Shown: positions 1 to 64,000 of the stretch, piece by piece
Layout: the number at the start of each line of letters is the position of its first letter
Position numbering within the stretch: the stretch's first letter is position 1
Assembly: GCF_014805525.1 (NCBI RefSeq)
Contig: NZ_JACFSZ010000006.1
Coordinates: 1-64,000, forward strand
DNA length: 64,000 nucleotides
Direction: 5' to 3'
Source: Rhabdothermincola sediminis
GTDB lineage: Bacteria; Actinomycetota; Acidimicrobiia; Acidimicrobiales; Acidimicrobilacustridaceae
The notes under the pieces: model-generated
What the model saw: the letters and a program-made list of their open reading frames with translations, nothing else
Databases searched by the model: none
Told to the model about the DNA's origin: nothing
Program-made: the position numbers and the translations under genes

Positions 1-2
1 TC

Positions 3-254
3 CACCACCACCGGATCCCACCCCGATCACCCAACCACAACGCCGTGTGCGAACGATTCCACGGCACCATCCTCCAAGAATGCTGGCGGCCCGCCCTCCC
101 CCGCCGGCGTTTCAGCTCGACCCGCCAACTCCAAGCCGAAGCCGACGCCTGGCTCATCCGCTACAACCACCGGCGTCCGAACCACAGCAACTACATGGCC
201 GGCCGCACACCCAAACACATGCTCGACACCCTCAAAGCCCGACAGACAAACTGA
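3..254 (+). CDS. Transposase, C-terminal fragment (rve integrase core), 5' end outside window
   Basis: The frame is open from the window edge to a TGA at 252-254, so only the last ~83 residues are seen. The segment SPNHNAVCERFHGTILQE followed by a YNHRRPN stretch is the end of the rve integrase domain of IS481/IS3-type transposases: the ERFHGT glutamate region (last acid of the DDE triad) and the Y-N-x-R-P-H-like motif. The insertion sequence ends shortly after the gene; around 255-290 a short inverted sequence (GTCC...GGAC around CCTGTCAACAG) could be its terminal repeat. It appears to have cut off the N-terminal part of the recombinase remnant that follows. Which of the two families it belongs to cannot be decided from this piece. 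Confidence 0.8.
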   Translation, partial: HHHRIPPRSPNHNAVCERFHGTILQECWRPALPRRRFSSTRQLQAEADAWLIRYNHRRPNHSNYMAGRTPKHMLDTLKARQTN

Positions 255-289
255 CACCCTCCACAGGGTCCACCTGTCAACAGGACCCC

Positions 290-615
290 CGGACAGGACC
301 GCCTAGTCGCCGCCATCGAGGCTGGTTCGCCCGCCGATGTCGTCGCTCCGCGCCTCCGAGAGCTTCGAGCCACCAAGCTCGCAGCAGAACAGGACCTCAA
401 GGCTGCCCGCCCGCGAAGCCTGCTCGACGACGCCGACATCCGCTCGCTCATCGAGGCTGTCGGGCCGATCACCGACGTCCTCGCCGACGCCGACCCCGAG
501 ACGAAGGCTCGCCTCTACAACGAGCTCGGCCTCGAACTGACCTTCGACGCGACGAAGCGCCTCGTAGAAGTCGAGGCGCTTCCGGTGTGCGTTAGATCGT
601 GTCGGAGGGGGGACT
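290..615 (+). pseudogene. Large serine recombinase, C-terminal remnant
   Basis: In the same frame as the transposase but after its stop, the translation reads as the C-terminal coiled region of a large serine recombinase. LIEAVGPITDVLADADPE is followed by ARLYNELGLELTF and RLVEVEALP. The intact recombinase at 12126-13793 ends with the matching LIEGLGDMVAVLANADPK, AELYETLGLRLTW and VLVEAQP. No start codon, catalytic serine or zinc ribbon is present, so this is a dead 3' fragment. It runs straight into the left 17-bp att repeat, just as the intact gene runs into the right one. It is probably the integrase of an older element that used the same tRNA-Leu site. Confidence 0.75.
599..615 (+). repeat. 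Left attachment-site copy (17-bp direct repeat)
   Basis: GTGTCGGAGGGGGGACT is identical to 13774-13790, which covers the 3' end of the tRNA-Leu gene. The flanking bases differ on both sides (C at 598 against G at 13773; C at 616 against T at 13791). No tRNA body follows here, as expected for the tRNA-fragment end of an integrated element. Confidence 0.85.
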
Positions 616-753
616 CGCCCAGCCGACACACGCTCGGTCCGGTGGGCCCTCGACATCGGGTAGCGCCTACGCCTCAGCTCCCACAGGGGATCTGCCGGCA
701 ACCGCCGCGGCCCACGTTGTTCGCGAAGGGCAGGGCACCGTCGGACCCAACCC

Positions 754-1254
754 TCAGCGACGCTTGCCGTTGTGCCGACGGAACCGCACCAGGAGCGCGG
801 CGCCCAAGGAGGTGAGGCTGAGGGCGATGATGAGAGGGTTGCGTAGTGCGGCTCCGGCGGTGACGCCGATCCCGCCGAGCACGACCGCTGTGCCGTAGGC
901 GCAGCACAGCACCACAAGTCCCGCGGCTCCGCCGCTGCCGAGCAGCCCGGCGATCCACGGCCATCGTGGTCGGTCGGAGAGCCACTCGTCGTTCCAGTTC
1001 GAGTCACGTGCGGGGTGGCCGACTTCGTCGAGTTCTTGACGGAACCGGTCGATCGGCGTTGAGGGGTCGCGGGAGAACCGAACCGATCCGGTTCGCCAAT
1101 CAGCGGTCGCGTTCGTCCCGCCCGCGTTGGTGATGGCCCGTTCGACGGTGGTCGCGCATCGGGCGCATGTCATCGCTTCGATGCCGGTGATCGTGGTCGG
1201 CATCGAGGCGGTGTCCGCTTGGAGCCGGGTGGGTGATGGGTCGGGGTCAGACAT
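754..1254 (-). CDS. HMA (MerP-like) domain fused to MerT/MerF-like membrane region
   Basis: 166 aa. An N-terminal heavy-metal-associated domain carries the MTCARC motif (Cys30, Cys33). A C-terminal part follows with two hydrophobic segments, the first containing adjacent Cys117-Cys118 (LCCAYG), as in the first helix of MerT/MerF mercury transporters. No signal peptide precedes the HMA domain, unlike periplasmic MerP. Inferred role: capture of Hg(II) and passage across the membrane, with donor and channel cysteines in one chain. It is the last gene of the mercury operon, and its ATG overlaps the end of merB by 8 bases. The closest described analogues are separate MerP plus MerT/MerF, so the fusion is notable. 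Confidence 0.75.
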   Translation of the reverse strand: MSDPDPSPTRLQADTASMPTTITGIEAMTCARCATTVERAITNAGGTNATADWRTGSVRFSRDPSTPIDRFRQELDEVGHPARDSNWNDEWLSDRPRWPWIAGLLGSGGAAGLVVLCCAYGTAVVLGGIGVTAGAALRNPLIIALSLTSLGAALLVRFRRHNGKRR

Positions 1255-1807
1255 GGCCGGCTCGGGTCTGTGCGACGAGATCTGCGGCGAGGGTCACGGC
1301 GTCACCGATCGAGAGCGCCATGGTCACCGCGCCGGGGGTGGCGTCGGCCCACCGTTGGTAGGCGCCGTCGGAGGTAAATGCGTTGATGTAGGGGCAGGCC
1401 GTGTCGTAGATGCTGCCGTTGCCGTAGCGAGCGACGCCCAGCGACATGACCGCGGTCGGAGGATCGGCGGTGACCGTGTCGCGGTCGATGGTGACATGGA
1501 TGGGTTGTTCGTCGCGGGGGCTGGTCGAGTGGATGATGGCGGGCCGGTTTCGGATGGCGGGGAGCATGAGCGAGTCGAGCACGCAGTGGGTGTGGATGAT
1601 CTGGCCTTCGATGACGGTTTGATGCCGTGAGGTCGACCCGCAGCACAGCAACGACTCGACGGTGTCGGTCGAGGCGAGCCGGGTGAGCAGCCCGCCGAGC
1701 TGGTCGGCGAGATGGCCGAGGGTGGCGGGCGGGTCGTCGAGGTTGTGGAGTTCGGCGAGGCGCGTGCCGAGCTCGGACGGGACGGGCTTTGATCGGTAGT
1801 CGGTCAT
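1247..1807 (-). CDS. merB: Organomercurial lyase MerB
   Basis: 186 aa. Alkylmercury lyase cleaves the C-Hg bond of organomercurials and hands Hg(II) to MerA. The sequence HCVLDSLMLPA carries Cys75 and Asp78, and TACPYINAF carries Cys138. The 63-residue spacing between the two cysteines equals that of the catalytic Cys96 and Cys159 of the well-studied R831b enzyme, with the Asp three residues after the first Cys in both. There is also an adjacent Cys55-Cys56 pair. I chose the ATG at 1805-1807 because it overlaps the stop of the preceding CcdA-like gene as ATGA; the frame stays open further upstream, but that part lies across the better-supported ccdA gene. Confidence 0.88.
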   Translation of the reverse strand: MTDYRSKPVPSELGTRLAELHNLDDPPATLGHLADQLGGLLTRLASTDTVESLLCCGSTSRHQTVIEGQIIHTHCVLDSLMLPAIRNRPAIIHSTSPRDEQPIHVTIDRDTVTADPPTAVMSLGVARYGNGSIYDTACPYINAFTSDGAYQRWADATPGAVTMALSIGDAVTLAADLVAQTRAGHV

Positions 1808-2751
1808 GTCGGGTCCTCGGATCGGGTGGTGGGCGAGGTTGCCATCAGAGGTGGCGTGCAACAGTCGACGTCGACAGCAGCCGTTGTTGGTTCGGGTGTG
1901 TCGTGGCGGTCTCGCCGCCGCAGCCGGCTGGCTGCCATGGTGGCCGCCGCGCCGACGACGAGTGCTGCTCCGACGAACGCGGCGAGGCCGGTGTTGGCCG
2001 AAAGCCACGCCGAGATGGTGCTCGACGCGCCTTCGACCGGCGCGGCGAGGGGGTTGCGGGCGTCGGAGCCCAGAAGGGATGGGAGCCAGTAGGCGATCAG
2101 ATAGAGCCCGGAGAGGGCGAGAACAGCGCCACCGAGGCGGGTGGCGATCGGCAGGACCCGCCGGACCTTGGCGGTCAGGCCCTGTTTGGCGAACGCGGCG
2201 GACAGGGCGAGCGCCATGAGCAGTGTCGCCGCCCCCGCGGCGTAGGCGGCGAACACCGCGACGAGCTGCGCGAGGTTGTCGGTGGCGAGAGCCTGGGCGA
2301 TGACTGAGAGCAGCACTGCGAGGGTGCATGACAGCGACGCGAACGCGTAGGCGGCACCGAACGCAACCATCCTCGAGTAGCTGCGCTGGTGGGTGTCGAC
2401 CTGGACGCGTTGCGCGGCCGCCAGCCCGATGTGGCGTCCACCGATCATCGCGGCGCCCATGATCGTGAATGCGACGCCCAGCACAACCGCAACCCACGGT
2501 ACGACGGAGAGCAGCTGGCGCAGTCCCGCGGTCACGGCGAGCCCGACGATCGTGAACACGGCACCGAACCCGGCGCTGACCGCGGCCCCGACGCGCACAC
2601 CCTGGGCGGCGCGGTTGTACGGCGACAACGCTTCCGCTGCGGTGTCGGCGCCGCCGATGTAGAACCCCAAGAACGCGGGGAGCATCGCGAAGCCGCACGG
2701 ATTGACCGTTGCGAGCAGCCCCGCGCCGTACGCGAACACCACGAGGTTCAC
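1804..2751 (-). CDS. CcdA/DsbD-type membrane thiol-redox transporter
   Basis: 315 aa with about six membrane segments. CcdA-family proteins carry reducing equivalents across the membrane with two cysteines in helices; here these are Cys19 (NPCGFAMLPA) and Cys142 (SLSCTLAVLL). A soluble C-terminal tail, rich in basic and polar residues, carries an adjacent Cys297-Cys298 pair that plain CcdA proteins lack and that could bind Hg(II). The GTG start at 2749-2751 overlaps the previous stop (GTGA). Sitting between two thioredoxin-fold genes and merB, it probably passes electrons to those partners rather than serving cytochrome c maturation; that role is inferred. Confidence 0.8.
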   Translation of the reverse strand: MNLVVFAYGAGLLATVNPCGFAMLPAFLGFYIGGADTAAEALSPYNRAAQGVRVGAAVSAGFGAVFTIVGLAVTAGLRQLLSVVPWVAVVLGVAFTIMGAAMIGGRHIGLAAAQRVQVDTHQRSYSRMVAFGAAYAFASLSCTLAVLLSVIAQALATDNLAQLVAVFAAYAAGAATLLMALALSAAFAKQGLTAKVRRVLPIATRLGGAVLALSGLYLIAYWLPSLLGSDARNPLAAPVEGASSTISAWLSANTGLAAFVGAALVVGAAATMAASRLRRRDRHDTPEPTTAAVDVDCCTPPLMATSPTTRSEDPT

Positions 2752-3407
2752 GACAGCCCGACCTTTTCGAGCGCGGTACGGAGCGTGGCTTCGGAGGTGG
2801 GCACACCGTCGCGGAACACGATCGTGCCGGTGGCGTCGATGATGACGGTCGTGTCGAGCGACGCCAGCTCGTAGGTGCGGGCGACGGTCGCGTCGCTGTC
2901 GATGACGAACGGGTAGCGAGGCTCGCCGATCAGATCGACAAAGCCTGCCAACGTCTCGGGGGTATCGTTGGGGTCGGCGTCGATGACCACGACCGAGAGG
3001 CGGTCGCCGAAGCTGCGCTCGATGCGGTCCCAGGCCTGGGCCTCGGGGACACACGTCTGGCACCACGCCGCGCTGAAGAACAGGGCTGTTGGCTTGCCGG
3101 CCGCGGGGATACGCAGCGCCTCCCCGGACACCGCCGACACGGTCAGCACCGGGGGTGTGTCACCGACCGAGGCTCCCGTCGCCGCGCCGGCGTCCGTCCG
3201 CGAGCCCGGAGCTACCTCGCCGGTTCGGGAGACGAACACCGCGACGAGCAGCACGACCACGACCGCCGCGCCGGTCGCCCACCACCGTCGCCGAGCGAGC
3301 CACCCGCGGCACCGCTGGCTCACGGAAGGTATCGGGCCGGCCCGTTGACTTCCCCTCACGCTCGCGGATCGTGCAGGGTGGGCTGGGGATCGGGGGCGGG
3401 TGCTCAT
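2748..3407 (-). CDS. Membrane-anchored thioredoxin-fold protein (TlpA/ResA-like), second copy
   Basis: 219 aa. A basic N-terminus and one membrane helix (about residues 43-60) tether a TlpA/AhpC-type thioredoxin domain outside the cell membrane. The redox motif is CQTC (Cys116, Cys119) in the context FFSAAWCQTC. The ATG at 3405-3407 overlaps the stop of the previous gene (ATGA), and its own stop overlaps the ccdA start. It is likely reduced by the adjacent CcdA-like protein; its target may be the mercury-transport cysteines or oxidized surface proteins. No cytochrome genes are nearby to support a cytochrome role. Confidence 0.78.
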   Translation of the reverse strand: MSTRPRSPAHPARSASVRGSQRAGPIPSVSQRCRGWLARRRWWATGAAVVVVLLVAVFVSRTGEVAPGSRTDAGAATGASVGDTPPVLTVSAVSGEALRIPAAGKPTALFFSAAWCQTCVPEAQAWDRIERSFGDRLSVVVIDADPNDTPETLAGFVDLIGEPRYPFVIDSDATVARTYELASLDTTVIIDATGTIVFRDGVPTSEATLRTALEKVGLS

Positions 3408-4054
3408 GTCGCGGCCTGTTGCAACCAGCCGGTGAGGGTCGCCTGGTCGGTCGCGTTGGCGTCCCCGCGCGCGACGATGATGCCGTCGCTGTCGATGATG
3501 ACGACCTCGGACAACGTGGCGGGCTCGAAGGCCTGCGCCATGGTGGTGTTGGTGTCGAGCACCCACCGAAACGGCGGCGATCCGACACTCTGGGCGAATC
3601 CCGTGAGGGATTCGGCGCTGTCGGCAGGGTCATAGTCGACGGCAACGACCTCCGCGTTGTCGGCCCCGACCGTGTCCAACGCGACAGCGAGCTTGCGCGC
3701 CCCTGCTTCGCAACTCGCGCACGCGTTGGTCGCCAAGAAGTAGACCGCGACCGCCTCTCCCCGCAGCGCCGACAGCTCGACCGGGGCGCCGGTGAGATCG
3801 GCCACCACGAATGCCGGCGCCGGCTCTCCCTCCCCCGCCGCCGGGCCCCGTGTCGCAGGAGCCATCTCGGTGCTCGCGACGGTCCCGGCCCGTGCCGGCG
3901 GCGCAACCACTTGTGATTCCACTGGGCGGCGCTGCCAGACCAAGGCGGTGCCGACAAGGAACACGACGACGAACCCAGCCGGCCAGACCCACCGAAGTCC
4001 CCGACGCGGACGCACAGCCGCGCCGGGGGCCTGCGCCCCGTCACGCTCGTTCAT
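3404..4054 (-). CDS. Membrane-anchored thioredoxin-fold protein, first copy
   Basis: 216 aa. A single membrane helix near residues 23-40, a Pro/Ala-rich linker, then a thioredoxin-like domain with CASC (Cys112, Cys115) in the context FLATNACASC. This differs from the usual W-C-x-x-C of thioredoxins, as the Trp is replaced. It is related to the next gene but clearly diverged, so the pair may have separate roles (for example reductase and metal carrier). The start at 4052-4054 was chosen for the ATGA overlap with the small upstream membrane gene; longer frames would run across that gene. Confidence 0.75.
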   Translation of the reverse strand: MNERDGAQAPGAAVRPRRGLRWVWPAGFVVVFLVGTALVWQRRPVESQVVAPPARAGTVASTEMAPATRGPAAGEGEPAPAFVVADLTGAPVELSALRGEAVAVYFLATNACASCEAGARKLAVALDTVGADNAEVVAVDYDPADSAESLTGFAQSVGSPPFRWVLDTNTTMAQAFEPATLSEVVIIDSDGIIVARGDANATDQATLTGWLQQAAT

Positions 4055-4329
4055 GGGTGAGGCCGCGGCTCGCTCGCACGCCGGACGGCCGACCGCTGCT
4101 GGGTGGGATCGCAGCAGTCCTCGCCGTCGCGGGCGCGGGTTCGTGCCCGTCCGAACGCGAACACGGCGAGCGCGACGGCACCGATGACCACCACGCTGCT
4201 CCCGAACACCACCCCGGTGACCGCGAGCGAGGTCGCGCCGAGCAGCAGCGGGATTCCACAGCACACCGCCATCGCCACGACGGCCATGACACCCATCTCT
4301 TTGCCCGGATCGCTCTGCGGTCTTGTCAT
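4051..4329 (-). CDS. Small MerF-like mercury membrane protein
   Basis: 92 aa with two membrane segments. An adjacent Cys23-Cys24 pair sits in the first (AVCCGIPLLLG), as in MerF and MerT, and a second pair, Cys72-Cys73 (GEDCCDPTQQ), is in the short C-terminal tail. This is the layout expected of a minimal Hg(II) uptake protein passing the ion from helix 1 to a cytosolic pair. A good ribosome binding site, AAGGAG at 4336-4341, lies six bases before the ATG; this is the only gene of the operon that starts with its own spacer. The family assignment rests on the cysteine pattern and topology. Confidence 0.7.
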   Translation of the reverse strand: MTRPQSDPGKEMGVMAVVAMAVCCGIPLLLGATSLAVTGVVFGSSVVVIGAVALAVFAFGRARTRARDGEDCCDPTQQRSAVRRASEPRPHP

Positions 4330-4438
4330 CGTCGGCTCCTTCGGTTCATGTGGTTCGACTGGCCGTCGCGGGCACGGGGGCGCGCCGCGGGCCGGTAGGC
4401 CCACGCAACCCAGCTCGGGATACGGGGCCGGGGTGGTG

Positions 4439-5815
4439 TCATGCGCAGCACGACAGCTTCCGGACGTCCTGGGTGTAGGACTGCGCCGCCAAGCGCAGCG
4501 CTTCGCCCATCGTCAGGTACGGCGTCCAGGTCGATGCCAGATCGGTGACCGTCATGCCCTGGGTGATTGCGTAGACCCCTGCGAGGATGACGTCACCGGC
4601 GCCGGCAGCGAGGAGATGGACACCCAGGATGCGGCCCGAGCCGGCCTCGGCCACCAACTTCACCGCGCCCCGGGTGTCTTGGGACACCAGCGCACGGGGC
4701 ACCCGATCCAACTCAAGCACCCGGCTGTCGGTCTGAAATCCCGACGCTTGGGCTTGTGCTTCGGTGAGGCCAGCCGCGGCGAGCTGGGGGTTCGTGAAGA
4801 TCACATCGGGCAGGCCGGTCAAATCAACTCGCTGCTCGCCTCGGGTGAGCGCGTTCTCGGCCGCGGCGGCTCCCTGCGCGGACGCCACGTAGACGAACTG
4901 GGGACCGCCCGTGACGTCACCCGCGGCGTAGACGACCGGGTTCGTGGAACGCTGCTGGTTGTCGGTCTTGATGAACCCCGCAGCGTCGGTCTCGACTCCC
5001 GCGACCGCCAGGTCCAGCGCAGCGGTGCGGGGCCGTCGCCCCGTCGCGACCAACAGGTGCGATCCGGTGATCGTCGTCCCGGCTGCGGTCGTGACCCGGA
5101 CTCCGCTGCCGTCGCGGTCGACGGTGGTGGCTCGCTCGGCGATGAGGGTGAGCCCTTCGTCGGTGAGCGCCTCGGCGAGGCGTTGCGCGAGCTCTGGCTC
5201 GGCGTGGGGTGCGACGCGTCCGATGATGGTGACCTTGGCGCCGAGGTGCGCGAAGAGCTGTCCCTGTTCGAGACCAACGAAACCGCCGCCCACGATGACC
5301 AAGTGCTCGGGTACCTCGTTGAGTTCCATCGCCGAGGTCGAGGTCAACACATCGACGTCGCCGATGCCGACGAGATCGGGGAACGCAGGCTCCGCGCCGG
5401 TAGCGATCACGAACGCCTTGGCTGTCAAGGTGCGCCCGTCGACGTCGATCGTGCGCTCGTCAGTGAAACGGGCTTCGCCAACCACGATCTCGAAGCCGTA
5501 GTCCGCCGCCAGGTTGACGTACTTGCCCTGGCGGAGCTCGCCGACCAAGTGCCGTTTCTGGGCTTGGATCGCCGCGAGATCGACCCCGCCGCTGGTGGCC
5601 GGCACTCCGGCGAATCGGGGGTGGCGGGCATGCCACACTGCGTCCGCCGCGGCCAGCAGCGCCTTGGACGGGACACACCCCACATTCACGCAGGTACCCC
5701 CGACGGTTGCCCGTTCGACGATGGCCACGCTCGCACCCAGATCATGGGCCCGGATCGCGGCCGCGAAGGCGGCGCCGCCCGAGCCGACCGCAATGAGATC
5801 GAACCGTTCAGCCAT
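4439..5815 (-). CDS. merA: Mercuric reductase MerA (without N-terminal metal domain)
   Basis: 458 aa. This FAD/NADPH flavoenzyme reduces Hg(II) to volatile Hg(0). Visible: the N-terminal FAD site (VGSGGAAFAA), the redox pair GGTCVNVGC (Cys42, Cys47), the NADPH site near VIVGGGFVGLE, the conserved Tyr433 in PYLTMGEALRL and the C-terminal LSCCA (Cys456, Cys457) that receives Hg(II). The NmerA/HMA domain found in many MerA proteins is absent; the separate HMA fusion at 754-1254 may replace it. The start at 5813-5815 overlaps the regulator stop (TGATG). The 109-bp gap after it holds only the ribosome binding site of the next gene. Confidence 0.96.
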   Translation of the reverse strand: MAERFDLIAVGSGGAAFAAAIRAHDLGASVAIVERATVGGTCVNVGCVPSKALLAAADAVWHARHPRFAGVPATSGGVDLAAIQAQKRHLVGELRQGKYVNLAADYGFEIVVGEARFTDERTIDVDGRTLTAKAFVIATGAEPAFPDLVGIGDVDVLTSTSAMELNEVPEHLVIVGGGFVGLEQGQLFAHLGAKVTIIGRVAPHAEPELAQRLAEALTDEGLTLIAERATTVDRDGSGVRVTTAAGTTITGSHLLVATGRRPRTAALDLAVAGVETDAAGFIKTDNQQRSTNPVVYAAGDVTGGPQFVYVASAQGAAAAENALTRGEQRVDLTGLPDVIFTNPQLAAAGLTEAQAQASGFQTDSRVLELDRVPRALVSQDTRGAVKLVAEAGSGRILGVHLLAAGAGDVILAGVYAITQGMTVTDLASTWTPYLTMGEALRLAAQSYTQDVRKLSCCA

Positions 5816-6168
5816 CACACCCACACCGGTCCGATGCGAGTACACGACGAAAGGTGCTCCTCGCGCCGCGCAGCGGCGACCGACGCGTTCGCGACCAACG
5901 AGGCGACGTCGCCGTCCACGAGGGAGTAGCGCACCGTGCGTCCCTCCGGCTCGGCCTCCACGAACTCGCAGTACCGCAGGCACGCCAGATGATTCGACAA
6001 CCGGCTCCGCGGGATACCGGTCGCCTCGACCAACTCGGCCACCGTCAACGAACCCCCCTCCAACGTCTGGAGGATCGTGAGGCGGGTCGGATCACCCAGA
6101 ACCCGAAAGAACCGCGCCGTCGCCCGGACAAGAGAATCCGAACCCAAAGCTGTCGATGCGAGAACCAT
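5815..6168 (-). CDS. ArsR/SmtB-family metalloregulator, CmtR-like (probable mercury sensor)
   Basis: 117 aa winged-helix repressor. The DNA-recognition helix region SRLSNHLACLRYC carries Cys63 and Cys67, and a third cysteine, Cys109, lies near the C-terminus. This matches the Cys57/Cys61/Cys102 site of the mycobacterial Cd/Pb sensor CmtR in both spacing and context. The gene heads the mercury operon and overlaps merA, so Hg(II) is the likely inducer here. Some actinobacterial mer operons are known to use ArsR-type rather than MerR-type control. Cd or Pb response remains possible. A dyad 12 bp upstream of its start is the probable operator. Confidence 0.88.
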   Translation of the reverse strand: MVLASTALGSDSLVRATARFFRVLGDPTRLTILQTLEGGSLTVAELVEATGIPRSRLSNHLACLRYCEFVEAEPEGRTVRYSLVDGDVASLVANASVAAARREEHLSSCTRIGPVWV

Positions 6169-6205
6169 GCTCGCTATATAACAGGTTTTCCTGTCATTGC
6201 ACAGC
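6169..6205 (-). promoter_or_regulatory. Promoter and operator of the mercury operon
   Basis: A perfect dyad ACAGG-TTTT-CCTGT spans 6181-6194. Just inside it, on the minus strand, is the A/T stretch TTATATAG (a plausible -10 element) about 8 bases before the regulator ATG at 6168, so the mRNA would be almost leaderless. This is the only AT-rich patch nearby. A repressor on the dyad would block the polymerase, as expected for an ArsR-type autoregulator. Confidence 0.55.
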
Positions 6206-6228
6206 GTGGCCCGCCAACTTGGCGCTCA

Positions 6229-8955
6229 CTACAGGCCGATTCCGAGGCCGTCGTCGACAGCGGGCCGCTCGCGCTGTTGCAAGCGGTCGAGTCGTGCGGT
6301 GATATCCGCCACGTCATCTGCGAGGGTGCGGTCGTCGCTCGGGTCGGGCAGCTCGGCGAGGAGATCGTCGGCCAGCGAGTTGTGCGCGCGCGACCCGGCG
6401 GGTTCGGGGAGCTCGGCGAGCAGCGCGTCCCGGCCATGCCCGACCGGGGTCCCGTCGGGTTCGGGAAGACTGCCCAACAGCTCCGAGGCGAGGTGCTGGG
6501 ACCGGTCCCGGGAGAGTTCACGTTCGGCGTGTTCCAACAACAGATCCCGGCCATCCACTCGCTGCGCTCGCTGCGGGTTGGGGGCGAGGACGTTCCACAC
6601 GTCCTCGTCGGGGGTGAGCATGTAGAGGCGGTTCTCGACTCGGCCGCGTGACAGCGCGGTGTAGGCGGCCTGGCGATCGAGATCACCGTCACCGCCGAGG
6701 GTGAAGATCCGATCGGCGGTGGCGCCCTGGGTCTTGTAGTTCGTGCGCGCGTAGCCGTAGTCGAGGAAGCCGGCCTCGAGCCGGTCGGTGGGCATGGTGC
6801 GTTCCTCGTTCACCCGTTCACACTTGAACGTGACGGTCTTGCGGCTCTCATTGATGCGGGTGACGGTGCCGACATCGCCGTTGAGGATGTCGAGGTCCCA
6901 GTGGTTGCGGCCAACGGCGAGGACCTGGTCGCCGACGGCGAACTCGCGGCCAGCCACCTGGATGCGCTTGTCGATGTGCAGCTCGTGGTTCCCGAACCGC
7001 CCCGCCGCGTCGAGCAGTGCACGCGCGCGGTCGTTGAGGTCGGCGACATCAGCGCGTCTCGTGGCGATCATGACCTTGTCGGTCCCCGGTGCGTTGAACC
7101 AGTCGTCGACCAACTTCTGTCGGAGGGCATCGGCGTTGTCGGCGGTGATGATGCGGCCGTTGGTCCCGTAGGCGGCGACCGCCTCGGAGATGCGCCCGTT
7201 GCGGAGGTCGTCGAGCGCGCCGATCTCCCACTCGTGGATCTGGCGGCGGTTCTCGACCAGCGCCGTCGACGGCGCATAGATCGATATCGCCCGGAACGAC
7301 CCGCCCGCGTCGATCTCGGGCAACTGCGCGGTGTCACCGGCCAACACCAACTTCGCCCCCGCTTCGGTGGTGTGCCGTGAGATGGCGTCGAGGGTTCGTG
7401 TGCCGACCATGCCGCTCTCGTCGATCACCACGACGCAGCCCGCGTCGAGGACCAGGCGGCCTTCGTCGAGCTGGTTGAGCAGCCGGGTGATGGTCATTGC
7501 GGGGATCCCAGACCCCGCCGACAGCTCCGCGGCCGCGCGTGCGGAGAGCGCGGCGCCGAACACCGAGTAGCCCGACGCTTCCCAGCCTTCGCGGGCGGCG
7601 TCGAACGTGAAGGTCTTCCCGGTCCCCGCGGCGCCGACGGCGACGTCGATGCCGGCACCCGACAGGGTGAGGTGTCGGACCATGGCTGCCTGCTCGTCGG
7701 AGATCGACGGGCGTGAGGCGATCGCTGCCTCGACCGCGTCTGGTTGTGCGATGGCGGCCCCGGCGTCGCGTTGGCTGCGGGCGCGTTCGACGACGCGGTT
7801 CTCGGTCAACAACAGCTCGATGGTCGTCCATCTCGGTTCGCCGGCGACGTCGCCGACCTCGACGACGCGACGCTCGGCGATGAACCCGTCGGCGAGGTCC
7901 TCGATGGCGGTCACGTCCGCGCCGTCGGGCATCCGCTCGGCGACCGCCCGCACCACATCACGACGCCCGAACGTCGACGCATGCTCCGTCACCCCGGTCG
8001 CCGACGCGAGGTCATCGAACAGCGAGCCGACCGACCACAGCTGGGGCTCCCGGGCCACGCCCCGGCCGAGGAGCTCGGCGACTTCGACGGGACCGAACCC
8101 CAGCTCGTCAGCACGCTGGGCCCAGTCGGCTCGCAGCGTGTTGGCGTCGACCTCGTAGACCTTCGCCCGGCGGGTGTCGAGCGCGGCGTTCTGCGCGGCC
8201 TTCGCCGAGTGCTCAGCGCGGGCTTCCATCGCGTCGAGAATCTCCGCCCGCCGCTGGGAGAACGCGTCGATGAGGTCTCTCGGGATGCCGGCGACATCCG
8301 CGTAGCCGTTGGTCACGGGCTGCCATTCGACGCCGAGGCGGCGGGTGAGCTCGGCCCGCAGCTGGGCTTGGTAGAGGAACCCGGCGGTCTTGGCGTGGTG
8401 GAACATCGGCGGCGAGTGCAGCGCCCCCCAACGCCCATCGGGCATGTGGGTCATGTTGGCGATGAGCACGTGGGTGTGCAGCGTCGGATCCCCCGCCCGC
8501 GACGTCTGGTGCCGGAACCCGGCGGCCACGAACCCCTCGCCGGGGACCTGGTGCTGGACCCCGTCGGTCCGGCGACGCGACAGGCAGACCTGGCGCTCGA
8601 GGTAGCCGATCGCCGCGTCGACGGCGGCCTCGTGCGCGGCGACCACCTCACCGGTGACCGTGCCGGCCTCACCCAGCCCGTAGAGCAGCGAGATCGACTT
8701 CGGGGCCCGGAACGTGAAGTCCAGCCCCGGCAGCTTCGCCCGCGTCAACCGCTCGTCGCTTCCGGGCCTTCGTCCCTCGAGGACCGCAGTGAGGTCGGCT
8801 TCGTCGACCAGGCCATCGAGGCCCAACAGGCCGGAGCCCGCGCCCAACCATCGGCCCGGCGCTTCACCCCGACCGGTGTAGTAGTCCTCCACGCCCTTGG
8901 CGATCGACAGGTAGTAGGTCTGCTGACCGGCGGCCATCAATCCGATGTTCAACAT
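6229..8955 (-). CDS. MobF-family conjugative relaxase (TrwC/TraI-like) with helicase domain
   Basis: 908 aa. The N-terminal relaxase domain carries paired tyrosines (Tyr14-Tyr15 and Tyr25-Tyr26, in DYYTGRGEAPGRW) and the three-histidine metal site (His149, His160, His162 in DPTLHTHVLIAN). A RecD-like helicase follows, with a Walker A GAAGTGKT near residue 440 and a Walker B VVIDESGMVG near 508. The enzyme nicks oriT and pilots the strand in conjugation. The ATG at 8955 has GGAGG about 9 bases upstream. No coupling protein or mating-pore gene accompanies it, so the element would be mobilized by a helper. The C-terminus is short compared with large TraI proteins. Confidence 0.92.
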   Translation of the reverse strand: MLNIGLMAAGQQTYYLSIAKGVEDYYTGRGEAPGRWLGAGSGLLGLDGLVDEADLTAVLEGRRPGSDERLTRAKLPGLDFTFRAPKSISLLYGLGEAGTVTGEVVAAHEAAVDAAIGYLERQVCLSRRRTDGVQHQVPGEGFVAAGFRHQTSRAGDPTLHTHVLIANMTHMPDGRWGALHSPPMFHHAKTAGFLYQAQLRAELTRRLGVEWQPVTNGYADVAGIPRDLIDAFSQRRAEILDAMEARAEHSAKAAQNAALDTRRAKVYEVDANTLRADWAQRADELGFGPVEVAELLGRGVAREPQLWSVGSLFDDLASATGVTEHASTFGRRDVVRAVAERMPDGADVTAIEDLADGFIAERRVVEVGDVAGEPRWTTIELLLTENRVVERARSQRDAGAAIAQPDAVEAAIASRPSISDEQAAMVRHLTLSGAGIDVAVGAAGTGKTFTFDAAREGWEASGYSVFGAALSARAAAELSAGSGIPAMTITRLLNQLDEGRLVLDAGCVVVIDESGMVGTRTLDAISRHTTEAGAKLVLAGDTAQLPEIDAGGSFRAISIYAPSTALVENRRQIHEWEIGALDDLRNGRISEAVAAYGTNGRIITADNADALRQKLVDDWFNAPGTDKVMIATRRADVADLNDRARALLDAAGRFGNHELHIDKRIQVAGREFAVGDQVLAVGRNHWDLDILNGDVGTVTRINESRKTVTFKCERVNEERTMPTDRLEAGFLDYGYARTNYKTQGATADRIFTLGGDGDLDRQAAYTALSRGRVENRLYMLTPDEDVWNVLAPNPQRAQRVDGRDLLLEHAERELSRDRSQHLASELLGSLPEPDGTPVGHGRDALLAELPEPAGSRAHNSLADDLLAELPDPSDDRTLADDVADITARLDRLQQRERPAVDDGLGIGL

Positions 8956-9126
8956 GCGCGCGCACCTCCACTTCCCTTACCCACCCCTAAGCCGCCGCGC
9001 GTCCCCCGATTTCGCGTGGTCGTTCGTCACACCACCCCGACCGATCGGCCGCGAGTCACTGGTCAGGTCACGACTCGGGTCATTGCTCGCGCCTCAGCAC
9101 GCTGACGCAGTGACTTCATCGCGCAT

Positions 9127-9393
9127 CCCGGTCCCGACTTCGGTCCCGCAATCGGTCCCGGGTTCGATCCCGGCCCGTGTCGCATCCTCCCGGTCACGGT
9201 CCCGTCCCGGTTCACGGCGCGGGTTCGCCGGCAACCCGACCCCAACCCGGAAGGTCGCGGTGACCGGAGGGCGGGTGCCCAACCGGAGCGAAGCGGCGGG
9301 CGGGAGCATCGTGCGGTTAGCGGACGGGACGGCACCAGCCGACACGACCCGCTCCCGGTCGCGTTCCCGTTCGGGTTCCCGGTCCGGTCCCGG
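9127..9393 (+). repeat. Clusters of degenerate GGTCCCG repeats
   Basis: GGTCCCG or one-base variants (GGTCACG, GTTCCCG) recur at about 9130, 9142, 9154, 9192 and 9198, and again at about 9356-9390, several on the same face at 12-bp spacing. Reading the region as coding gives only low-complexity Arg/Gly/Ser protein. The repeats lie upstream of the relaxase gene and could be relaxase or accessory-protein sites, or simply compositional drift. Confidence 0.35.
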
Positions 9394-9480
9394 CGAACAC
9401 CCTGCTCGACCGCGAGCCAGTCTGTGACCCTATGCAGGACGCGTTGTCAAGAGGCGTTCGCGAAGCAGCACGCTGGCTGG

Positions 9481-9506
9481 TGCGCGCGTGCGCGCGTGCG
9501 CGCGCG
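9481..9506. other. Alternating purine-pyrimidine tract (Z-DNA-prone)
   Basis: Twenty-six bases of strictly alternating T/C and G (TGCGCGCG-TGCGCGCG-TGCGCGCGCG). Such (CG/TG)n runs readily form left-handed DNA under negative supercoiling. It lies 92 bp downstream of the IS110 transposase stop, outside any gene. Confidence 0.7.
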
Positions 9507-9597
9507 GTGAGGCCCTCGACGAGGGTCGTTTCGCTGGATGGGCGCGAATCGCGGGCGCTGTGTTGGCCTGCGCGCCCCGCGATGGAGACGGGATGGG

Positions 9598-11055
9598 TCA
9601 GGAGTGCGGGCGGTTCGGCCTGCTCGACGCGTCGGCGGGGGTCTTGACGCGGGGCCCGTTGGGTCCCGACGATGACGGCTGGGGAAGGTCGCCTCGTGTG
9701 TCACGCCGTCCGGCGTGGTGAGGGGCCTTCCCCTTCGCTTTGGTCTTGCGGGACCGGCGCCGCCGGCGGATCTCTTCGGGGACCGTGTAGCGCTCAGCGA
9801 TGATCGCCTTGGCCTCGGCAGGGTCGACGGGCCGGCCGTCGATGTCGCGGATCACGTAGGGCTCACCGCGGGCCATCGTGACCCACCCCCGCTCGGCTAG
9901 GCGGGTGGCGACAACGCACAGCGCCTTGGTGTGATGGGCGCCCCGCTCGACCATCTGGGTGTAGTAGACCGCGGCGAGCTGGGGGTCGAGACGCCGTGCG
10001 GTGTTGGCCGACAGCACGAGCTGGTGGCGCAGCCGGCCGGGCCCGGCCTTGGACATCGGCTGGCCTTTGCGGTCGGTGTCACCGGTCTCGGACGCCCGCG
10101 GGGCCAGGCCGGTGAAGGACTTGAACGCGGCCGCGTCGCGGAACCGGCCCGGGCGTCCCATCGACGCCACCAGCAGCGGACCGCCGATCGCGGCGACACC
10201 GGGCAGCGAACGGGCCAGACCGTCGGGATCCGCGGCCTTGTAGGCGTCCTCGCGGGCCACGGCGTGGCCCTTGTGCTCAGCCCAGATCGCTCGCAGCAGC
10301 CGGCACTCCGTGGCGATCTCCGCCGCCAACGCCTCAAACGGCACCGCCGGGTCATCCCCATAGAGGTCCAGGGCATCCTCGGCCGCTTGGCGCCATGAGG
10401 CCGCATGATCAGCGCCTTTCTGACCCGACGACGCCTTGGCGATCACCTCGACCAGACGCCTGTGCGGGACCTTGGCCAGCCGGCGCGGGTCGCCCCAACG
10501 CTCCAGGACCGCGACGTCGCAACGGGACACCTCCCCGCCGATCACGTCATCGATGGAGGGGTAGAGCTGGCGGGCCAGCTCCCGCAGCCGGATCTTGCGT
10601 TGGGTCTGGGCTTCGGTCAGCCGCTCACACGCCCGCACCCGCCGGTCCAGGGCGGCGAGCTCGCCGGTGGGCAACTCGAGGGGCCGCACCCCGCCGGGGT
10701 CCACGATCGGCAGACGGGCCAAGGTCTCCGCGTCGATCGAGTTCGTCTTCGCGTTCGCCGACAAGAACCGCCGCAGCGCGGCCGCCTTCGCGGAGGACAC
10801 CCGATACACGAGATGGCCGCGGCGCACGAAGAACACCGCGACGGGCAACCACGCCACCCCCGTCGGTTCCACCACCACCTCCAGGCGAGTGCCCTCCGGC
10901 GCCCCGGCGAGCGCGGCGGCCTCGACCGCTTCCAACGACTCCCGGATCGGGCGACAGCGGCGCCGGGCCACCACCGTGCCCTCCGCGTCGGTGACCACCA
11001 CGGTGTGCGCCGACGCGATCCCCAAGTCGACTCCCACAAGACGACGATCCGACAT
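9598..11055 (-). CDS. IS110-family transposase (bridge-type recombinase)
   Basis: 485 aa. An N-terminal RuvC-like DEDD domain (Asp10 in VGVDLG, Glu63 in VVEPTG, Asp108 in NSIDAETLARL) is followed by the C-terminal Transposase_20 domain (SLPGVAAIGGPLLVASMG, then FKSFTGLAPRASETGD). The latter has the conserved Ser in the QPMSKAGPGRLRHQL segment that attacks DNA in this family. The ATG at 11053-11055 has AAGGAG at 11062-11067. The C-terminal ~60 residues are a Lys/Arg/Pro-rich tail longer than in most relatives. No frameshift is seen, so it may be active. It was probably inserted into the island secondarily, between relaxase and recombinase. Confidence 0.92.
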   Translation of the reverse strand: MSDRRLVGVDLGIASAHTVVVTDAEGTVVARRRCRPIRESLEAVEAAALAGAPEGTRLEVVVEPTGVAWLPVAVFFVRRGHLVYRVSSAKAAALRRFLSANAKTNSIDAETLARLPIVDPGGVRPLELPTGELAALDRRVRACERLTEAQTQRKIRLRELARQLYPSIDDVIGGEVSRCDVAVLERWGDPRRLAKVPHRRLVEVIAKASSGQKGADHAASWRQAAEDALDLYGDDPAVPFEALAAEIATECRLLRAIWAEHKGHAVAREDAYKAADPDGLARSLPGVAAIGGPLLVASMGRPGRFRDAAAFKSFTGLAPRASETGDTDRKGQPMSKAGPGRLRHQLVLSANTARRLDPQLAAVYYTQMVERGAHHTKALCVVATRLAERGWVTMARGEPYVIRDIDGRPVDPAEAKAIIAERYTVPEEIRRRRRSRKTKAKGKAPHHAGRRDTRGDLPQPSSSGPNGPRVKTPADASSRPNRPHS

Positions 11056-11806
11056 GAGCTTCTCCTTCCGATCGAACAACGAGGATGTGTTCCTCGGCTC
11101 GACCGGGGGGCATGCCCACCACGCCGACCACGGCCCCACGAGCGGTCGCACGAGAGCCCGTCACGGCCCCCACACATGTCGTTCAACCGGACCACGACCT
11201 CAACGGGTCGGCCCACGAACCTATCCGGGTCCTCCGTGGCCGGACCGGAAGGGAGGCACTCAGACTGCCGAGGCGTCCGCAGCCGCGGCCCTCAGTGACC
11301 TTCGTAATCGCCTCCCCCCGAACCAGCCGGGGAGCACTCATGCAACCCGAGGCCATCGACGACGATCAACCGCCGAGGCACGCTTACATGTGACCTCTGC
11401 TTTGGGGGTGTCCCTGTAGAGGTCGTGCGTCTCGGGATGAGGCGGTGTCGGAAGCAGGTGTCGACGCGCGGAGCGAGAGCAGGTGGCTGCTGGCCGAGGA
11501 CGTGACCGGGAGGGCGCGCGATCAGGCCCGTGAACGCGTGAACGCCACGTGATCGCACCAGGATGAGGGCGTGCGCCTCTCCGCGTGCGTGCGATTGGTG
11601 TGCCCGATCGCAGCTGCGAGGCCGACTCGGTGTTCCGGTCGGCGGGCAGACCGGGACCCACCCCGACATGGATTTCTCGAGATTTCTTCGGATCGGGAAC
11701 TCGAACGGGAGCGATACCGGGAGTCCCGTTCGCGATGGTCGACCTCGTGAGTCGTCCTCTCCCCCGGCCGGGATGCCATCCGCACCGTGTGATGGCCCCT
11801 GCCCCC
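11056..11806. other. Gene-free region upstream of IS110 transposase; candidate bridge-RNA segment
   Basis: About 750 bp without a supportable gene; open frames here have the Arg/Pro/Ser-rich look of out-of-frame GC-rich DNA. IS110-family elements carry a noncoding end upstream of the transposase that in studied members encodes the bridge RNA, so the first few hundred bases on the minus strand are the place to look. Visible possible stems: CGAGGA...TCCTCG at about 11090-11106, and GACCTCT...AGAGGTC at 11392-11424. The true element end is not recognised. Confidence 0.35.
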
Positions 11807-11842
11807 GCGCAGGGTGTACCCCAGGGAGTAGGTCAGGGTGTA
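11807..11842 (+). repeat. 12-bp tandem repeat array, cluster 1 (three units)
   Basis: Three consecutive 12-mers: GCGCAGGGTGTA (11807-11818), CCCCAGGGAGTA (11819-11830) and GGTCAGGGTGTA (11831-11842), sharing NNNCAGGGNGTA. A related cluster of three lies 50 bp downstream. A 12-bp period with a conserved core is typical of protein-binding iterons. Both clusters sit just before the small gene and the recombinase gene. Confidence 0.7.
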
Positions 11843-11892
11843 GCTCCAGCGCGACGGGGCGAAGGCCACGCAGATTTCTCGTGCCAACCGTC

Positions 11893-11928
11893 ACCGAGGG
11901 CGTACCTCAGGTCGTATGTCAGGGCGTA
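11893..11928 (+). repeat. 12-bp tandem repeat array, cluster 2 (three units)
   Basis: Units ACCGAGGGCGTA (11893-11904), CCTCAGGTCGTA (11905-11916) and TGTCAGGGCGTA (11917-11928) repeat the core of cluster 1 with the same 12-bp period. The array ends 21 bp before the ATG of the 59-aa gene, where a promoter or operator would lie. It is probably bound by a regulator of recombinase expression or by a directionality factor. Confidence 0.7.
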
Positions 11929-11949
11929 CCTCTTGCGACGGTCGACCCC

Positions 11950-12129
11950 ATGAGTCGCCCATCCGACCGTGCCTCGGTCGTTCTGGAGGTGCCCGACGGG
12001 CTGCCGCAATTGACCGGCGACGCGGCGCGGCTGCTCCTGGCGATGGTCCGCGACGCCGCCCGGGAACCGTCGGTGGTGGAGCTGCGAATCGGTCGTTCCC
12101 CTGACGAGCCCGAAGCCGTAGCGTCGTGA
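11950..12129 (+). CDS. Small protein preceding the recombinase
   Basis: 59 aa from the ATG at 11950-11952. The frame stays open upstream, but that part is low-complexity and crosses the repeat array, so the short form is preferred. It is acidic to neutral, with a likely helix LTGDAARLLLAMVRDAARE and no cysteine or membrane segment. Its stop overlaps the recombinase GTG start (GTGA), so the two are probably translated together. Small proteins of this kind are often found before actinobacterial serine recombinase genes; a role as partner or directionality factor is a guess. I do not recognise a named family. Confidence 0.6.
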   Translation: MSRPSDRASVVLEVPDGLPQLTGDAARLLLAMVRDAAREPSVVELRIGRSPDEPEAVAS

Positions 12130-13793
12130 CCATGTTGAAGCGCTTCGCGTTCTACGGCCGAGTGTCCACCGAGGACCAACAGGACCCCGCGTCCTCGAAG
12201 GCCTGGCAGCTCTCGCGGTCCAGCCAGCTGATCGAGGGTCACGGTGAGGTGGTGGCCGACTACTTCGACATCGGCCAATCGCGGTCGTTGCCGTGGAAGC
12301 GGCGACCGGAGGCGTCACGGCTGCTCGACGACCTTCGACGCCGCGACGATCGGACGTTCGACGCCGTGGTGATCGGTGAACCGGCCCGGGCGTTCTACGG
12401 CCAGCAGTTCGGGCTCACGTTCCCGACGCTGGTGCACTACGGCGTCGAGCTGTGGGTCCCCGAAGTCGGCGGCCGGGTCGATCCCGACAGCGAAGCGCAC
12501 GACCTCGTGATGTCGCTCTACGGCGGCATGTCGAAGGGCGAACGAAACCGGATCAAGGTCCGAGTCCGCACCGCGATGGCATCCCAGGCCGCAACCGAAG
12601 GCCGCTACCTCGGCGGCCGCCCGCCCTACGGCTACCAGCTCGCAGACGTCGGAGCCCACCCAAACCCGGCCAAGGCCGCCGACGGCAAGCGCCAACACCG
12701 CCTCGAGCCCGATCCGGTGGCGGCGCCGGTCGTGCGTCGGATCTTCGCCGGGTACCTCGACGGCCACGGTCTCCGCTCGATCGCCGAGGCGCTCACCGCC
12801 GAGGGGATCGCGTCGCCATCGGCGCACGACCCAAGCCGCAACCGTCACCGCCAGCACTCCGGTGGCGCGTGGGCCCACTCGGCGGTGCGCGCGATCCTGC
12901 ATAATCCCCGGTACACCGGCCATCAGGTGTGGGCCCGACAGCGCAAGGACGAGGACCTGCTCGACCCCGAAGACGTCGCCCTCGGGCACCGCACCCGGAT
13001 GCGCTGGAACGAGAAGGGCGAGTGGATCTGGTCGGCTGAGGTCACGCATGAGCCGCTCGTCGACATGGAGACCTTCGACCAGGTGCAGGCGATCATGGCG
13101 TCCCACGTCCGGGTCGCCCGTCCCAAGACCGTCATGCCAACCGAGCGCGCCTACCTGCTGCGAGGGCTGCTGTTCTGCGGGGTCTGCGGGCGGCGCATGG
13201 GCGGCAACTACAACCACGGCAAGGCACACTACCGCTGCACATTCCGAGAGCAGTACGCCCAGAAGAAGGGCATCGAGCATCCCCGCACCGTCTACCTGCG
13301 CGAGGACAAGGTCGTCCCCGCCCTCGACGAATGGCTCGGGCAGCTGTTCAACCCAGACAACCTCGACGCCACCTGTGAACAGCTCGCCGCCGCATACGAA
13401 CAACACGAAGACACGTCGCGAGCCGAGCAGGCCCGCCAAAGCATCGGCGACTGCGACCAGCGACTCTCCCAGTACCGCGCCGCCCTCGACGCCGGGGCCG
13501 ACGCCGCAACCGTCGCCGGGTGGATGGCCGAGGTCACCGCCGAGCGCAACCGGGCCGACATCGCGCTGCGCACCGCAACACCCGCCGACGCGCCCACCGT
13601 CGCCGAGCTACGCGGGCTCATCGAAGGACTCGGCGACATGGTCGCCGTGCTCGCCAACGCCGACCCCAAACAGCGAGCCGAACTCTACGAAACACTCGGA
13701 CTACGGCTCACCTGGCACCCCGATGACAGGAAGGTGCTGGTAGAAGCCCAACCAGCGCGTGTGCTGGCTGGCGGTGTCGGAGGGGGGACTTGA
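12126..13793 (+). CDS. Large serine recombinase (site-specific integrase)
   Basis: 555 aa. The N-terminal resolvase domain has the nucleophile Ser14 in FYGRVSTEDQ. The recombinase domain follows (GGRPPYGYQLADVG, then AILHNPRYTGHQVW), a zinc ribbon starts at Cys351/Cys354 (LFCGVCGRRMGGNYNHG), and a coiled C-terminal region ends in VLVEAQPARVLAGGVGGGT. It catalyses integration and excision between attP and attB. The GTG at 12126 overlaps the small upstream gene; an ATG at 12132 is an alternative. The last codons and the TGA (13791-13793) lie inside the tRNA-Leu gene on the other strand, so its 3' end is defined by the integration junction. Confidence 0.93.
   Translation: MTMLKRFAFYGRVSTEDQQDPASSKAWQLSRSSQLIEGHGEVVADYFDIGQSRSLPWKRRPEASRLLDDLRRRDDRTFDAVVIGEPARAFYGQQFGLTFPTLVHYGVELWVPEVGGRVDPDSEAHDLVMSLYGGMSKGERNRIKVRVRTAMASQAATEGRYLGGRPPYGYQLADVGAHPNPAKAADGKRQHRLEPDPVAAPVVRRIFAGYLDGHGLRSIAEALTAEGIASPSAHDPSRNRHRQHSGGAWAHSAVRAILHNPRYTGHQVWARQRKDEDLLDPEDVALGHRTRMRWNEKGEWIWSAEVTHEPLVDMETFDQVQAIMASHVRVARPKTVMPTERAYLLRGLLFCGVCGRRMGGNYNHGKAHYRCTFREQYAQKKGIEHPRTVYLREDKVVPALDEWLGQLFNPDNLDATCEQLAAAYEQHEDTSRAEQARQSIGDCDQRLSQYRAALDAGADAATVAGWMAEVTAERNRADIALRTATPADAPTVAELRGLIEGLGDMVAVLANADPKQRAELYETLGLRLTWHPDDRKVLVEAQPARVLAGGVGGGT
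13774..13790 (+). repeat. Right attachment-site copy within the tRNA-Leu 3' end
   Basis: GTGTCGGAGGGGGGACT is identical to 599-615. It covers the acceptor 3' strand and the start of the T arm of the tRNA gene (read on the minus strand) and the last codons of the recombinase. Because the repeat restores the tRNA 3' sequence, integration leaves a functional tRNA. Confidence 0.85.
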
Positions 13794-13858
13794 ACCCCCA
13801 CGCCCTTGCGGGCACTAGCCCCTCAAGCTAGCGCGTCTGCCTATTCCGCCACTCCGAC
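13775..13858 (-). tRNA. tRNA-Leu (anticodon GAG)
   Basis: 84 nt. The acceptor stem GTCGGAG/CTCCGAC is perfect. The anticodon stem CTAGC/GCTAG encloses the loop TTGAGGG, giving GAG. A long variable arm (GTGCCCGCAAGGGCGT) marks a class II tRNA, and the T arm carries GGTTCAAGTCC. The discriminator base is A, as expected for leucine; the bases after it are CCG, so the CCA end is added post-transcriptionally. This is the integration site of the mercury island. It lies a few genes from secG, as leuU (also GAG) lies beside secG in E. coli. Confidence 0.95.
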
Positions 13859-13949
13859 GTGGCCTCCGGAACGGCTGCTTCCCCGCACCGGAGCGAGCGG
13901 CCACTCTAGCGCGGGCCTTCCTCGATCCCGAAGCCGGCGGCGGGCTACG

Positions 13950-14888
13950 TCACTGCCCGCTCAGCGCCTCGACGACCGGCGCGAGCACTCTCGCCTGGTC
14001 CCCGGGGATCACGTGGTACGAGTAGCCCCACCGCTCCCGGCGATCGTGCAGCCGCTCGGCGATCTCGGTCGGCGAGCCAATGAGGGTGAGCGGCGACTCG
14101 AGCACCGACTCCGGCTCCGTCCCGAAGCCCGGCGCCAGCAGCGATGCGAAGCCGGCGCTGTCGTCGGTCACCTGCGCGACCGCCAGCCAGGCGTTCAGCT
14201 CCAGGTCCCCGAAGCGCTCGCCCGCGCCCTCCTTCACCCATCGCACTTTCTGGTCGATGCGGTCCGCCAGCGCGTCACGGGCAGCTTCGGCGTCGATCTC
14301 CCCGGAGTGGATCGACGCGTTCACGCCGACGATGTCGGCGGTCGCGCCGGCGAAGCGCAGCACCCGAGGCGCCCCGCCGCCGATGATGATCGGCGGTCCG
14401 CCCGGCCGGTACGGCGCCGGCGTGCCCTCCAGCTCGGTGATCGTGTAGTGCTCGCCGTGGAAGTTGAACGGCCCGGGGGCGAACAGGCCCTTGAGCACCC
14501 TCGTGTGCTCGATCAGCCGGCGCACCCGCACCCCGGGCCGGTCCATCGGGATGCCGGATCGCTCGTAGTCTGTGCGCTTCCACCCCGCGCCCAGGCCCAC
14601 TTCTAGCCGCCCTTCGGAGAGCAGGTCGATGGTCGCCAGCTCCCGGGCCAGCACCGCCGGGTGGCGGAAGTCGCAGTCGAACACGAGCACCCCCACGTTG
14701 AGGGTGGTCGTCACCGCGGCGGCTGCGGCAGTCAGGGCGATCGGCCCAGGTCCCTCGTCGAAGTGATCGGGCAGGAACAACGTCGAGTAGCCGAGGTCCT
14801 CGAGCTCCCGGGCGCTGTCGAGCCAGGTGCGTCCGGGCAGCGGCTCGTGCAGCTCAGCGGCGAAACGGAAACGGCGGGGATGTGCCAT
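13950..14888 (-). CDS. LLM-class (luciferase-like) F420-dependent oxidoreductase
   Basis: 312 aa. A TIM-barrel luciferase-like monooxygenase fold: early segment FLPDHFDEGPGPI, then RLEVGLGAGWKRTDYERSGIPMD, then PIIIGGGAPRVLRFAGATADIVGV. These match the actinobacterial F420-dependent group rather than flavin-dependent luciferases. Substrate unknown. It is the first core gene beyond the tRNA on this side, with no evident operon partner (103 bp to the next gene). Confidence 0.85.
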   Translation of the reverse strand: MAHPRRFRFAAELHEPLPGRTWLDSARELEDLGYSTLFLPDHFDEGPGPIALTAAAAAVTTTLNVGVLVFDCDFRHPAVLARELATIDLLSEGRLEVGLGAGWKRTDYERSGIPMDRPGVRVRRLIEHTRVLKGLFAPGPFNFHGEHYTITELEGTPAPYRPGGPPIIIGGGAPRVLRFAGATADIVGVNASIHSGEIDAEAARDALADRIDQKVRWVKEGAGERFGDLELNAWLAVAQVTDDSAGFASLLAPGFGTEPESVLESPLTLIGSPTEIAERLHDRRERWGYSYHVIPGDQARVLAPVVEALSGQ

Positions 14889-14991
14889 CCCCTGGTTCTA
14901 GCCCGCGGGTCGGCAGCCAGTCGGCTGGCCCCCCGCTGGCCCTGCCGGATGGCCCGACCGGACGAAGCTGCGGGCCCCCCGGCCCGCTCGC

Positions 14992-16620
14992 CTAGTCCGC
15001 CAGCCACAGCGAGGCGACGTCGAACGTTCCGTCCAGGCGACCGGCGAACCCGTTCACCCGTGGCGCGATCACCTGGTTCGTCATGAGCTGCACCACCGGG
15101 ATCGCCACCCCGTCGCCGAGCAGGCGCTGCTCGGCCTCGCGGTAGAGCGAGTCCCGCGCCTCGGCCTCTGGCGTCGCCCGCGCCCGGGTGATGGCGGCGT
15201 CCACCGCCTCCGAGCTCACCCCGACCACGTTGTCGCGCGACCCCGACAGGAACGGCGGGCCGAGATACGCCTCCTGGGTGGGGTTGATGCCCACCCAACC
15301 GAAGCTGAACACGTCCGGTTCCCCGCTCACCACGAACGACCGGTACTCCTCGAAGGGCTTGACCCGGTGTTCCACCGGGATGCCGACCGCCTGCAGGTCG
15401 GCAGTGATGGCCTCGATCAACTCGATCTGGCTGGGGTCGTCGTAGGTGTCGAGCACGACGGTCGTGGTCACCGGTCCACCGCCGAACACCTCGGCCAGCA
15501 GCGCCCGGGCTTCGTCCAGGTCGTAGGCGCACGCGGTGGCGCAGGCGTCGTCCGCGGCGCCCTGCACCCCAGCCGCAACCAGCCCCCGCAACGGGAGACG
15601 GCCGGCGAAAACCCGACGCGCGATCCCCTCCCGGTCGATGGCTGCGACGATCGCCCGGCGGAACCGCACGTCGGCGTAGGCCGGATCGTGCTGGTTGATG
15701 CCGAACCACAGCTCCGCCCCGAAGCTGCGGAACGCGCCGTTCCCATACTTGGCCGCCGCCTCCGCCAGCGTCTCCCGCTCGGGGGGCACGAGCGACCAGT
15801 CCACCCGGCCCTCCTCGAACGCGGCGTACGAGTCAGCGACCGTGTCGAACCCCACCAGCTCCACCGTGTCGGGCCCTGCAGCCTCCCCGGCCGGGCCCGG
15901 CGCCCGCTCCAGGCGCACGACCGAACCGTCACGCCCGACGAACCGGTACGGCCCGGAGCCCACCGGCTGATCGCCGAAGCGGTCCCCCGCGGCCTGCACC
16001 GCGGCCCGGGGGACGATGCCGTAGAGGGGCGATCCGAGCAGCTCCGGCAACTGGGTGTAGGAGACCCCCAGGTCGATCTCGAGCGTACGCTGGTCGAGCA
16101 CCCGCACGCCGGACAGCTCCGAGGCGCTCCGCTCGACCGCCAGCGCCTCGTAGCCGGCGACGATGTCGAGCCGGGTGCCCGCGAGCGACGCGCTCCCCTG
16201 GCGGGCCAGGCGCTCCAGTGTGAACTTCACGTCCTCCGCGGTGATCGGCGAGCCGTCGGCGAAGGCCCGGTCCCGCAGCACGATCCTCCAGCGGCGGTGG
16301 TCCTCGGAGGGCTGGAACGACTCGGCCAGATCCGGCTCCGCGGGGTTCGCATCGGTGGCCAGCGAATCGTAGAGCAGGTCGACCGCGATCATCTCGGCCT
16401 GCTCGGTGGGCACCGCCAGGGCGGGGTCGAGCGCCGTCGAGCCGGCGACGCCGAGACGCAAGGTGCCGCCTGGGCGGAAGCCGGCCTCGGTGGTGGGTGC
16501 GGGCTCGCTCTCCTCCGCACCCGAACAGCCCACGGCGCTCGCGGCGACGGCGAGAGCGATCGCGGCGGCGAGGAGACGCCTGCCGTTCGGCCGCCTCGCC
16601 TCCACGGCCGGCGGACTCAC
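14992..16620 (-). CDS. Extracellular solute-binding lipoprotein, family 5 (peptide/nickel ABC type)
   Basis: 542 aa. A lipoprotein signal ends in ASAVGC (Cys32). The SBP_bac_5 fold follows: GGTLRLGVAGSTALDPAL, the DGSPITAEDVKFTLERL motif, VRFRRAIVAAIDRE and a long C-terminal lobe. Such proteins bind oligopeptides or similar ligands for ABC import, but no permease or ATPase genes are adjacent. The GTG start at 16618-16620 overlaps the secG stop (GTGA), so it is translationally coupled to secG, an unusual partner. The ligand cannot be told. Confidence 0.85.
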   Translation of the reverse strand: MSPPAVEARRPNGRRLLAAAIALAVAASAVGCSGAEESEPAPTTEAGFRPGGTLRLGVAGSTALDPALAVPTEQAEMIAVDLLYDSLATDANPAEPDLAESFQPSEDHRRWRIVLRDRAFADGSPITAEDVKFTLERLARQGSASLAGTRLDIVAGYEALAVERSASELSGVRVLDQRTLEIDLGVSYTQLPELLGSPLYGIVPRAAVQAAGDRFGDQPVGSGPYRFVGRDGSVVRLERAPGPAGEAAGPDTVELVGFDTVADSYAAFEEGRVDWSLVPPERETLAEAAAKYGNGAFRSFGAELWFGINQHDPAYADVRFRRAIVAAIDREGIARRVFAGRLPLRGLVAAGVQGAADDACATACAYDLDEARALLAEVFGGGPVTTTVVLDTYDDPSQIELIEAITADLQAVGIPVEHRVKPFEEYRSFVVSGEPDVFSFGWVGINPTQEAYLGPPFLSGSRDNVVGVSSEAVDAAITRARATPEAEARDSLYREAEQRLLGDGVAIPVVQLMTNQVIAPRVNGFAGRLDGTFDVASLWLAD

Positions 16621-16898
16621 CCGTTGTTGAGCAGCAGTGCCAGACCGACGGAGGTGAACACGAAGATGAGTGCCGCCACCACGGTGATGCGGTCGAGGTT
16701 CTTCTCGACCACCGTGGAGCCCGCCGCCGAGGCCCCCAGGCCACCACCGAACATGTCCGACAGGCCACCCCCCCGGCCGCTGTGGAGCAGGACCAGGAAG
16801 ATCAGGCCCATCGACACGATGATGTGGAACCCGAGGACGATGGCGGTCAGCACGGCAAACCACGCTACCAGCGGTCGCCGCCGAACGCAGACCGCCAC
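16617..16898 (-). CDS. secG: Protein translocase subunit SecG
   Basis: Up to 93 aa, with two membrane helices separated by a Gly-rich loop (VLLHSGRGGGLSDMFGGG) and ending in ALLLNNG, the SecG pattern. SecG joins SecY and SecE in the export channel. The frame opens at a GTG (16896-16898); a second GTG at 16851-16853 would give 78 aa, closer to the usual length, and neither has a clear ribosome binding site. It follows tpiA as in many bacteria. Confidence 0.85.
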   Translation of the reverse strand: MAVCVRRRPLVAWFAVLTAIVLGFHIIVSMGLIFLVLLHSGRGGGLSDMFGGGLGASAAGSTVVEKNLDRITVVAALIFVFTSVGLALLLNNG

Positions 16899-16943
16899 CC
16901 TGACCGGGCGCGGACCGCCGCCCGAGCCGCCCCGGACCGCCGG

Positions 16944-17727
16944 TCAGGCGGTCAGGCGGTAGCGGACGATCTTGGCGAACTCGTCGGGATCGAGGCTGGC
17001 GCCGCCCACCAGCGCCCCGTCGATGTCGGGTTGGGCCATCAGCTCGGCGATGTTGGCGGGCTTGACCGAACCGCCGTACTGGATGCGCACCGCCGACGCC
17101 GTCGGGTCATCGAAGAGGTCCCCCACCGTGGCGCGGATCGAACCGCACACCGCCTGCGCGTCCTCGCTGGTGGCGGTCTTTCCGGTTCCGATGGCCCAGA
17201 TGGGCTCGTACGCGATGACCATCGACGCCACCTGGTCGGCCTTCAGCCCGGCGAGGCCCGCCTTCACCTGGCCCAGCACCTTCTCGTCGGTACCACCCGC
17301 CTCGCGCTCGGCCAACGTCTCGCCCACGCACAAGATCGGAGTCATCCCGAACCGCAAGACCGCCTTGACCTTCTTGTTCACCACCTCGTCGGTCTCGCCG
17401 AACAGCTCCCGGCGCTCGCTGTGCCCGACGATCACCAGGCTCACGTTGAGCTTGGCCAGGAACGCCGGCGACACCTCCCCCGTGAACGCGCCCTTCTCCT
17501 CGAAGTAGCAGTTCTGCGCGCCGAGCAGGATCGGGATCTTGTCGCTCTCGAGCGTGGTCTGCACCGAGCGGATGTCCGTGAACGGTGGGTGCACCGACAC
17601 GTCCACCAGCTCGTAGTCCTCCTTGTCGAGGCGGTAGCCGAGCTTCTGTACGGTCTGGATGGCCTCGAAGTGATTGTGGTGCATCTTCCAGTTGCCGCTG
17701 ATCAACGGCTTGCGGCTGGGCTTCTTC

Positions 17728-17735
<8 letters not shown>
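16944..17735 (-). CDS. tpiA: Triosephosphate isomerase
   Basis: 263 aa, full length. Interconverts dihydroxyacetone phosphate and glyceraldehyde 3-phosphate. Visible: substrate-binding GNWKMH, catalytic His in IVGHSERRELFGE, catalytic Glu in AYEPIWAIGTGKTA, and phosphate-gripping QYGGSVKPAN and GALVGGASL. The start overlaps the end of pgk by 8 bases, in a gap-pgk-tpiA-secG transcription unit. Confidence 0.97.
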
Positions 17736-18860
<1,125 letters not shown>

Positions 18861-18864
<4 letters not shown>

Positions 18865-19871
18865 CTGTTCGCGGCGCCCACGATCTGCACCAGATCGACC
18901 AGCCGGTTCGAGTAGCCCCACTCGTTGTCGTACCAGCCCAGCACCTTGACCAGGTTGCCCATGGCCATGGTCAGCTTCGAGTCGAAGGTGCACGACGCCG
19001 GCGAGCCGACGATGTCCGTGGAGACGATCGGCTCGTCGGTGTACTCCAGCACTTTCGCCAGTGGACCCGACGCTGCCGCGGCGGCGAATGCCTCGTTCAC
19101 CTGTTCAACCGTGACCTCCTGGGCGAGCACGCCGACGAAGTCGGTGATGGACCCGTCCGGCACCGGCACCCGCAGCGCGGTGCCGTCGAGTCGGCCCTTC
19201 ATGGCCTGTAGGACCAGGCCCGTGGCCCGAGCGGCCCCGGTGGACGACGGCACGATGTTGATCGCCGATGCCCGCGCCCGGCGGAGGTCCTTGTGTGGGC
19301 CGTCCACCAGGTTCTGATCGCCGGTGTAGGCGTGCACGGTCGTCATGAGACCCTTCTCCACCCCGAAGGCGTCGTCGAGCACCTTGATCATCGGCACGAA
19401 GCAGTTCGTGGTGCAGGAGGCGTTCGAGACCACCTTGTGGTTGGCCGGGTCGAAGGTGTCGTCGTTGACACCCACCACGAAGGTGGCGTCGGCTTCCGTA
19501 CAGGGCGCGGAGACGATCACGAACGGTGCGCCCGCGTCGAGGTGCGCGGCGGCCTTCTCCCGGGTGGTGAAGATGCCGGTCGACTCGACCACCACGTCAA
19601 CGCCGAGCTCGCCCCACGGCAGCTCCTTCGGGTCGCGGATGGCGGTGATCTTGAGCAGCTTGCCGTCGACCTCGATGCCGTCGCCAGTGGGCTTCACCTC
19701 GGCGTCGAGGCGACCCATGACCGAGTCGTACTTGAGCAGGTGGGCCATCTCGGCCACGTCCCCGAGGTCGTTGGCGGCCACGACCTCCACGTCGGCGCCC
19801 TGCTGGCGCACCGCCCGGTAGAAGTTGCGGCCGATGCGGCCGAATCCGTTGACCCCGACACGAATGGTCAT
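18861..19871 (-). CDS. gap: Glyceraldehyde-3-phosphate dehydrogenase
   Basis: 336 aa. NAD-binding VGVNGFGRIGRNF at the N-terminus and the catalytic cysteine in SNASCTTNCFVPMIK, followed by the conserved TTVHAYTGDQNLVDGPH. First gene of the gap-pgk-tpiA-secG unit; GGGAGG lies about 9 bases before the ATG. The upstream region contains two long hairpin repeats rather than the yvcK and whiA genes that usually sit between gap and rapZ in actinobacteria. Confidence 0.97.
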
Positions 19872-19970
19872 ACCAGCAAGCCTCCCTGGTGGCGAACATC
19901 CCTATCGCACCACGCCGGACCGCTCGCCTGCCAGTTCGGGGCCGGTCCCTTCGCTTCCACTGCCAACCGG

Positions 19971-20006
19971 CCTGTCAAACGCGTGCCAGAGCACGCGTTT
20001 GACAGG
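19971..20006. repeat. Long hairpin repeat, copy 1
   Basis: A perfect 15-bp inverted repeat: arm CCTGTCAAACGCGTG (19971-19985), loop CCAGAG, complementary arm 19992-20006. It is part of a 39-bp stretch (19976-20014) repeated exactly at 20049-20087, 73 bp away. It could act as a REP-like intergenic element or as a terminator between rapZ and gap; there is no T-run. Confidence 0.85.
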
Positions 20007-20047
20007 CCAGAACGCGAGCGGTACCCGCACACCACCCAACCGGCAGG

Positions 20048-20087
20048 CCAAACGCGTGCCAGAGCACGCGTTTGACAGGCCAGAACG
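20048..20087. repeat. Long hairpin repeat, copy 2
   Basis: Second copy of the element: arms CAAACGCGTG (20049-20058) and CACGCGTTTG (20065-20074) with the same CCAGAG loop. The left arm has a changed base (GGCCAAACG for TGTCAAACG), which shortens the stem from 15 to 10 bp. Even the flank CCAACCGGC before each copy is conserved, so the duplicated unit is about 50 bp. Confidence 0.85.
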
Positions 20088-20129
20088 GAAGGGCGGCTGA
20101 ACCGGCAGACACGGCGCGCCAGGGAGGGC

Positions 20130-21011
20130 TCAGCGGTCGACGTCGCGGTGGACGACCTTGGGGTCGTAGCCCTGCTCGCCCAGGCGGCGGGCGACCTCCT
20201 CGGCGATGGCCACCGAGCGGTGGTGCCCGCCGGTGCAGCCGAAGGCGATCGTCAGGTAGCTCTTGCCCTCGGCCACGTAGGCGGGCAACAGGAGCTCCAG
20301 CAGCGACGTCAGCTCGTCGAGGAAGACCCCGGTGACCTCGTGGCCCATCACGTAGGCCTTCACCCGCTCGTCGGTACCTCTCAAGGGACGCAGCTCGTCG
20401 ACCCAGTGCGGGTTGGGCAGGAACCGGCAGTCGATCACCAGGTCGGTGTCGAGCGGGAGGCCGTGCTTGTAGCCGAACGACATCACCGTGGTCTGCATCC
20501 CGGCCTCGGGCGATTCGGCCTCGAACAGGTCGAGGATCCGTGACCGGAGCTGGTGCACGTTCAGCTCACTGGTGTCGACCACCACGTCGGCGTGCTCCTT
20601 GACCGGCTCGAGCAGCGCCCGCTCCGCCTCGATCGCGCCGGCCAGACCCCGCCCCTCGTGGTCGAGCGGGTGGCGCCGCCGGCTCGACTCGTACCGGCGA
20701 ACCAGCACGTCGGTGGAAGCCTCGAGGAACAGGATCCGCAGCCGCAGTCCCTGTGTAGCCAGCCCGTCGAGCGCTGGGAGCACCTCGTCGTGGTAGGGGC
20801 CGGTGCCGACCACCAGCACCACCTTCGAGATGCTGGAGCCGGGGGCGCCGGCCAGCTCGGCGACCTTGGACATGAGCGACGGCGGCAGGTTGTCGATCAC
20901 GAACCAGCCCAGGTCCTCGAGGATGTCGGCCGCCTGGGATCGCCCGGCGCCCGAGAGCCCGGTGATCACCACGAACTCGCTCACCACGATCCAGGGTACC
21001 GGGGTGGTCAT
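20130..21011 (-). CDS. rapZ: RapZ-family nucleotide-binding protein
   Basis: 293 aa, full length. P-loop GLSGAGRSQAAD (Arg in place of the usual Lys, as in other actinobacterial members), then GWFVIDNLPPSL, the RYESSRRRHPL segment and the C-terminal GCTGGHHRSVAIAE motif. The E. coli protein is an RNase adaptor that senses the cell wall precursor glucosamine-6-phosphate; the actinobacterial role is less clear. The start at 21009-21011 overlaps the upstream methyltransferase stop (ATGA). The usual downstream partners yvcK and whiA are absent. Confidence 0.93.
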   Translation of the reverse strand: MTTPVPWIVVSEFVVITGLSGAGRSQAADILEDLGWFVIDNLPPSLMSKVAELAGAPGSSISKVVLVVGTGPYHDEVLPALDGLATQGLRLRILFLEASTDVLVRRYESSRRRHPLDHEGRGLAGAIEAERALLEPVKEHADVVVDTSELNVHQLRSRILDLFEAESPEAGMQTTVMSFGYKHGLPLDTDLVIDCRFLPNPHWVDELRPLRGTDERVKAYVMGHEVTGVFLDELTSLLELLLPAYVAEGKSYLTIAFGCTGGHHRSVAIAEEVARRLGEQGYDPKVVHRDVDR

Positions 21012-21733
21012 CCCCGCCGGGTGATGATCACCGCCAGCCGTGGGATGCTCGCCGCGTCCTCGTACTCAGGAGCCCGGGCGAGGAACCCCGGTGGGGGCGC
21101 AGGTTCGAGCATCCGCTCCAGGGCGAGCCCCGCGTCGGCGAGCGCGTTCAGGTAGCGGGACAGCGGGCGATGCACGAACCGGATGTGGACGCCCTTCTCC
21201 ACCTCCTCGACGCTGCTGCTCTCCGGCAGGTAGGGACCCACCCGCCAGTACTGCTCCGGTGGGTCGAGCACCTGGTCGTCGATCCAGCCGCTGCCCGGCG
21301 TCTGGAGCAGCGGGTGGTTGAGGAACAGCACGAACCGCCCGCCTGGTCGCAGCACCCGGGCCACCTCGCCGATGGCCTCATCGAGGGCGTCGATGTGCTC
21401 GAACACCAGGCAGGCCACCACCGCGTCGAACGAGCCGCTGACCACGGGGAGCCGGGCTGCCTCTGCCTGCACGTACCACGGCCCTCCACCCCGCCGGCGA
21501 GCCTCGACGATCTGCGCCGTCGTAGGGTCGATCCCCATCACCCGGCTGGCCCCCCCGGCGGCCACGGCCCGGGCCACCTGCCCCTCCCCCGTACCGACCT
21601 CGAGCACCCGCGGGAAGCCGTTCAGCCATTCCCGAGCCAGCGGGAGGATCTGCTCTTCGTACTCGGGGTCGGCGCCCGCGGTGAACTGCTGCTGCCACCA
21701 GACCGCGTGGCGCTCCCAGAGCTCGTCGGTCAC
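21008..21733 (-). CDS. Class I SAM-dependent methyltransferase
   Basis: 241 aa. SAM-binding motif I VLEVGTGEGQVARAVA, acidic loop GIDPTTAQIVEA, motif FDAVVACLVFEHIDALDEAI and VLRPGGRFVLF. It resembles UbiE/Methyltransf_11 proteins; substrate unknown. It overlaps rapZ by 4 bases, so the two are co-translated, an uncommon pairing. Confidence 0.85.
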   Translation of the reverse strand: MTDELWERHAVWWQQQFTAGADPEYEEQILPLAREWLNGFPRVLEVGTGEGQVARAVAAGGASRVMGIDPTTAQIVEARRRGGGPWYVQAEAARLPVVSGSFDAVVACLVFEHIDALDEAIGEVARVLRPGGRFVLFLNHPLLQTPGSGWIDDQVLDPPEQYWRVGPYLPESSSVEEVEKGVHIRFVHRPLSRYLNALADAGLALERMLEPAPPPGFLARAPEYEDAASIPRLAVIITRRG

Positions 21734-21779
21734 GTTCCCGCCCTCCCGAGTACGGCCGATCTTCCCGACCGCCGGTCGG

Positions 21780-22901
21780 TCACGGCTGCTGAGACTCGCC
21801 GACCGTGGCGAGCCCTTCCCGCCGCGACGGGCTCACTCGACGCGAGGCGAGGTACACCGCGACGAGGGTGACGGCAGGGCCGATGACCCGAACGGAGTTG
21901 ATGGGGACGTCGATCACGACCGGTGCCAGGAAAGGTGTGAGCAGCGCATACGGCACGGATGCGCACAGCAGCAGATCCCGGCGATCACGCCACCAGAGCG
22001 CCACCACGTACCCACTGAACGCCAGGATCGAGAGGGTGACGGCCAGGTAGACCCAGTCGGTCGCGTCGGGGAAGCCGTGCCCCCACACGTCCAGGTACCC
22101 CGAGAAGGCGACCAGCCTGAACTCCCGGACGCTCCCGCCCTCGTGGAACCCCGGGCGGGTGAGCACGTACGCCCTCCAGCCCGCCGCCGCCAAGGCCCCC
22201 GGCAGGACCAGCGCCAGGCGTTGACGCCACGGCAGCCCCCGAGCCGCCCCCGCCGCGACGAGGAGCCCGAGAAGGCTCGTCTCCTTGGCCAGACACGCGA
22301 CGACCGAGGACACGGCCACCAGATCGGACCGCCGGCGGTGGATCGCCCACATCGCGGCCACCAGGCCAGCGAGCGCCAGCGCGTCGCTCAGGTCGAACAG
22401 GAACGACAGCCACACGAGCGGGTTCAACGCGAAGGCGTACGGGACGAACCTCGATCGCGTGCCCCGGGCCTGCGCGAGGCCTCCGGTCAGGTACGTGCCC
22501 GCGCCGATCACCAGCACGTTCGTGATCACCAGGCCCCACAGCAGCGCGGTCTCCCCACCTGCCCGCCAGGGCGCGGCGAGGAGCGGATAGGCGATCCGCT
22601 GGGCCCGGTAGGCGGGACGGTCGAGCTGATCAGCCAGCGGCTGCCCTTCGAGCAGCAGCGGATCGCGGGCGAGTGACCAGAACCGCTCACCGTCGTGCCC
22701 GATCGGGGACCACACGGGGATGTCTGGCCCGAGGTGCTCGCGCACCAACGGGAGGGCCTCGCTCCGCTCGCCGAGCTGGAGGAAGTACCCGGGGCCCCCG
22801 AGCGAGGATGCCAACAACCACGTCATCAGCCCGAAGGCCACCATCACCATCACCGCTGCCCGCGCCGCCGGAGCCCCGCCTTCGCCCTGCATGGCGTTCA
22901 C
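21780..22901 (-). CDS. Polytopic membrane protein, GT-C glycosyltransferase-like
   Basis: 373 aa with about eight to nine membrane segments. An early extracytoplasmic loop contains PIGHDGERFWSLARDPLL, resembling the D-G-x-F/Y loop of polyprenyl-phosphate-dependent GT-C enzymes. It probably transfers a sugar outside the membrane, but donor and acceptor are unknown. Its start overlaps the uvrC stop (22898-22901), so it follows uvrC in one transcript. Confidence 0.6.
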   Translation of the reverse strand: MNAMQGEGGAPAARAAVMVMVAFGLMTWLLASSLGGPGYFLQLGERSEALPLVREHLGPDIPVWSPIGHDGERFWSLARDPLLLEGQPLADQLDRPAYRAQRIAYPLLAAPWRAGGETALLWGLVITNVLVIGAGTYLTGGLAQARGTRSRFVPYAFALNPLVWLSFLFDLSDALALAGLVAAMWAIHRRRSDLVAVSSVVACLAKETSLLGLLVAAGAARGLPWRQRLALVLPGALAAAGWRAYVLTRPGFHEGGSVREFRLVAFSGYLDVWGHGFPDATDWVYLAVTLSILAFSGYVVALWWRDRRDLLLCASVPYALLTPFLAPVVIDVPINSVRVIGPAVTLVAVYLASRRVSPSRREGLATVGESQQP

Positions 22902-24757
22902 CCTCGGTGCAACCGTTCGTGGATCGCCTCGGCCACCCGATCCGGCAGCCAGCTCAGCCCCTGCAGCTCCTCGAGCGACGCCCGCTTCACCGCGTTGACC
23001 CCGCCGAGCTCCTTCACCAGCCGCTTCTTCCGGGCCGGACCGAGACCCGGGATGCCGTCGAGCACCGAGGCCGTCATCCGCTTGCCCCGCAGCTCACGGT
23101 GGTAGGACACCGCGAACCGGTGAGCCTCGTCGCGCACCCGTTGGAGCAGGTACAGCGCCTCGCTCTGGCGCGGGATCCGCACGGGCTCCTCGCGGCCGGG
23201 GAGGTACACCTCCTCGAAGCGCTTGGCCAGCGCGGCCACCGGGATCTCCTCGTCGAGCCCCAGCTCTTCGAGCACCCGCACTGCCACCCCGAGCTGTCCC
23301 TTCCCACCGTCGACCAGCAGCAGCTGCGGCGGGTACGAGAACCGGCCGCTCCCCTCGCCCACGGGACGTTCCCGCTCCGTGAGGTAGGCGCTCAAGCGGC
23401 GGGAGAGCACCTCCTCCATCGCCGCGAAATCATCGTTGCCGGCGACGCCTCTGATCTTGAAACGCCGGTAGTCGCTCTTGCGGGGTAACCCGTCCTCGAA
23501 CACCACCATCGAGCCGACGTAGTCGCTGCCCTGGATGTGGCTCATGTCGTAGCACTCGATGCGCAACGGCGCCTCGGGGAGACCGAGCGCCTTCTGCAGC
23601 TCGTTCAGGGCCCGAGCCCGGCTGTTGTGATCCGCGGCCCGCCGGAGCCGGTGCCGAGCGAGCCCTTCCTTCGCATTCTCGACGACGGTCTCGAGCAGCG
23701 CCCGCTTGTCGCCTCGTCGTGGCACCCGGAGCGTGACCTTCGAGCCTCGCAGCCCCGACAGCCATGCCTCGTGCAAGGCCCGATCGGCGGACTCCTCGCA
23801 CACCAGCACCTGCTTCGGCACGCCCATGGGTGGCTCTTCGCTGTAGAGGCCCTCCAGCACCCGGTCCACCAGCTCGCCCGAGCTCAGGTCCTCGGACCGG
23901 TCGAGCACGAAGCCCTTGCGCCCCACCACACGGCCGCGGCGCACGTAGAACACCTGCACAGAGGCCTCCAGCTCATCCCCCGCGAGGCCGATGACGTCGA
24001 GATCCTCGGCCCGGTCGGCGACCATCTGCTGCTTCTCGACGGCCTTGCGGACCGCTGCCAGCCGATCCCGCAGCCGCGCCGCTCGTTCGAACTCGAGGTC
24101 CGCCGCCGCGGCCGCCATCTCCTCCTCCAGCCGGCGGATCACGGGATCGGTCTCGCCGTCGAGGAACTCGACCAATTCGGCAACGAGCCGATCGTAGTCC
24201 TCCTCGGACACCTCGCCCACGCACGGCCCTGAGCACTTCTCGATGTGGAACAGCAGGCACGGGCGCCCGGAGCGCTGGTGACGCAGGAGCTTGTTGTCGG
24301 AGCAGGTGCGGACGGGGAAGGTGCGCAGCAGCAGATCGAGGGTCTCCCGGATGGCGTAGGCGTGCGCGTAGGGGCCGAAGTAGCGGGTGCCCTTGCGCTT
24401 GCGGCCCCGCATCACCATGGCCCGAGGCCAGTCGTCGTCCAGGGTCACCGCCAGGAAGGGGTAGCTCTTGTCATCCCGCAGCCGGACGTTGAAGCGGGGC
24501 TGATGCTGCTTGATCAGGCTGTACTCGAGCATCAGGGCCTCGACGTCGTTGCGGACCTGGATCCACTCGACCGACTCGGCGGTCTCCACCATCTGTGCTG
24601 TTCGAGGCGGCAGCGAGGAGGGGTTCTGGAAGTAGCTCGAGAGCCGCTGGCGAAGGCTGCGGGCCTTGCCCACATAGATGACCCGGCCCCGCGAATCCTT
24701 GAACTGGTAGGAGCCAGGCGCATCGGGGATGGAACCGGGCGGCGGCCGTTCAACCAC
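22898..24757 (-). CDS. uvrC: Excinuclease ABC subunit C
   Basis: 619 aa, full length. N-terminal GIY-YIG nuclease (GSYQFKDSRGRVIYVGKARSL) for the 3' incision, a Cys-rich patch (CLLFHIEKCSGPCVG), a UVR domain near residues 200-235 that contacts UvrB, the RNase H-like nuclease (ECYDMSHIQG, then LLLVDGGKGQLG) for the 5' incision, and C-terminal helix-hairpin-helix repeats (LDGIPGLGPARKKRL). GTG start. With uvrA at 31.9 kb and uvrB at 42.8 kb, all three subunits lie within 22 kb on one strand. Confidence 0.97.
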   Translation of the reverse strand: MVERPPPGSIPDAPGSYQFKDSRGRVIYVGKARSLRQRLSSYFQNPSSLPPRTAQMVETAESVEWIQVRNDVEALMLEYSLIKQHQPRFNVRLRDDKSYPFLAVTLDDDWPRAMVMRGRKRKGTRYFGPYAHAYAIRETLDLLLRTFPVRTCSDNKLLRHQRSGRPCLLFHIEKCSGPCVGEVSEEDYDRLVAELVEFLDGETDPVIRRLEEEMAAAAADLEFERAARLRDRLAAVRKAVEKQQMVADRAEDLDVIGLAGDELEASVQVFYVRRGRVVGRKGFVLDRSEDLSSGELVDRVLEGLYSEEPPMGVPKQVLVCEESADRALHEAWLSGLRGSKVTLRVPRRGDKRALLETVVENAKEGLARHRLRRAADHNSRARALNELQKALGLPEAPLRIECYDMSHIQGSDYVGSMVVFEDGLPRKSDYRRFKIRGVAGNDDFAAMEEVLSRRLSAYLTERERPVGEGSGRFSYPPQLLLVDGGKGQLGVAVRVLEELGLDEEIPVAALAKRFEEVYLPGREEPVRIPRQSEALYLLQRVRDEAHRFAVSYHRELRGKRMTASVLDGIPGLGPARKKRLVKELGGVNAVKRASLEELQGLSWLPDRVAEAIHERLHRG

Positions 24758-24785
24758 CCTTCCAGCCTAAGATCGCCCGCACCCC

Positions 24786-26276
24786 ATGGAGGCCCGCACC
24801 AACCGACGATCGCCGGCCGACGTGGTCGGTCTGACGCTGCTGGCCGTGGCCGTGGTGGCGCTCCCGCTGCTCGCCTCGGGGCGCATCACCGCCCGGTTCG
24901 GTGATTCCGACGAGGGCATCAACGGGGCCGTGTGGGCGACGAACAGCCGTGCGCTCCGTGAGCTCGGGGTGGTCGAGTCCCGATTCGGTGGCCGGCGGGC
25001 CGACGGATCGCTCTATGCCAGCCACCCGCCCGGGATCGTCGCCGAGACGGCGGCGGCCGAGACCGTCTTCGGCGAGCGGGAGTGGGCCAGCCGCATGCCC
25101 GCCTGGCTCGGCTCGATGGGGGCGATGGCCCTGCTGTTCGTGCTCCTGCGCGGCCTCGCGGGCCCGCTGGTGGCCGGCGCGGCCACCGCGGCCGTCGCGT
25201 TCAGCCCCATGTTCCTCGTCTACGGCGTGATGCTCGACACCCCCGTGACGTCATTCGTGTTCGGGCTCGCGGTCCTGCTCGTCTGGCACGCCGTCTGGGA
25301 AGGGCGCACCGGCCGGCTCACCAGACCGCCGGTTCTCGCCGGCGCGGCATTCCTCGCCGCGCTGGCCGGCTGGCAGGCCACCGTGCTGGTGGCGCTCTGC
25401 GGGGCCTCCCTGCTGGTCCGCCACCTCCGTGACCGGGAGCGACCGTGGCCGCCCGGCCTCTGGCTGCTCGCGGGCGGCGTGCCGGGAGCCGCGCTGTCGC
25501 TCTCGTGGGCCTGGTGGACCTATGGGAGCTTCGTGGTGATGCGTGACAAGTTCCTGGGGCGCTCCGCCGGCACCGAGGCGGCCTCGATCGCCGACATGGT
25601 CACCTTCCAGGTGCCGTGGATCCTGCAGCTCCTGGCGTTCGTGGTGATCGGGCTGGTCGGGTGCGGCGTCGCGCTCCGCTCGCCCCGCTACCGGCCCCTT
25701 GCCGCCATGTCGCTCGGCATCGTGGGGCTCTACGCCCTCGGGTTCCATGCGGCGTCGGCCGGCCACCAGTACTGGAACTACTGGGCGGTGCTGCCCGCCG
25801 CCGTGGGGCTCGCCTACGTGTTCGACCGGTTGGCGCGCGATGCCGGGACCAACGCGCCACTCGTGCTGGTGGGAGCGGTGGTGGCGATCGGGTTGGGCAA
25901 CTGGCTGGTGGCCCCGCACCGAGCGGCCGACGAGATCGCCCGCGGGCACCGGACCGTCGATGCGCTGCTGGCCACCGACCTCCCGGCGGATTCGCAGGTG
26001 GTTCCCTACGTCGGCCAGGCCCTCCGGCCGGACTCCTGGATCCGCTACTACACCGGGCGCGCCGCCGAACCGGTGCAGAGCATCGAACACCTCGAACAAC
26101 TCGCGGGCACCCGACCGGACAGGCCGGTGCTGGTGCTCGGCTGGTGCGCGGACGACGATCCGGGCCGACCCTTCTGCGAAGCCGCGGTCGACGCCCTCGG
26201 CCGGGCGGAGCCCGTGGTGTTGCCGGCGAACGCTCTCGTGCAACGCCTCGGCGGCTCGTCCCGGCCCGCGGGATGA
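24786..26276 (+). CDS. GT-C family membrane glycosyltransferase (GT39/ArnT-like)
   Basis: 496 aa with about ten membrane helices. The first outer loop has the acidic motif GDSDEGINGAVWATN followed by LYASHPPG, the layout of Dol-P-Man/ArnT-type enzymes that use a polyprenyl-phosphate sugar and an Asp-Glu pair. Its target is probably a surface polysaccharide or glycoprotein. Divergent from uvrC with a 28-bp gap, and followed by a 145-bp spacer before nadA in which I see no firm promoter. Confidence 0.72.
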   Translation: MEARTNRRSPADVVGLTLLAVAVVALPLLASGRITARFGDSDEGINGAVWATNSRALRELGVVESRFGGRRADGSLYASHPPGIVAETAAAETVFGEREWASRMPAWLGSMGAMALLFVLLRGLAGPLVAGAATAAVAFSPMFLVYGVMLDTPVTSFVFGLAVLLVWHAVWEGRTGRLTRPPVLAGAAFLAALAGWQATVLVALCGASLLVRHLRDRERPWPPGLWLLAGGVPGAALSLSWAWWTYGSFVVMRDKFLGRSAGTEAASIADMVTFQVPWILQLLAFVVIGLVGCGVALRSPRYRPLAAMSLGIVGLYALGFHAASAGHQYWNYWAVLPAAVGLAYVFDRLARDAGTNAPLVLVGAVVAIGLGNWLVAPHRAADEIARGHRTVDALLATDLPADSQVVPYVGQALRPDSWIRYYTGRAAEPVQSIEHLEQLAGTRPDRPVLVLGWCADDDPGRPFCEAAVDALGRAEPVVLPANALVQRLGGSSRPAG

Positions 26277-26421
26277 CGGAGGACTTCCGCGGCGTTGGAG
26301 AAGGCATACACTGATCTCAACGCCGGCCGGGCATCCGGCGACATATCGAGCCCCGAGACCGACATCCCCGTGGCGAGGCGACCCGGCTGTCCCCACCGGT
26401 CATATCGGGGTTCCTGCACCC

Positions 26422-27561
26422 ATGGGGGTTCCAACGCACATGCTCCGGCTCCAAGTGCCGCTACCCGAGCGCTACACCAGCGCATCACCCGAGGAGCTGG
26501 CCGATCGGATCGCGACCGCCAAGACCGTGCTCGGCGATCGACTGTTCATCCTCGGCCATCACTACCAGCGTGACGAGGTCATGCGGTGGGCCGATGCCCG
26601 CGGTGACTCGTTCCGGCTCTCCGTCCTGGCGAAGGAGCACCCGCAAGCCGAGTACATCGTGTTCTGCGGCGTGCACTTCATGGCCGAGGCGGCCGACATC
26701 CTCACCGGCGACCACCAGAAGGTGATCCTGCCCGACCTCAACGCCGGCTGCTCGATGGCCGACATGGCCGACCTCGACTCGGTCGAGGAAGCCTGGGAGG
26801 TGCTCGAGCAGACCACGGACATCTCGGGTGTCGTGCCGATCACGTACATGAACTCCTCAGCCGCTCTCAAGGCCTTCGTCGGCGAGCACGGCGGCGCTGT
26901 CTGCACGTCGACCAACGCCACGGCCATCCTCCAGTGGGCGCTCGATCTGGGTGACTGGCGGGGGAAGGGCGCCGGCGGCCGTCAGGTGCTGTTCTTCCCC
27001 GACCAGCACCTCGGTCGCAACACCAGCTACCAGCTCGGCTACTCGGAGACCGACATGCGGGTGTGGAACCCGCATCTGGAGATGGGCGGTCTCACCGAGG
27101 CCGACCTCAAGGACGCGACGTTCCTGCTCTGGAAGGGTCACTGCTCGGTCCACCAGCGGTTCCGACCCGAGCACGTCGAGCAGTTCCGCGCCGAGCATCA
27201 CAGCGGGATCGTGGTCGTCCATCCCGAGTGCGCACACGAGGTGGTGGAGCTCGCCGACCAGGTCGGTTCGACGGACTACATCATCAAGGCCGTCGCCGCC
27301 GCTCCCACCGGTTCGGTGATCGGCGTCGGCACGGAGATCCACCTCGTGCAACGGCTCAACGACGAGACGCCGGACAAGACCGTGCTCTCGCTGGACCCGC
27401 TCATCTGCCCCTGCTCGACCATGTTCCGCATCGATGCCGCCCATCTGGCGTGGGTGCTCGACAACCTGGTCGAGGGTCGCGTGGTGAACCAGATCACCGT
27501 GGACGAGCGCACGAGCGAGTGGGCGAGGGTGGCTCTCGATCGGATGCTCGCCATCACCTGA
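26422..27561 (+). CDS. nadA: Quinolinate synthase
   Basis: 379 aa. Condenses iminoaspartate with dihydroxyacetone phosphate to quinolinate for NAD synthesis, using a [4Fe-4S] cluster. Probable cluster ligands: Cys110 (DLNAGCSMADM), Cys270 (VHPECAHEV) and Cys329 or Cys331 (CPCSTM). FILGHHYQRDEV and the STNA motif bind substrate. The ATG at 26422 or one at 26440 may be used. nadB and nadC are not adjacent. The stop overlaps the next gene start (TGATG). Confidence 0.95.
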   Translation: MGVPTHMLRLQVPLPERYTSASPEELADRIATAKTVLGDRLFILGHHYQRDEVMRWADARGDSFRLSVLAKEHPQAEYIVFCGVHFMAEAADILTGDHQKVILPDLNAGCSMADMADLDSVEEAWEVLEQTTDISGVVPITYMNSSAALKAFVGEHGGAVCTSTNATAILQWALDLGDWRGKGAGGRQVLFFPDQHLGRNTSYQLGYSETDMRVWNPHLEMGGLTEADLKDATFLLWKGHCSVHQRFRPEHVEQFRAEHHSGIVVVHPECAHEVVELADQVGSTDYIIKAVAAAPTGSVIGVGTEIHLVQRLNDETPDKTVLSLDPLICPCSTMFRIDAAHLAWVLDNLVEGRVVNQITVDERTSEWARVALDRMLAIT

Positions 27562-28361
27562 TGGAAGCTGCCCACTACGAGCAAGACGGCCTCTGGGGCA
27601 CCGAGAGCATCTTCACGCCGGAGCACCAGTTCCCGAAGCTCGACGCCGTCGCCAGTCTCGTGCCCGGCGATGCCCGAACGGTCGTCGAGCTGGGTGCGGG
27701 CGACGGTCGGGTCCTGCACCACCTGTCGACCGTGCGGCCGAACCTCACGAGCATCGCGGTCGAACGGAGCCTGGCCGCTCTCGGGCACGTCGAGCGACCG
27801 GGTGTCCGCGCCAGCATCGACGCCATCCCCGTCCGCTCCCGATCGGTCGACGTCGCCCTCTGCTGTGAGGTGCTCGAGCACCTGCCGGGACCGATCTTCG
27901 ACAGTGCTCGCCGGGAGCTGGCACGCATCGCCGGTGACTGGATCGTGGTGACCGTCCCCAACCGTGAGAACCGGGCACGAGCAGACATCCGTTGCGAGGC
28001 ATGCGGTTGCCGCTACAACGCCGATCGCCATCTCCGGTCCTTCGCTCCCGACGATCTGGCGACGCTCTTCGACGGCTTCGAGGTCGACGAGATCATCGAG
28101 ACCGGCCCACACCAACCGGTGTACCCGCGGTGGGCGCGACTGGCGCTCGAGCGGCGGGGGTTGCTCGTCCGTCCCGGCTCACCCTCGTGCCCGCAGTGCG
28201 GTGCCGTCTACCCCTACGCGGTCGCCAACCACGAGATCGGTCCCTGCGAGCACGGTCCTGGCAGCCCGAGCCTCGGTGCCCGGAGCTACCGGTTGGCCCG
28301 CCGGTTCCTCCCCAAGGCCCGCCATCCCTACTACCTCTGCGCGCGGTTCCGACGCCGCTGA
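27561..28361 (+). CDS. Class I methyltransferase with Cys-pair (zinc-binding?) insert
   Basis: 266 aa. SAM-binding VVELGAGDGRVLHHL, AVERSLAALGHV, DVALCCEVLEHLPGP and VVTVPNRENRARAD form a Methyltransf_11 domain. Beyond it, CEACGCRYN and SCPQCGAVYPY carry two C-x-x-C pairs plus a later Cys that may bind zinc. Methyltransferases of this build are common in surface-sugar clusters, and flippase and glycosyltransferase genes follow on the other strand. Translationally coupled to nadA by TGATG overlap. Confidence 0.75.
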   Translation: MEAAHYEQDGLWGTESIFTPEHQFPKLDAVASLVPGDARTVVELGAGDGRVLHHLSTVRPNLTSIAVERSLAALGHVERPGVRASIDAIPVRSRSVDVALCCEVLEHLPGPIFDSARRELARIAGDWIVVTVPNRENRARADIRCEACGCRYNADRHLRSFAPDDLATLFDGFEVDEIIETGPHQPVYPRWARLALERRGLLVRPGSPSCPQCGAVYPYAVANHEIGPCEHGPGSPSLGARSYRLARRFLPKARHPYYLCARFRRR

Positions 28362-28368
28362 GGTGGGG

Positions 28369-29637
28369 TTACGCCGCGGTCATCACGGCGACGGCAGCGA
28401 GGGTCGACGCGACGGCGCCCGTCACCGCCGGGAGCCAGCGGGGCATCGAGACGCCTCGAAGCCGGCACGACATGGCGTGTTCCCCGGTGAGGATCACGAC
28501 GGTTCCCAGGCTCACGCACGCGGCCGTGGTCCGGAGACCGAACCGGGCGCCGGCGACGACCAGGATCGCGGTCCCGACGAGCCGGGCGGTCTCCCATCCC
28601 ACGACCACCCGTGCCCGACCCGCGGTGATCGCCTGGGCCACCGTCGTTCCGAGCAAGAGGCGCCACGGCACGGCGATGCTCAGGATCGCGAGCACCGGAG
28701 CGGTCTCCTCCCATGCCGCACCGAGCACCCGTGGCAGCACGGGCGCCATCACGAGGAGGAGCACCGTCCCGCTCCCACCGAGGATCCAGATGCGGCGCAG
28801 CAGCGCGTCGTAGCGCGCTTGCCGCTGGGCAGGGGATGCAGAGGCGAAGTCGATGAAGGCGCTCTGGGTGATCGGCGTGGCGAGGAACGCGGGGACCGCA
28901 CTCGCGAAGCGGAAGGCGATGACGTAGACGGACAGCACCTCAGCCCCCATCAGCCAACCGATCAGCAGGTAGTCGACGTTGGCCACCAGGTAGGTCATGA
29001 CCTGACCGAGCCACTCGTCCCGCGAGCGTGCACGCTCGCCCCCCGCGGTGAACATCGCCGGCCACGTGCGCACGAGGAGGCACTCGACCACGTGCTTCCC
29101 CACGAAGCCCACCCCCACCCAGCCCGGCGCGCCCGCGGTGATCGTCACGGCCACGCAGGCAGCGAAGAACAGACCCGCGCCGCCGATCTCGGCGGTCACG
29201 ACCTCCCGAACCGCTCCCAGCTTCAGCGCGGCCGCCTTGCGGACGTAGGCCTCCGCGCTCAGCAGCCAGATCAGGCCGGCAGAGGCGATCACCGCACCCG
29301 TCGAGCTGCGCAGCCCGAGGCCACCCGCGACCGCCACCAGAGCCAGCACCCCATCCACGAGACGCAGGCGCTCGAGGCTCCGGCGGGCGATACGCCGGGA
29401 CGGTGCGAGGCGGTAGACCGCGAAACCCACTCCGAAGTCCGAGACCTGCACCGCCAGCGAGTTGACGATGAACAGCACGGCGACCAGTGCGAAGCCGTCC
29501 GGCCCGAGGACCCGGGCCAGCAGCAACGAGGCGAGCCCGAGCGCGGCCTGGTCGATGATCCGGCTGAACGTCAGCCACCGGAGCAGGCCGCCTCCAGGCC
29601 GCTCGAGCGCGGCCGGGGCGTTCTCAGCGGCGTCCAT
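28369..29637 (-). CDS. Polysaccharide (Wzx-type) flippase
   Basis: 422 aa with about 12-14 membrane helices. The N-terminal RVLGPDGFALVAVLFIVNSLA and DFGVGFAVYR are typical of the MVF/polysaccharide transport family that flips lipid-linked oligosaccharides. The ATG at 29635-29637 lies 14 bases inside the preceding glycosyltransferase gene. Last gene of a minus-strand exopolysaccharide unit (sugar transferase, GT2, flippase). Confidence 0.82.
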   Translation of the reverse strand: MDAAENAPAALERPGGGLLRWLTFSRIIDQAALGLASLLLARVLGPDGFALVAVLFIVNSLAVQVSDFGVGFAVYRLAPSRRIARRSLERLRLVDGVLALVAVAGGLGLRSSTGAVIASAGLIWLLSAEAYVRKAAALKLGAVREVVTAEIGGAGLFFAACVAVTITAGAPGWVGVGFVGKHVVECLLVRTWPAMFTAGGERARSRDEWLGQVMTYLVANVDYLLIGWLMGAEVLSVYVIAFRFASAVPAFLATPITQSAFIDFASASPAQRQARYDALLRRIWILGGSGTVLLLVMAPVLPRVLGAAWEETAPVLAILSIAVPWRLLLGTTVAQAITAGRARVVVGWETARLVGTAILVVAGARFGLRTTAACVSLGTVVILTGEHAMSCRLRGVSMPRWLPAVTGAVASTLAAVAVMTAA

Positions 29638-30616
29638 GCCGGAGGAGTTCCCCCCATGCCCCGAGTGTCCAACCACCTGCCACCGCGGCGGATGCACCCA
29701 GGCTGACCAGGTGGCCGGCAGCGGAAGTGGAGGGACCCCGAGGTCCAGCGATCTCGAACAGCGCCGCTGACGCGGCTGTCAGGGCGGCGGCCCTCCGCGC
29801 CCGGCGCGGCCGGGTGAGTGACAGCGCGACCGCGGCCGTCCCGACCATGGGCACAACCAGGATCGCCACCTGGCGAGGCCGTGGTCGATCACCGGTCTCC
29901 CGCCAGTAGCGGACCTTCCAGGAGCCGAACCGCTGGTACTGGCGGAACAGATCGCCGAGCGACTCGCGGGGGCGGTAGCCGACCTCCATTCCCGCCTCGA
30001 ACCACACGATCCCCCGCTGCGACATGCGGCGGTTCAGCTCGAAGTCCTGGTTGGTCGGGAACCGCTCATCCCACCCGCCGGCGGCGCGCAGGTCATCCGT
30101 GCGGAAGGCGCCGAGGTACACGGTGTCGGCCGGGCCACTGGACGCGCCTCGCCGGTATCGCGCCAGGCCCATCCCCCACCGGTTGTTGAGGGCCCGGGCG
30201 ATGCCGGTGGCCGTCGGCGACAGGTCCCGCGGAACCGCCACCTGCGCGCCGCCGACGACCGCGACCTCCGGGCGCTGCACGAGCACCTCGGCACAGCGGC
30301 GCACGTAGTGGCTGGGGATCAGGCTGCGGGCATCGACCCGGCACAGCACCTCGCCCCGGGCCTCCGCCAGGCCCAGGTTGAGGTTCGACGGCGTGTCGCC
30401 CTGGGGGTTGCGCACCACGACCGCCCTGGCCAGAGCGCCGGCCGCGAGGTGCTTCTCCGCCAGCTCCGCTGTGCGATCCGTCGATGCTCCGTCGACGACG
30501 ACCACCTCCAGGCGATGGTGAGGATGGTCCTGGGCGAGGATGGCGTCGAGGCAGTCCCCGATGTCGCGCTCTTCGTTGCGAGCCGGCACCACCACGGTGA
30601 CCAGCGGCGCGCTCAC
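29624..30616 (-). CDS. Family 2 glycosyltransferase (ExoA-like)
   Basis: 330 aa. The N-terminal GT-A domain has VTVVVPARNEERDIGDCL, VVVDGASTDRTAEL and CRVDARSLIP (metal/nucleotide sugar binding), plus the acceptor-side FPTNQDFELNRRM. The C-terminal ~80 residues hold about two membrane segments. It extends a lipid-linked glycan on the cytoplasmic face. Overlaps the upstream sugar transferase by 4 bases (ATGA). Confidence 0.87.
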   Translation of the reverse strand: MSAPLVTVVVPARNEERDIGDCLDAILAQDHPHHRLEVVVVDGASTDRTAELAEKHLAAGALARAVVVRNPQGDTPSNLNLGLAEARGEVLCRVDARSLIPSHYVRRCAEVLVQRPEVAVVGGAQVAVPRDLSPTATGIARALNNRWGMGLARYRRGASSGPADTVYLGAFRTDDLRAAGGWDERFPTNQDFELNRRMSQRGIVWFEAGMEVGYRPRESLGDLFRQYQRFGSWKVRYWRETGDRPRPRQVAILVVPMVGTAAVALSLTRPRRARRAAALTAASAALFEIAGPRGPSTSAAGHLVSLGASAAVAGGWTLGAWGELLRHGRR

Positions 30617-31941
30617 CGGCCCTCCCGTCCCAGCACGCTGCGGATCGTACGGCCGACGATACGCAGGTCGAGAGCCAGGCTCTGGCGCCGCAGGTAGTAG
30701 AACTCGTACTGGAGCTTCTCGAGTGCGTCGCGCTCGTCACCGGCGTAGCCATACTTCACCTGGGCCCAGCCGGTCAGCCCGGGGCGCACGAGGTGGCGCA
30801 GATCGTAGAAGGGGAGCTTCTGGCTCAGCTCCTCGACGTAGTGGGGCTGTTCGGGCCGTGGCCCCACCAGGCTGAGATCTCCTCGCAGGATGTTCACCAC
30901 CTGAGGAAGCTCGTCGAGGTGCGTCACTCGCAGCAGCCGCCCGAACGGCGTGACCCGCGGGTCCGCTTCGACGGTCCAACCGGTCGGTACCTCGTCGGGC
31001 CCGGCGCGCATGGTGCGGAACTTGAGGATCTCGAAGTGCTGGCCGTTCTTGCCCACCCGGGTCTGCCGGTACAACAGCGGGCCGCGGTTGGCGACGAGAT
31101 TCCCGAGGAGCACCACTGGTGTCACGAGCGCCAGCAGGAACAGCCCCACCGTGCCGAACAGCACGTCGACCACCCGCTTGACCCGCCCGTAGCGGACCCT
31201 GTGCAGCTCGCCGATGTCGAACATGAGCGATACCCGCTCGAGCTCGCTGACCGGCAACATCCCCAGCCATTCCTCGTAGAACAGCGACAGCGTGCGGATA
31301 CGCAAGCCGGACTCGTGCATGGCCGCCGCCTGGGCGACGATCGTCGGCGAGGCCTGCGCGTCGCGGTCGAGCACCAAGAGGTCGATCCGGTCACGGTCGG
31401 CGCGCTCGACCAGGGGCTCGCGCCCCCGACCGTTCGAGGCGGCCGCGTCGACCGGCAGCACCTCGATCACGATCGCCGGCCGTTCCGGGCTCCGGGCCAC
31501 GTCCTCCCGGAGCAGGGACGGGTCCACGGTGTCGCTCACCACCAGCACCCGATCGCCGGTGGCGGCCGGCATACCGGCGCCGGCCAGCGCGACGCACACC
31601 AGGTACCAGGGAACGAGCAGGATGGCGCTGCCGAAGACCACGAATCGCGGCAGCAGAGCCTCCCCGAGGAACAGCTGCACGACCGACACCACGAACGCAC
31701 CGGCCCCAGCCGCGGCCACTGACGTGGTCACCGCTTGCCGGGGTGAGCGAGGGAGATCCGGGAGACCGAAGCCGTAGGCCACCACCACCAGCACCGCGAT
31801 GTAGAGCAGCGACCAACCGAACCGGGAGGTGCTCGTGTAGGAGTAGGGCGGATCCGCGATGGCGCGGCTGTGGTACACCGAGAGCCCGACCACCGCGGTG
31901 ACGATGCCTGCGTACAGCAGCGGGCGCGCTGCTCGCCGCAT
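30613..31941 (-). CDS. Polyprenyl-phosphate glycosyl-1-phosphate transferase (initiating sugar transferase)
   Basis: 442 aa. Four to five N-terminal membrane helices, a Rossmann-like middle region, a further membrane helix, then the bacterial sugar transferase domain (KRVVDVLFGTVGL, FEILKFRTMRAG, THLDELPQVVNILRGDLSLVGPRPE, VRPGLTGWAQVKYG). It starts repeat-unit synthesis by moving a sugar phosphate to undecaprenyl or decaprenyl phosphate. The sugar cannot be read from the sequence. First gene of the unit, three bases from the uvrA stop. Confidence 0.9.
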   Translation of the reverse strand: MRRAARPLLYAGIVTAVVGLSVYHSRAIADPPYSYTSTSRFGWSLLYIAVLVVVAYGFGLPDLPRSPRQAVTTSVAAAGAGAFVVSVVQLFLGEALLPRFVVFGSAILLVPWYLVCVALAGAGMPAATGDRVLVVSDTVDPSLLREDVARSPERPAIVIEVLPVDAAASNGRGREPLVERADRDRIDLLVLDRDAQASPTIVAQAAAMHESGLRIRTLSLFYEEWLGMLPVSELERVSLMFDIGELHRVRYGRVKRVVDVLFGTVGLFLLALVTPVVLLGNLVANRGPLLYRQTRVGKNGQHFEILKFRTMRAGPDEVPTGWTVEADPRVTPFGRLLRVTHLDELPQVVNILRGDLSLVGPRPEQPHYVEELSQKLPFYDLRHLVRPGLTGWAQVKYGYAGDERDALEKLQYEFYYLRRQSLALDLRIVGRTIRSVLGREGR

Positions 31942-31943
31942 GC

Positions 31944-34787
<2,844 letters not shown>

Positions 34788-34824
34788 CGAGCCAGCTTAC
34801 CGGCCGCCCATCGAACGTCTGTTC

Positions 34825-36492
34825 CTACGATCGGTCGTAGAGGACCGCGTACCACGGCGCCGCGGAGACGACCTGCACCGCCTCGCGCACCGACCACCCG
34901 TCGACCGCTGCCGGCTGCTCACCGGCCGGCAGGTAGGTGGCCACGGTCACTTGCCGGATACCCAGGTCCCGGAGCTGCTCCAGGGCCCGACCCAGGTCGT
35001 CGCGCGGCACCAGCAGCCACCGGCCCTCGTCCAGGTGCCGCCACGACAGCCGGGGGATGAGCCGCTCGGTGGCGACGACCACCGGTGGCCCCCCGTCACC
35101 GCTGGTCGTGGTGGCGGCCACCGCCGCCACCCCCTCGGTCAGCTCCGCCGTGCGCTGGTGGGACCCGCGAAGTGCCGCCACGCCCGTGATGCTGACGGCC
35201 ACGGTGCAGACGGCCAGTGCACCGGCGGCGAGGCGCCGGGTGTCGGCCGGCAGGCCGAGCAGACTCCGCCACAGCGCCCCCAGTGCGACCGGCACCACCA
35301 GCACCAGGCCGATCGCGAAGTACCGACCTCCCCACTCCCCGGTGCCACCCCGCTCGTACTGGGTCAGGATGACGGCCGCCGCGAACAGCCCGCTGATCGC
35401 GAGGAGCGCGCCCGCGAGCCCGGCGGTGTCCTCCCGGCGGAGGCTGGCCAGCCCGGCGGCGAGCACCGGGAAGGCCACCAGGAGCCCGGTCACCGTGCCG
35501 TGCTCCACGCTCACCGCGGCGAGGAACGAGAGCACCGCGGCGGCACCCGAGAAGGCAGCCGTCAACCTCCCGAAGCGGGCGGAGCGCGCCGCCAACGCGG
35601 CAGCGGTGACGAGCAGCAGCGCGAGGAACAGGAGCTCCTCGTCACCGAAGCCGAACCAGGTCGTGGTGAAGCCCGACACCCGCCCGGCGAGTCCTCCCCC
35701 GGCGGACCCCGTCGCCGGGATGCTGACGCTGGCTGTGCCCAGGATGGCCTGCACCCAGATCCGGTTCAGCACGAACGCCACGGCGGCCGCGCCGGCCAGG
35801 GTGACCGCGACCACGGCGTCGTCGACGGATCGCCGGCGAGTCCACCGCCAGCCGGCCACGATCGCGCCGGCCGCCGCCAGCAGCAGAGCCTCCTGGCGGA
35901 CGCCCACCGCGACGAGGACCGCCGCTCCGGCGGCGACCAGCAGGCCGGGACACCGCCGCTCGTACCAACCGAGCACGCTCACCGCGGCCCCCGCGACGCA
36001 ACCTGCGGCGAACGCATGGGCCATCACCAGGTACCCGTCGAACAGCAGCGGGCTGCCGGCGCCGATCAACCAGAAGACCGGGACCACCAGCTCCGGGCGC
36101 AGGCGTCTGGTGATCGCCGCCGCCCCCCATGCCGCGGCGACCGTTCCCGCCAGGCTCAGCCCTACCACCGCGCCCATCCCACCGATCGCGTAGAGGCCGG
36201 CGACCATCACCGCATAGAGGGGCAACTTCGCGTACGGGGCGAACCGGTCACCGGCCCTGGCGGCCCGGTCGAGCGGGTACCACGCCAGATCCGGATCCGC
36301 CTCGGGGAACGGGTGCGGGGCCAGCCACCCGTCGCCTTCGATGAGGTGGTCCGCCTGGGCGAGCACCGCCCCCTCGTCGGCGGAGAAGGAGGGGTTGAGC
36401 CCGACCAGTGGTGCCAGGCACACCAGCACCGCCACCAACGCGACCACGTGCGGCCACAGCCGAACCGGCCGGGTCGGATCGCCAGCCGTCAC
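34825..36492 (-). CDS. GT-C family membrane glycosyltransferase, paralogue A
   Basis: 555 aa with about 12 membrane helices and a soluble C-terminal region of ~90 residues. The first outer loop contains [20 protein letters not shown], then [13 protein letters not shown] and APYAKLPLY. The gene at 41033-42775 has the same order (SDEGAAILQAELLDHGTW, PEVDPEG, APYGKHPLY), so the two are paralogues and flank the large FN3-repeat protein. The acidic Asp-Glu pair suggests a lipid-phosphate-sugar transferase of the GT39/ArnT type. Confidence 0.72.
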
Positions 36493-36523
36493 GGCGCGAG
36501 CGTCATGCGGGGCTCGGTACGGG

Positions 36524-39500
36524 CTAGCCGTACCAGCCCGACACGTCCGCGATGACGTGCACCGAGCCGCGGTTGTTGAAGATCGACACCTTGCCCGAGC
36601 TGCCGATCCTGGCGGTGACCGCGTTGGGGATCGTCCAACCCGCCTGCCAGTTCAGGCTCGACGCCAGCGGGCGGGTCGACCCGCTGGGCCACACCGTGAG
36701 GAAGGAGGAGTCCGTGGTCGCGGTCACGGTGACGTTGAGCAGCACGGCCTCTGCGATGTTCGGCACGTAGTCACCCTTGACCGTGATGTCACGACTCGTG
36801 CCAGCCCCCCAGGGCGTGCTGTACGGGCCGACCTTCGACTCCGGTCGCGAGTCCTGGATGCGCACCGGCGCGACCGGATGGAACGCCTTGCCCGTACCGG
36901 CCTTGAAGTAGCCGACCACGTCGAAGATCACGTCCACGTTGCCGCGGTTGTTGAACACGCTGACCTGGCCGCCAGAGCCCACCTGGACGGTGACCGCGTT
37001 GGGGATGGTCCAGCCGGCCTGCCAGTTCAGGCTCGACGCGAGAGGCCGAGGCTGCCCCTTCGGCCAGATAGTGAGGTAAGAGCTGGCGGTGGTGTTGGTG
37101 ACCGTGGCGTTCAGCACCACGGCGGTGGCATCCGCCGGCACCGGGCTGGTCCCCCCGGCGACCACCACGTCCCGGCTGGTGCCCGCACCCCACGGGCTGC
37201 CGTACGGCCCGACCTGCGGCCCCGAGGGCCGCGAGTCCTGGATGCGCACCGGCGTGAGCGAGGTGAAGCCGGCCGCCGGCGCGGTGCGGTAGTAGCCCAC
37301 CACGTCGAAGATCACGTCCACGTTGCCGCGGTTGTTGAACACGCTGACCTTCCCCCCGGTGCCCACCTTGACCGTCACGGCGTTGGGCACGGTCCAGCCT
37401 GCCTGCCAGTTGAGGCTGGACGCGGTCGGTCGGTCCGCTCCCTTCGGCCAGATCGTCAGGAAGGAGTTCTGGGTGGTGCTCGTGACCGTCACGTTCAAGA
37501 CCACCGCGTCGGCGTCAGGGGGAACCCCACCAACTCCGGCCACGGTGACGTCACGGGTGGTTCCAGCACCCCAGGGGCTGCCGTACGGGCCCACCTGCGG
37601 CCCACTCGGGCGGGAGTCGAGGATGCGCACCGGTGACATGGCGTTGAACCACACGTCCGGAGGGGGTGGCGGGCCCTTCACGAAGGTCCAGGTCTCGGAC
37701 ATCCCCAACACCGCTCCCCCGCTGTCGATGCTGGCCACCCGCCAGAAATACACACCGTTGGGGTAGTCCTGCACGGGGGCGAAGGACGTGGTGGAGGTGG
37801 TCACGGTCTCCTTCACCGGGGAGAACGACGAGGAGGTGGCGATGTCGACCCGGTACTGGGCGGCATTGGCCACCGGACTCCACTCGAGGAGCAGGGCACT
37901 GCCCGGCACGTTCGCGCCGTCGGCCGGCGCGACCAGCGCCGGCGCCTCGGGACGGATCGTGAACGTACGAAGCTGGCCGTTGGTCTCCGGCGCACTCCAC
38001 GGCCCCTTGCGGCTGTCCGCGTCGAAGCGCCGGATCCGCCAGCCGTAGGTGCCCGCCGGAAGGTTGCCGTTGGGCACGATGGCCGTCATGTTCGTGCTGC
38101 CCGAGAATACCCGGTTGGCGGTGACCAGCACCTGGTTCGGATCCTCGACGTTCTTGTAGATCTCGACGTCGTAGCCGAGCGCGAAGAGCTGCGGTGCCCA
38201 GCGCAGCACCGGCACCCCGAACACCTCCGCCCCGTTCGCCGGAGCGGTCTGCGTCGGCACCGGGGAGCGCTTCTCGCGCGTCGCGGGGTCGAAGACCCCC
38301 GGTTGGCTCCACGTGAGGTAGTTATCCGACGCGTCCAGGGCCTGCACCCGCCAATAGAGCGGGCCGTCGGGGTAGGTCATGTCGGGTGCGACATAACTGG
38401 TCTGGTCCACCGTGGCGGAATCGAGGATGGTGGCGAAGTCCGCTCGGGTGGAGATCTGGATGCGGTACCGCTCGGCGGCCTGGGAGGCCTTGTCAGCGGT
38501 AGAGGTGGGGCTCTGGTTGGTGAGCAGGTAGTCACGCCAGCGGAAGATCACCCCGTTCTGGATCCGGTCGTCAGGCCCGAGATCGGTGCCAGGCTGCTCG
38601 CCGGGTGCAGGCGCGGTGCTGGCGAGCTCCCGGGGCGCCAGCAGCTCGACCCCTCGCGACTCCTTCCGGAAGGCCCGCACCGGCGAGTTCGGATCGGTGG
38701 CGAACGAACCCGGTTCGGGGGCGTCGATGTCGATCGGGCGGGCGTACCAGTAGATGGCTTGCCCCGCCTGGCTGTCGGCCAGGGAGAGGGTCGGGGTGTG
38801 GGACACGTCGTAGGTGTTCACGGTCCCGGAGGAGATCACGTTCGTGAAGTTGATGTCTCGCGCGAACTGGACCTGGTAGCGCCCGGTGTAGCCGGGAACC
38901 GGGTCCCACCGCAGGGTGGGGGTCTCGTAGACCTTGCCGGTGCAGTCCGGCGAGCAGTGCACGGGGGACACCAGGGTGGTGGCGTTCGGCGCGAGCACCC
39001 CGAAGGTGGACTTGGCCGCCACCCCGTCGTGGACGAGCGTGGTCCCGTTGTACGCCTTCACGTACCACTCCCAGATGCCCTGGGTGAGACCGAGGCTCGG
39101 GTACGCGAACCCCGGGGCGGTGAGGTCGTCAGCGCCCGTGAGGATGCTGAACGTGCCCGAGCCCGGCGCCTTGGCCCAGATCTCGTATCGGGTCGCGCCC
39201 GTGATCTTCCGCCAGGTGAGCACCGGGGTGTGCGAGGGGTTCGCGACCGCGGGTAGCGGTTGGAAGGACCCCACCGACGGTGGGGCGGCGTTCAGCGTGA
39301 ACCGGCGCTTCAACGAGTCGTGCGTCGCAGGCCCACCGTTGCGCTGGACGTACCAGGTGAAAGGCCCGTCGGAGGGGATCAGCGTCTGCGGGACGTAGGA
39401 GGTGCTCGCCGTCGTGGCGGTCTCGGCCACCGTTCCGTTGCCGCGCTCGATGGTCACCGTGTAGCTGGTGGCACCAGGCTCGCCGGTCCACCGCAGCACC

Positions 39501-40906
39501 GGGAGATCGACCGGCGTCGTGATCGTGTCGGCAGGCTCGAGGCCCCGCACCATGTCGGGCTGGAAGACGAACGAGCCGGTCGCCGACCAGATGCCATTGA
39601 CGGGCACGGGGTCGTCGAGTGGTCGCACCCGCCAGTAGCAGGTGTCGCCCACGGCGCAGGCCCCGGTGGTCAGCAGGCGGCGGACGCCCGAACTCACCGT
39701 CAGGTTCGTGAGCGTATAGCTGGTCTGGTTGGTCGTGAAGCTGACGTTCCCCGAACTGAACGTCGGGGAAGGACTGATCTGCAGCTGGTACCGGCTGGCC
39801 AACTTCACGGGGGTCCAGGTGAACTGGGGGTCGGCCAGCGCTGACCCGTTGGCGGGGAGACACAGCTGCACCACCGTGAAATCGTTCGTCGACAGACAGC
39901 CCGGCGGCGGGTCGGCCGAGGGTGGGCTGGTGAGCTCGGGGGCCGGCCATGAGCGGGTGAAGGTCCTGGTGGGTGACCAGGGCCCGGCGACACCCGAGAC
40001 GTTCTTGGCCCGAACCCGCCAGTAGTAAGCGCCGTTGTTGAGGGTCGTCGACGGGGAGTACTGCGTCGACTTGATGTTCGTGGCGTTGACCACCACGTTG
40101 TTGGTGAAGTTGATGTTGGAGCTCACCTGCAGGTCGTATGCGGAGGCGCCCTTCGCCGGGGTCCAGGCCAGCACCACGTCGTCGATGGAGGGGCTGTTGG
40201 TGTCGGGGGGGTAGATTCCCTGGGGGACCTCGGGCCAATCCATCGAGTAGCTCTGCGGGGTGCTCCACAGCGTCGGGACTCCCGCCGCAGACTTGGCCCG
40301 CACCCGCCAGTAGTAGGTCTGCCCCACCGTCTGGGGGCTACTCACCGAATAGGACGTGTTGGAGGTGGTCGCGGACACGGTGATCGGCGCGGTGAACTGG
40401 TCCTCCGTGTCGATCTGGATCTCGTAGGTCTTGGCACCCGACAGTGGCGACCACTCGAAGATCAGGGCATCGTCGGGGTACGTGAGGGTCGCCCCGCTCA
40501 GCGGCGCGATCGGTTCCGGGCCGTTGGGAGCGGTCTTCGTGAACGTCCAGGTGTCGCTGAACGGTCCGGCGGCGTTGGCCGCGTCGTAGGCCCGCACCCG
40601 CCAGTAGTGCAGCACCTGGGCGAGATCGGCCGGCGGTGTGGCCATGAGGTTGTAGGTGGTCTGGCTGTAGACCGTGCTCGAGAAGGTCGGGTTGGTCGAG
40701 ACCTGCACCTGGTACTTGACCGCGCCGGCCACCGCGTTCCAACTCAGCACCGGGTTCGACGTGGGGACGGACCCGTCCGCCGGGCCGACCAGGGTCGGGG
40801 CGGGCGGTGCAGCCCCGACGGGTGCGATACCCAGGCCCGCGGCCAGGATCGCCGCCGCGATGGCCATGACGAGTCTCTTGGACGCACGTCCCACCTCGAC
40901 CTCCAC
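36524..40906 (-). CDS. Large secreted surface protein with ~10 FN3-like repeats and three C-terminal repeats
   Basis: 1460 aa. A signal peptide (basic start, then [20 protein letters not shown]) precedes about ten fibronectin-III-like repeats of ~95-120 residues, many with the signature YYWRVRA or YWRVQA before the last strand and a PVLSW/PVLRW-type strand early on. Three tandem ~125-residue repeats close the protein (about residues 1086-1210, 1211-1337 and 1338-1460), sharing [32 protein letters not shown] and [13 protein letters not shown]. No sortase motif or C-terminal membrane helix is seen. The C-terminal repeat is a beta-rich domain of a kind found in secreted actinobacterial proteins; function unknown, adhesion or glycan binding plausible. 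Confidence 0.85.
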
Positions 40907-41032
40907 TCCCCATCGGCCACCGCTCGGCCGCCCATGGCATGTGCTTGGAGATGCGACTATGACAAGCCGCGAGGCAGATACTAGACGTGGTGGCGCGGAC
41001 GCGACCCGCGCTTCGAGGCCGGTGCCGGCCGA

Positions 41033-42775
41033 CTACCGGGGGATGCGTTCGATCACCACGACCCGGCCGAGCGGGGTGCTCCGCGACGCCACCGGTTCCC
41101 ATTCCGCCCACTGCCCCCGAGGGATCCCCGGGGCATCGAACAGGATCACCCGCTCGACACCGGCACCCGCCAGCCCCTCGGCGGCGAGGGCCCCGCTCCC
41201 GTCCCGGACATCCGGCGCCAACCAGACGTAGCGGTCGAACCCCCCGAAGAGCAACTGCGGGACCAGCCGGTTGTAGGACACCACGATCGGGCGATCCGGG
41301 TGGGCGCCGACCCCCGCTCCGCCGGCCACGGAGCTCAACTCGCTCAGCGCGACCTGCGTGGCCGCGACCGAATCGTGCCGATGCCGGATGACCCGCAGCC
41401 CGATCAGCGCCACCGTCAGGGACACCGCCACCGACAGCGCCACCACCCGATGGGCCGTCGCCGGCTGCCAGACCGAGCTGGCGCGACGGATCGCGTCCAG
41501 GCCGAGAGGGGTGAAGACCGGGAGGATGACCGCGAAGTAGCGCCCGCCCCACTGGATGCTGCCTCCCACCGGGTAGTTGGTGGCCAGGACCGCAGCGGCG
41601 AACAGTGCGGTGGTCAACCCGAGCAGCGTGGGGAGCGGGGTCGCGAACTGTCCCCGGGTGAGCAGCACGACTCCGACGAGCAGGATCGGAAAGGCGGCGA
41701 ACAACCCGAACAGCTCCAAGGGGGGCGAGAGCAGGCGGATCCCATAGCAGGCCAGGGCAGCCGAGAGCGCGAGCGCCAACGGGGCACCGCGCCGGTCGAT
41801 CCTCGCCCGGGCCGCACCCACGACCAGCAGCACCAGGGCCGCCACGACGACGACCACCCCAAGCGTGAATCGCCCACCCACCCCCGGGTCGAGCCAGTCG
41901 TTCCACAGCGCTTCCACCCGGCCCAGGACCCACGGGCGGGGGCGATGCGAGAGCCTGAGCCCGGGACGGGGTGACGCCGTGCCGAGGATCGAGCGGACGA
42001 GGACCCGCTCGGTCACGAACGTTGCCCCGATCGACGTCGCCGTCACCGCCGCTGCGACCAACATCCAGCGGGAACGCCAGACGATGGCCAGCGCGCCGAG
42101 TGCGATGCCGAGGGCACCGCCCGCCAGGACCCCCTCGGTACGCAGCAGGCCGGTGACCACCACCAGCGCGCACCCGGCGGCGATCAGGGCGCCGCGAGCG
42201 AGGGAGCGCCGCTCGTGGGACTCCCAGATCGCGAGCACGGCCCAACCGAACGAGGCGGCGGCGATCGTGTGCGCCAGCACGGCGAAGGCATCGATGAACA
42301 GCGGGCTCGCCAACCCCAGCGCCCAGAGGGCCGGGCGGGCCAGCGAGGGTGAGAAGCGCTGAGCCAGCAGCCCGCCCGAAGCCGCCGCGAGCACCGTCCC
42401 GGCGACCGACAGCCCGACGAGACCCCAGTCCCCGCCGACCGCACCGACGAGCTGCAGCAACCTCGGGTAGAGCGGGTGCTTCCCGTAGGGGGCCAGTCCC
42501 CTCGACCCGTGATCCCCGATAGGGAAGGGGCTCAGCACCCCTTCGGGGTCCACCTCCGGGACCGGGTTGTCGTAGATCCAGGTGCCGTGATCCAGCAGCT
42601 CGGCCTGGAGGATCGCTGCCCCCTCGTCGCTGGTCCACCCGAACCCCGGCCGCGTGTACCAGGCACACAGGACGAGCACGGCAGCGAGCACGCACAGATG
42701 CAGCGGCAGCGGCGCACGCCAGAGCCGGCGCGCGACGGCGATCGCCCCGACCTGCGTGGTCTCGGCGTCAGTCAC
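41033..42775 (-). CDS. GT-C family membrane glycosyltransferase, paralogue B
   Basis: 580 aa with about 12 membrane helices. SDEGAAILQAELLDHGTW, PVPEVDPEGVLSPFP and APYGKHPLYPRL match paralogue A at 34825-36492 on the other side of the FN3-repeat protein. A soluble C-terminal region ends near RVVVIERIP. It could decorate the surface protein or a polysaccharide; this rests on position only. A 126-bp spacer separates it from the FN3 gene. Confidence 0.72.
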   Translation of the reverse strand: MTDAETTQVGAIAVARRLWRAPLPLHLCVLAAVLVLCAWYTRPGFGWTSDEGAAILQAELLDHGTWIYDNPVPEVDPEGVLSPFPIGDHGSRGLAPYGKHPLYPRLLQLVGAVGGDWGLVGLSVAGTVLAAASGGLLAQRFSPSLARPALWALGLASPLFIDAFAVLAHTIAAASFGWAVLAIWESHERRSLARGALIAAGCALVVVTGLLRTEGVLAGGALGIALGALAIVWRSRWMLVAAAVTATSIGATFVTERVLVRSILGTASPRPGLRLSHRPRPWVLGRVEALWNDWLDPGVGGRFTLGVVVVVAALVLLVVGAARARIDRRGAPLALALSAALACYGIRLLSPPLELFGLFAAFPILLVGVVLLTRGQFATPLPTLLGLTTALFAAAVLATNYPVGGSIQWGGRYFAVILPVFTPLGLDAIRRASSVWQPATAHRVVALSVAVSLTVALIGLRVIRHRHDSVAATQVALSELSSVAGGAGVGAHPDRPIVVSYNRLVPQLLFGGFDRYVWLAPDVRDGSGALAAEGLAGAGVERVILFDAPGIPRGQWAEWEPVASRSTPLGRVVVIERIPR

Positions 42776-42781
42776 CGATGG

Positions 42782-44797
42782 TCAGCCCACCTCGCGCAGC
42801 TCGCGCTTGAGCTCCCTGATCTCGTCCCGCAGGCGGGCAGCGTATTCGAACCGGAGATCGGCGGCGGCCTCGTGCATCTCCTCCTCGAGCGTGCGGATGA
42901 GACGGGAGAGCTCGTCCGCCGGCAGCCCGGCGAGATCCTGGCGAGCAGCATCCCGCCGGGTCGAGCGGCGCCCGGCACCGGGCACCGGCGAAGCCTCGCC
43001 AGGACGGAGATGGGCGAGGATGTCGGTGACCGCCTTGCGGATCGTCTGGGGATCGATGCCGTGTTCGACGTTGTAGGCCATCTGCAGCTGGCGGCGGCGG
43101 TTGGTCTCCGAGATGGCCCGCTGCATCGAGTCGGTGACCGTGTCCGCGTACATGATCACCTGGCCATCGACGTTGCGGGCCGCCCGGCCGATGGTCTGGA
43201 TGAGCGACGTCTCGCTCCGGAGGAACCCTTCCTTGTCAGCGTCGAGGATGGCGACGAGCGACACCTCGGGCAGATCGAGCCCCTCCCGGAGCAGGTTGAT
43301 GCCCACCAGCACGTCGAACTCGCCCAGGCGTAGATCGCGGAGGATCTCGATGCGCTCGATGGTGTCGATGTTCGAGTGCAGGTACCGCACCCGCAGCCCC
43401 TGCTCCAACAGGTAGTCGGTGAGGTCCTCGGCCATCTTCTTGGTCAGCGTGGTGACCAGGACCCGGTCGCCCTTCGCCACCCGCTGGTTGATCTGCTCGA
43501 TCAGGTCGTCGATCTGGCCCTTCGTGGGCTTGACGATCACCTCCGGGTCGACGAGGCCGGTCGGCCGGACGATCTGCTCCACCACCCGCGTGGAGTGCTG
43601 CTGCTCGAAAGCACCGGGAGTCGCCGACAGGAACACCACCTGCCCGACCCGCTCGAGGAACTCGTCGAAGCGCAGGGGCCGGTTGTCGGCCGCCGAAGGC
43701 AGCCGGAACCCGTGCTCGATCAGGGTCTCCTTGCGGCTTCGATCCCCTTCGTACTGGCCGTGCAGTTGCGGGACGGTGACGTGGCTCTCGTCGATCACCA
43801 CCAGGAAGTCATCGGGGAAGTAGTCGAGCAGTGTGTAGGGCGGTTCTCCCGGGCGGCGGCCGTCGATCGGCGCCGAGTAGTTCTCGATCCCGTTGCAGTA
43901 GCCCACCTCCTGCATCATCTCGAGGTCGTACTGGGTGCGCATGCGCAGGCGCTGGGCCTCGAGCAACTTGCCCTGCTGCTCGAACCACGCCAGCCGCTCC
44001 TGCAGCTCCGCCTCGATGCGGGCGATGGCGGCCCGCATACGCTCCTCACCCGCGACGTAGTGGGTCGCGGGGAACACCACGAGCTCGTCGAGCTCGCTGA
44101 CCTTCTCGCCGGTCAGCGGGTCGACCACCAGGATGCGCTCGACCTCGTCGCCGAAGAGCTCGATGCGAACCGCCGTCTCGTCGTACGCGGGGTGGACCTC
44201 GATGGTGTCCCCCCGGACCCGGAACTTCCCCCGAACCAGGTTCAGGTCGTTGCGCTCGTACTGCATGTCGACCAGTCGGCCCAGGATCGACCGTTGGTCG
44301 TGGAGCTCGCCCACCCGGATGATGAGGAGCTGGTCGCGGTACTCCTCCGGGGCACCGAGCCCGTAGATGCACGACACCGAGGCAACCACGATCACGTCCC
44401 GGCGGGTCAGCAGCGCCGAGGTCGTCGAGTGGCGGAGGCGATCGATCTCGTCGTTGATCGAGGAGTCCTTCTCGATGTACGTGTCGGTCGAGGGCAGGTA
44501 GGCCTCGGGCTGGTAGTAGTCGTAGTAGGAGACGAAGTACTCGACCCGGTTGTCGGGGAACAGCTCACGGAACTCGTTGGCGAGCTGCGCCGCCAGGGAC
44601 TTGTTGGGCGCGATCACGAGGGTCGGCCGCTGCACCCGCTCGATCGTCCAGGCGATCGTGGCGCTCTTGCCCGAACCGGTGATGCCGAGCAGGGTCTGGA
44701 AGCGGTTTCCCGACCCCAGGCTCTCGACCAGCTCCTCGATGGCCCGCGGCTGATCTCCGGCGGGCTCGAGCTCGGAGACCACACGCAGAGGAGGCAC
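42782..44797 (-). CDS. uvrB: Excinuclease ABC subunit B
   Basis: 671 aa. Helicase motif [14 protein letters not shown], the tyrosine-rich beta-hairpin [15 protein letters not shown] that clamps [21 protein letters not shown], the [14 protein letters not shown] motif, QTIGRAARN, and a C-terminal UVR domain ([19 protein letters not shown]). I chose the GTG at 44795-44797 ([17 protein letters not shown]), which gives the normal length; the frame extends ~37 codons further with low-complexity sequence. Confidence 0.97.
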
Positions 44798-44925
44798 GGA
44801 CCGAGCGTACCGACGAGGTCCGCCGTTCGAGCTCGGAGCAGGCCAGGCGCCACCCGCTCGCGGGAGCCGGAGCCCGGGCGCAGTAGGGTTCGAGCCCGGA
44901 GCTGTCACCGAGAGGAGGAGCCGCG

Positions 44926-45687
44926 ATGCGTGACGCCCTCGGGGCGGTGCAGTCGATGCTGGTGCTGGGCGGCACCTCCGAGATCGCGCTGGCCACCGCC
45001 CGCCGCCTCGTCGCGCGAGGCTGCCGGCTGGTCGTGCTCGCCGTGCGCGACCCCGACACCGCCGCCGGCGCCACGTCCCAGCTCGAGCGCCTCGGCGCGT
45101 CCGTGGACGTCGTGGCGTTCGATGCGCTCGACACCAGCTCCCACCAGCGGGTCATCGGCGACGTCTTCGATCGGCACGGCGACATCGACCTCGTCCTGCT
45201 GGCGTTCGGGGTCCTCGGTGACCAGAACACGTTCGACCACGATCCGACTGCGGCCGCGGCTGCCGTCTCGGTCAACTACGTGGGCGCGGTCACGGCTTCC
45301 CTCGCCGTCGCCGAGCGGTTCCGGGACCAGGGTCACGGCACCCTGGTCGTGTTGTCGTCGGTCGCGGCCGAGCGGGCACGCCGGACCAACTTCGTGTACG
45401 GCTCGTCCAAAGCGGGCCTGGACGCCTTCACGCAGGGTCTCGGTGATGCGCTGGCCGGCACGGGCGCCCGCACCATGGTGGTGCGCCCCGGCTTCGTGCA
45501 CACCCGGATGACGGAAGGCCTCCCCCCGCAGCCCTTCGCCACCTCGCCCGAGGCGGTGGCGGAGGCCATCGAGCGGGGCCTGGCCAGAGGCGACGAGATC
45601 ATCTGGGCCCCGGCCATCCTGCGCTGGGTGTTCGTCGTGATGCGTCACCTACCCCGCCGGCTGTGGCGCGTGGTCTCGGCCCGTTGA
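44926..45687 (+). CDS. dprE2: Decaprenylphosphoryl-2-keto-ribose reductase DprE2
   Basis: 253 aa short-chain dehydrogenase. NAD site [16 protein letters not shown]; catalytic [23 protein letters not shown] (Ser, Tyr, Lys). It follows mycobacterial Rv3791 along its length ([18 protein letters not shown], the [12 protein letters not shown] segment, [18 protein letters not shown]). It reduces the keto sugar made by DprE1 to decaprenylphosphoryl-arabinose. GGAGGAG lies just before the ATG. It heads a three-gene operon with ubiA and dprE1, in a different order from the mycobacterial locus. Confidence 0.93.
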
Positions 45688-46577
45688 CCGCCCGACCCCG
45701 CCCGTCGCTGCCCGGGGCACTGCTCCGGGCGCTGCGCCCGAAGCAGTGGATCAAGAACGTGCTGGTCCTCGCCGCCCCGGTGGCGGCCGGAGTCATCGAC
45801 GACCACGACGTCCGTCTCGAGACCCTGGCCGCGTTCGCCGCCTTCTGCCTGGCCGCGAGCGGGACCTACGTGCTCAACGACGCCCGCGACATCGAAGCCG
45901 ACCGCCTCCACCCCACCAAGCGCCACCGCCCCATCGCTGCCGGGGCCGTGCCGATCCCGCTCGCCTACGTACTGGGCCTCGCCCTCGTCGCGGGCTCGCT
46001 GCTCGTCGGGTTCGAAGCCGCCCCGAACCTCGGCTGGACCATCCTCGCCTACCTCGTCCTCACCACCGCCTACACGCTGTCCTTGAAGCACATCCCGGTG
46101 CTCGACGTGATCGCCGTGGCGTCCGGCTTCGTCCTCCGGGCCGTGGCGGGAGCCGCGGCGACGGGCGTGCCGATCTCGGAGTGGTTCTTCATCGTGACCT
46201 CGTTCGGCGCCCTCTTCATGGTCTCGGGCAAGCGGTCGGGGGAGGCCAGTGACCTCGGTATCGACGCCGCGGACGTGCGAGCCACGCTCGGTCACTACTC
46301 GTCCTCCTACCTCGCGTACCTCCGGACGGTGTCGTCGGGCGTGGTACTGGTGGCGTACTGCCTGTGGGCCTTCAGTTCGGCGGAGGCCTCGCCCGGCGCC
46401 GGGCTGTGGTACCAGCTCTCGACACTCCCGTTCGCCGTGGGCATCCTGCGTTACGCGATGCTCATCGACCAAGGGCACGGGGCCGAGCCGGAGCACCTGG
46501 TGCTGTCCGATCGGATGCTGCTCGCCACCGGCGCGGCCTGGGCCATCATCTACGGCTATGCCGTCTACGCCGGCTGA
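45663..46577 (+). CDS. ubiA: Decaprenyl-phosphate phosphoribosyltransferase (UbiA family)
   Basis: 304 aa membrane prenyltransferase with about nine helices. [20 protein letters not shown] and [20 protein letters not shown] (the two Asp-rich metal sites) match mycobacterial Rv3806c closely. It joins 5-phosphoribosyl diphosphate to decaprenyl phosphate, the first committed step toward decaprenylphosphoryl-arabinose. The GTG at 45663 overlaps dprE2 by 25 bases; a TTG at 45684 overlapping the dprE2 stop (TTGA) is an alternative. UbiA enzymes of quinone synthesis lack this sequence context. Confidence 0.92.
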
Positions 46578-47937
46578 CGGGGCGCCGGCGCTCCCCGCCC
46601 GCCACTCGGAGCTGTCCGGCTGGGGGCGCACCTCGCCGAGCGCGGCGCGGGTGCTGCGGCCCGCCTGGGCCGACGAGCTGCGCCCGATGCCGAGCGATCG
46701 GCGCGGGGTGATCGCGCGGGGCCTCGGGCGCAGCTACGGCGACGCGGCCCAGAACGCCGGCGGCACGGTGATCGACATGACAGGCGTGGCGACGTTCACC
46801 CTCGACCGGGAGTCGGGCGTGGTCACCGCCCAGGCGGGGGCGAGCCTCGATGCGCTCATGCGGGTGCTGGTCCCCCGTGGCTTCTTCGTGCCGGTGACCC
46901 CGGGGACCCGGCACGTCACGGTCGGCGGGGCGATCGCGGCGGACATCCACGGCAAGAACCACCACGTCGCGGGGTCCTGGTGCCAGCACGTCCGCTCGAT
47001 GAGGCTCACGGTGCCTTCCGGCGAGCAGGTCGAGATCACCCCCACGATCGACCCCGAGCTGTTCTGGGCGACGGCGGGCGGCATGGGCCTGACGGGGGTG
47101 GTGCTCGAGGCCAGCTTCGAGTGTCCTCGCATCGAGACAAGCCGCTTGCTGGTCGACACCGAGCGCACCCCGGACCTCGACACGCTGATGGAGCGGATGG
47201 AAACCGGCGACGTCCGCTACGACTTCTCGGTGGCCTGGATCGACCTGCTCGCCTCCGGCCGGTCCCTCGGTCGCTCCGTGCTCACCCGAGGCCGGTTCGC
47301 CACCGTCGACGAGCTGCCGCCGACCGAGCGGCACGATCCACTGGCGTTCGAGCCGCGCACGCTCGGCGCCGCACCTGCGTGGGCGCCTTCCGGCCTGCTC
47401 AACCGGGCCACCGTCCGGGCCTTCAACGAAGCCTGGTACCGCCGTGCGCCCGCCCGCCGGGAAGGGGAGATCCAGACCATCACCCAGTTCTTCCACCCGC
47501 TGGACGCCATCGACCGCTGGAACCGGCTCTACGGCGAGCGTGGATTCCTCCAGTGGCAGTTCGTCGTGCCCTTCGGGGAGGAGCAGACGCTGCGCAGGAT
47601 CGTGGCCCGCCTCAGCGCAGCAGGATGCACGTCGTTCCTCGCCGTGCTCAAGCGCTTCGGCGAGGCGAACCCCGGCCCGCTGTCGTTCCCTCTGGCCGGC
47701 TGGACGCTCGCCCTCGACATCCCCGTCGGGACCCCCGAGCTGGCGCGCCTGCTCGACCAGCTCGACGAGCAAGTGGCCGCGGCCTGCGGTCGCGTCTACC
47801 TCGCGAAGGACAGCCGCCTGCGGCCGGAGCTGCTGCCCGTCATGTACCCCAGGCTCGACGACTGGCGAGCGGTGCGCGACCGGGTCGACCCGACCCGATC
47901 GCTGCGGAGCGATCTCGCCCGCCGGCTGTCACTCTGA
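46558..47937 (+). CDS. dprE1: Decaprenylphosphoryl-ribose 2'-oxidase DprE1
   Basis: 459 aa FAD enzyme of the vanillyl-alcohol oxidase fold. [15 protein letters not shown] and the flavin segment [19 protein letters not shown] at the N-terminus; near the C-terminus [17 protein letters not shown] (Lys417, matching catalytic Lys418 of M. tuberculosis) and the end [12 protein letters not shown]. It oxidizes decaprenylphosphoryl-ribose, and DprE2 then reduces the product. The residue at the M. tuberculosis Cys387 position, which covalent benzothiazinones attack, is Ala385 here. The start was chosen for length and the 20-base overlap with ubiA. Confidence 0.93.
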
Positions 47938-48570
47938 CCGGGGGGCGCCCGCGGCACGCGGGGCCCCGGCCAGCAGCCAGTCCCAGCACTCCTCGATGCG
48001 AGCTGCCAGCTCGGCCCGGGACCCGTTGTTCTCGATCACGAAGTCGGCTCTCGCCAGGCGCTCCTGGCGCGACGCCTGACGGCTGATCCGGGCCCGGGCG
48101 TCGGCCTCGCTGAAGCCCCGTTGTTCGACCAGGCGGCGGACCGCGATCTCCGGATCGGTGTCCACGACGATCAGCGCCGCCACGTCATCCCTGCCCGACT
48201 CGATCAGGAGGGGGACATCGAGGATCACGATGTGGCCGGTGCCCTGCTCGGCCTCCAGGCGCCGGGCGATCTCGGCGCCCACCGCGGGGTGGACAATGGC
48301 GTTGAGGTCCGCCAGCGCGTCGGCGTCGTTGAACACCAAGTCCGCCACGGCTTGGCGATCCAGGCGCCCGTCCTCGCACAAGATCCCCTCGCCGAACCGC
48401 TCGACCATCGCCGCCAGCACGGGCTGGCCCGGCTCCTGGAGCTCCCGGGTGATGGCGTCGGCATCGATCACGACCGCACCCCGGGCCGCGAGGGAGCTGG
48501 ACACGGTCGACTTGCCCGAACCGATGCCCCCGGTCAACCCCACGAGCAGCACGGCCGGGGACGCTACCAT
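47929..48570 (-). CDS. coaE: Dephospho-CoA kinase
   Basis: 213 aa. P-loop [30 protein letters not shown], and [11 protein letters not shown]; the LID region includes [18 protein letters not shown]. It phosphorylates dephospho-CoA to coenzyme A. It lies between uvrB and rpsA in the order seen in mycobacteria, although pilus genes and the DprE operon are interposed. It converges on dprE1 with a 9-base overlap. Confidence 0.93.
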
Positions 48571-48628
48571 CGGGCGGCTCGGGCGGGATGAGGGGTCACA
48601 ACCCCGGACGATCGACCGATTGGTTCCT

Positions 48629-50527
48629 GTGGACGACGACGCGACCGCTGCCACGACCGCCACCGTGCGCCCCCCCAGCGACCCGAACGGCGAGGCACTG
48701 ACCCCCCGGGCCGCCGATCTCGCTCGCCTGCGGACCCGAGGATCCGAGCCGGGTACGGGCCCGCGGGGCGACGGGAAGAACTGGCGCGACCGGCTGGTCG
48801 AGCTGGCGCAGACGACCGACGGATCGGCCCACGACGACGGGATCGGGATCCTCGAACCGGTGGACCGGGTGGCCACCTTCGGCCCCGCCATCCTCGCCAT
48901 CCGCTGGGGAACGACCGTGGCCTCGATCGCGCTCGCCACCCAGGACATCGCCCACCCACGGTGGCTCCTGGTGACGTGGTCCGCGGTCATCGTCACCTAC
49001 ACGGTGCTCCGGACCGCCAGGCCCATCCGGTACTACGGCGACGTCCGCAGCCTGCTGTTCGTGATCGGGGAGGTCGCGCTCCACGTCGCCGCCCTGCTCA
49101 GCACCGGCTACTGGGAGAGCCCGTTCATCCTCACCCTCGTGACCGCCATCAGCGTCGCCGGGTTCGCCCGGGGGTTCGGCTTCGGCCTGCGCATCGGCAT
49201 CGTGTCCGCGCTGGCGGTCTCGCTCCCCTACCTCATGGAGGATCCGAGCGAAACACGCATCGTGGACTCGGGCCAGTGGACGCTGGTGCTGCTCATGGTG
49301 GCGCTGATCGCGGGCTACGCCCGGCGCATCTCCGGTGAGGCCGACCGGCAGCACTCCCTGGCCCTGGACCGCCTCGGCCGCCTCGCGGACGCCAACGCGC
49401 TGCTGTTCTCGCTGCATCGGGTGACCCAGACCCTCCCGGCGTCGCTCGATCTTGACGACGTCCTCGACACCACCATCGGGCGGCTCAAGGGACTGTTCGA
49501 CTTCGACACCGCCGTCATCCTGGCCTTCGACGACACCGACGGGAACTGGCAGGTCCTGCGGCGGGAGGGTGTGGGCCGCATGGCCTCCCGAGTGCTCGAC
49601 CAAGACCTCACCCCGCCGCTGCGCCGGGCCATCCTCGACGAGACCGTCATCAACGTGCCCAGCCTGCCGGAGGCCGGATGCGCCGGGCTGACCCCCAAAG
49701 CCAGCTCAGGCCTGTACGCGGTGCTCTCGGCCCGAGGGTCGACCATCGGGCTCATCGCCATCGAGGATGCCGAGGAGCGGCACTTCACCGCCCGCGACGC
49801 CGAGCTGCTCCAAGGCTTCGTGGAGCCTGTCGCGCTAGCCATCGACAACGCCCGCTGGTTCGCCCGCCTGCGCACGGTGGGCGCGGACGAGGAGCGCTCA
49901 CGGATCGCTCGCGACCTCCACGATCGGATCGGGCAGTCGCTGGCGTACCTCGCGTTCGAGCTCGACCGGATCGTGACCAAGTACGACAGCGGCGAGGCGC
50001 TCGACGGAGCGCTCGAACAGCTCCGAGACGACGTCCGCGGCGTCATCCGGGAGGTACGGGACACCCTCTATGACCTGCGTACCGACGTCACCGACAGCCA
50101 GGACCTGGCCGCCACCCTCGAGGCCTACGTCGCCCGGATCCGGGAGCGCAGCGGGCTCACCATCGACCTCTACTGCGACCGCACCGCTCGCCTTCCCCTC
50201 CTGCAGGAGCGGGAGATGTGGCGGATCGCCCAGGAGGCACTGGCCAACGTCGAGCGTCATGCACAGGCCACCGCGGTGCGCATCCTGTGGCGCTGCAACG
50301 GCGAGTCGGCCGCCCTCGAGGTGACCGACAACGGGCAGGGGTTCCCCATCGGCCGAGCCGGGCGCCTCGACTCCTACGGCATCCTCGGCATGCGGGAGCG
50401 GGCTTCGTCGATCGGGGCCACACTCGAGATCACCAGCCAGCTCGGGAAGGGCACCAGGGTGCGTTGCAGCCTGATCCGCTCCGCACCCGCGGGCGAGGGT
50501 GCTCGCGCGGTGGGTGTCAGCGGCTGA
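48629..50527 (+). CDS. Membrane sensor histidine kinase, NarL-partner (HisKA_3) type
   Basis: About 632 aa. A polar N-terminus (~80 residues), about five membrane helices (near residues 85-235), a GAF domain (~250-410), then the HisKA_3 dimerization helix RIARDLHDRIGQSLAY with phospho-acceptor His431, and a HATPase domain (ALANVERHAQAT, VTDNGQGFPIG, GILGMRERASSIGATL). The GTG at 48629 is the most likely start, but no good ribosome binding site is seen. It partners with the response regulator 127 bp downstream. The signal is unknown. Confidence 0.88.
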   Translation: MDDDATAATTATVRPPSDPNGEALTPRAADLARLRTRGSEPGTGPRGDGKNWRDRLVELAQTTDGSAHDDGIGILEPVDRVATFGPAILAIRWGTTVASIALATQDIAHPRWLLVTWSAVIVTYTVLRTARPIRYYGDVRSLLFVIGEVALHVAALLSTGYWESPFILTLVTAISVAGFARGFGFGLRIGIVSALAVSLPYLMEDPSETRIVDSGQWTLVLLMVALIAGYARRISGEADRQHSLALDRLGRLADANALLFSLHRVTQTLPASLDLDDVLDTTIGRLKGLFDFDTAVILAFDDTDGNWQVLRREGVGRMASRVLDQDLTPPLRRAILDETVINVPSLPEAGCAGLTPKASSGLYAVLSARGSTIGLIAIEDAEERHFTARDAELLQGFVEPVALAIDNARWFARLRTVGADEERSRIARDLHDRIGQSLAYLAFELDRIVTKYDSGEALDGALEQLRDDVRGVIREVRDTLYDLRTDVTDSQDLAATLEAYVARIRERSGLTIDLYCDRTARLPLLQEREMWRIAQEALANVERHAQATAVRILWRCNGESAALEVTDNGQGFPIGRAGRLDSYGILGMRERASSIGATLEITSQLGKGTRVRCSLIRSAPAGEGARAVGVSG

Positions 50528-50654
50528 TGCGGAGAGTGAAGGCCTCAACTCGGCACCGCGGCGGGCCGATCTCTGAGCGAGTGAACGCCCCTCACCCGAC
50601 TAGTGTGCCCCCGGGCGACGTGTTGCACGCCGGAGGAGACGGAGAGGGGGCGCG

Positions 50655-51299
50655 GTGAACATCCGGCTCATGTTGGCTGACGACCATCGGATGCTCCGGG
50701 AGGGCCTCCGCCGCTCGATGGTCGATCAGGGCTTCGACGTGGTGGGTGAGGCGCGTGACGGCGACGAGGCGGTCCGGCTGGCCGAGGAGCTGAAGCCGGA
50801 CGTGATCCTCATGGACGTGACCATGCCCGAGATGGACGGGGTCGAAGCCACCCGCCAGATCAAGGAAGCCCTGCCGGACACTCGGGTGGTGATGCTCACC
50901 ATGCACGCCGACCAGGAGGTGCTGGCCTCTGCCATCCGGGCCGGCGCCAGCGGCTACCTGGTCAAGGACTGCTCGACGGAGGAGATCGCCTCGGCGGTAC
51001 GGATGGCCGCCAGCGGCGAGACGGCCCTCTCGCCCCAGCTCGCGGCGTCCATGCTCGATGAGGTGCGGCGCATGGACCAGCCGACGAGCGAGGACGAGCG
51101 GGTCATCACCCGCCGGGAGGAGGAAGTTCTCCAGCTCATCGCGGACGGCTGCTCCACCCCCGAGGTCGCCGAGCGCCTGTTCATCAGCCAGAAGACGGTC
51201 AAGAACCACCTGGCCTCCATCTACCAGAAGCTCGATGCCCGGGACCGCACCCAAGCCGTGCTGCAGGCCGTTCGGATGGGCATCGTCCACCTGGATTGA
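50655..51299 (+). CDS. NarL/LuxR-family response regulator
   Basis: 214 aa. The receiver domain has an acidic pocket Asp9-Asp10, phospho-acceptor Asp54 (LMDVTMPEMDG) and Lys in SGYLVKDC; the C-terminal HTH is EEEVLQLIADGCSTPEVAERL and SQKTVKNHLASIYQKL. GTG start preceded by GGAGACGGAGAG. It pairs with the kinase upstream and sits just before the Flp pilin genes; a 7-4-7 dyad in that promoter region fits NarL/DosR-type binding. Confidence 0.92.
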   Translation: MNIRLMLADDHRMLREGLRRSMVDQGFDVVGEARDGDEAVRLAEELKPDVILMDVTMPEMDGVEATRQIKEALPDTRVVMLTMHADQEVLASAIRAGASGYLVKDCSTEEIASAVRMAASGETALSPQLAASMLDEVRRMDQPTSEDERVITRREEEVLQLIADGCSTPEVAERLFISQKTVKNHLASIYQKLDARDRTQAVLQAVRMGIVHLD

Positions 51300-51499
51300 C
51301 CACCCCGCGTGACCCGCCGGTGGCCGAATCACCCGTGTTGTCGCGCTCATCAGGACGTGGGCACCACGCCCCGTCGCAAAATAGGTCGAAAGACCTATAC
51401 GGGCGGCGGGGCGGAGTGACGATGATTACCGGCGACAGGTAAGAGGCACCCGACACAACGGGGGCCATCCGTCAGCACCAGACAAGGGAGACCACAAAA
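51300..51499 (+). promoter_or_regulatory. Leader and promoter region of the Flp pilin genes
   Basis: 200 bp between the response regulator stop and flp. Contains the dyad at 51381-51398 and the ribosome binding site AAGGGAGA about 9 bases before the ATG. The long AT-poor leader does not match a riboswitch I know. No clear -35/-10 pair could be assigned. Confidence 0.45.
51381..51398. promoter_or_regulatory. Inverted repeat, probable response-regulator operator
   Basis: ATAGGTC-GAAA-GACCTAT, a perfect 7-bp dyad with a 4-bp centre, 102 bp before the pilin ATG. NarL-family regulators such as DosR bind dyads of the form GGGAC-N4-GTCCC, and the inner GGTC-N4-GACC here has the same architecture. 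The adjacent NarL-type regulator is the obvious candidate. As RNA it would also form a GAAA-tetraloop hairpin. Confidence 0.5.
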
Positions 51500-51691
51500 A
51501 TGCTCACGTCCTACGAATTCGTCAGCGCTTGGCTCCAGGCCCGCTGCAAGACCGACCGTGGTGCCTCGCTCGTCGAGTACGCGCTCCTCGTGGCCCTGAT
51601 CGCCGTGGTGTGCATCGTGGCCATCCGGTTCCTCGGCCAGAGCGCCTCGGACAAGTTCGACTCGATCGGCGCGGAGATCTCGGGTACCTGA
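51500..51691 (+). CDS. flp: Flp-family type IVb pilin
   Basis: 63 aa. A short leader rich in Lys/Arg/Asp ends at Gly, then ASLVEYALLVALIAVVCIVAI: the Flp cleavage site with Glu at +5 and Tyr at +6, and a single hydrophobic helix. Processing by a TadV/CpaA-type prepilin peptidase is expected, but none is in the window. It is the major-pilin candidate for the Tad system at 53.5-59.9 kb. Confidence 0.92.
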   Translation: MLTSYEFVSAWLQARCKTDRGASLVEYALLVALIAVVCIVAIRFLGQSASDKFDSIGAEISGT

Positions 51692-51715
51692 TCCCGCCCG
51701 TTGCTCTGTAACCAC

Positions 51716-51743
51716 AGAGGGGCGGGCTCCGGCCCGCCCCTCT
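51716..51743 (+). terminator. Hairpin after first pilin gene
   Basis: A perfect 12-bp stem AGAGGGGCGGGC / GCCCGCCCCTCT with tetraloop TCCG (a UNCG-type loop closed by C-G, very stable). No T-run follows. Lying between the two pilin genes, it may act as a partial terminator or protect the upstream mRNA so that the first pilin is made in excess. Confidence 0.7.
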
Positions 51744-51776
51744 TGGTCTCCAGGGCCCCGGCAAGGAGGTACCGCG

Positions 51777-51974
51777 ATGGGGTACGTCGATCGCGGCCGG
51801 GACGGGCTTGTAGGGGACCGCATGCGAGGAGACGAGGGCGCGAACCTCGTTGAGTATCTGCTCCTCGTCAGCCTCATCTGCGTCATCTGCCTCGTTGCGG
51901 TGAGTGCGTTCCGCAAGGAGGTCGACAAGAAGTTCGTCTACTCGGCCTCAGAGATCAGCGTCGCAGGCCGCTGA
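51777..51974 (+). CDS. Second Flp-family pilin
   Basis: 65 aa. A leader of ~22 residues ending in DEG, then ANLVEYLLLVSLICVICLVAVSAF: the same cleavage pattern as the first pilin but with a diverged helix and tail (two Cys in the helix). AAGGAGG before the ATG is strong. It could be a minor pilin or a variant major pilin. Confidence 0.88.
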   Translation: MGYVDRGRDGLVGDRMRGDEGANLVEYLLLVSLICVICLVAVSAFRKEVDKKFVYSASEISVAGR

Positions 51975-51986
51975 ACGAGACCTGTG

Positions 51987-52012
51987 CGTGGGGGCGCTCC
52001 GGCGCCCCCACG
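51987..52012 (+). terminator. Hairpin terminator after second pilin gene
   Basis: A perfect 11-bp stem CGTGGGGGCGC / GCGCCCCCACG with the same TCCG tetraloop as the hairpin after the first pilin. No T-run. It lies between the plus-strand pilin unit and the convergent membrane-protein gene ending at 52022. Confidence 0.75.
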
Positions 52013-52021
52013 ATCGCGTCA

Positions 52022-53491
52022 TCAGCCGGCGCGCGCCGCTGCGGCATTGCAGCGAGCCGCCGCCCGCTCGCAGGCCACCACCCACACCGGGTCCTGGAAC
52101 ACCACCCGCCAGTGGGGTGAGGACGCCATGAGCCTGGCGAGCTCCTCCGATCTCGGCCACAGCACGGCTTCCACGTCGTAACTCGCCAGGATCTCCTCCC
52201 AGGACGGGTCGCCCTTCAGCAACGCGACCAGGTCGCGGAAGACCTGGTTCGGGTACATGTCAGCCCGATCGTCCACGAACACCCGGGCGTGGTCGCCGTA
52301 GAGCAGCTCTAGGAAGTTCCCGGTGGCGTCCCGTGTCGCCACGTTGGCTCCATCCGCCCCGACCAACCCGTACTGGTCCATCCAGGCCACGGCGACCACG
52401 GGGTCGGAGTCCAGCGCGAAGTCCGGCTGGGCGAGCTGGTCGATGCTCGATCCGATGGTCACCACGACCAGGACGGTGGCCGCGACCGCCCCCGCCGGCG
52501 ACCGCCTGGCGCCGCTCCCCCGAGCGATGCCTTCCAGCCCTCGGGCCATGCCAGGCACGAGGGCGATGCTGGCCACCGCCACGTTGCGCAGCGCCAGCGC
52601 CGCCAGCAGGGTGAACACCACCAGCACCCCGCCATCCCGGACCGACGGGCGGCGGCGCAGCGCCACCAAGGCCACCAGTACCTGCACGCAGAACACCACC
52701 ACCCACCAGCGATCGAGCGAGGGTGGCTTCCACTCCACGATGTGGCGGAGCGACTCCCGGTGCTCCAGCGCCTCGAAGGGGAAGTGAAGCGCCCCCACCC
52801 CGAGCGGGCCGGCGACCCCGAGGAGGCATCCCCCGAGAGCCCAGCCCAGGCACCGGAGCTCGACCCTCGGGCTCTGCCCGTCGAGCCGGCGACCGAGCGC
52901 GAGAACGGCGAGGAGCAGCAGGCCCAGCGGGAACGAACCGTGGATGTTGGTCCAGACCCAGAAGACCGCCACCAACCACGCTGGGGCCAGGCGCCCGTCC
53001 GCGGCCAGGTAGGTGAGGGCCAGCAGCACCAAGCTCCACAGCGCCGGCCGCGGCTGCCAGGCGGCGAGCCCCACCAGCATCACCATGAGGGTCACCACGA
53101 GGCGCGGCACCAGCGTCCGGGCCGGCTCGGTGAGCACCCACACCAGCCACACCAGGGCCCCGGTGATCACGCCGGCCACGAACCGGATGCCCCCCGCCCC
53201 GAACCAGGACTCGGCGAGGCCGTAGACCGCCGAGACGAGCCAGCTCTGCACGACCCACGGTTCCCCGGCGGCGGTGAACGAGTACGGGTCGGTGCGCGGG
53301 AACCGCCCCTCGACGATGAGGCGCCCGGTGGCGATGTGGGTGAACAGGCTGTTGTCCGTCAGCGGGCGCAGCCCGTACCAGTAGCCGAGGAACGCCAGCC
53401 AGGCACCGATCATCGCCCTGGTGGTCGGTGGGACGAACCGGCGGCCGGAAGCCACCGGCGTACCGGTGGCGGCCTCGGCGGGGGCGGCCAT
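52022..53491 (-). CDS. Polytopic membrane protein of unknown function (GT-C-like)
   Basis: 489 aa with about ten to eleven membrane helices and a soluble C-terminal region of ~110 residues. The first outer loop reads LTDNSLFTHIATGRLIVEG, then PRTDPYSFTAAGEPWVVQSW, a pattern seen in uncharacterised actinobacterial membrane proteins that resemble lipid-linked glycosyltransferases. It lies 10 bp after tadC and may be co-transcribed with the Tad operon, where a pilin-glycosylating role would make sense; that is speculation. Confidence 0.6.
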   Translation of the reverse strand: MAAPAEAATGTPVASGRRFVPPTTRAMIGAWLAFLGYWYGLRPLTDNSLFTHIATGRLIVEGRFPRTDPYSFTAAGEPWVVQSWLVSAVYGLAESWFGAGGIRFVAGVITGALVWLVWVLTEPARTLVPRLVVTLMVMLVGLAAWQPRPALWSLVLLALTYLAADGRLAPAWLVAVFWVWTNIHGSFPLGLLLLAVLALGRRLDGQSPRVELRCLGWALGGCLLGVAGPLGVGALHFPFEALEHRESLRHIVEWKPPSLDRWWVVVFCVQVLVALVALRRRPSVRDGGVLVVFTLLAALALRNVAVASIALVPGMARGLEGIARGSGARRSPAGAVAATVLVVVTIGSSIDQLAQPDFALDSDPVVAVAWMDQYGLVGADGANVATRDATGNFLELLYGDHARVFVDDRADMYPNQVFRDLVALLKGDPSWEEILASYDVEAVLWPRSEELARLMASSPHWRVVFQDPVWVVACERAAARCNAAAARAG

Positions 53492-53501
53492 GCCGGCCGC
53501 C

Positions 53502-54419
53502 TCAGAACGCTTCGCGGATGTTGATGATCGCGGGACCGAGCACGATGACGAACAGGGCCGGGAAGATGCAGAACACCATCGGGATGAGCATCTTGACCGG
53601 AGCCTTCTGAGCTCGCTCCTGGGCGAGCTGGCGGCGCTTCACCCGCATCTCCTCGGCCTGCGCCCGCAGCACCCGGCCGATCGACACGCCGAAGGTGTCG
53701 GCCTGCAGGATGGCCAGGACGAACGAGCGGACCTCGGGCACGTTCGTGCGGGCTTCGAGCGCCCGCATCGCGTCGGCCCTCGATGCGCCGGCTCGGGTCT
53801 CCCCGAGCATCCGGGCGAACTCCTCCGAGAGCGGCCCCGGCACGGCGACGATCACCCGGTCCAGTGCCTGCTCGAAGCCGAGACCGGCCTCGACGCTGAT
53901 GGTGAGCAGGTCCAGGATGTCCGGCAGGGTCACCTGGAGCTGGTGCTGACGAGCCTCCACCTTGCGGCTCAAGGACGCGTCCGGCCCGGCGAGCAGGGCG
54001 AAGCTCAACAAGAGGAAGGCCGCGAGCTGCGTCATGCCCTCGAGCCGCAGCGGGTTCCAGATGAACGCGAAGATGAACACCAGGGGCACGAGCGCTACCG
54101 TCACCACCCGGATGGCCAAGAAGCGGTCGACCGCATCCGCGCTGCCCTGACCCGCGTAGATGAACTTCTTGCGCACCCCGTCCACGTAGCCGACCGGGGT
54201 GAACCGGCGACCGAGGCTCGTCAGCCCCCCGAGGATGGGCATGAGCGCCCGTTCGGTGATGGGGGCCAAGAGCTCCTGATCGCGGACGTTCTCGACCTCG
54301 TAGCCCTCGAGTTGGCGCAGCGAGGATCGAACGACGGCTTTCTCGTTCACCTGCGAGAGCAGGGTGTACACGATCAGCGCGATCGCTCCGCCGAGCAGCA
54401 GTCCTCCGAGAATGAGCAT
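53502..54419 (-). CDS. tadC: Tad pilus inner-membrane protein TadC (type II secretion F domain)
   Basis: 305 aa. N-terminal membrane helix, then two more around residues 110-150, the T2SF domain (LPDILDLLTISVEAGLGFEQAL, PLSEEFARMLGETRAG, SFVLAILQADTFGVSIGRVL) and a C-terminal helix. TadC pairs with TadB as the membrane platform of the Flp pilus machine. Ten bases follow the end of the vWA-TadB gene. Confidence 0.88.
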   Translation of the reverse strand: MLILGGLLLGGAIALIVYTLLSQVNEKAVVRSSLRQLEGYEVENVRDQELLAPITERALMPILGGLTSLGRRFTPVGYVDGVRKKFIYAGQGSADAVDRFLAIRVVTVALVPLVFIFAFIWNPLRLEGMTQLAAFLLLSFALLAGPDASLSRKVEARQHQLQVTLPDILDLLTISVEAGLGFEQALDRVIVAVPGPLSEEFARMLGETRAGASRADAMRALEARTNVPEVRSFVLAILQADTFGVSIGRVLRAQAEEMRVKRRQLAQERAQKAPVKMLIPMVFCIFPALFVIVLGPAIINIREAF

Positions 54420-54429
54420 GTGTGCCTCG

Positions 54430-56379
54430 TCAGATCTCGATGTCGATGATCTTCTTCATCCACGCGAACCCGATCACCATGGAGACGATCGCGCCCCCGA
54501 GAAGGACGTTGCCGAGCCCGGTGTTGAACAGCCTCGAGATGTACTCCGGGTTCAGCACGTACATGGCCAGCGCGAGACCGATGGGCAGGATCGCGAGCAC
54601 CATCGCCGACACCCGACCCTCGGCCGTCAGAGCAGCCACGTCACGACGCAGCCGCTCGCGTGCGGTCATCGTCTCCGCCACCGTCAAGAGGAGCTCGGAG
54701 AGGTTGCCACCCACCTCCCGCTGGATGCGGATGGCCATCACCGCCCACGAGAAGTCGTTGCTGTCCATCCGCTCGGCAGTGCCCTCGAGCGCCTCTTCGA
54801 GCGGGCGCCCGAGCCTGGCCTCGGTGACCACCCGACGCAGCTCGGTGCCCATCGGATCCTCGACCTCTTGCGAGACGGCCTCCACCCCCTGCATGAGGGA
54901 GTAGCCGGCCTTGAGGGTGCCTGACAGCAGCTGGAGCGTGTCGGGGAGCTGGCTCATGAACTTCTTCTTGCGCAGCCCGGCCATGATGCGCACCGCGGCG
55001 ACCGGGATGATGGCCGCCAGGGCCCCCAGGATCAGCCCACCGACCAGGGAGCCGAACCACGCCAGGCCGAGCACCGTCACCACCACGACGAGCGCCACGT
55101 AGAAGAAGAGGGCCTCGCCTGCCCGCAAGGGCAGGTTCGCCCGCTCGAGGGCGTTCTCGGTGGTTGCCAGCAAGCCCCGCTCCGCCGCCACCTGCTCGGT
55201 GATCTCCACCGCACGCTGTACCAGCGGGGTACGGACCAGGCTGTCGCTCTCGGCATCGTCCTCACCCATCGGCTCGGCATACGGGCGCAGCACCGCCGAG
55301 AGCCCATCGTCCTTCACGACGACCAGCGTCAAGCCGTACGCCAAGCCGCCGACCGCCACCAAGGCGAGGACGATCCCGACCGCCAGGCCCACACCACCCT
55401 GCAGGAAGGCGATGCCCCCGGAGGATTCGGTGACCGCCGGCTGCAGCGCCGGCTTCCCCACCGTCAACGCGCCGCTGACGGTGTCGACGGCGGTGCTCTT
55501 CCCGCCGACCTCCAGGGTCAGCTCGGCGACGCCGCCGACCGGGACCTCGGAGCGGTAGCGGGCCACGTACTGCTGCTGGGAGATCATCTCGCCGACGCTG
55601 CCAACCAGCCCTCCCATCTGCGGGCCCTCGTCAGCAGCCAGCACTGTCCCACCGAACCGGTCCACGATCGCCCGGATCGGTCCGTCGTTGAGCCGCGGGT
55701 TCGTGTACTCGGCGGCGAAGACCATGGCGTTGCTGTTGCCGATGGCCCCCCTCGCGGCGGCGTCCTCCCCCGCGGGCCCGACGTTGTCACCTTGCGCGGT
55801 CATCACGACGACGTTCGCCTGGACCTTCTTCTCGGCCAGGTCGTCGCCCGCCAGTCGGAGTGCCTGCCACAGTGCCGTCTTCTTGCTCGCGGCCTCCGTC
55901 CGGGCCGGGCCCACCCGGTCGATCGCCGACAGCAGCCGCGCCTCGTCTGCCGTGAAGCCCTGCAGGTTGGTGGCCGTGTCGCTCATCGTGTAGATCGCGA
56001 AGCGCATCGACTGCTTCTGGGCCCCGGTACGGTTCCTGACCCACTGCTTGGCCGCGTCCTTGGCCGCGACCAAGGCACCAGAGGTGTCCATCGGATCCGA
56101 GGTGTCGAACAGCAACGCCACGTCGATCGGCGTCGAGTCGGGCAACGGTGCGACGCTGGTGTCGACCCGCTGCCCGTTCTCCCTCAACGTGGCTGCCTCC
56201 ACATCACTGCGGTCGCCGGTGTAGAGGAACTGGAGGCGGGATTGCGCAGGATCGACCGTGTCGGCCTCGCGCACCATGAGCAGCGATCCGCTCTGGGCAC
56301 CGGCGGCGGCGACCGACAAGGCCGAGACGACGACCAGCGCCAGCAGCGCCCCGGCTCCGAGGGTCCGGCGGGCCCGCAC
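54430..56379 (-). CDS. Fusion of secreted von Willebrand A domain with TadB (T2SF) platform protein
   Basis: 649 aa. A signal-like N-terminal helix (LLALVVVSALSVAAAGA), a vWA domain (~residues 85-270), a membrane helix near 330-355, a cytoplasmic linker, two more helices near 425-465, the T2SF domain (QLPDTLQLLSGTLKAGYSLMQG, GTELRRVVTEARLG) and C-terminal helices. The metal site DxSxS of vWA reads DTSDP (Asp92-Thr-Ser94-Asp-Pro), so the second Ser is lost. TadB is normally ~300 aa without an outer domain. The GTG start overlaps the tadA stop (TAGTG). The fusion could tie the pilus base to an external adhesin-like domain. Confidence 0.85.
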   Translation of the reverse strand: MRARRTLGAGALLALVVVSALSVAAAGAQSGSLLMVREADTVDPAQSRLQFLYTGDRSDVEAATLRENGQRVDTSVAPLPDSTPIDVALLFDTSDPMDTSGALVAAKDAAKQWVRNRTGAQKQSMRFAIYTMSDTATNLQGFTADEARLLSAIDRVGPARTEAASKKTALWQALRLAGDDLAEKKVQANVVVMTAQGDNVGPAGEDAAARGAIGNSNAMVFAAEYTNPRLNDGPIRAIVDRFGGTVLAADEGPQMGGLVGSVGEMISQQQYVARYRSEVPVGGVAELTLEVGGKSTAVDTVSGALTVGKPALQPAVTESSGGIAFLQGGVGLAVGIVLALVAVGGLAYGLTLVVVKDDGLSAVLRPYAEPMGEDDAESDSLVRTPLVQRAVEITEQVAAERGLLATTENALERANLPLRAGEALFFYVALVVVVTVLGLAWFGSLVGGLILGALAAIIPVAAVRIMAGLRKKKFMSQLPDTLQLLSGTLKAGYSLMQGVEAVSQEVEDPMGTELRRVVTEARLGRPLEEALEGTAERMDSNDFSWAVMAIRIQREVGGNLSELLLTVAETMTARERLRRDVAALTAEGRVSAMVLAILPIGLALAMYVLNPEYISRLFNTGLGNVLLGGAIVSMVIGFAWMKKIIDIEI

Positions 56380-57737
56380 TACCGGCTCACCGCCTTGCGC
56401 GCGAAGCCCTCCGGCTGGAAGACCTCCTGGCCCAGGCGGATACCGAGGTCGGCGAGCTTCTCGGTGAACTTCGGCCGGACCCCGGTCGCCTTGAGATGTC
56501 CCTTGAACCGGCCGTGCTCGTCGACCCCCATGCCGTAGTCGAAGAGGAAGACGTCCTGGAGCGTGATCACATCGCCCTCCATGCCTTGCACCTCGGAGAT
56601 GTGGGTGATCCGCCGGGTACCGTCACGGAGCCGGGTGAGCTGCACGATGAGGTCGATCGCGGACGCCATCTGCTCCCGGATCGCCCGCACGGGCAGGTCG
56701 AAACCGGCCATGAGCACGAGGGTCTCGAGGCGGGCGAGCGTGTCCCGGGGGCTGTTCGCGTGCACCGTGGTCAACGAGCCGTCGTGGCCGGTGTTCATCG
56801 CCTGGAGCATGTCGAGTGCCTCACCCGAGCGGCACTCCCCCACCACGATGCGGTCGGGGCGCATACGGAGGCAGTTCTTCACCAGGTCGCGGATGGTGAT
56901 CTCGCCGCGGCCCTCGATGTTCGGGGGCCGGGCCTCGAGGCTGAGGACGTGCTCCTGGTGGAGCTGGAGCTCCTTGGCGTCCTCGACGGTGACGATGCGC
57001 TCGTCGGCCGGGATGAACGACGAGAGCACGTTGAGCGTCGTGGTCTTGCCCGTGCCGGTCCCACCCGAGACGATGATGTTGAGCCGGCCGACCACACAGG
57101 CCTGCAGGAAGCGCGCCGCGTGGGCATTGAGCGTGCCGAAGCGGATGAGGTCGTCGACCTGCAGCTTCTCCTTGCTGAACTTCCGGATCGTGAGGAACGG
57201 TCCACCGATCGCCAGCGGGTGGATCACCGCGTTCACGCGAGACCCATCGGGGAGCCGCGCGTCGCACAGGGGATTGGCTTCGTCGATGCGGCGTCCGACC
57301 TCACCCACGATCTTGTCGATGATCCGGCGCAGGTGCGTCTCGTCCACGAAGGTGGCCGTCGACTTCTCGAGCTTGCCCCCGCGCTCGACGTAGACCGCGT
57401 TCGGCCCGTTACACATGACCTCGGTGATCTCGTCGTCCTTGAGCAGCCGGTCGATCGGCCCGTACCCGAGGATGTCGTCGGAGACGTCCTGGATGAGCTG
57501 GGCCTTGTCGGCAGCCGAGAGGGGGGCTCGCTCCTGGGCGAGTGCGGCGTGGAGCTGATCGTTGACCCGGCGGCGGAGATCATCCTCCGATAGCCGCTTG
57601 TCGTAGAGGATCGGCCCGAGCTCGTCGATCAGCGTGTGGTGGATCTTCTGACGGAGCTCGTCGAGGACCGGGTCGCGGCGTTTCGCCCCCGTCGCCGGCG
57701 CCGCTTGCACGTCATGGAGGCGCTTGTAGAGCGACAC
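56379..57737 (-). CDS. tadA: Tad pilus assembly ATPase TadA/CpaF
   Basis: 452 aa, full length. Type II/IV secretion ATPase: Walker A VSGGTGTGKTTTLN (Lys231), Asp box around VTVEDAKELQLHQ, Walker B MRPDRIVVGECRSGEA and the His box NTGHDGSLTTVHAN. N-terminal helical domain (LSAADKAQLIQDVSDDILGYG). It powers pilus extension (and probably retraction). Confidence 0.95.
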   Translation of the reverse strand: MSLYKRLHDVQAAPATGAKRRDPVLDELRQKIHHTLIDELGPILYDKRLSEDDLRRRVNDQLHAALAQERAPLSAADKAQLIQDVSDDILGYGPIDRLLKDDEITEVMCNGPNAVYVERGGKLEKSTATFVDETHLRRIIDKIVGEVGRRIDEANPLCDARLPDGSRVNAVIHPLAIGGPFLTIRKFSKEKLQVDDLIRFGTLNAHAARFLQACVVGRLNIIVSGGTGTGKTTTLNVLSSFIPADERIVTVEDAKELQLHQEHVLSLEARPPNIEGRGEITIRDLVKNCLRMRPDRIVVGECRSGEALDMLQAMNTGHDGSLTTVHANSPRDTLARLETLVLMAGFDLPVRAIREQMASAIDLIVQLTRLRDGTRRITHISEVQGMEGDVITLQDVFLFDYGMGVDEHGRFKGHLKATGVRPKFTEKLADLGIRLGQEVFQPEGFARKAVSR

Positions 57738-57785
57738 TGCTACTCCTCACCTTCGGTTGTTGCCCCGCGCACGGCTCGGGATGAC

Positions 57786-59015
57786 CTACCGGCGCTTCTT
57801 CTTGCCTTCGACCGGAATGAACAGGTCGGCTAGATCTTCCATCGACTTGGCCACGCCCGACTTGGGCGCGACGAGCACGACGGCCTCTCCCTTGTTCACC
57901 GCCTGGGGGACCACCACGTCGCTCGGGACCAGCGCCTCCGCCTGCACCCCGAGCGTGCGCTCCACCTCGCCCACGTCGAGCTTCACCTTGGAGTTCGCCC
58001 GGTTGAGGATGAGCTTGACCTTCTCCATCGGCGTGTTGAGCAGGCGCAACGTCTGCAAGCCGATCTTGACGTTCTTGATGTTGGGGATGTCCATGCCCGC
58101 GACGAGCAGGACGTCGTCGCTCTCCTCGATCAAGCCGAGCACCACGTCGTTGAAGTAGGCCGGCGTGTCGATCACGACGAACGCGCAGAACTGCCTGAGC
58201 AGCTCGACGATCCTGACCATCTCGGTCGCCCCGATCTGGTCGGCGAACGCCGGCTCCAGCGGTGCCGGCAGCACCCGCAGCCCGGACGGGTTGTGGGTGA
58301 TGAGCAGGCTCTGCATCAGCGCGAGGTCGAGCCGGTCGAGCGCGGAGACCGCGTCGACGATCGTGTGCTGCGGCGCGAGCTTCAACATCACGGCGATGTC
58401 GCCGAACTGCAGGTCGGCGTCGATCAGCACCACTGGTCGCTCGCTCCGTTGCGCGAGCACTACGGCCAGGTTCGTGGCGATCACCGACTTGCCCGCGCCC
58501 CCCTTGGTGGAGAACACGGTGATCACCCGCCCGAGGCCCTCACCTTCGGCGAAGGAGGTGGGAACGGGGGCCGACACCGCCGGGGTGAGCGTGGCGGCCA
58601 CCCGGGCCACGGCCTCGGCCAGTTGGCCGCTGTCGACGGGGGCCTGCAGCACGTCTTTGACACCGGCCCGCAGCGCCCGCTGGAGGAGCTCGGTGGTGAG
58701 CTCCGTCGTCACCATGATGGCGCCCACCTCCCGGCGGGCCGCCAGCAGCTGCTCCGCGGCCGTCAGCTCGACGGTGCCCGCGAACGAGGGACCGAGCACC
58801 ACCACGACCGGCTGGCCGCTCAGCCGGGCGGTGAGGTCGCTCAAGGAGGGGAACGGCGTCGCACCCTGCCCGAGCTGCATGGCGAGCCGCGAACGCACGG
58901 CCTGGTCGGCGTCGACGACCACCACCGCGACCTGCGGCGCACCGCCACCGCTGACCTGGCCCCCCACGGGTCGGGGCATCGCCTCGCCCGGCTGACCCGA
59001 GAACGGACTGGTCAC
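57786..59015 (-). CDS. cpaE: Tad pilus localization protein TadZ/CpaE (MinD-like ATPase)
   Basis: 409 aa. A receiver-like N-terminal domain (~28-150; VVVVDADQAVRSRL, with no clear phospho-acceptor context), then a MinD/ParA-type ATPase with deviant Walker A VFSTKGGAGKS (~168-177), VVLIDADLQFGDIAV and FVVIDTPAYFNDVVL. CpaE places the Tad machine at the pole in Caulobacter. The start overlaps cpaB stop region (59012-59015). Confidence 0.92.
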   Translation of the reverse strand: MTSPFSGQPGEAMPRPVGGQVSGGGAPQVAVVVVDADQAVRSRLAMQLGQGATPFPSLSDLTARLSGQPVVVVLGPSFAGTVELTAAEQLLAARREVGAIMVTTELTTELLQRALRAGVKDVLQAPVDSGQLAEAVARVAATLTPAVSAPVPTSFAEGEGLGRVITVFSTKGGAGKSVIATNLAVVLAQRSERPVVLIDADLQFGDIAVMLKLAPQHTIVDAVSALDRLDLALMQSLLITHNPSGLRVLPAPLEPAFADQIGATEMVRIVELLRQFCAFVVIDTPAYFNDVVLGLIEESDDVLLVAGMDIPNIKNVKIGLQTLRLLNTPMEKVKLILNRANSKVKLDVGEVERTLGVQAEALVPSDVVVPQAVNKGEAVVLVAPKSGVAKSMEDLADLFIPVEGKKKRR

Positions 59016-59872
59016 TCCTCGTTCCCCGCCGGTCCGTAGGGCGTCAACTGAGCCGGATCCTCGCCCGGGAGCGTCGAACCGATGGGGGCCGGCGGCGGCA
59101 GCGGTCGGGGCTGGTAGTCCTCGGCGACCAGGGTCAGGTAGATGCTCCCGCCCTGCTGGGCCATCGCGATCAGCTGCGCGGCCTGCGGGGGCACGTTGAA
59201 GGTGATGAGCCCGGTGTTGCCTGCCTGTGCCGCGCTGGCCTGGGTCCCGGTGGTACTGGCCTGCTCGCCCGGGGTCTGGAGGGCGTTCTGCCCGACGGCG
59301 AGGATCTGGACCTTCTGGTACAGGTACCGAGCGATCGAATCCAGCACGTAGGTGGCGGGCAGCTCGCCCGGAGAGGCGGCGGTCACCTTCGCCCCCTCCG
59401 TGTCGATGTCCTGGAAGACCAGGATGTTCACCTCGTCGCCAGGCTGTAGGAACCCGCCGACGCCACGCACCTGGTCGACCGAGACGGTGATCGCCACGTG
59501 ATCAGGGTTCTTCAGGCGTGCCCGGAAGGTGACCTGCGCAGCAGCGGGATCCACGAACATCCCCTGGATGATCACCGCGCCCGCCGGGATGTCGAAGAGC
59601 GCCACCTTCTTGATGATCTCATCGGTGCTGGCGATGGCCGTCGACGGCTTGAACTCCTGGGGGATCTTCGAGGTCCCGATGGAGCCGTCCTCCACCGCCG
59701 TCTTCCCCGGGATCCCCCGCTTGATCGGCGCCTTGGCGGCGAACACGTCGACCCGCTTGGCGTTGTTGTTCGCCCGGTCCTCGATGCCGCGCACGTAGTT
59801 GAACAGCAACAGCGCGGCCACGACCCCGACGGCGATGGCGCCCAGCAGGATCAGCGTTCTCCGAGAGCTCAC
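59012..59872 (-). CDS. cpaB: Tad pilus assembly protein CpaB (SAF domain)
   Basis: 286 aa. One N-terminal membrane helix, SAF domain with DVFAAKAPIKRGIPGKTAV and FDIPAGAVIIQGMFVDP, then a RcpC/CpaB-like region (ITVSVDQVRGVGGFLQPGDEVNILV) and a Pro-rich tail. In diderms CpaB works with the secretin; in a monoderm it may shape a wall passage. GTG start. First gene of the Tad operon. Confidence 0.88.
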   Translation of the reverse strand: MSSRRTLILLGAIAVGVVAALLLFNYVRGIEDRANNNAKRVDVFAAKAPIKRGIPGKTAVEDGSIGTSKIPQEFKPSTAIASTDEIIKKVALFDIPAGAVIIQGMFVDPAAAQVTFRARLKNPDHVAITVSVDQVRGVGGFLQPGDEVNILVFQDIDTEGAKVTAASPGELPATYVLDSIARYLYQKVQILAVGQNALQTPGEQASTTGTQASAAQAGNTGLITFNVPPQAAQLIAMAQQGGSIYLTLVAEDYQPRPLPPPAPIGSTLPGEDPAQLTPYGPAGNEE

Positions 59873-60009
59873 TCCGACCTCACTCCTCGTCCTTGGGCAC
59901 GACCCCTGTCCAGCCTGCCCGTTCCCTGTCCGTGGTCGCCCGGTGCGGTGAGCCGCCGCCAGCGTCGAGCGCTGGGCGGGTCAGTACCCCCGAACCGCTT
60001 GCTGCCCCT

Positions 60010-60038
60010 ATGTCGGCCGATTTCCCCGTAGGACTTAG
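60010..60038 (-). promoter_or_regulatory. Candidate FliA/WhiG-type promoter before the Tad operon
   Basis: On the minus strand TAAG-N16-GCCGACATA resembles the FliA/WhiG consensus TAAA-N15-GCCGATAA, one base too long in the spacer and with one mismatch in the -10 box. It lies in the 273-bp gap (59873-60145) between rpsA and cpaB, about 140 bp before cpaB. No other promoter-like sequence stood out in that gap. Confidence 0.25.
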
Positions 60039-60145
60039 TGGAACTCCCCGGAAAACCCCGAGAGCTCGACAGAATCCCGGGCGAACACTAGTCGATCCGG
60101 CCCATACGGGGTAGGGCTTCGACGCAGGGGGCGGTGTAGCTCGGC

Positions 60146-61504
60146 TCAGCTTTCCGCCGTGCTCGGTGGGTCGCCCGGTTCGGCCGGCTCGTCCGTGCCC
60201 GTCGCACCAACGCCTTCGGCACCGGCCACCTGCCCCTGCTCGGCGAAGTACTCCGCCCAAGCCTCCTGGCCCTCGGTCGCCTCGAACTCGGCTGCCCCGA
60301 TGTAGTTGCCTTCTTCGTCGTACGCGTGCTCGCCGAAGTGCTCCTGGTACTCGGCGGCCACCACCCCACCTTCGGCGGCTTGCTTGATCGACAGGCTGAT
60401 GCGGCGACGCTGGAGATCGAGATCGATGATCTTGACCCACAGCTCCTCACCCGGAGTGACCACCTGCTCGGGCAGGTCGACGTGGTGCGCGGACATCTCC
60501 GAGATGTGCACCAGCCCCTCGATGCCGTCGCCCACCTGCACGAAGGCGCCGAACGGGACCAGCTTGGTCACCCGCCCGTAGACCAACTCTCCCACCCGGT
60601 GGTTCGACGCGAACTCCTGCCACGGGTCCTGCTGGGTGGCCTTCAGCGACAGGCTGATGCGCTCCCGGTCGAGGTCGACGTCGAGGACCTGCACCTCCAC
60701 CTCGTCGCCCACCTGGACCACCGAGCCGGGATGGTCGACATGCTTCCAGGACAGCTCCGACACGTGGATGAGTCCGTCCATCCCCCCCAGGTCGACGAAG
60801 GCGCCGAAGTTGACCACCGACGAGACGACGCCCTTGCGCACCTCGCCCGGCTTGAGGTTGTGGAGGAAGTCCTCCCGCTGCTCCTTTTGGGTCTCCTCGA
60901 GCCAGGCTCGGCGCGACAGCACCACGTTGTTGCGGTTCTTGTCGAGCTCGATGATCTTGGCCTCGAGCGTCCGGCCCACGTAGGGCTGCAGGTCGCGGAC
61001 CCGTCGCAGCTCCACGAGTGACGCGGGGAGGAAGCCCCGCAGCCCGATGTCGAGGATGAGCCCGCCCTTGACCACCTCGATGACCGGGCCGGTGACGACG
61101 CCGTCTTCCTCCTTGGTCTTCTCGATGGCACCCCAGGCCCGCTCGTACTGGGCCCGCTTCTTGGACAGGACCAGCCGACCCTCCTTGTCCTCCTTCTGCA
61201 GGACGAGAGCCTCGACGCGATCACCCAACGAGACGATCTCCGCCGGATCGACATCGTTGCGGATCGATAGCTCGCGGGCCGGGATGACGCCCTCGGACTT
61301 GTAGCCGATGTCCAGCAGGACCTCGTCGCGGTCGACCTTGACGACCGTGCCCTCCACGATCTGCCCGTCCTCGACGTCGACCATGGTCTGGGTGTACGCC
61401 TCGTCGATCGACATGCCGCCCAGGTCGTCCTCGACGACCTGCCGGGGCACGTAGCGCCCCTCCTCGTCGAAGGTGCCCATCGACGATTCGTCGAGATCGG
61501 GCAT
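60146..61504 (-). CDS. rpsA: 30S ribosomal protein S1
   Basis: About 452 aa with four S1 RNA-binding domains: GQIVEGTVVKVDRDEVLLDI, DGVVTGPVIEVVKGGLILDI, GEVRKGVVSSVVNFGAFVDL and GELVYGRVTKLVPFGAFVQV, then an acidic Gly/Glu/Ala-rich tail of ~70 residues. It helps mRNA bind the ribosome. The start is uncertain: ATG at 61502-61504 is given; a TTG at 61559-61561 with a weak purine stretch upstream or an ATG at 61607-61609 are alternatives. Neighbours polA and coaE match the mycobacterial order. Confidence 0.93.
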   Translation of the reverse strand: MPDLDESSMGTFDEEGRYVPRQVVEDDLGGMSIDEAYTQTMVDVEDGQIVEGTVVKVDRDEVLLDIGYKSEGVIPARELSIRNDVDPAEIVSLGDRVEALVLQKEDKEGRLVLSKKRAQYERAWGAIEKTKEEDGVVTGPVIEVVKGGLILDIGLRGFLPASLVELRRVRDLQPYVGRTLEAKIIELDKNRNNVVLSRRAWLEETQKEQREDFLHNLKPGEVRKGVVSSVVNFGAFVDLGGMDGLIHVSELSWKHVDHPGSVVQVGDEVEVQVLDVDLDRERISLSLKATQQDPWQEFASNHRVGELVYGRVTKLVPFGAFVQVGDGIEGLVHISEMSAHHVDLPEQVVTPGEELWVKIIDLDLQRRRISLSIKQAAEGGVVAAEYQEHFGEHAYDEEGNYIGAAEFEATEGQEAWAEYFAEQGQVAGAEGVGATGTDEPAEPGDPPSTAES

Positions 61505-61694
61505 CGTGCCGGTGAGGGTGGAGGAACCGTGATCTACATCGGGGCTGGTCTGGTCGGGCAACGGGATCTCTCTTCGGGACGGAACCGGTCGGGTGCTCGT
61601 CGAGCACATGGGACGTGGATGGAAGAGCGCGCCAGAGCGCGCACGGCGGGCCAGCGTAGCACCGCGCCGGCCGGATCCCGGCGGCCGGGCGAGC

Positions 61695-62447
61695 TCAGGG
61701 TCGGTGCGCGATGAGCAGCAGCTCCGGATGGTCCAGGTCGGGACGGTTGGCGGCGTAGGCGCCCGGGGTCACGGACCAGATGGACCGGACCGTCAACCCT
61801 GCTGCCACCGCGAGGAGTCGCAGCTCCCGCGGGGTGAAGCAGCTCGTCCAGAGCTCCGCGGCACGCTCCACCCCCGCGGGGTCTCTGATGCTGGTGCGCT
61901 CGTGGTTGACCCCGGCCTCCGCATCGAAGGTGTCCGACTCCTCGAGGAACCGGACCGCGAAGTACGCGGAGAATGCCGAGACGGCCACCGCACCACCCGG
62001 CCGCACCGCTCGGGCCATGCCCGCCAGGACCTCCCCGTCAGGGTCCACCCAGCCCGGCCCACCCAGCAGCGACGCGTCGTCGACGGGGCCGCCGGCGAGG
62101 CCGAAGGCTCCCTGACACAGCGAGATCGCCGCCTCGAACTCCCCGTCGAACGGCAGGGCCCGAGCGTCGAGCCGCTCGAAGGTCACGTTCGGCGGAGCAC
62201 CCCGGCGCGCGAGGTCGACGAAGGTGGCGGAGATGTCGACCCCGTGCACGGCGATGCCCAGCTCGCCGAGCAAGTGAGCGTGCCGCCCGGGGCCACAGCC
62301 CACGTCGAGCACCCGATCGCCTGGCCGCAGGCCCAGCTGCTCGACCAGGAAGGTGACCTCCTGACGACTGCCCTTGGTGAACGAGTACCGCAGGTACGCC
62401 TCACCGAGGTGGTCGGCGAGCTCCTCGAACCAGTGCGACCCGCTCAC
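61695..62447 (-). CDS. Class I SAM-dependent methyltransferase
   Basis: 250 aa. VLDVGCGPGRHAHLL (motif I), VHGVDISATFVDLA, FEAAISLCQGAFGLAGG and AVRPGGAVAVSAFSAYFAVRF. Of the Methyltransf_25/11 type; substrate unknown. Sits alone between rpsA and the small membrane gene. Confidence 0.85.
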   Translation of the reverse strand: MSGSHWFEELADHLGEAYLRYSFTKGSRQEVTFLVEQLGLRPGDRVLDVGCGPGRHAHLLGELGIAVHGVDISATFVDLARRGAPPNVTFERLDARALPFDGEFEAAISLCQGAFGLAGGPVDDASLLGGPGWVDPDGEVLAGMARAVRPGGAVAVSAFSAYFAVRFLEESDTFDAEAGVNHERTSIRDPAGVERAAELWTSCFTPRELRLLAVAAGLTVRSIWSVTPGAYAANRPDLDHPELLLIAHRP

Positions 62448-62477
62448 GGCCGGCCACCGACGCCGCCGGCCGGAGCG

Positions 62478-62651
62478 TCAGAAGCGGTAGGCAGGGCACT
62501 CCCAGGTGGCCCGAGCCCAGTTCCAGGTCTTCGGCAGGTCGCCGCAGGCGTCTGCCGTCGCCACCGCTCTGAGGCCGTAGAACCCCGCCACGACGAGGGC
62601 CACGAGGAAGATGACGAACCAGACCGTGCTCCGTGTGTTCCTGTTCGGCAC
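62478..62651 (-). CDS. Small single-pass membrane protein
   Basis: 57 aa from the GTG at 62649-62651 to TGA at 62478-62480. A short basic start (PNRNTRSTV), one membrane helix (VWFVIFLVALVVAGFYGL), then an outer tail with two Cys and several Trp (ADACGDLPKTWNWA, WECPAYRF) that might form a disulfide. A G-rich stretch before the GTG may serve as ribosome binding site. The residue composition looks real for coding DNA, in contrast to the overlapping frames, which are Arg/Gly-rich. No family recognised. Confidence 0.65.
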   Translation of the reverse strand: MPNRNTRSTVWFVIFLVALVVAGFYGLRAVATADACGDLPKTWNWARATWECPAYRF

Positions 62652-62730
62652 AGCCGCCCCCCGGTGCGCTGGGGATCGCCCGATCCACTCTCGTGGCGCG
62701 CATCGTACGCCTGACCGTGGCCTCGGGTGC

Positions 62731-63999
62731 TCATCCCTTGGCGTCGGCCCAGGTCGCGCCGTGGGTCAAGTTCACCTCGAGTGGCACCCGGAGGTCGAAC
62801 GCACCACACATCGCGTCGAGCACCGCGGCCGTGACGGACTCCCGCTCCGCCGGGCGGCTCTCCACCAGCACCTCGTCGTGGACCTGGAGGACCAGGCGGG
62901 CATCGAGCCGCTGCTCCTCGAGGGCGGCGTCGAGCCGGACGAGCGCGACCTTGAAGATGTCGGCGGCCAGCCCTTGGATCCCAGCGTTCATCGCCTGCCG
63001 CTCACCTGCCTGGCGGATCCGGACGTTGCTCGAGCTCAGCTCCGGGATCTGCCGCCTCCGACCGAACAGGGTCTCGGTGTAGCCGCGCTCGCGGGCTTCG
63101 GCCACCGTGCGCTCCATGTACGCCCGCACGGCGGGGAAGGCCTCGAAGTAGGCGTCGAGGATCTCCTGCGCCTCGGAGGTGGAGATGCCGAGCCGCTGCC
63201 CGAGCCCGTAGGCCTCCATCCCGTAGGCCAGCCCGTACGAGACCATCTTGGCCTTCGACCGCTGGTCGAGGGTCACCGCCTTCGGGTCCACGCCGAACAC
63301 CCGGGCCGCGGTGGCGGTGTGGATGTCCTCCCCGGACTCGAATGCCGCGATCAGGCCCGGATCCTCGGCGAGGTGGGCGATGCAGCGCAGCTCGATCTGG
63401 TTGTAGTCGGCGATGGTGAACTCGTAGCCCGGCGCGGGCACGAAGGCCTTGCGGAACGCCCGGCCGATCTCGCTGCGGACCGGGATGTTGTGCAGGTTCG
63501 GCGCGTCAGAGCTCAACCGCCCGGTCCGGGCCACGGTCTGGTTGAACGTGGCGTGGATGCGCCCGTCGGGTGCCACCTCGGCGAGAAGGCCCTCGCCGTA
63601 GGTGGAGCGCAGCTTCTCCACTTCGCGGTACTGCAGCAGGTGCTCGATGATGGGGTGCTCACCGAGCAGCTTCTCGAGGGACGCCGCGTCGGTCGAATAG
63701 CCGGTCTTGGTCTTCTTCTGCGGCGTGAGGCCGAGCTCCTCGAACAGCACCTGCCGGAGCTGCGGCGTGGAGTTCACGTTGAACTCGTGGCCGGCGTCGG
63801 CCCACACCTGCCTGCGCAGCCGCTCGCAATCGTCGACCAGGGAGTCGCTGAGCCGTCGCAGCTCGTCGACGTCGACCCCGATGCCCGCGATCTCCATCTT
63901 GGCGAGCACCCGGACCAGGGGCGTCTCGACTTCGTCGTTGAGCGCCCGCAGGCCGAGGGCGTCGAGCGTCGATGCCAGCGGGTCGACCAGGAACGCCAG
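62731..63999 (-). CDS. polA: DNA polymerase I, C-terminal part (5' end outside window)
   Basis: 423 codons of the polymerase domain are in the window; the frame is open to the edge (LNDEVETPLVRVLAKMEIAG...). Motif A DYNQIELRCIAHLAEDP, motif B RSKAKMVSYGLAYGMEAYGL and motif C LVLQVHDEVLVESRP are complete. Motif B has Tyr (MVSYGLAYG) where E. coli and Taq have Phe; Tyr here removes discrimination against dideoxynucleotides and is also found in the mycobacterial enzyme. Upstream of rpsA as in mycobacteria. Confidence 0.97.
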   Translation of the reverse strand: MAFLVDPLASTLDALGLRALNDEVETPLVRVLAKMEIAGIGVDVDELRRLSDSLVDDCERLRRQVWADAGHEFNVNSTPQLRQVLFEELGLTPQKKTKTGYSTDAASLEKLLGEHPIIEHLLQYREVEKLRSTYGEGLLAEVAPDGRIHATFNQTVARTGRLSSDAPNLHNIPVRSEIGRAFRKAFVPAPGYEFTIADYNQIELRCIAHLAEDPGLIAAFESGEDIHTATAARVFGVDPKAVTLDQRSKAKMVSYGLAYGMEAYGLGQRLGISTSEAQEILDAYFEAFPAVRAYMERTVAEARERGYTETLFGRRRQIPELSSSNVRIRQAGERQAMNAGIQGLAADIFKVALVRLDAALEEQRLDARLVLQVHDEVLVESRPAERESVTAAVLDAMCGAFDLRVPLEVNLTHGATWADAKG

Positions 64000-64000
64000 C

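Follow-up and report, generated by a model that had tools for sequence, protein, structure and literature searches.

Here, the window denotes the whole 64,000-nucleotide stretch of Rhabdothermincola sediminis DNA that was analysed (contig NZ_JACFSZ010000006.1, positions 1 to 64,000). On its minus strand, from position 6168 to 754, we found a single tightly packed mer operon of eight genes (Table 1). These had been described in an initial annotation as eight overlapping genes, and neighbours do overlap by a few bases, but a gap of about 109 bp separates merA from the gene for the small carrier. The operon includes a CcdA homologue and two proteins with a thioredoxin fold (TRX), and thus a full thiol-reducing set inside a mer operon, as had been proposed; all of the genes were confirmed. 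Upstream of arsR, we found no sigma-70-type promoter, and the inverted repeats there are only very short ones. Next to the operon lie a TrwC-type relaxase with a helicase domain and then an IS110 transposase, and beyond these are the chromosomal genes uvrA, uvrB, uvrC, pgk, and polA, on which account the operon is probably situated on an integrated mobile island.

Table 1. The mercury resistance operon of the window and the adjoining mobile-element genes.
Feature	Length (aa)	Position in window	Strand	Evidence
arsR/smtB-type mer regulator (first gene)	117	5815..6168	-	PF01022 52 bits; NF033788 81 bits
merA, mercuric reductase lacking an N-terminal HMA domain	458	4439..5815	-	TIGR02053 516 bits
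Small two-segment membrane carrier	92	4051..4329	-	MerT/MerF-like by architecture
First membrane-anchored TRX protein (CASC)	216	3404..4054	-	PF00578 54.5 bits; PF08534 44 bits
Second membrane-anchored, TlpA/ResA-like protein (WCQTC)	219	2748..3407	-	PF00578 35 bits
CcdA homologue	315	1804..2751	-	DsbD_TM 23 bits; mer clade support 99
merB, organomercurial lyase	186	1247..1807	-	PF03243 92 bits
HMA domain (TCARC) with two-helix membrane hairpin containing CC	166	754..1254	-	PF00403 21 bits
TrwC-type relaxase with helicase domain, then IS110 transposase		6229..11151		

The regulator is of an ArsR type that likewise adjoins merA in the loci L003, L006, and L007. As for MerA, its score above the TIGR02053 cut-off (454.45 bits), its GGTCVNVGC active site, and its LSCCA C-terminus identify it as a mercuric reductase, and a CC at this end is common to all relatives examined. 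MerB is well above the Pfam cut-off (27 bits for PF03243), though it stays below that of the NCBIfam MerB equivalog (70 bits vs 193). In an alignment with five other MerB proteins, the catalytic trio Cys96, Asp99, and Cys159 is kept as C75, D78, and C138, while most of the N-terminal helix-turn-helix-like domain is missing. We also noticed that the window MerB lacks a third conserved cysteine, which has position 117 in standard numbering. Elsewhere, the MerB C-termini of many actinobacteria carry CC or CxC (L003:171-821, L006:804-1445, L075, L083, L093, and others); this tail resembles those of MerA and the carriers and is possibly a hand-off feature. The cysteine pairs that the initial annotation had pointed out along the operon are real, these being the LSCCA end of MerA, the two CC pairs of the small carrier (first membrane segment and tail), the DVDCC tail of CcdA, the LLCC near the N-terminus of MerB, and the LCC in a membrane segment of the HMA fusion.

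The small carrier had been called MerF-like, and this holds for its architecture but not for its family, as the 92-residue protein matched no Pfam or NCBIfam model of a Mer transporter (MerT, MerF, MerC, or MerE). The HMA fusion falls just under the cut-off of PF00403 and also below that of MerTP_fusion (19.5 bits for the latter), and its hairpin weakly resembles MerT-like carriers from mer loci elsewhere. Both TRX proteins score above the AhpC-TSA cut-off and have a CxxC motif (CASC and CQTC) together with a hydrophobic N-terminal segment; moreover, a CxxC is present in every TRX partner examined. With the ResA and StoA models, the second of the two stays below the cut-offs (about 40 bits), and its gene overlaps the start of ccdA.

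As a single sequence, the window CcdA does not reach the Pfam DsbD_TM cut-off (23.0 vs 27.1 bits). A profile made from it and four relatives matches the solved CcdA structure 5vkv with an E-value of 4e-5, and the membrane cysteines C19 (in NPC) and C142 (in LSC), which are found in helices 1 and 4, are invariant in 29/29 CcdA sequences. The predicted structure (pLDDT 79) has 5vkv as its nearest fold with a probability of 0.97 but an E-value of 0.06, and this model, being of moderate quality, was relied on for the helix count only. By that count, a six-helix core is followed by a seventh membrane helix and then by the tail with the CC, which the charge distribution and the predicted helices (including the seventh) would place in the cytosol.

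This tail of vicinal cysteines was seen on 32 distinct CcdA sequences, all 32 of them from mer contexts, and on 0/31 non-mer cores, though these counts are not independent of one another because the CC-tail label undergoes no more than about five changes across the CcdA tree. A CcdA that is mer-linked and yet lacks the tail was seen in seven of 39 rows of the clade described below, in L212-L214, and in all loci of family f26. The idea of the CC tail as a universal feature of mer CcdA was rejected accordingly, the further records indicating that it is limited to mer loci yet absent from some of them.

The initial annotation had suggested a singular system, a view that does not hold, as CcdA–TRX proved to be common in actinobacterial mer loci and is listed in part in a 2025 review. 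The table in this review gives CcdA- and TrxA-domain "mercury transporters" and a "mercury resistance operon ORF3" in Gordonia and Rhodococcus (PMC12195606). Of the CcdA-bearing plasmid records that we opened, ten of 13 have CcdA–TRX adjoining merA or merB, the hosts being Pseudonocardia, Pseudarthrobacter, Rhodococcus, Streptomyces, Mycobacterium, Nocardioides, and Mycolicibacterium. The same is true of most of the named genome loci, which come from dozens of genomes such as those of Corynebacterium, Nesterenkonia, Leifsonia, Geodermatophilus, and Amycolatopsis. The gene set that was sought in other actinobacteria is thus found there rather than being absent from related mer operons, and the set in the window is a variant of a widespread one. 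Such conservation with the mer operon is as expected if the set serves mercury handling outside the membrane. In the literature searched, with the original S. lividans and CHR28 papers outside its scope, we found mentions of the gene set but no functional test of these genes.

To gauge frequency, an even phylum sample of 396 Actinomycetota genomes was used, and this contained 18 assessable loci with a bona fide MerA. CcdA lies within 8 kb of MerA in eight of these, vs about 0.1% expected from the number of CcdA genes; a chance neighbourhood was rejected on this figure and on the existence of a mer-dedicated clade. The remaining ten loci have no CcdA nearby, as is likewise the case for the mer genes of pMAB23, and so resistance in general does not depend on the CcdA–TRX module. 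Two side observations concern plasmids. The locus L215, on pJCM15296 of Mycolicibacterium aubagnense, has no merA but has a CcdA-TlpA pair next to genes for ArsR, sulfocyanin, and DUF302, and the end of this CcdA is the same as in a mer-linked copy. On the Streptomyces plasmid with L006, a gene of the vitamin K epoxide reductase type (L006:6042-6677), a disulfide-forming family whose redox direction is opposite to that of CcdA, directly follows the mer-linked ccdA.

For the descent of CcdA, we used a tree of 80 sequences with the tail columns left out. Here, the window CcdA falls inside a clade of 39 rows (SH-aLRT 99), all members of which are in mer loci, with five such loci meeting contig ends or having no close merA in the stretch. 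The housekeeping CcdA of the host is encoded on another contig (C4), where a thioredoxin-fold gene adjoins it, and it groups with Acidimicrobiales copies, apart from the window CcdA; a displacement of the host copy to a place next to mer was rejected on both points. Other mer-linked CcdA proteins lie outside the clade, namely those of family f26, of L079, L089, and L127, and of L092 and L180. As read from the tree, CcdA has thus been recruited to mer loci at least twice more beyond the clade, and this repeated recruitment is our strongest argument that CcdA–TRX serves mercury handling. Within f26, the loci L168 and L173 are independent mer loci with an HMA-bearing MerA, an ArsR, a TRX, and a shorter CcdA without the CC tail, and in L173 a possible small membrane protein with CPC adjoins the TRX.

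Among the 38 loci of the clade, a TRX is next to CcdA in every one, and relatives of the window carrier, small and with CC, hold the same adjoining slot in 35/38. A stand-alone MerP was found in 0/38, and HMA domains in these loci are confined to the fusion in the window and the N-terminal domains of two MerA proteins. On these counts, it is TRX that occupies the slot of MerP. In the CcdA-bearing mer loci that we examined, a CcdA–thioredoxin pair stands in place of a stand-alone MerP, the textbook extracellular catcher of mercury.

What we favour, if by a slight lean, is that the window carries an ArsR-regulated, broad-spectrum mercury operon of actinobacterial type in which a relay of thiols replaces MerT/MerP on the uptake side, with TRX taking the role of MerP and CcdA keeping TRX reduced. 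Outside the membrane, the CxxC dithiol of the anchored TRX proteins would bind or hand over Hg(II), or else strip it from blocked thiols, an action that would be the counterpart of MerP elsewhere. We infer that electrons run outward, from cytosolic thioredoxin over the two membrane cysteines of CcdA, so that both TRX and the exposed cysteines of the carrier would be kept reduced. Import of Hg(II) would fall to the small carrier together with the HMA-hairpin protein, after which the vicinal-cysteine tails of carrier, CcdA, and MerA in the cytosol might pass it on to the MerA active site, with MerB supplying further Hg(II) from organomercurials. If this were so, mercury uptake in these bacteria would require that the cell deliver reducing power across its membrane, and the detoxification of mercury and methylmercury would be linked to the redox state of the cell.

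One feature sits poorly with a pure relay, namely the CC tail on CcdA, which is needless for a mere carrier of electrons and hints that CcdA itself may touch mercury. Together with TRX in the slot of MerP, the tail would speak for a direct handling of mercury no less than for the protection of thiols. Taken further, CcdA might be a conduit for the metal, such that Hg(II) captured by the CxxC of TRX moves to C19 and C142, crosses the membrane with an elevator movement, and leaves over the CC tail to MerA. A path of this kind explains the tail better than a relay of electrons does, and it is in line with the tail being limited to mer-locus CcdA and placed in the cytosol. The cytosolic partners are moreover alike in design, since all MerA proteins end in CC, most MerB proteins have CC or CxC at their end, and a CC tail is present on the majority of carriers. 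Such a path is also compatible with the movement of CcdA, which has been proposed as an elevator-type protein (PMC7329351), and some deposited annotations name CcdA-domain proteins as mercury transporters (PMC12195606). Against it, tail-less copies are common among mer-linked CcdA, a dedicated carrier is also present in nearly every locus, and the co-occurrence of the tail is phylogenetically clustered, with five changes on the tree. To our knowledge, no CcdA carries a metal ion, and a conduit of this sort is without precedent. We regard it as unlikely, if still deserving of some weight; were it true, CcdA would constitute a new type of metal transporter, in which ion transport is derived from an electron carrier.

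The CcdA–TRX pair could instead be confined to repair, restoring extracytoplasmic protein thiols that mercury stress had blocked or oxidised, and having no part in uptake. This agrees with the chemistry generally performed by ResA/TlpA-type proteins and CcdA, as well as with the conservation of the CcdA cysteines even in the tail-less copies, but it leaves both the CC tail and the position of TRX in MerP's place beside the carrier unexplained, and we consider it improbable. It is conceivable too that a ccdA/resA pair for cytochrome c maturation travels with mer by chance, given the TrwC relaxase and the IS110 transposase on the island of the operon and the existence of non-mer plasmid loci with CcdA-TlpA. 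Speaking against this, the mer clade is monophyletic and recruitment took place on at least two further occasions, the carrier, TRX, CcdA, and MerB genes overlap one another, and the host has a separate CcdA locus, all of which makes a chance passenger very improbable indeed. The reading that we favour thus remains that of TRX acting as MerP and being kept reduced by CcdA.

In comparison with known systems, the canonical MerR/MerT/MerP/MerA operon shares with the window MerA, MerB, and membrane carriers with cysteine pairs, while the window has no MerR and no stand-alone MerP, and has TRX and CcdA in their stead. The CcdA-ResA/TlpA relay, as typified by the CcdA of 5vkv, has in common the two membrane cysteines, the six-helix core, and a CxxC partner; unlike it, the window CcdA has an added seventh helix, a tail with CC that is predicted to be cytosolic, and a mer context. 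Metal resistance is tied to thiol or disulfide chemistry in the mer operon of Thermus, which includes thiol-related genes, and in Scs-type copper tolerance, which involves a DsbD-like protein. The genes of these systems are different, however, and we know of none with a CcdA-TRX-merA cluster of the kind in the window.

Closer to the window is L068 from Geodermatophilus chilensis, whose CcdA is the nearest by tree path. With merB, two thioredoxin-fold genes, a CC carrier, and a CC-tailed CcdA, this locus offers the closest arrangement of tandem TRX genes, though its 8.4 kb contig has no close MerA and no HMA fusion was seen there. A further likeness is to the plasmid copy of Streptomyces longwoodensis (L006), which shares the ArsR regulator, merA, merB, the small CC carrier, TRX, and the CC-tailed CcdA, that is, the gene list of the Streptomyces type, all of which the window has. 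Its layout is merB–merA facing arsR–small CC protein–TRX–CcdA, and the mer genes of S. lividans have been described as divergent merAB and merRTP (PMC5312570). Since the S. longwoodensis copy of that layout has the set, the studied Streptomyces operons (S. lividans 1326 and CHR28) probably carry it as well, judging by the literature and the layout. On the basis of the S. longwoodensis and R. aetherivorans counterparts, ORFs II–IV of S. lividans may correspond to carrier, TRX, and CcdA. In contrast to the two divergent units and one TRX of the Streptomyces-type loci, particular to the window are the union of all genes in one operon, the tandem TRX genes, the HMA-hairpin fusion, and the shortened MerB.
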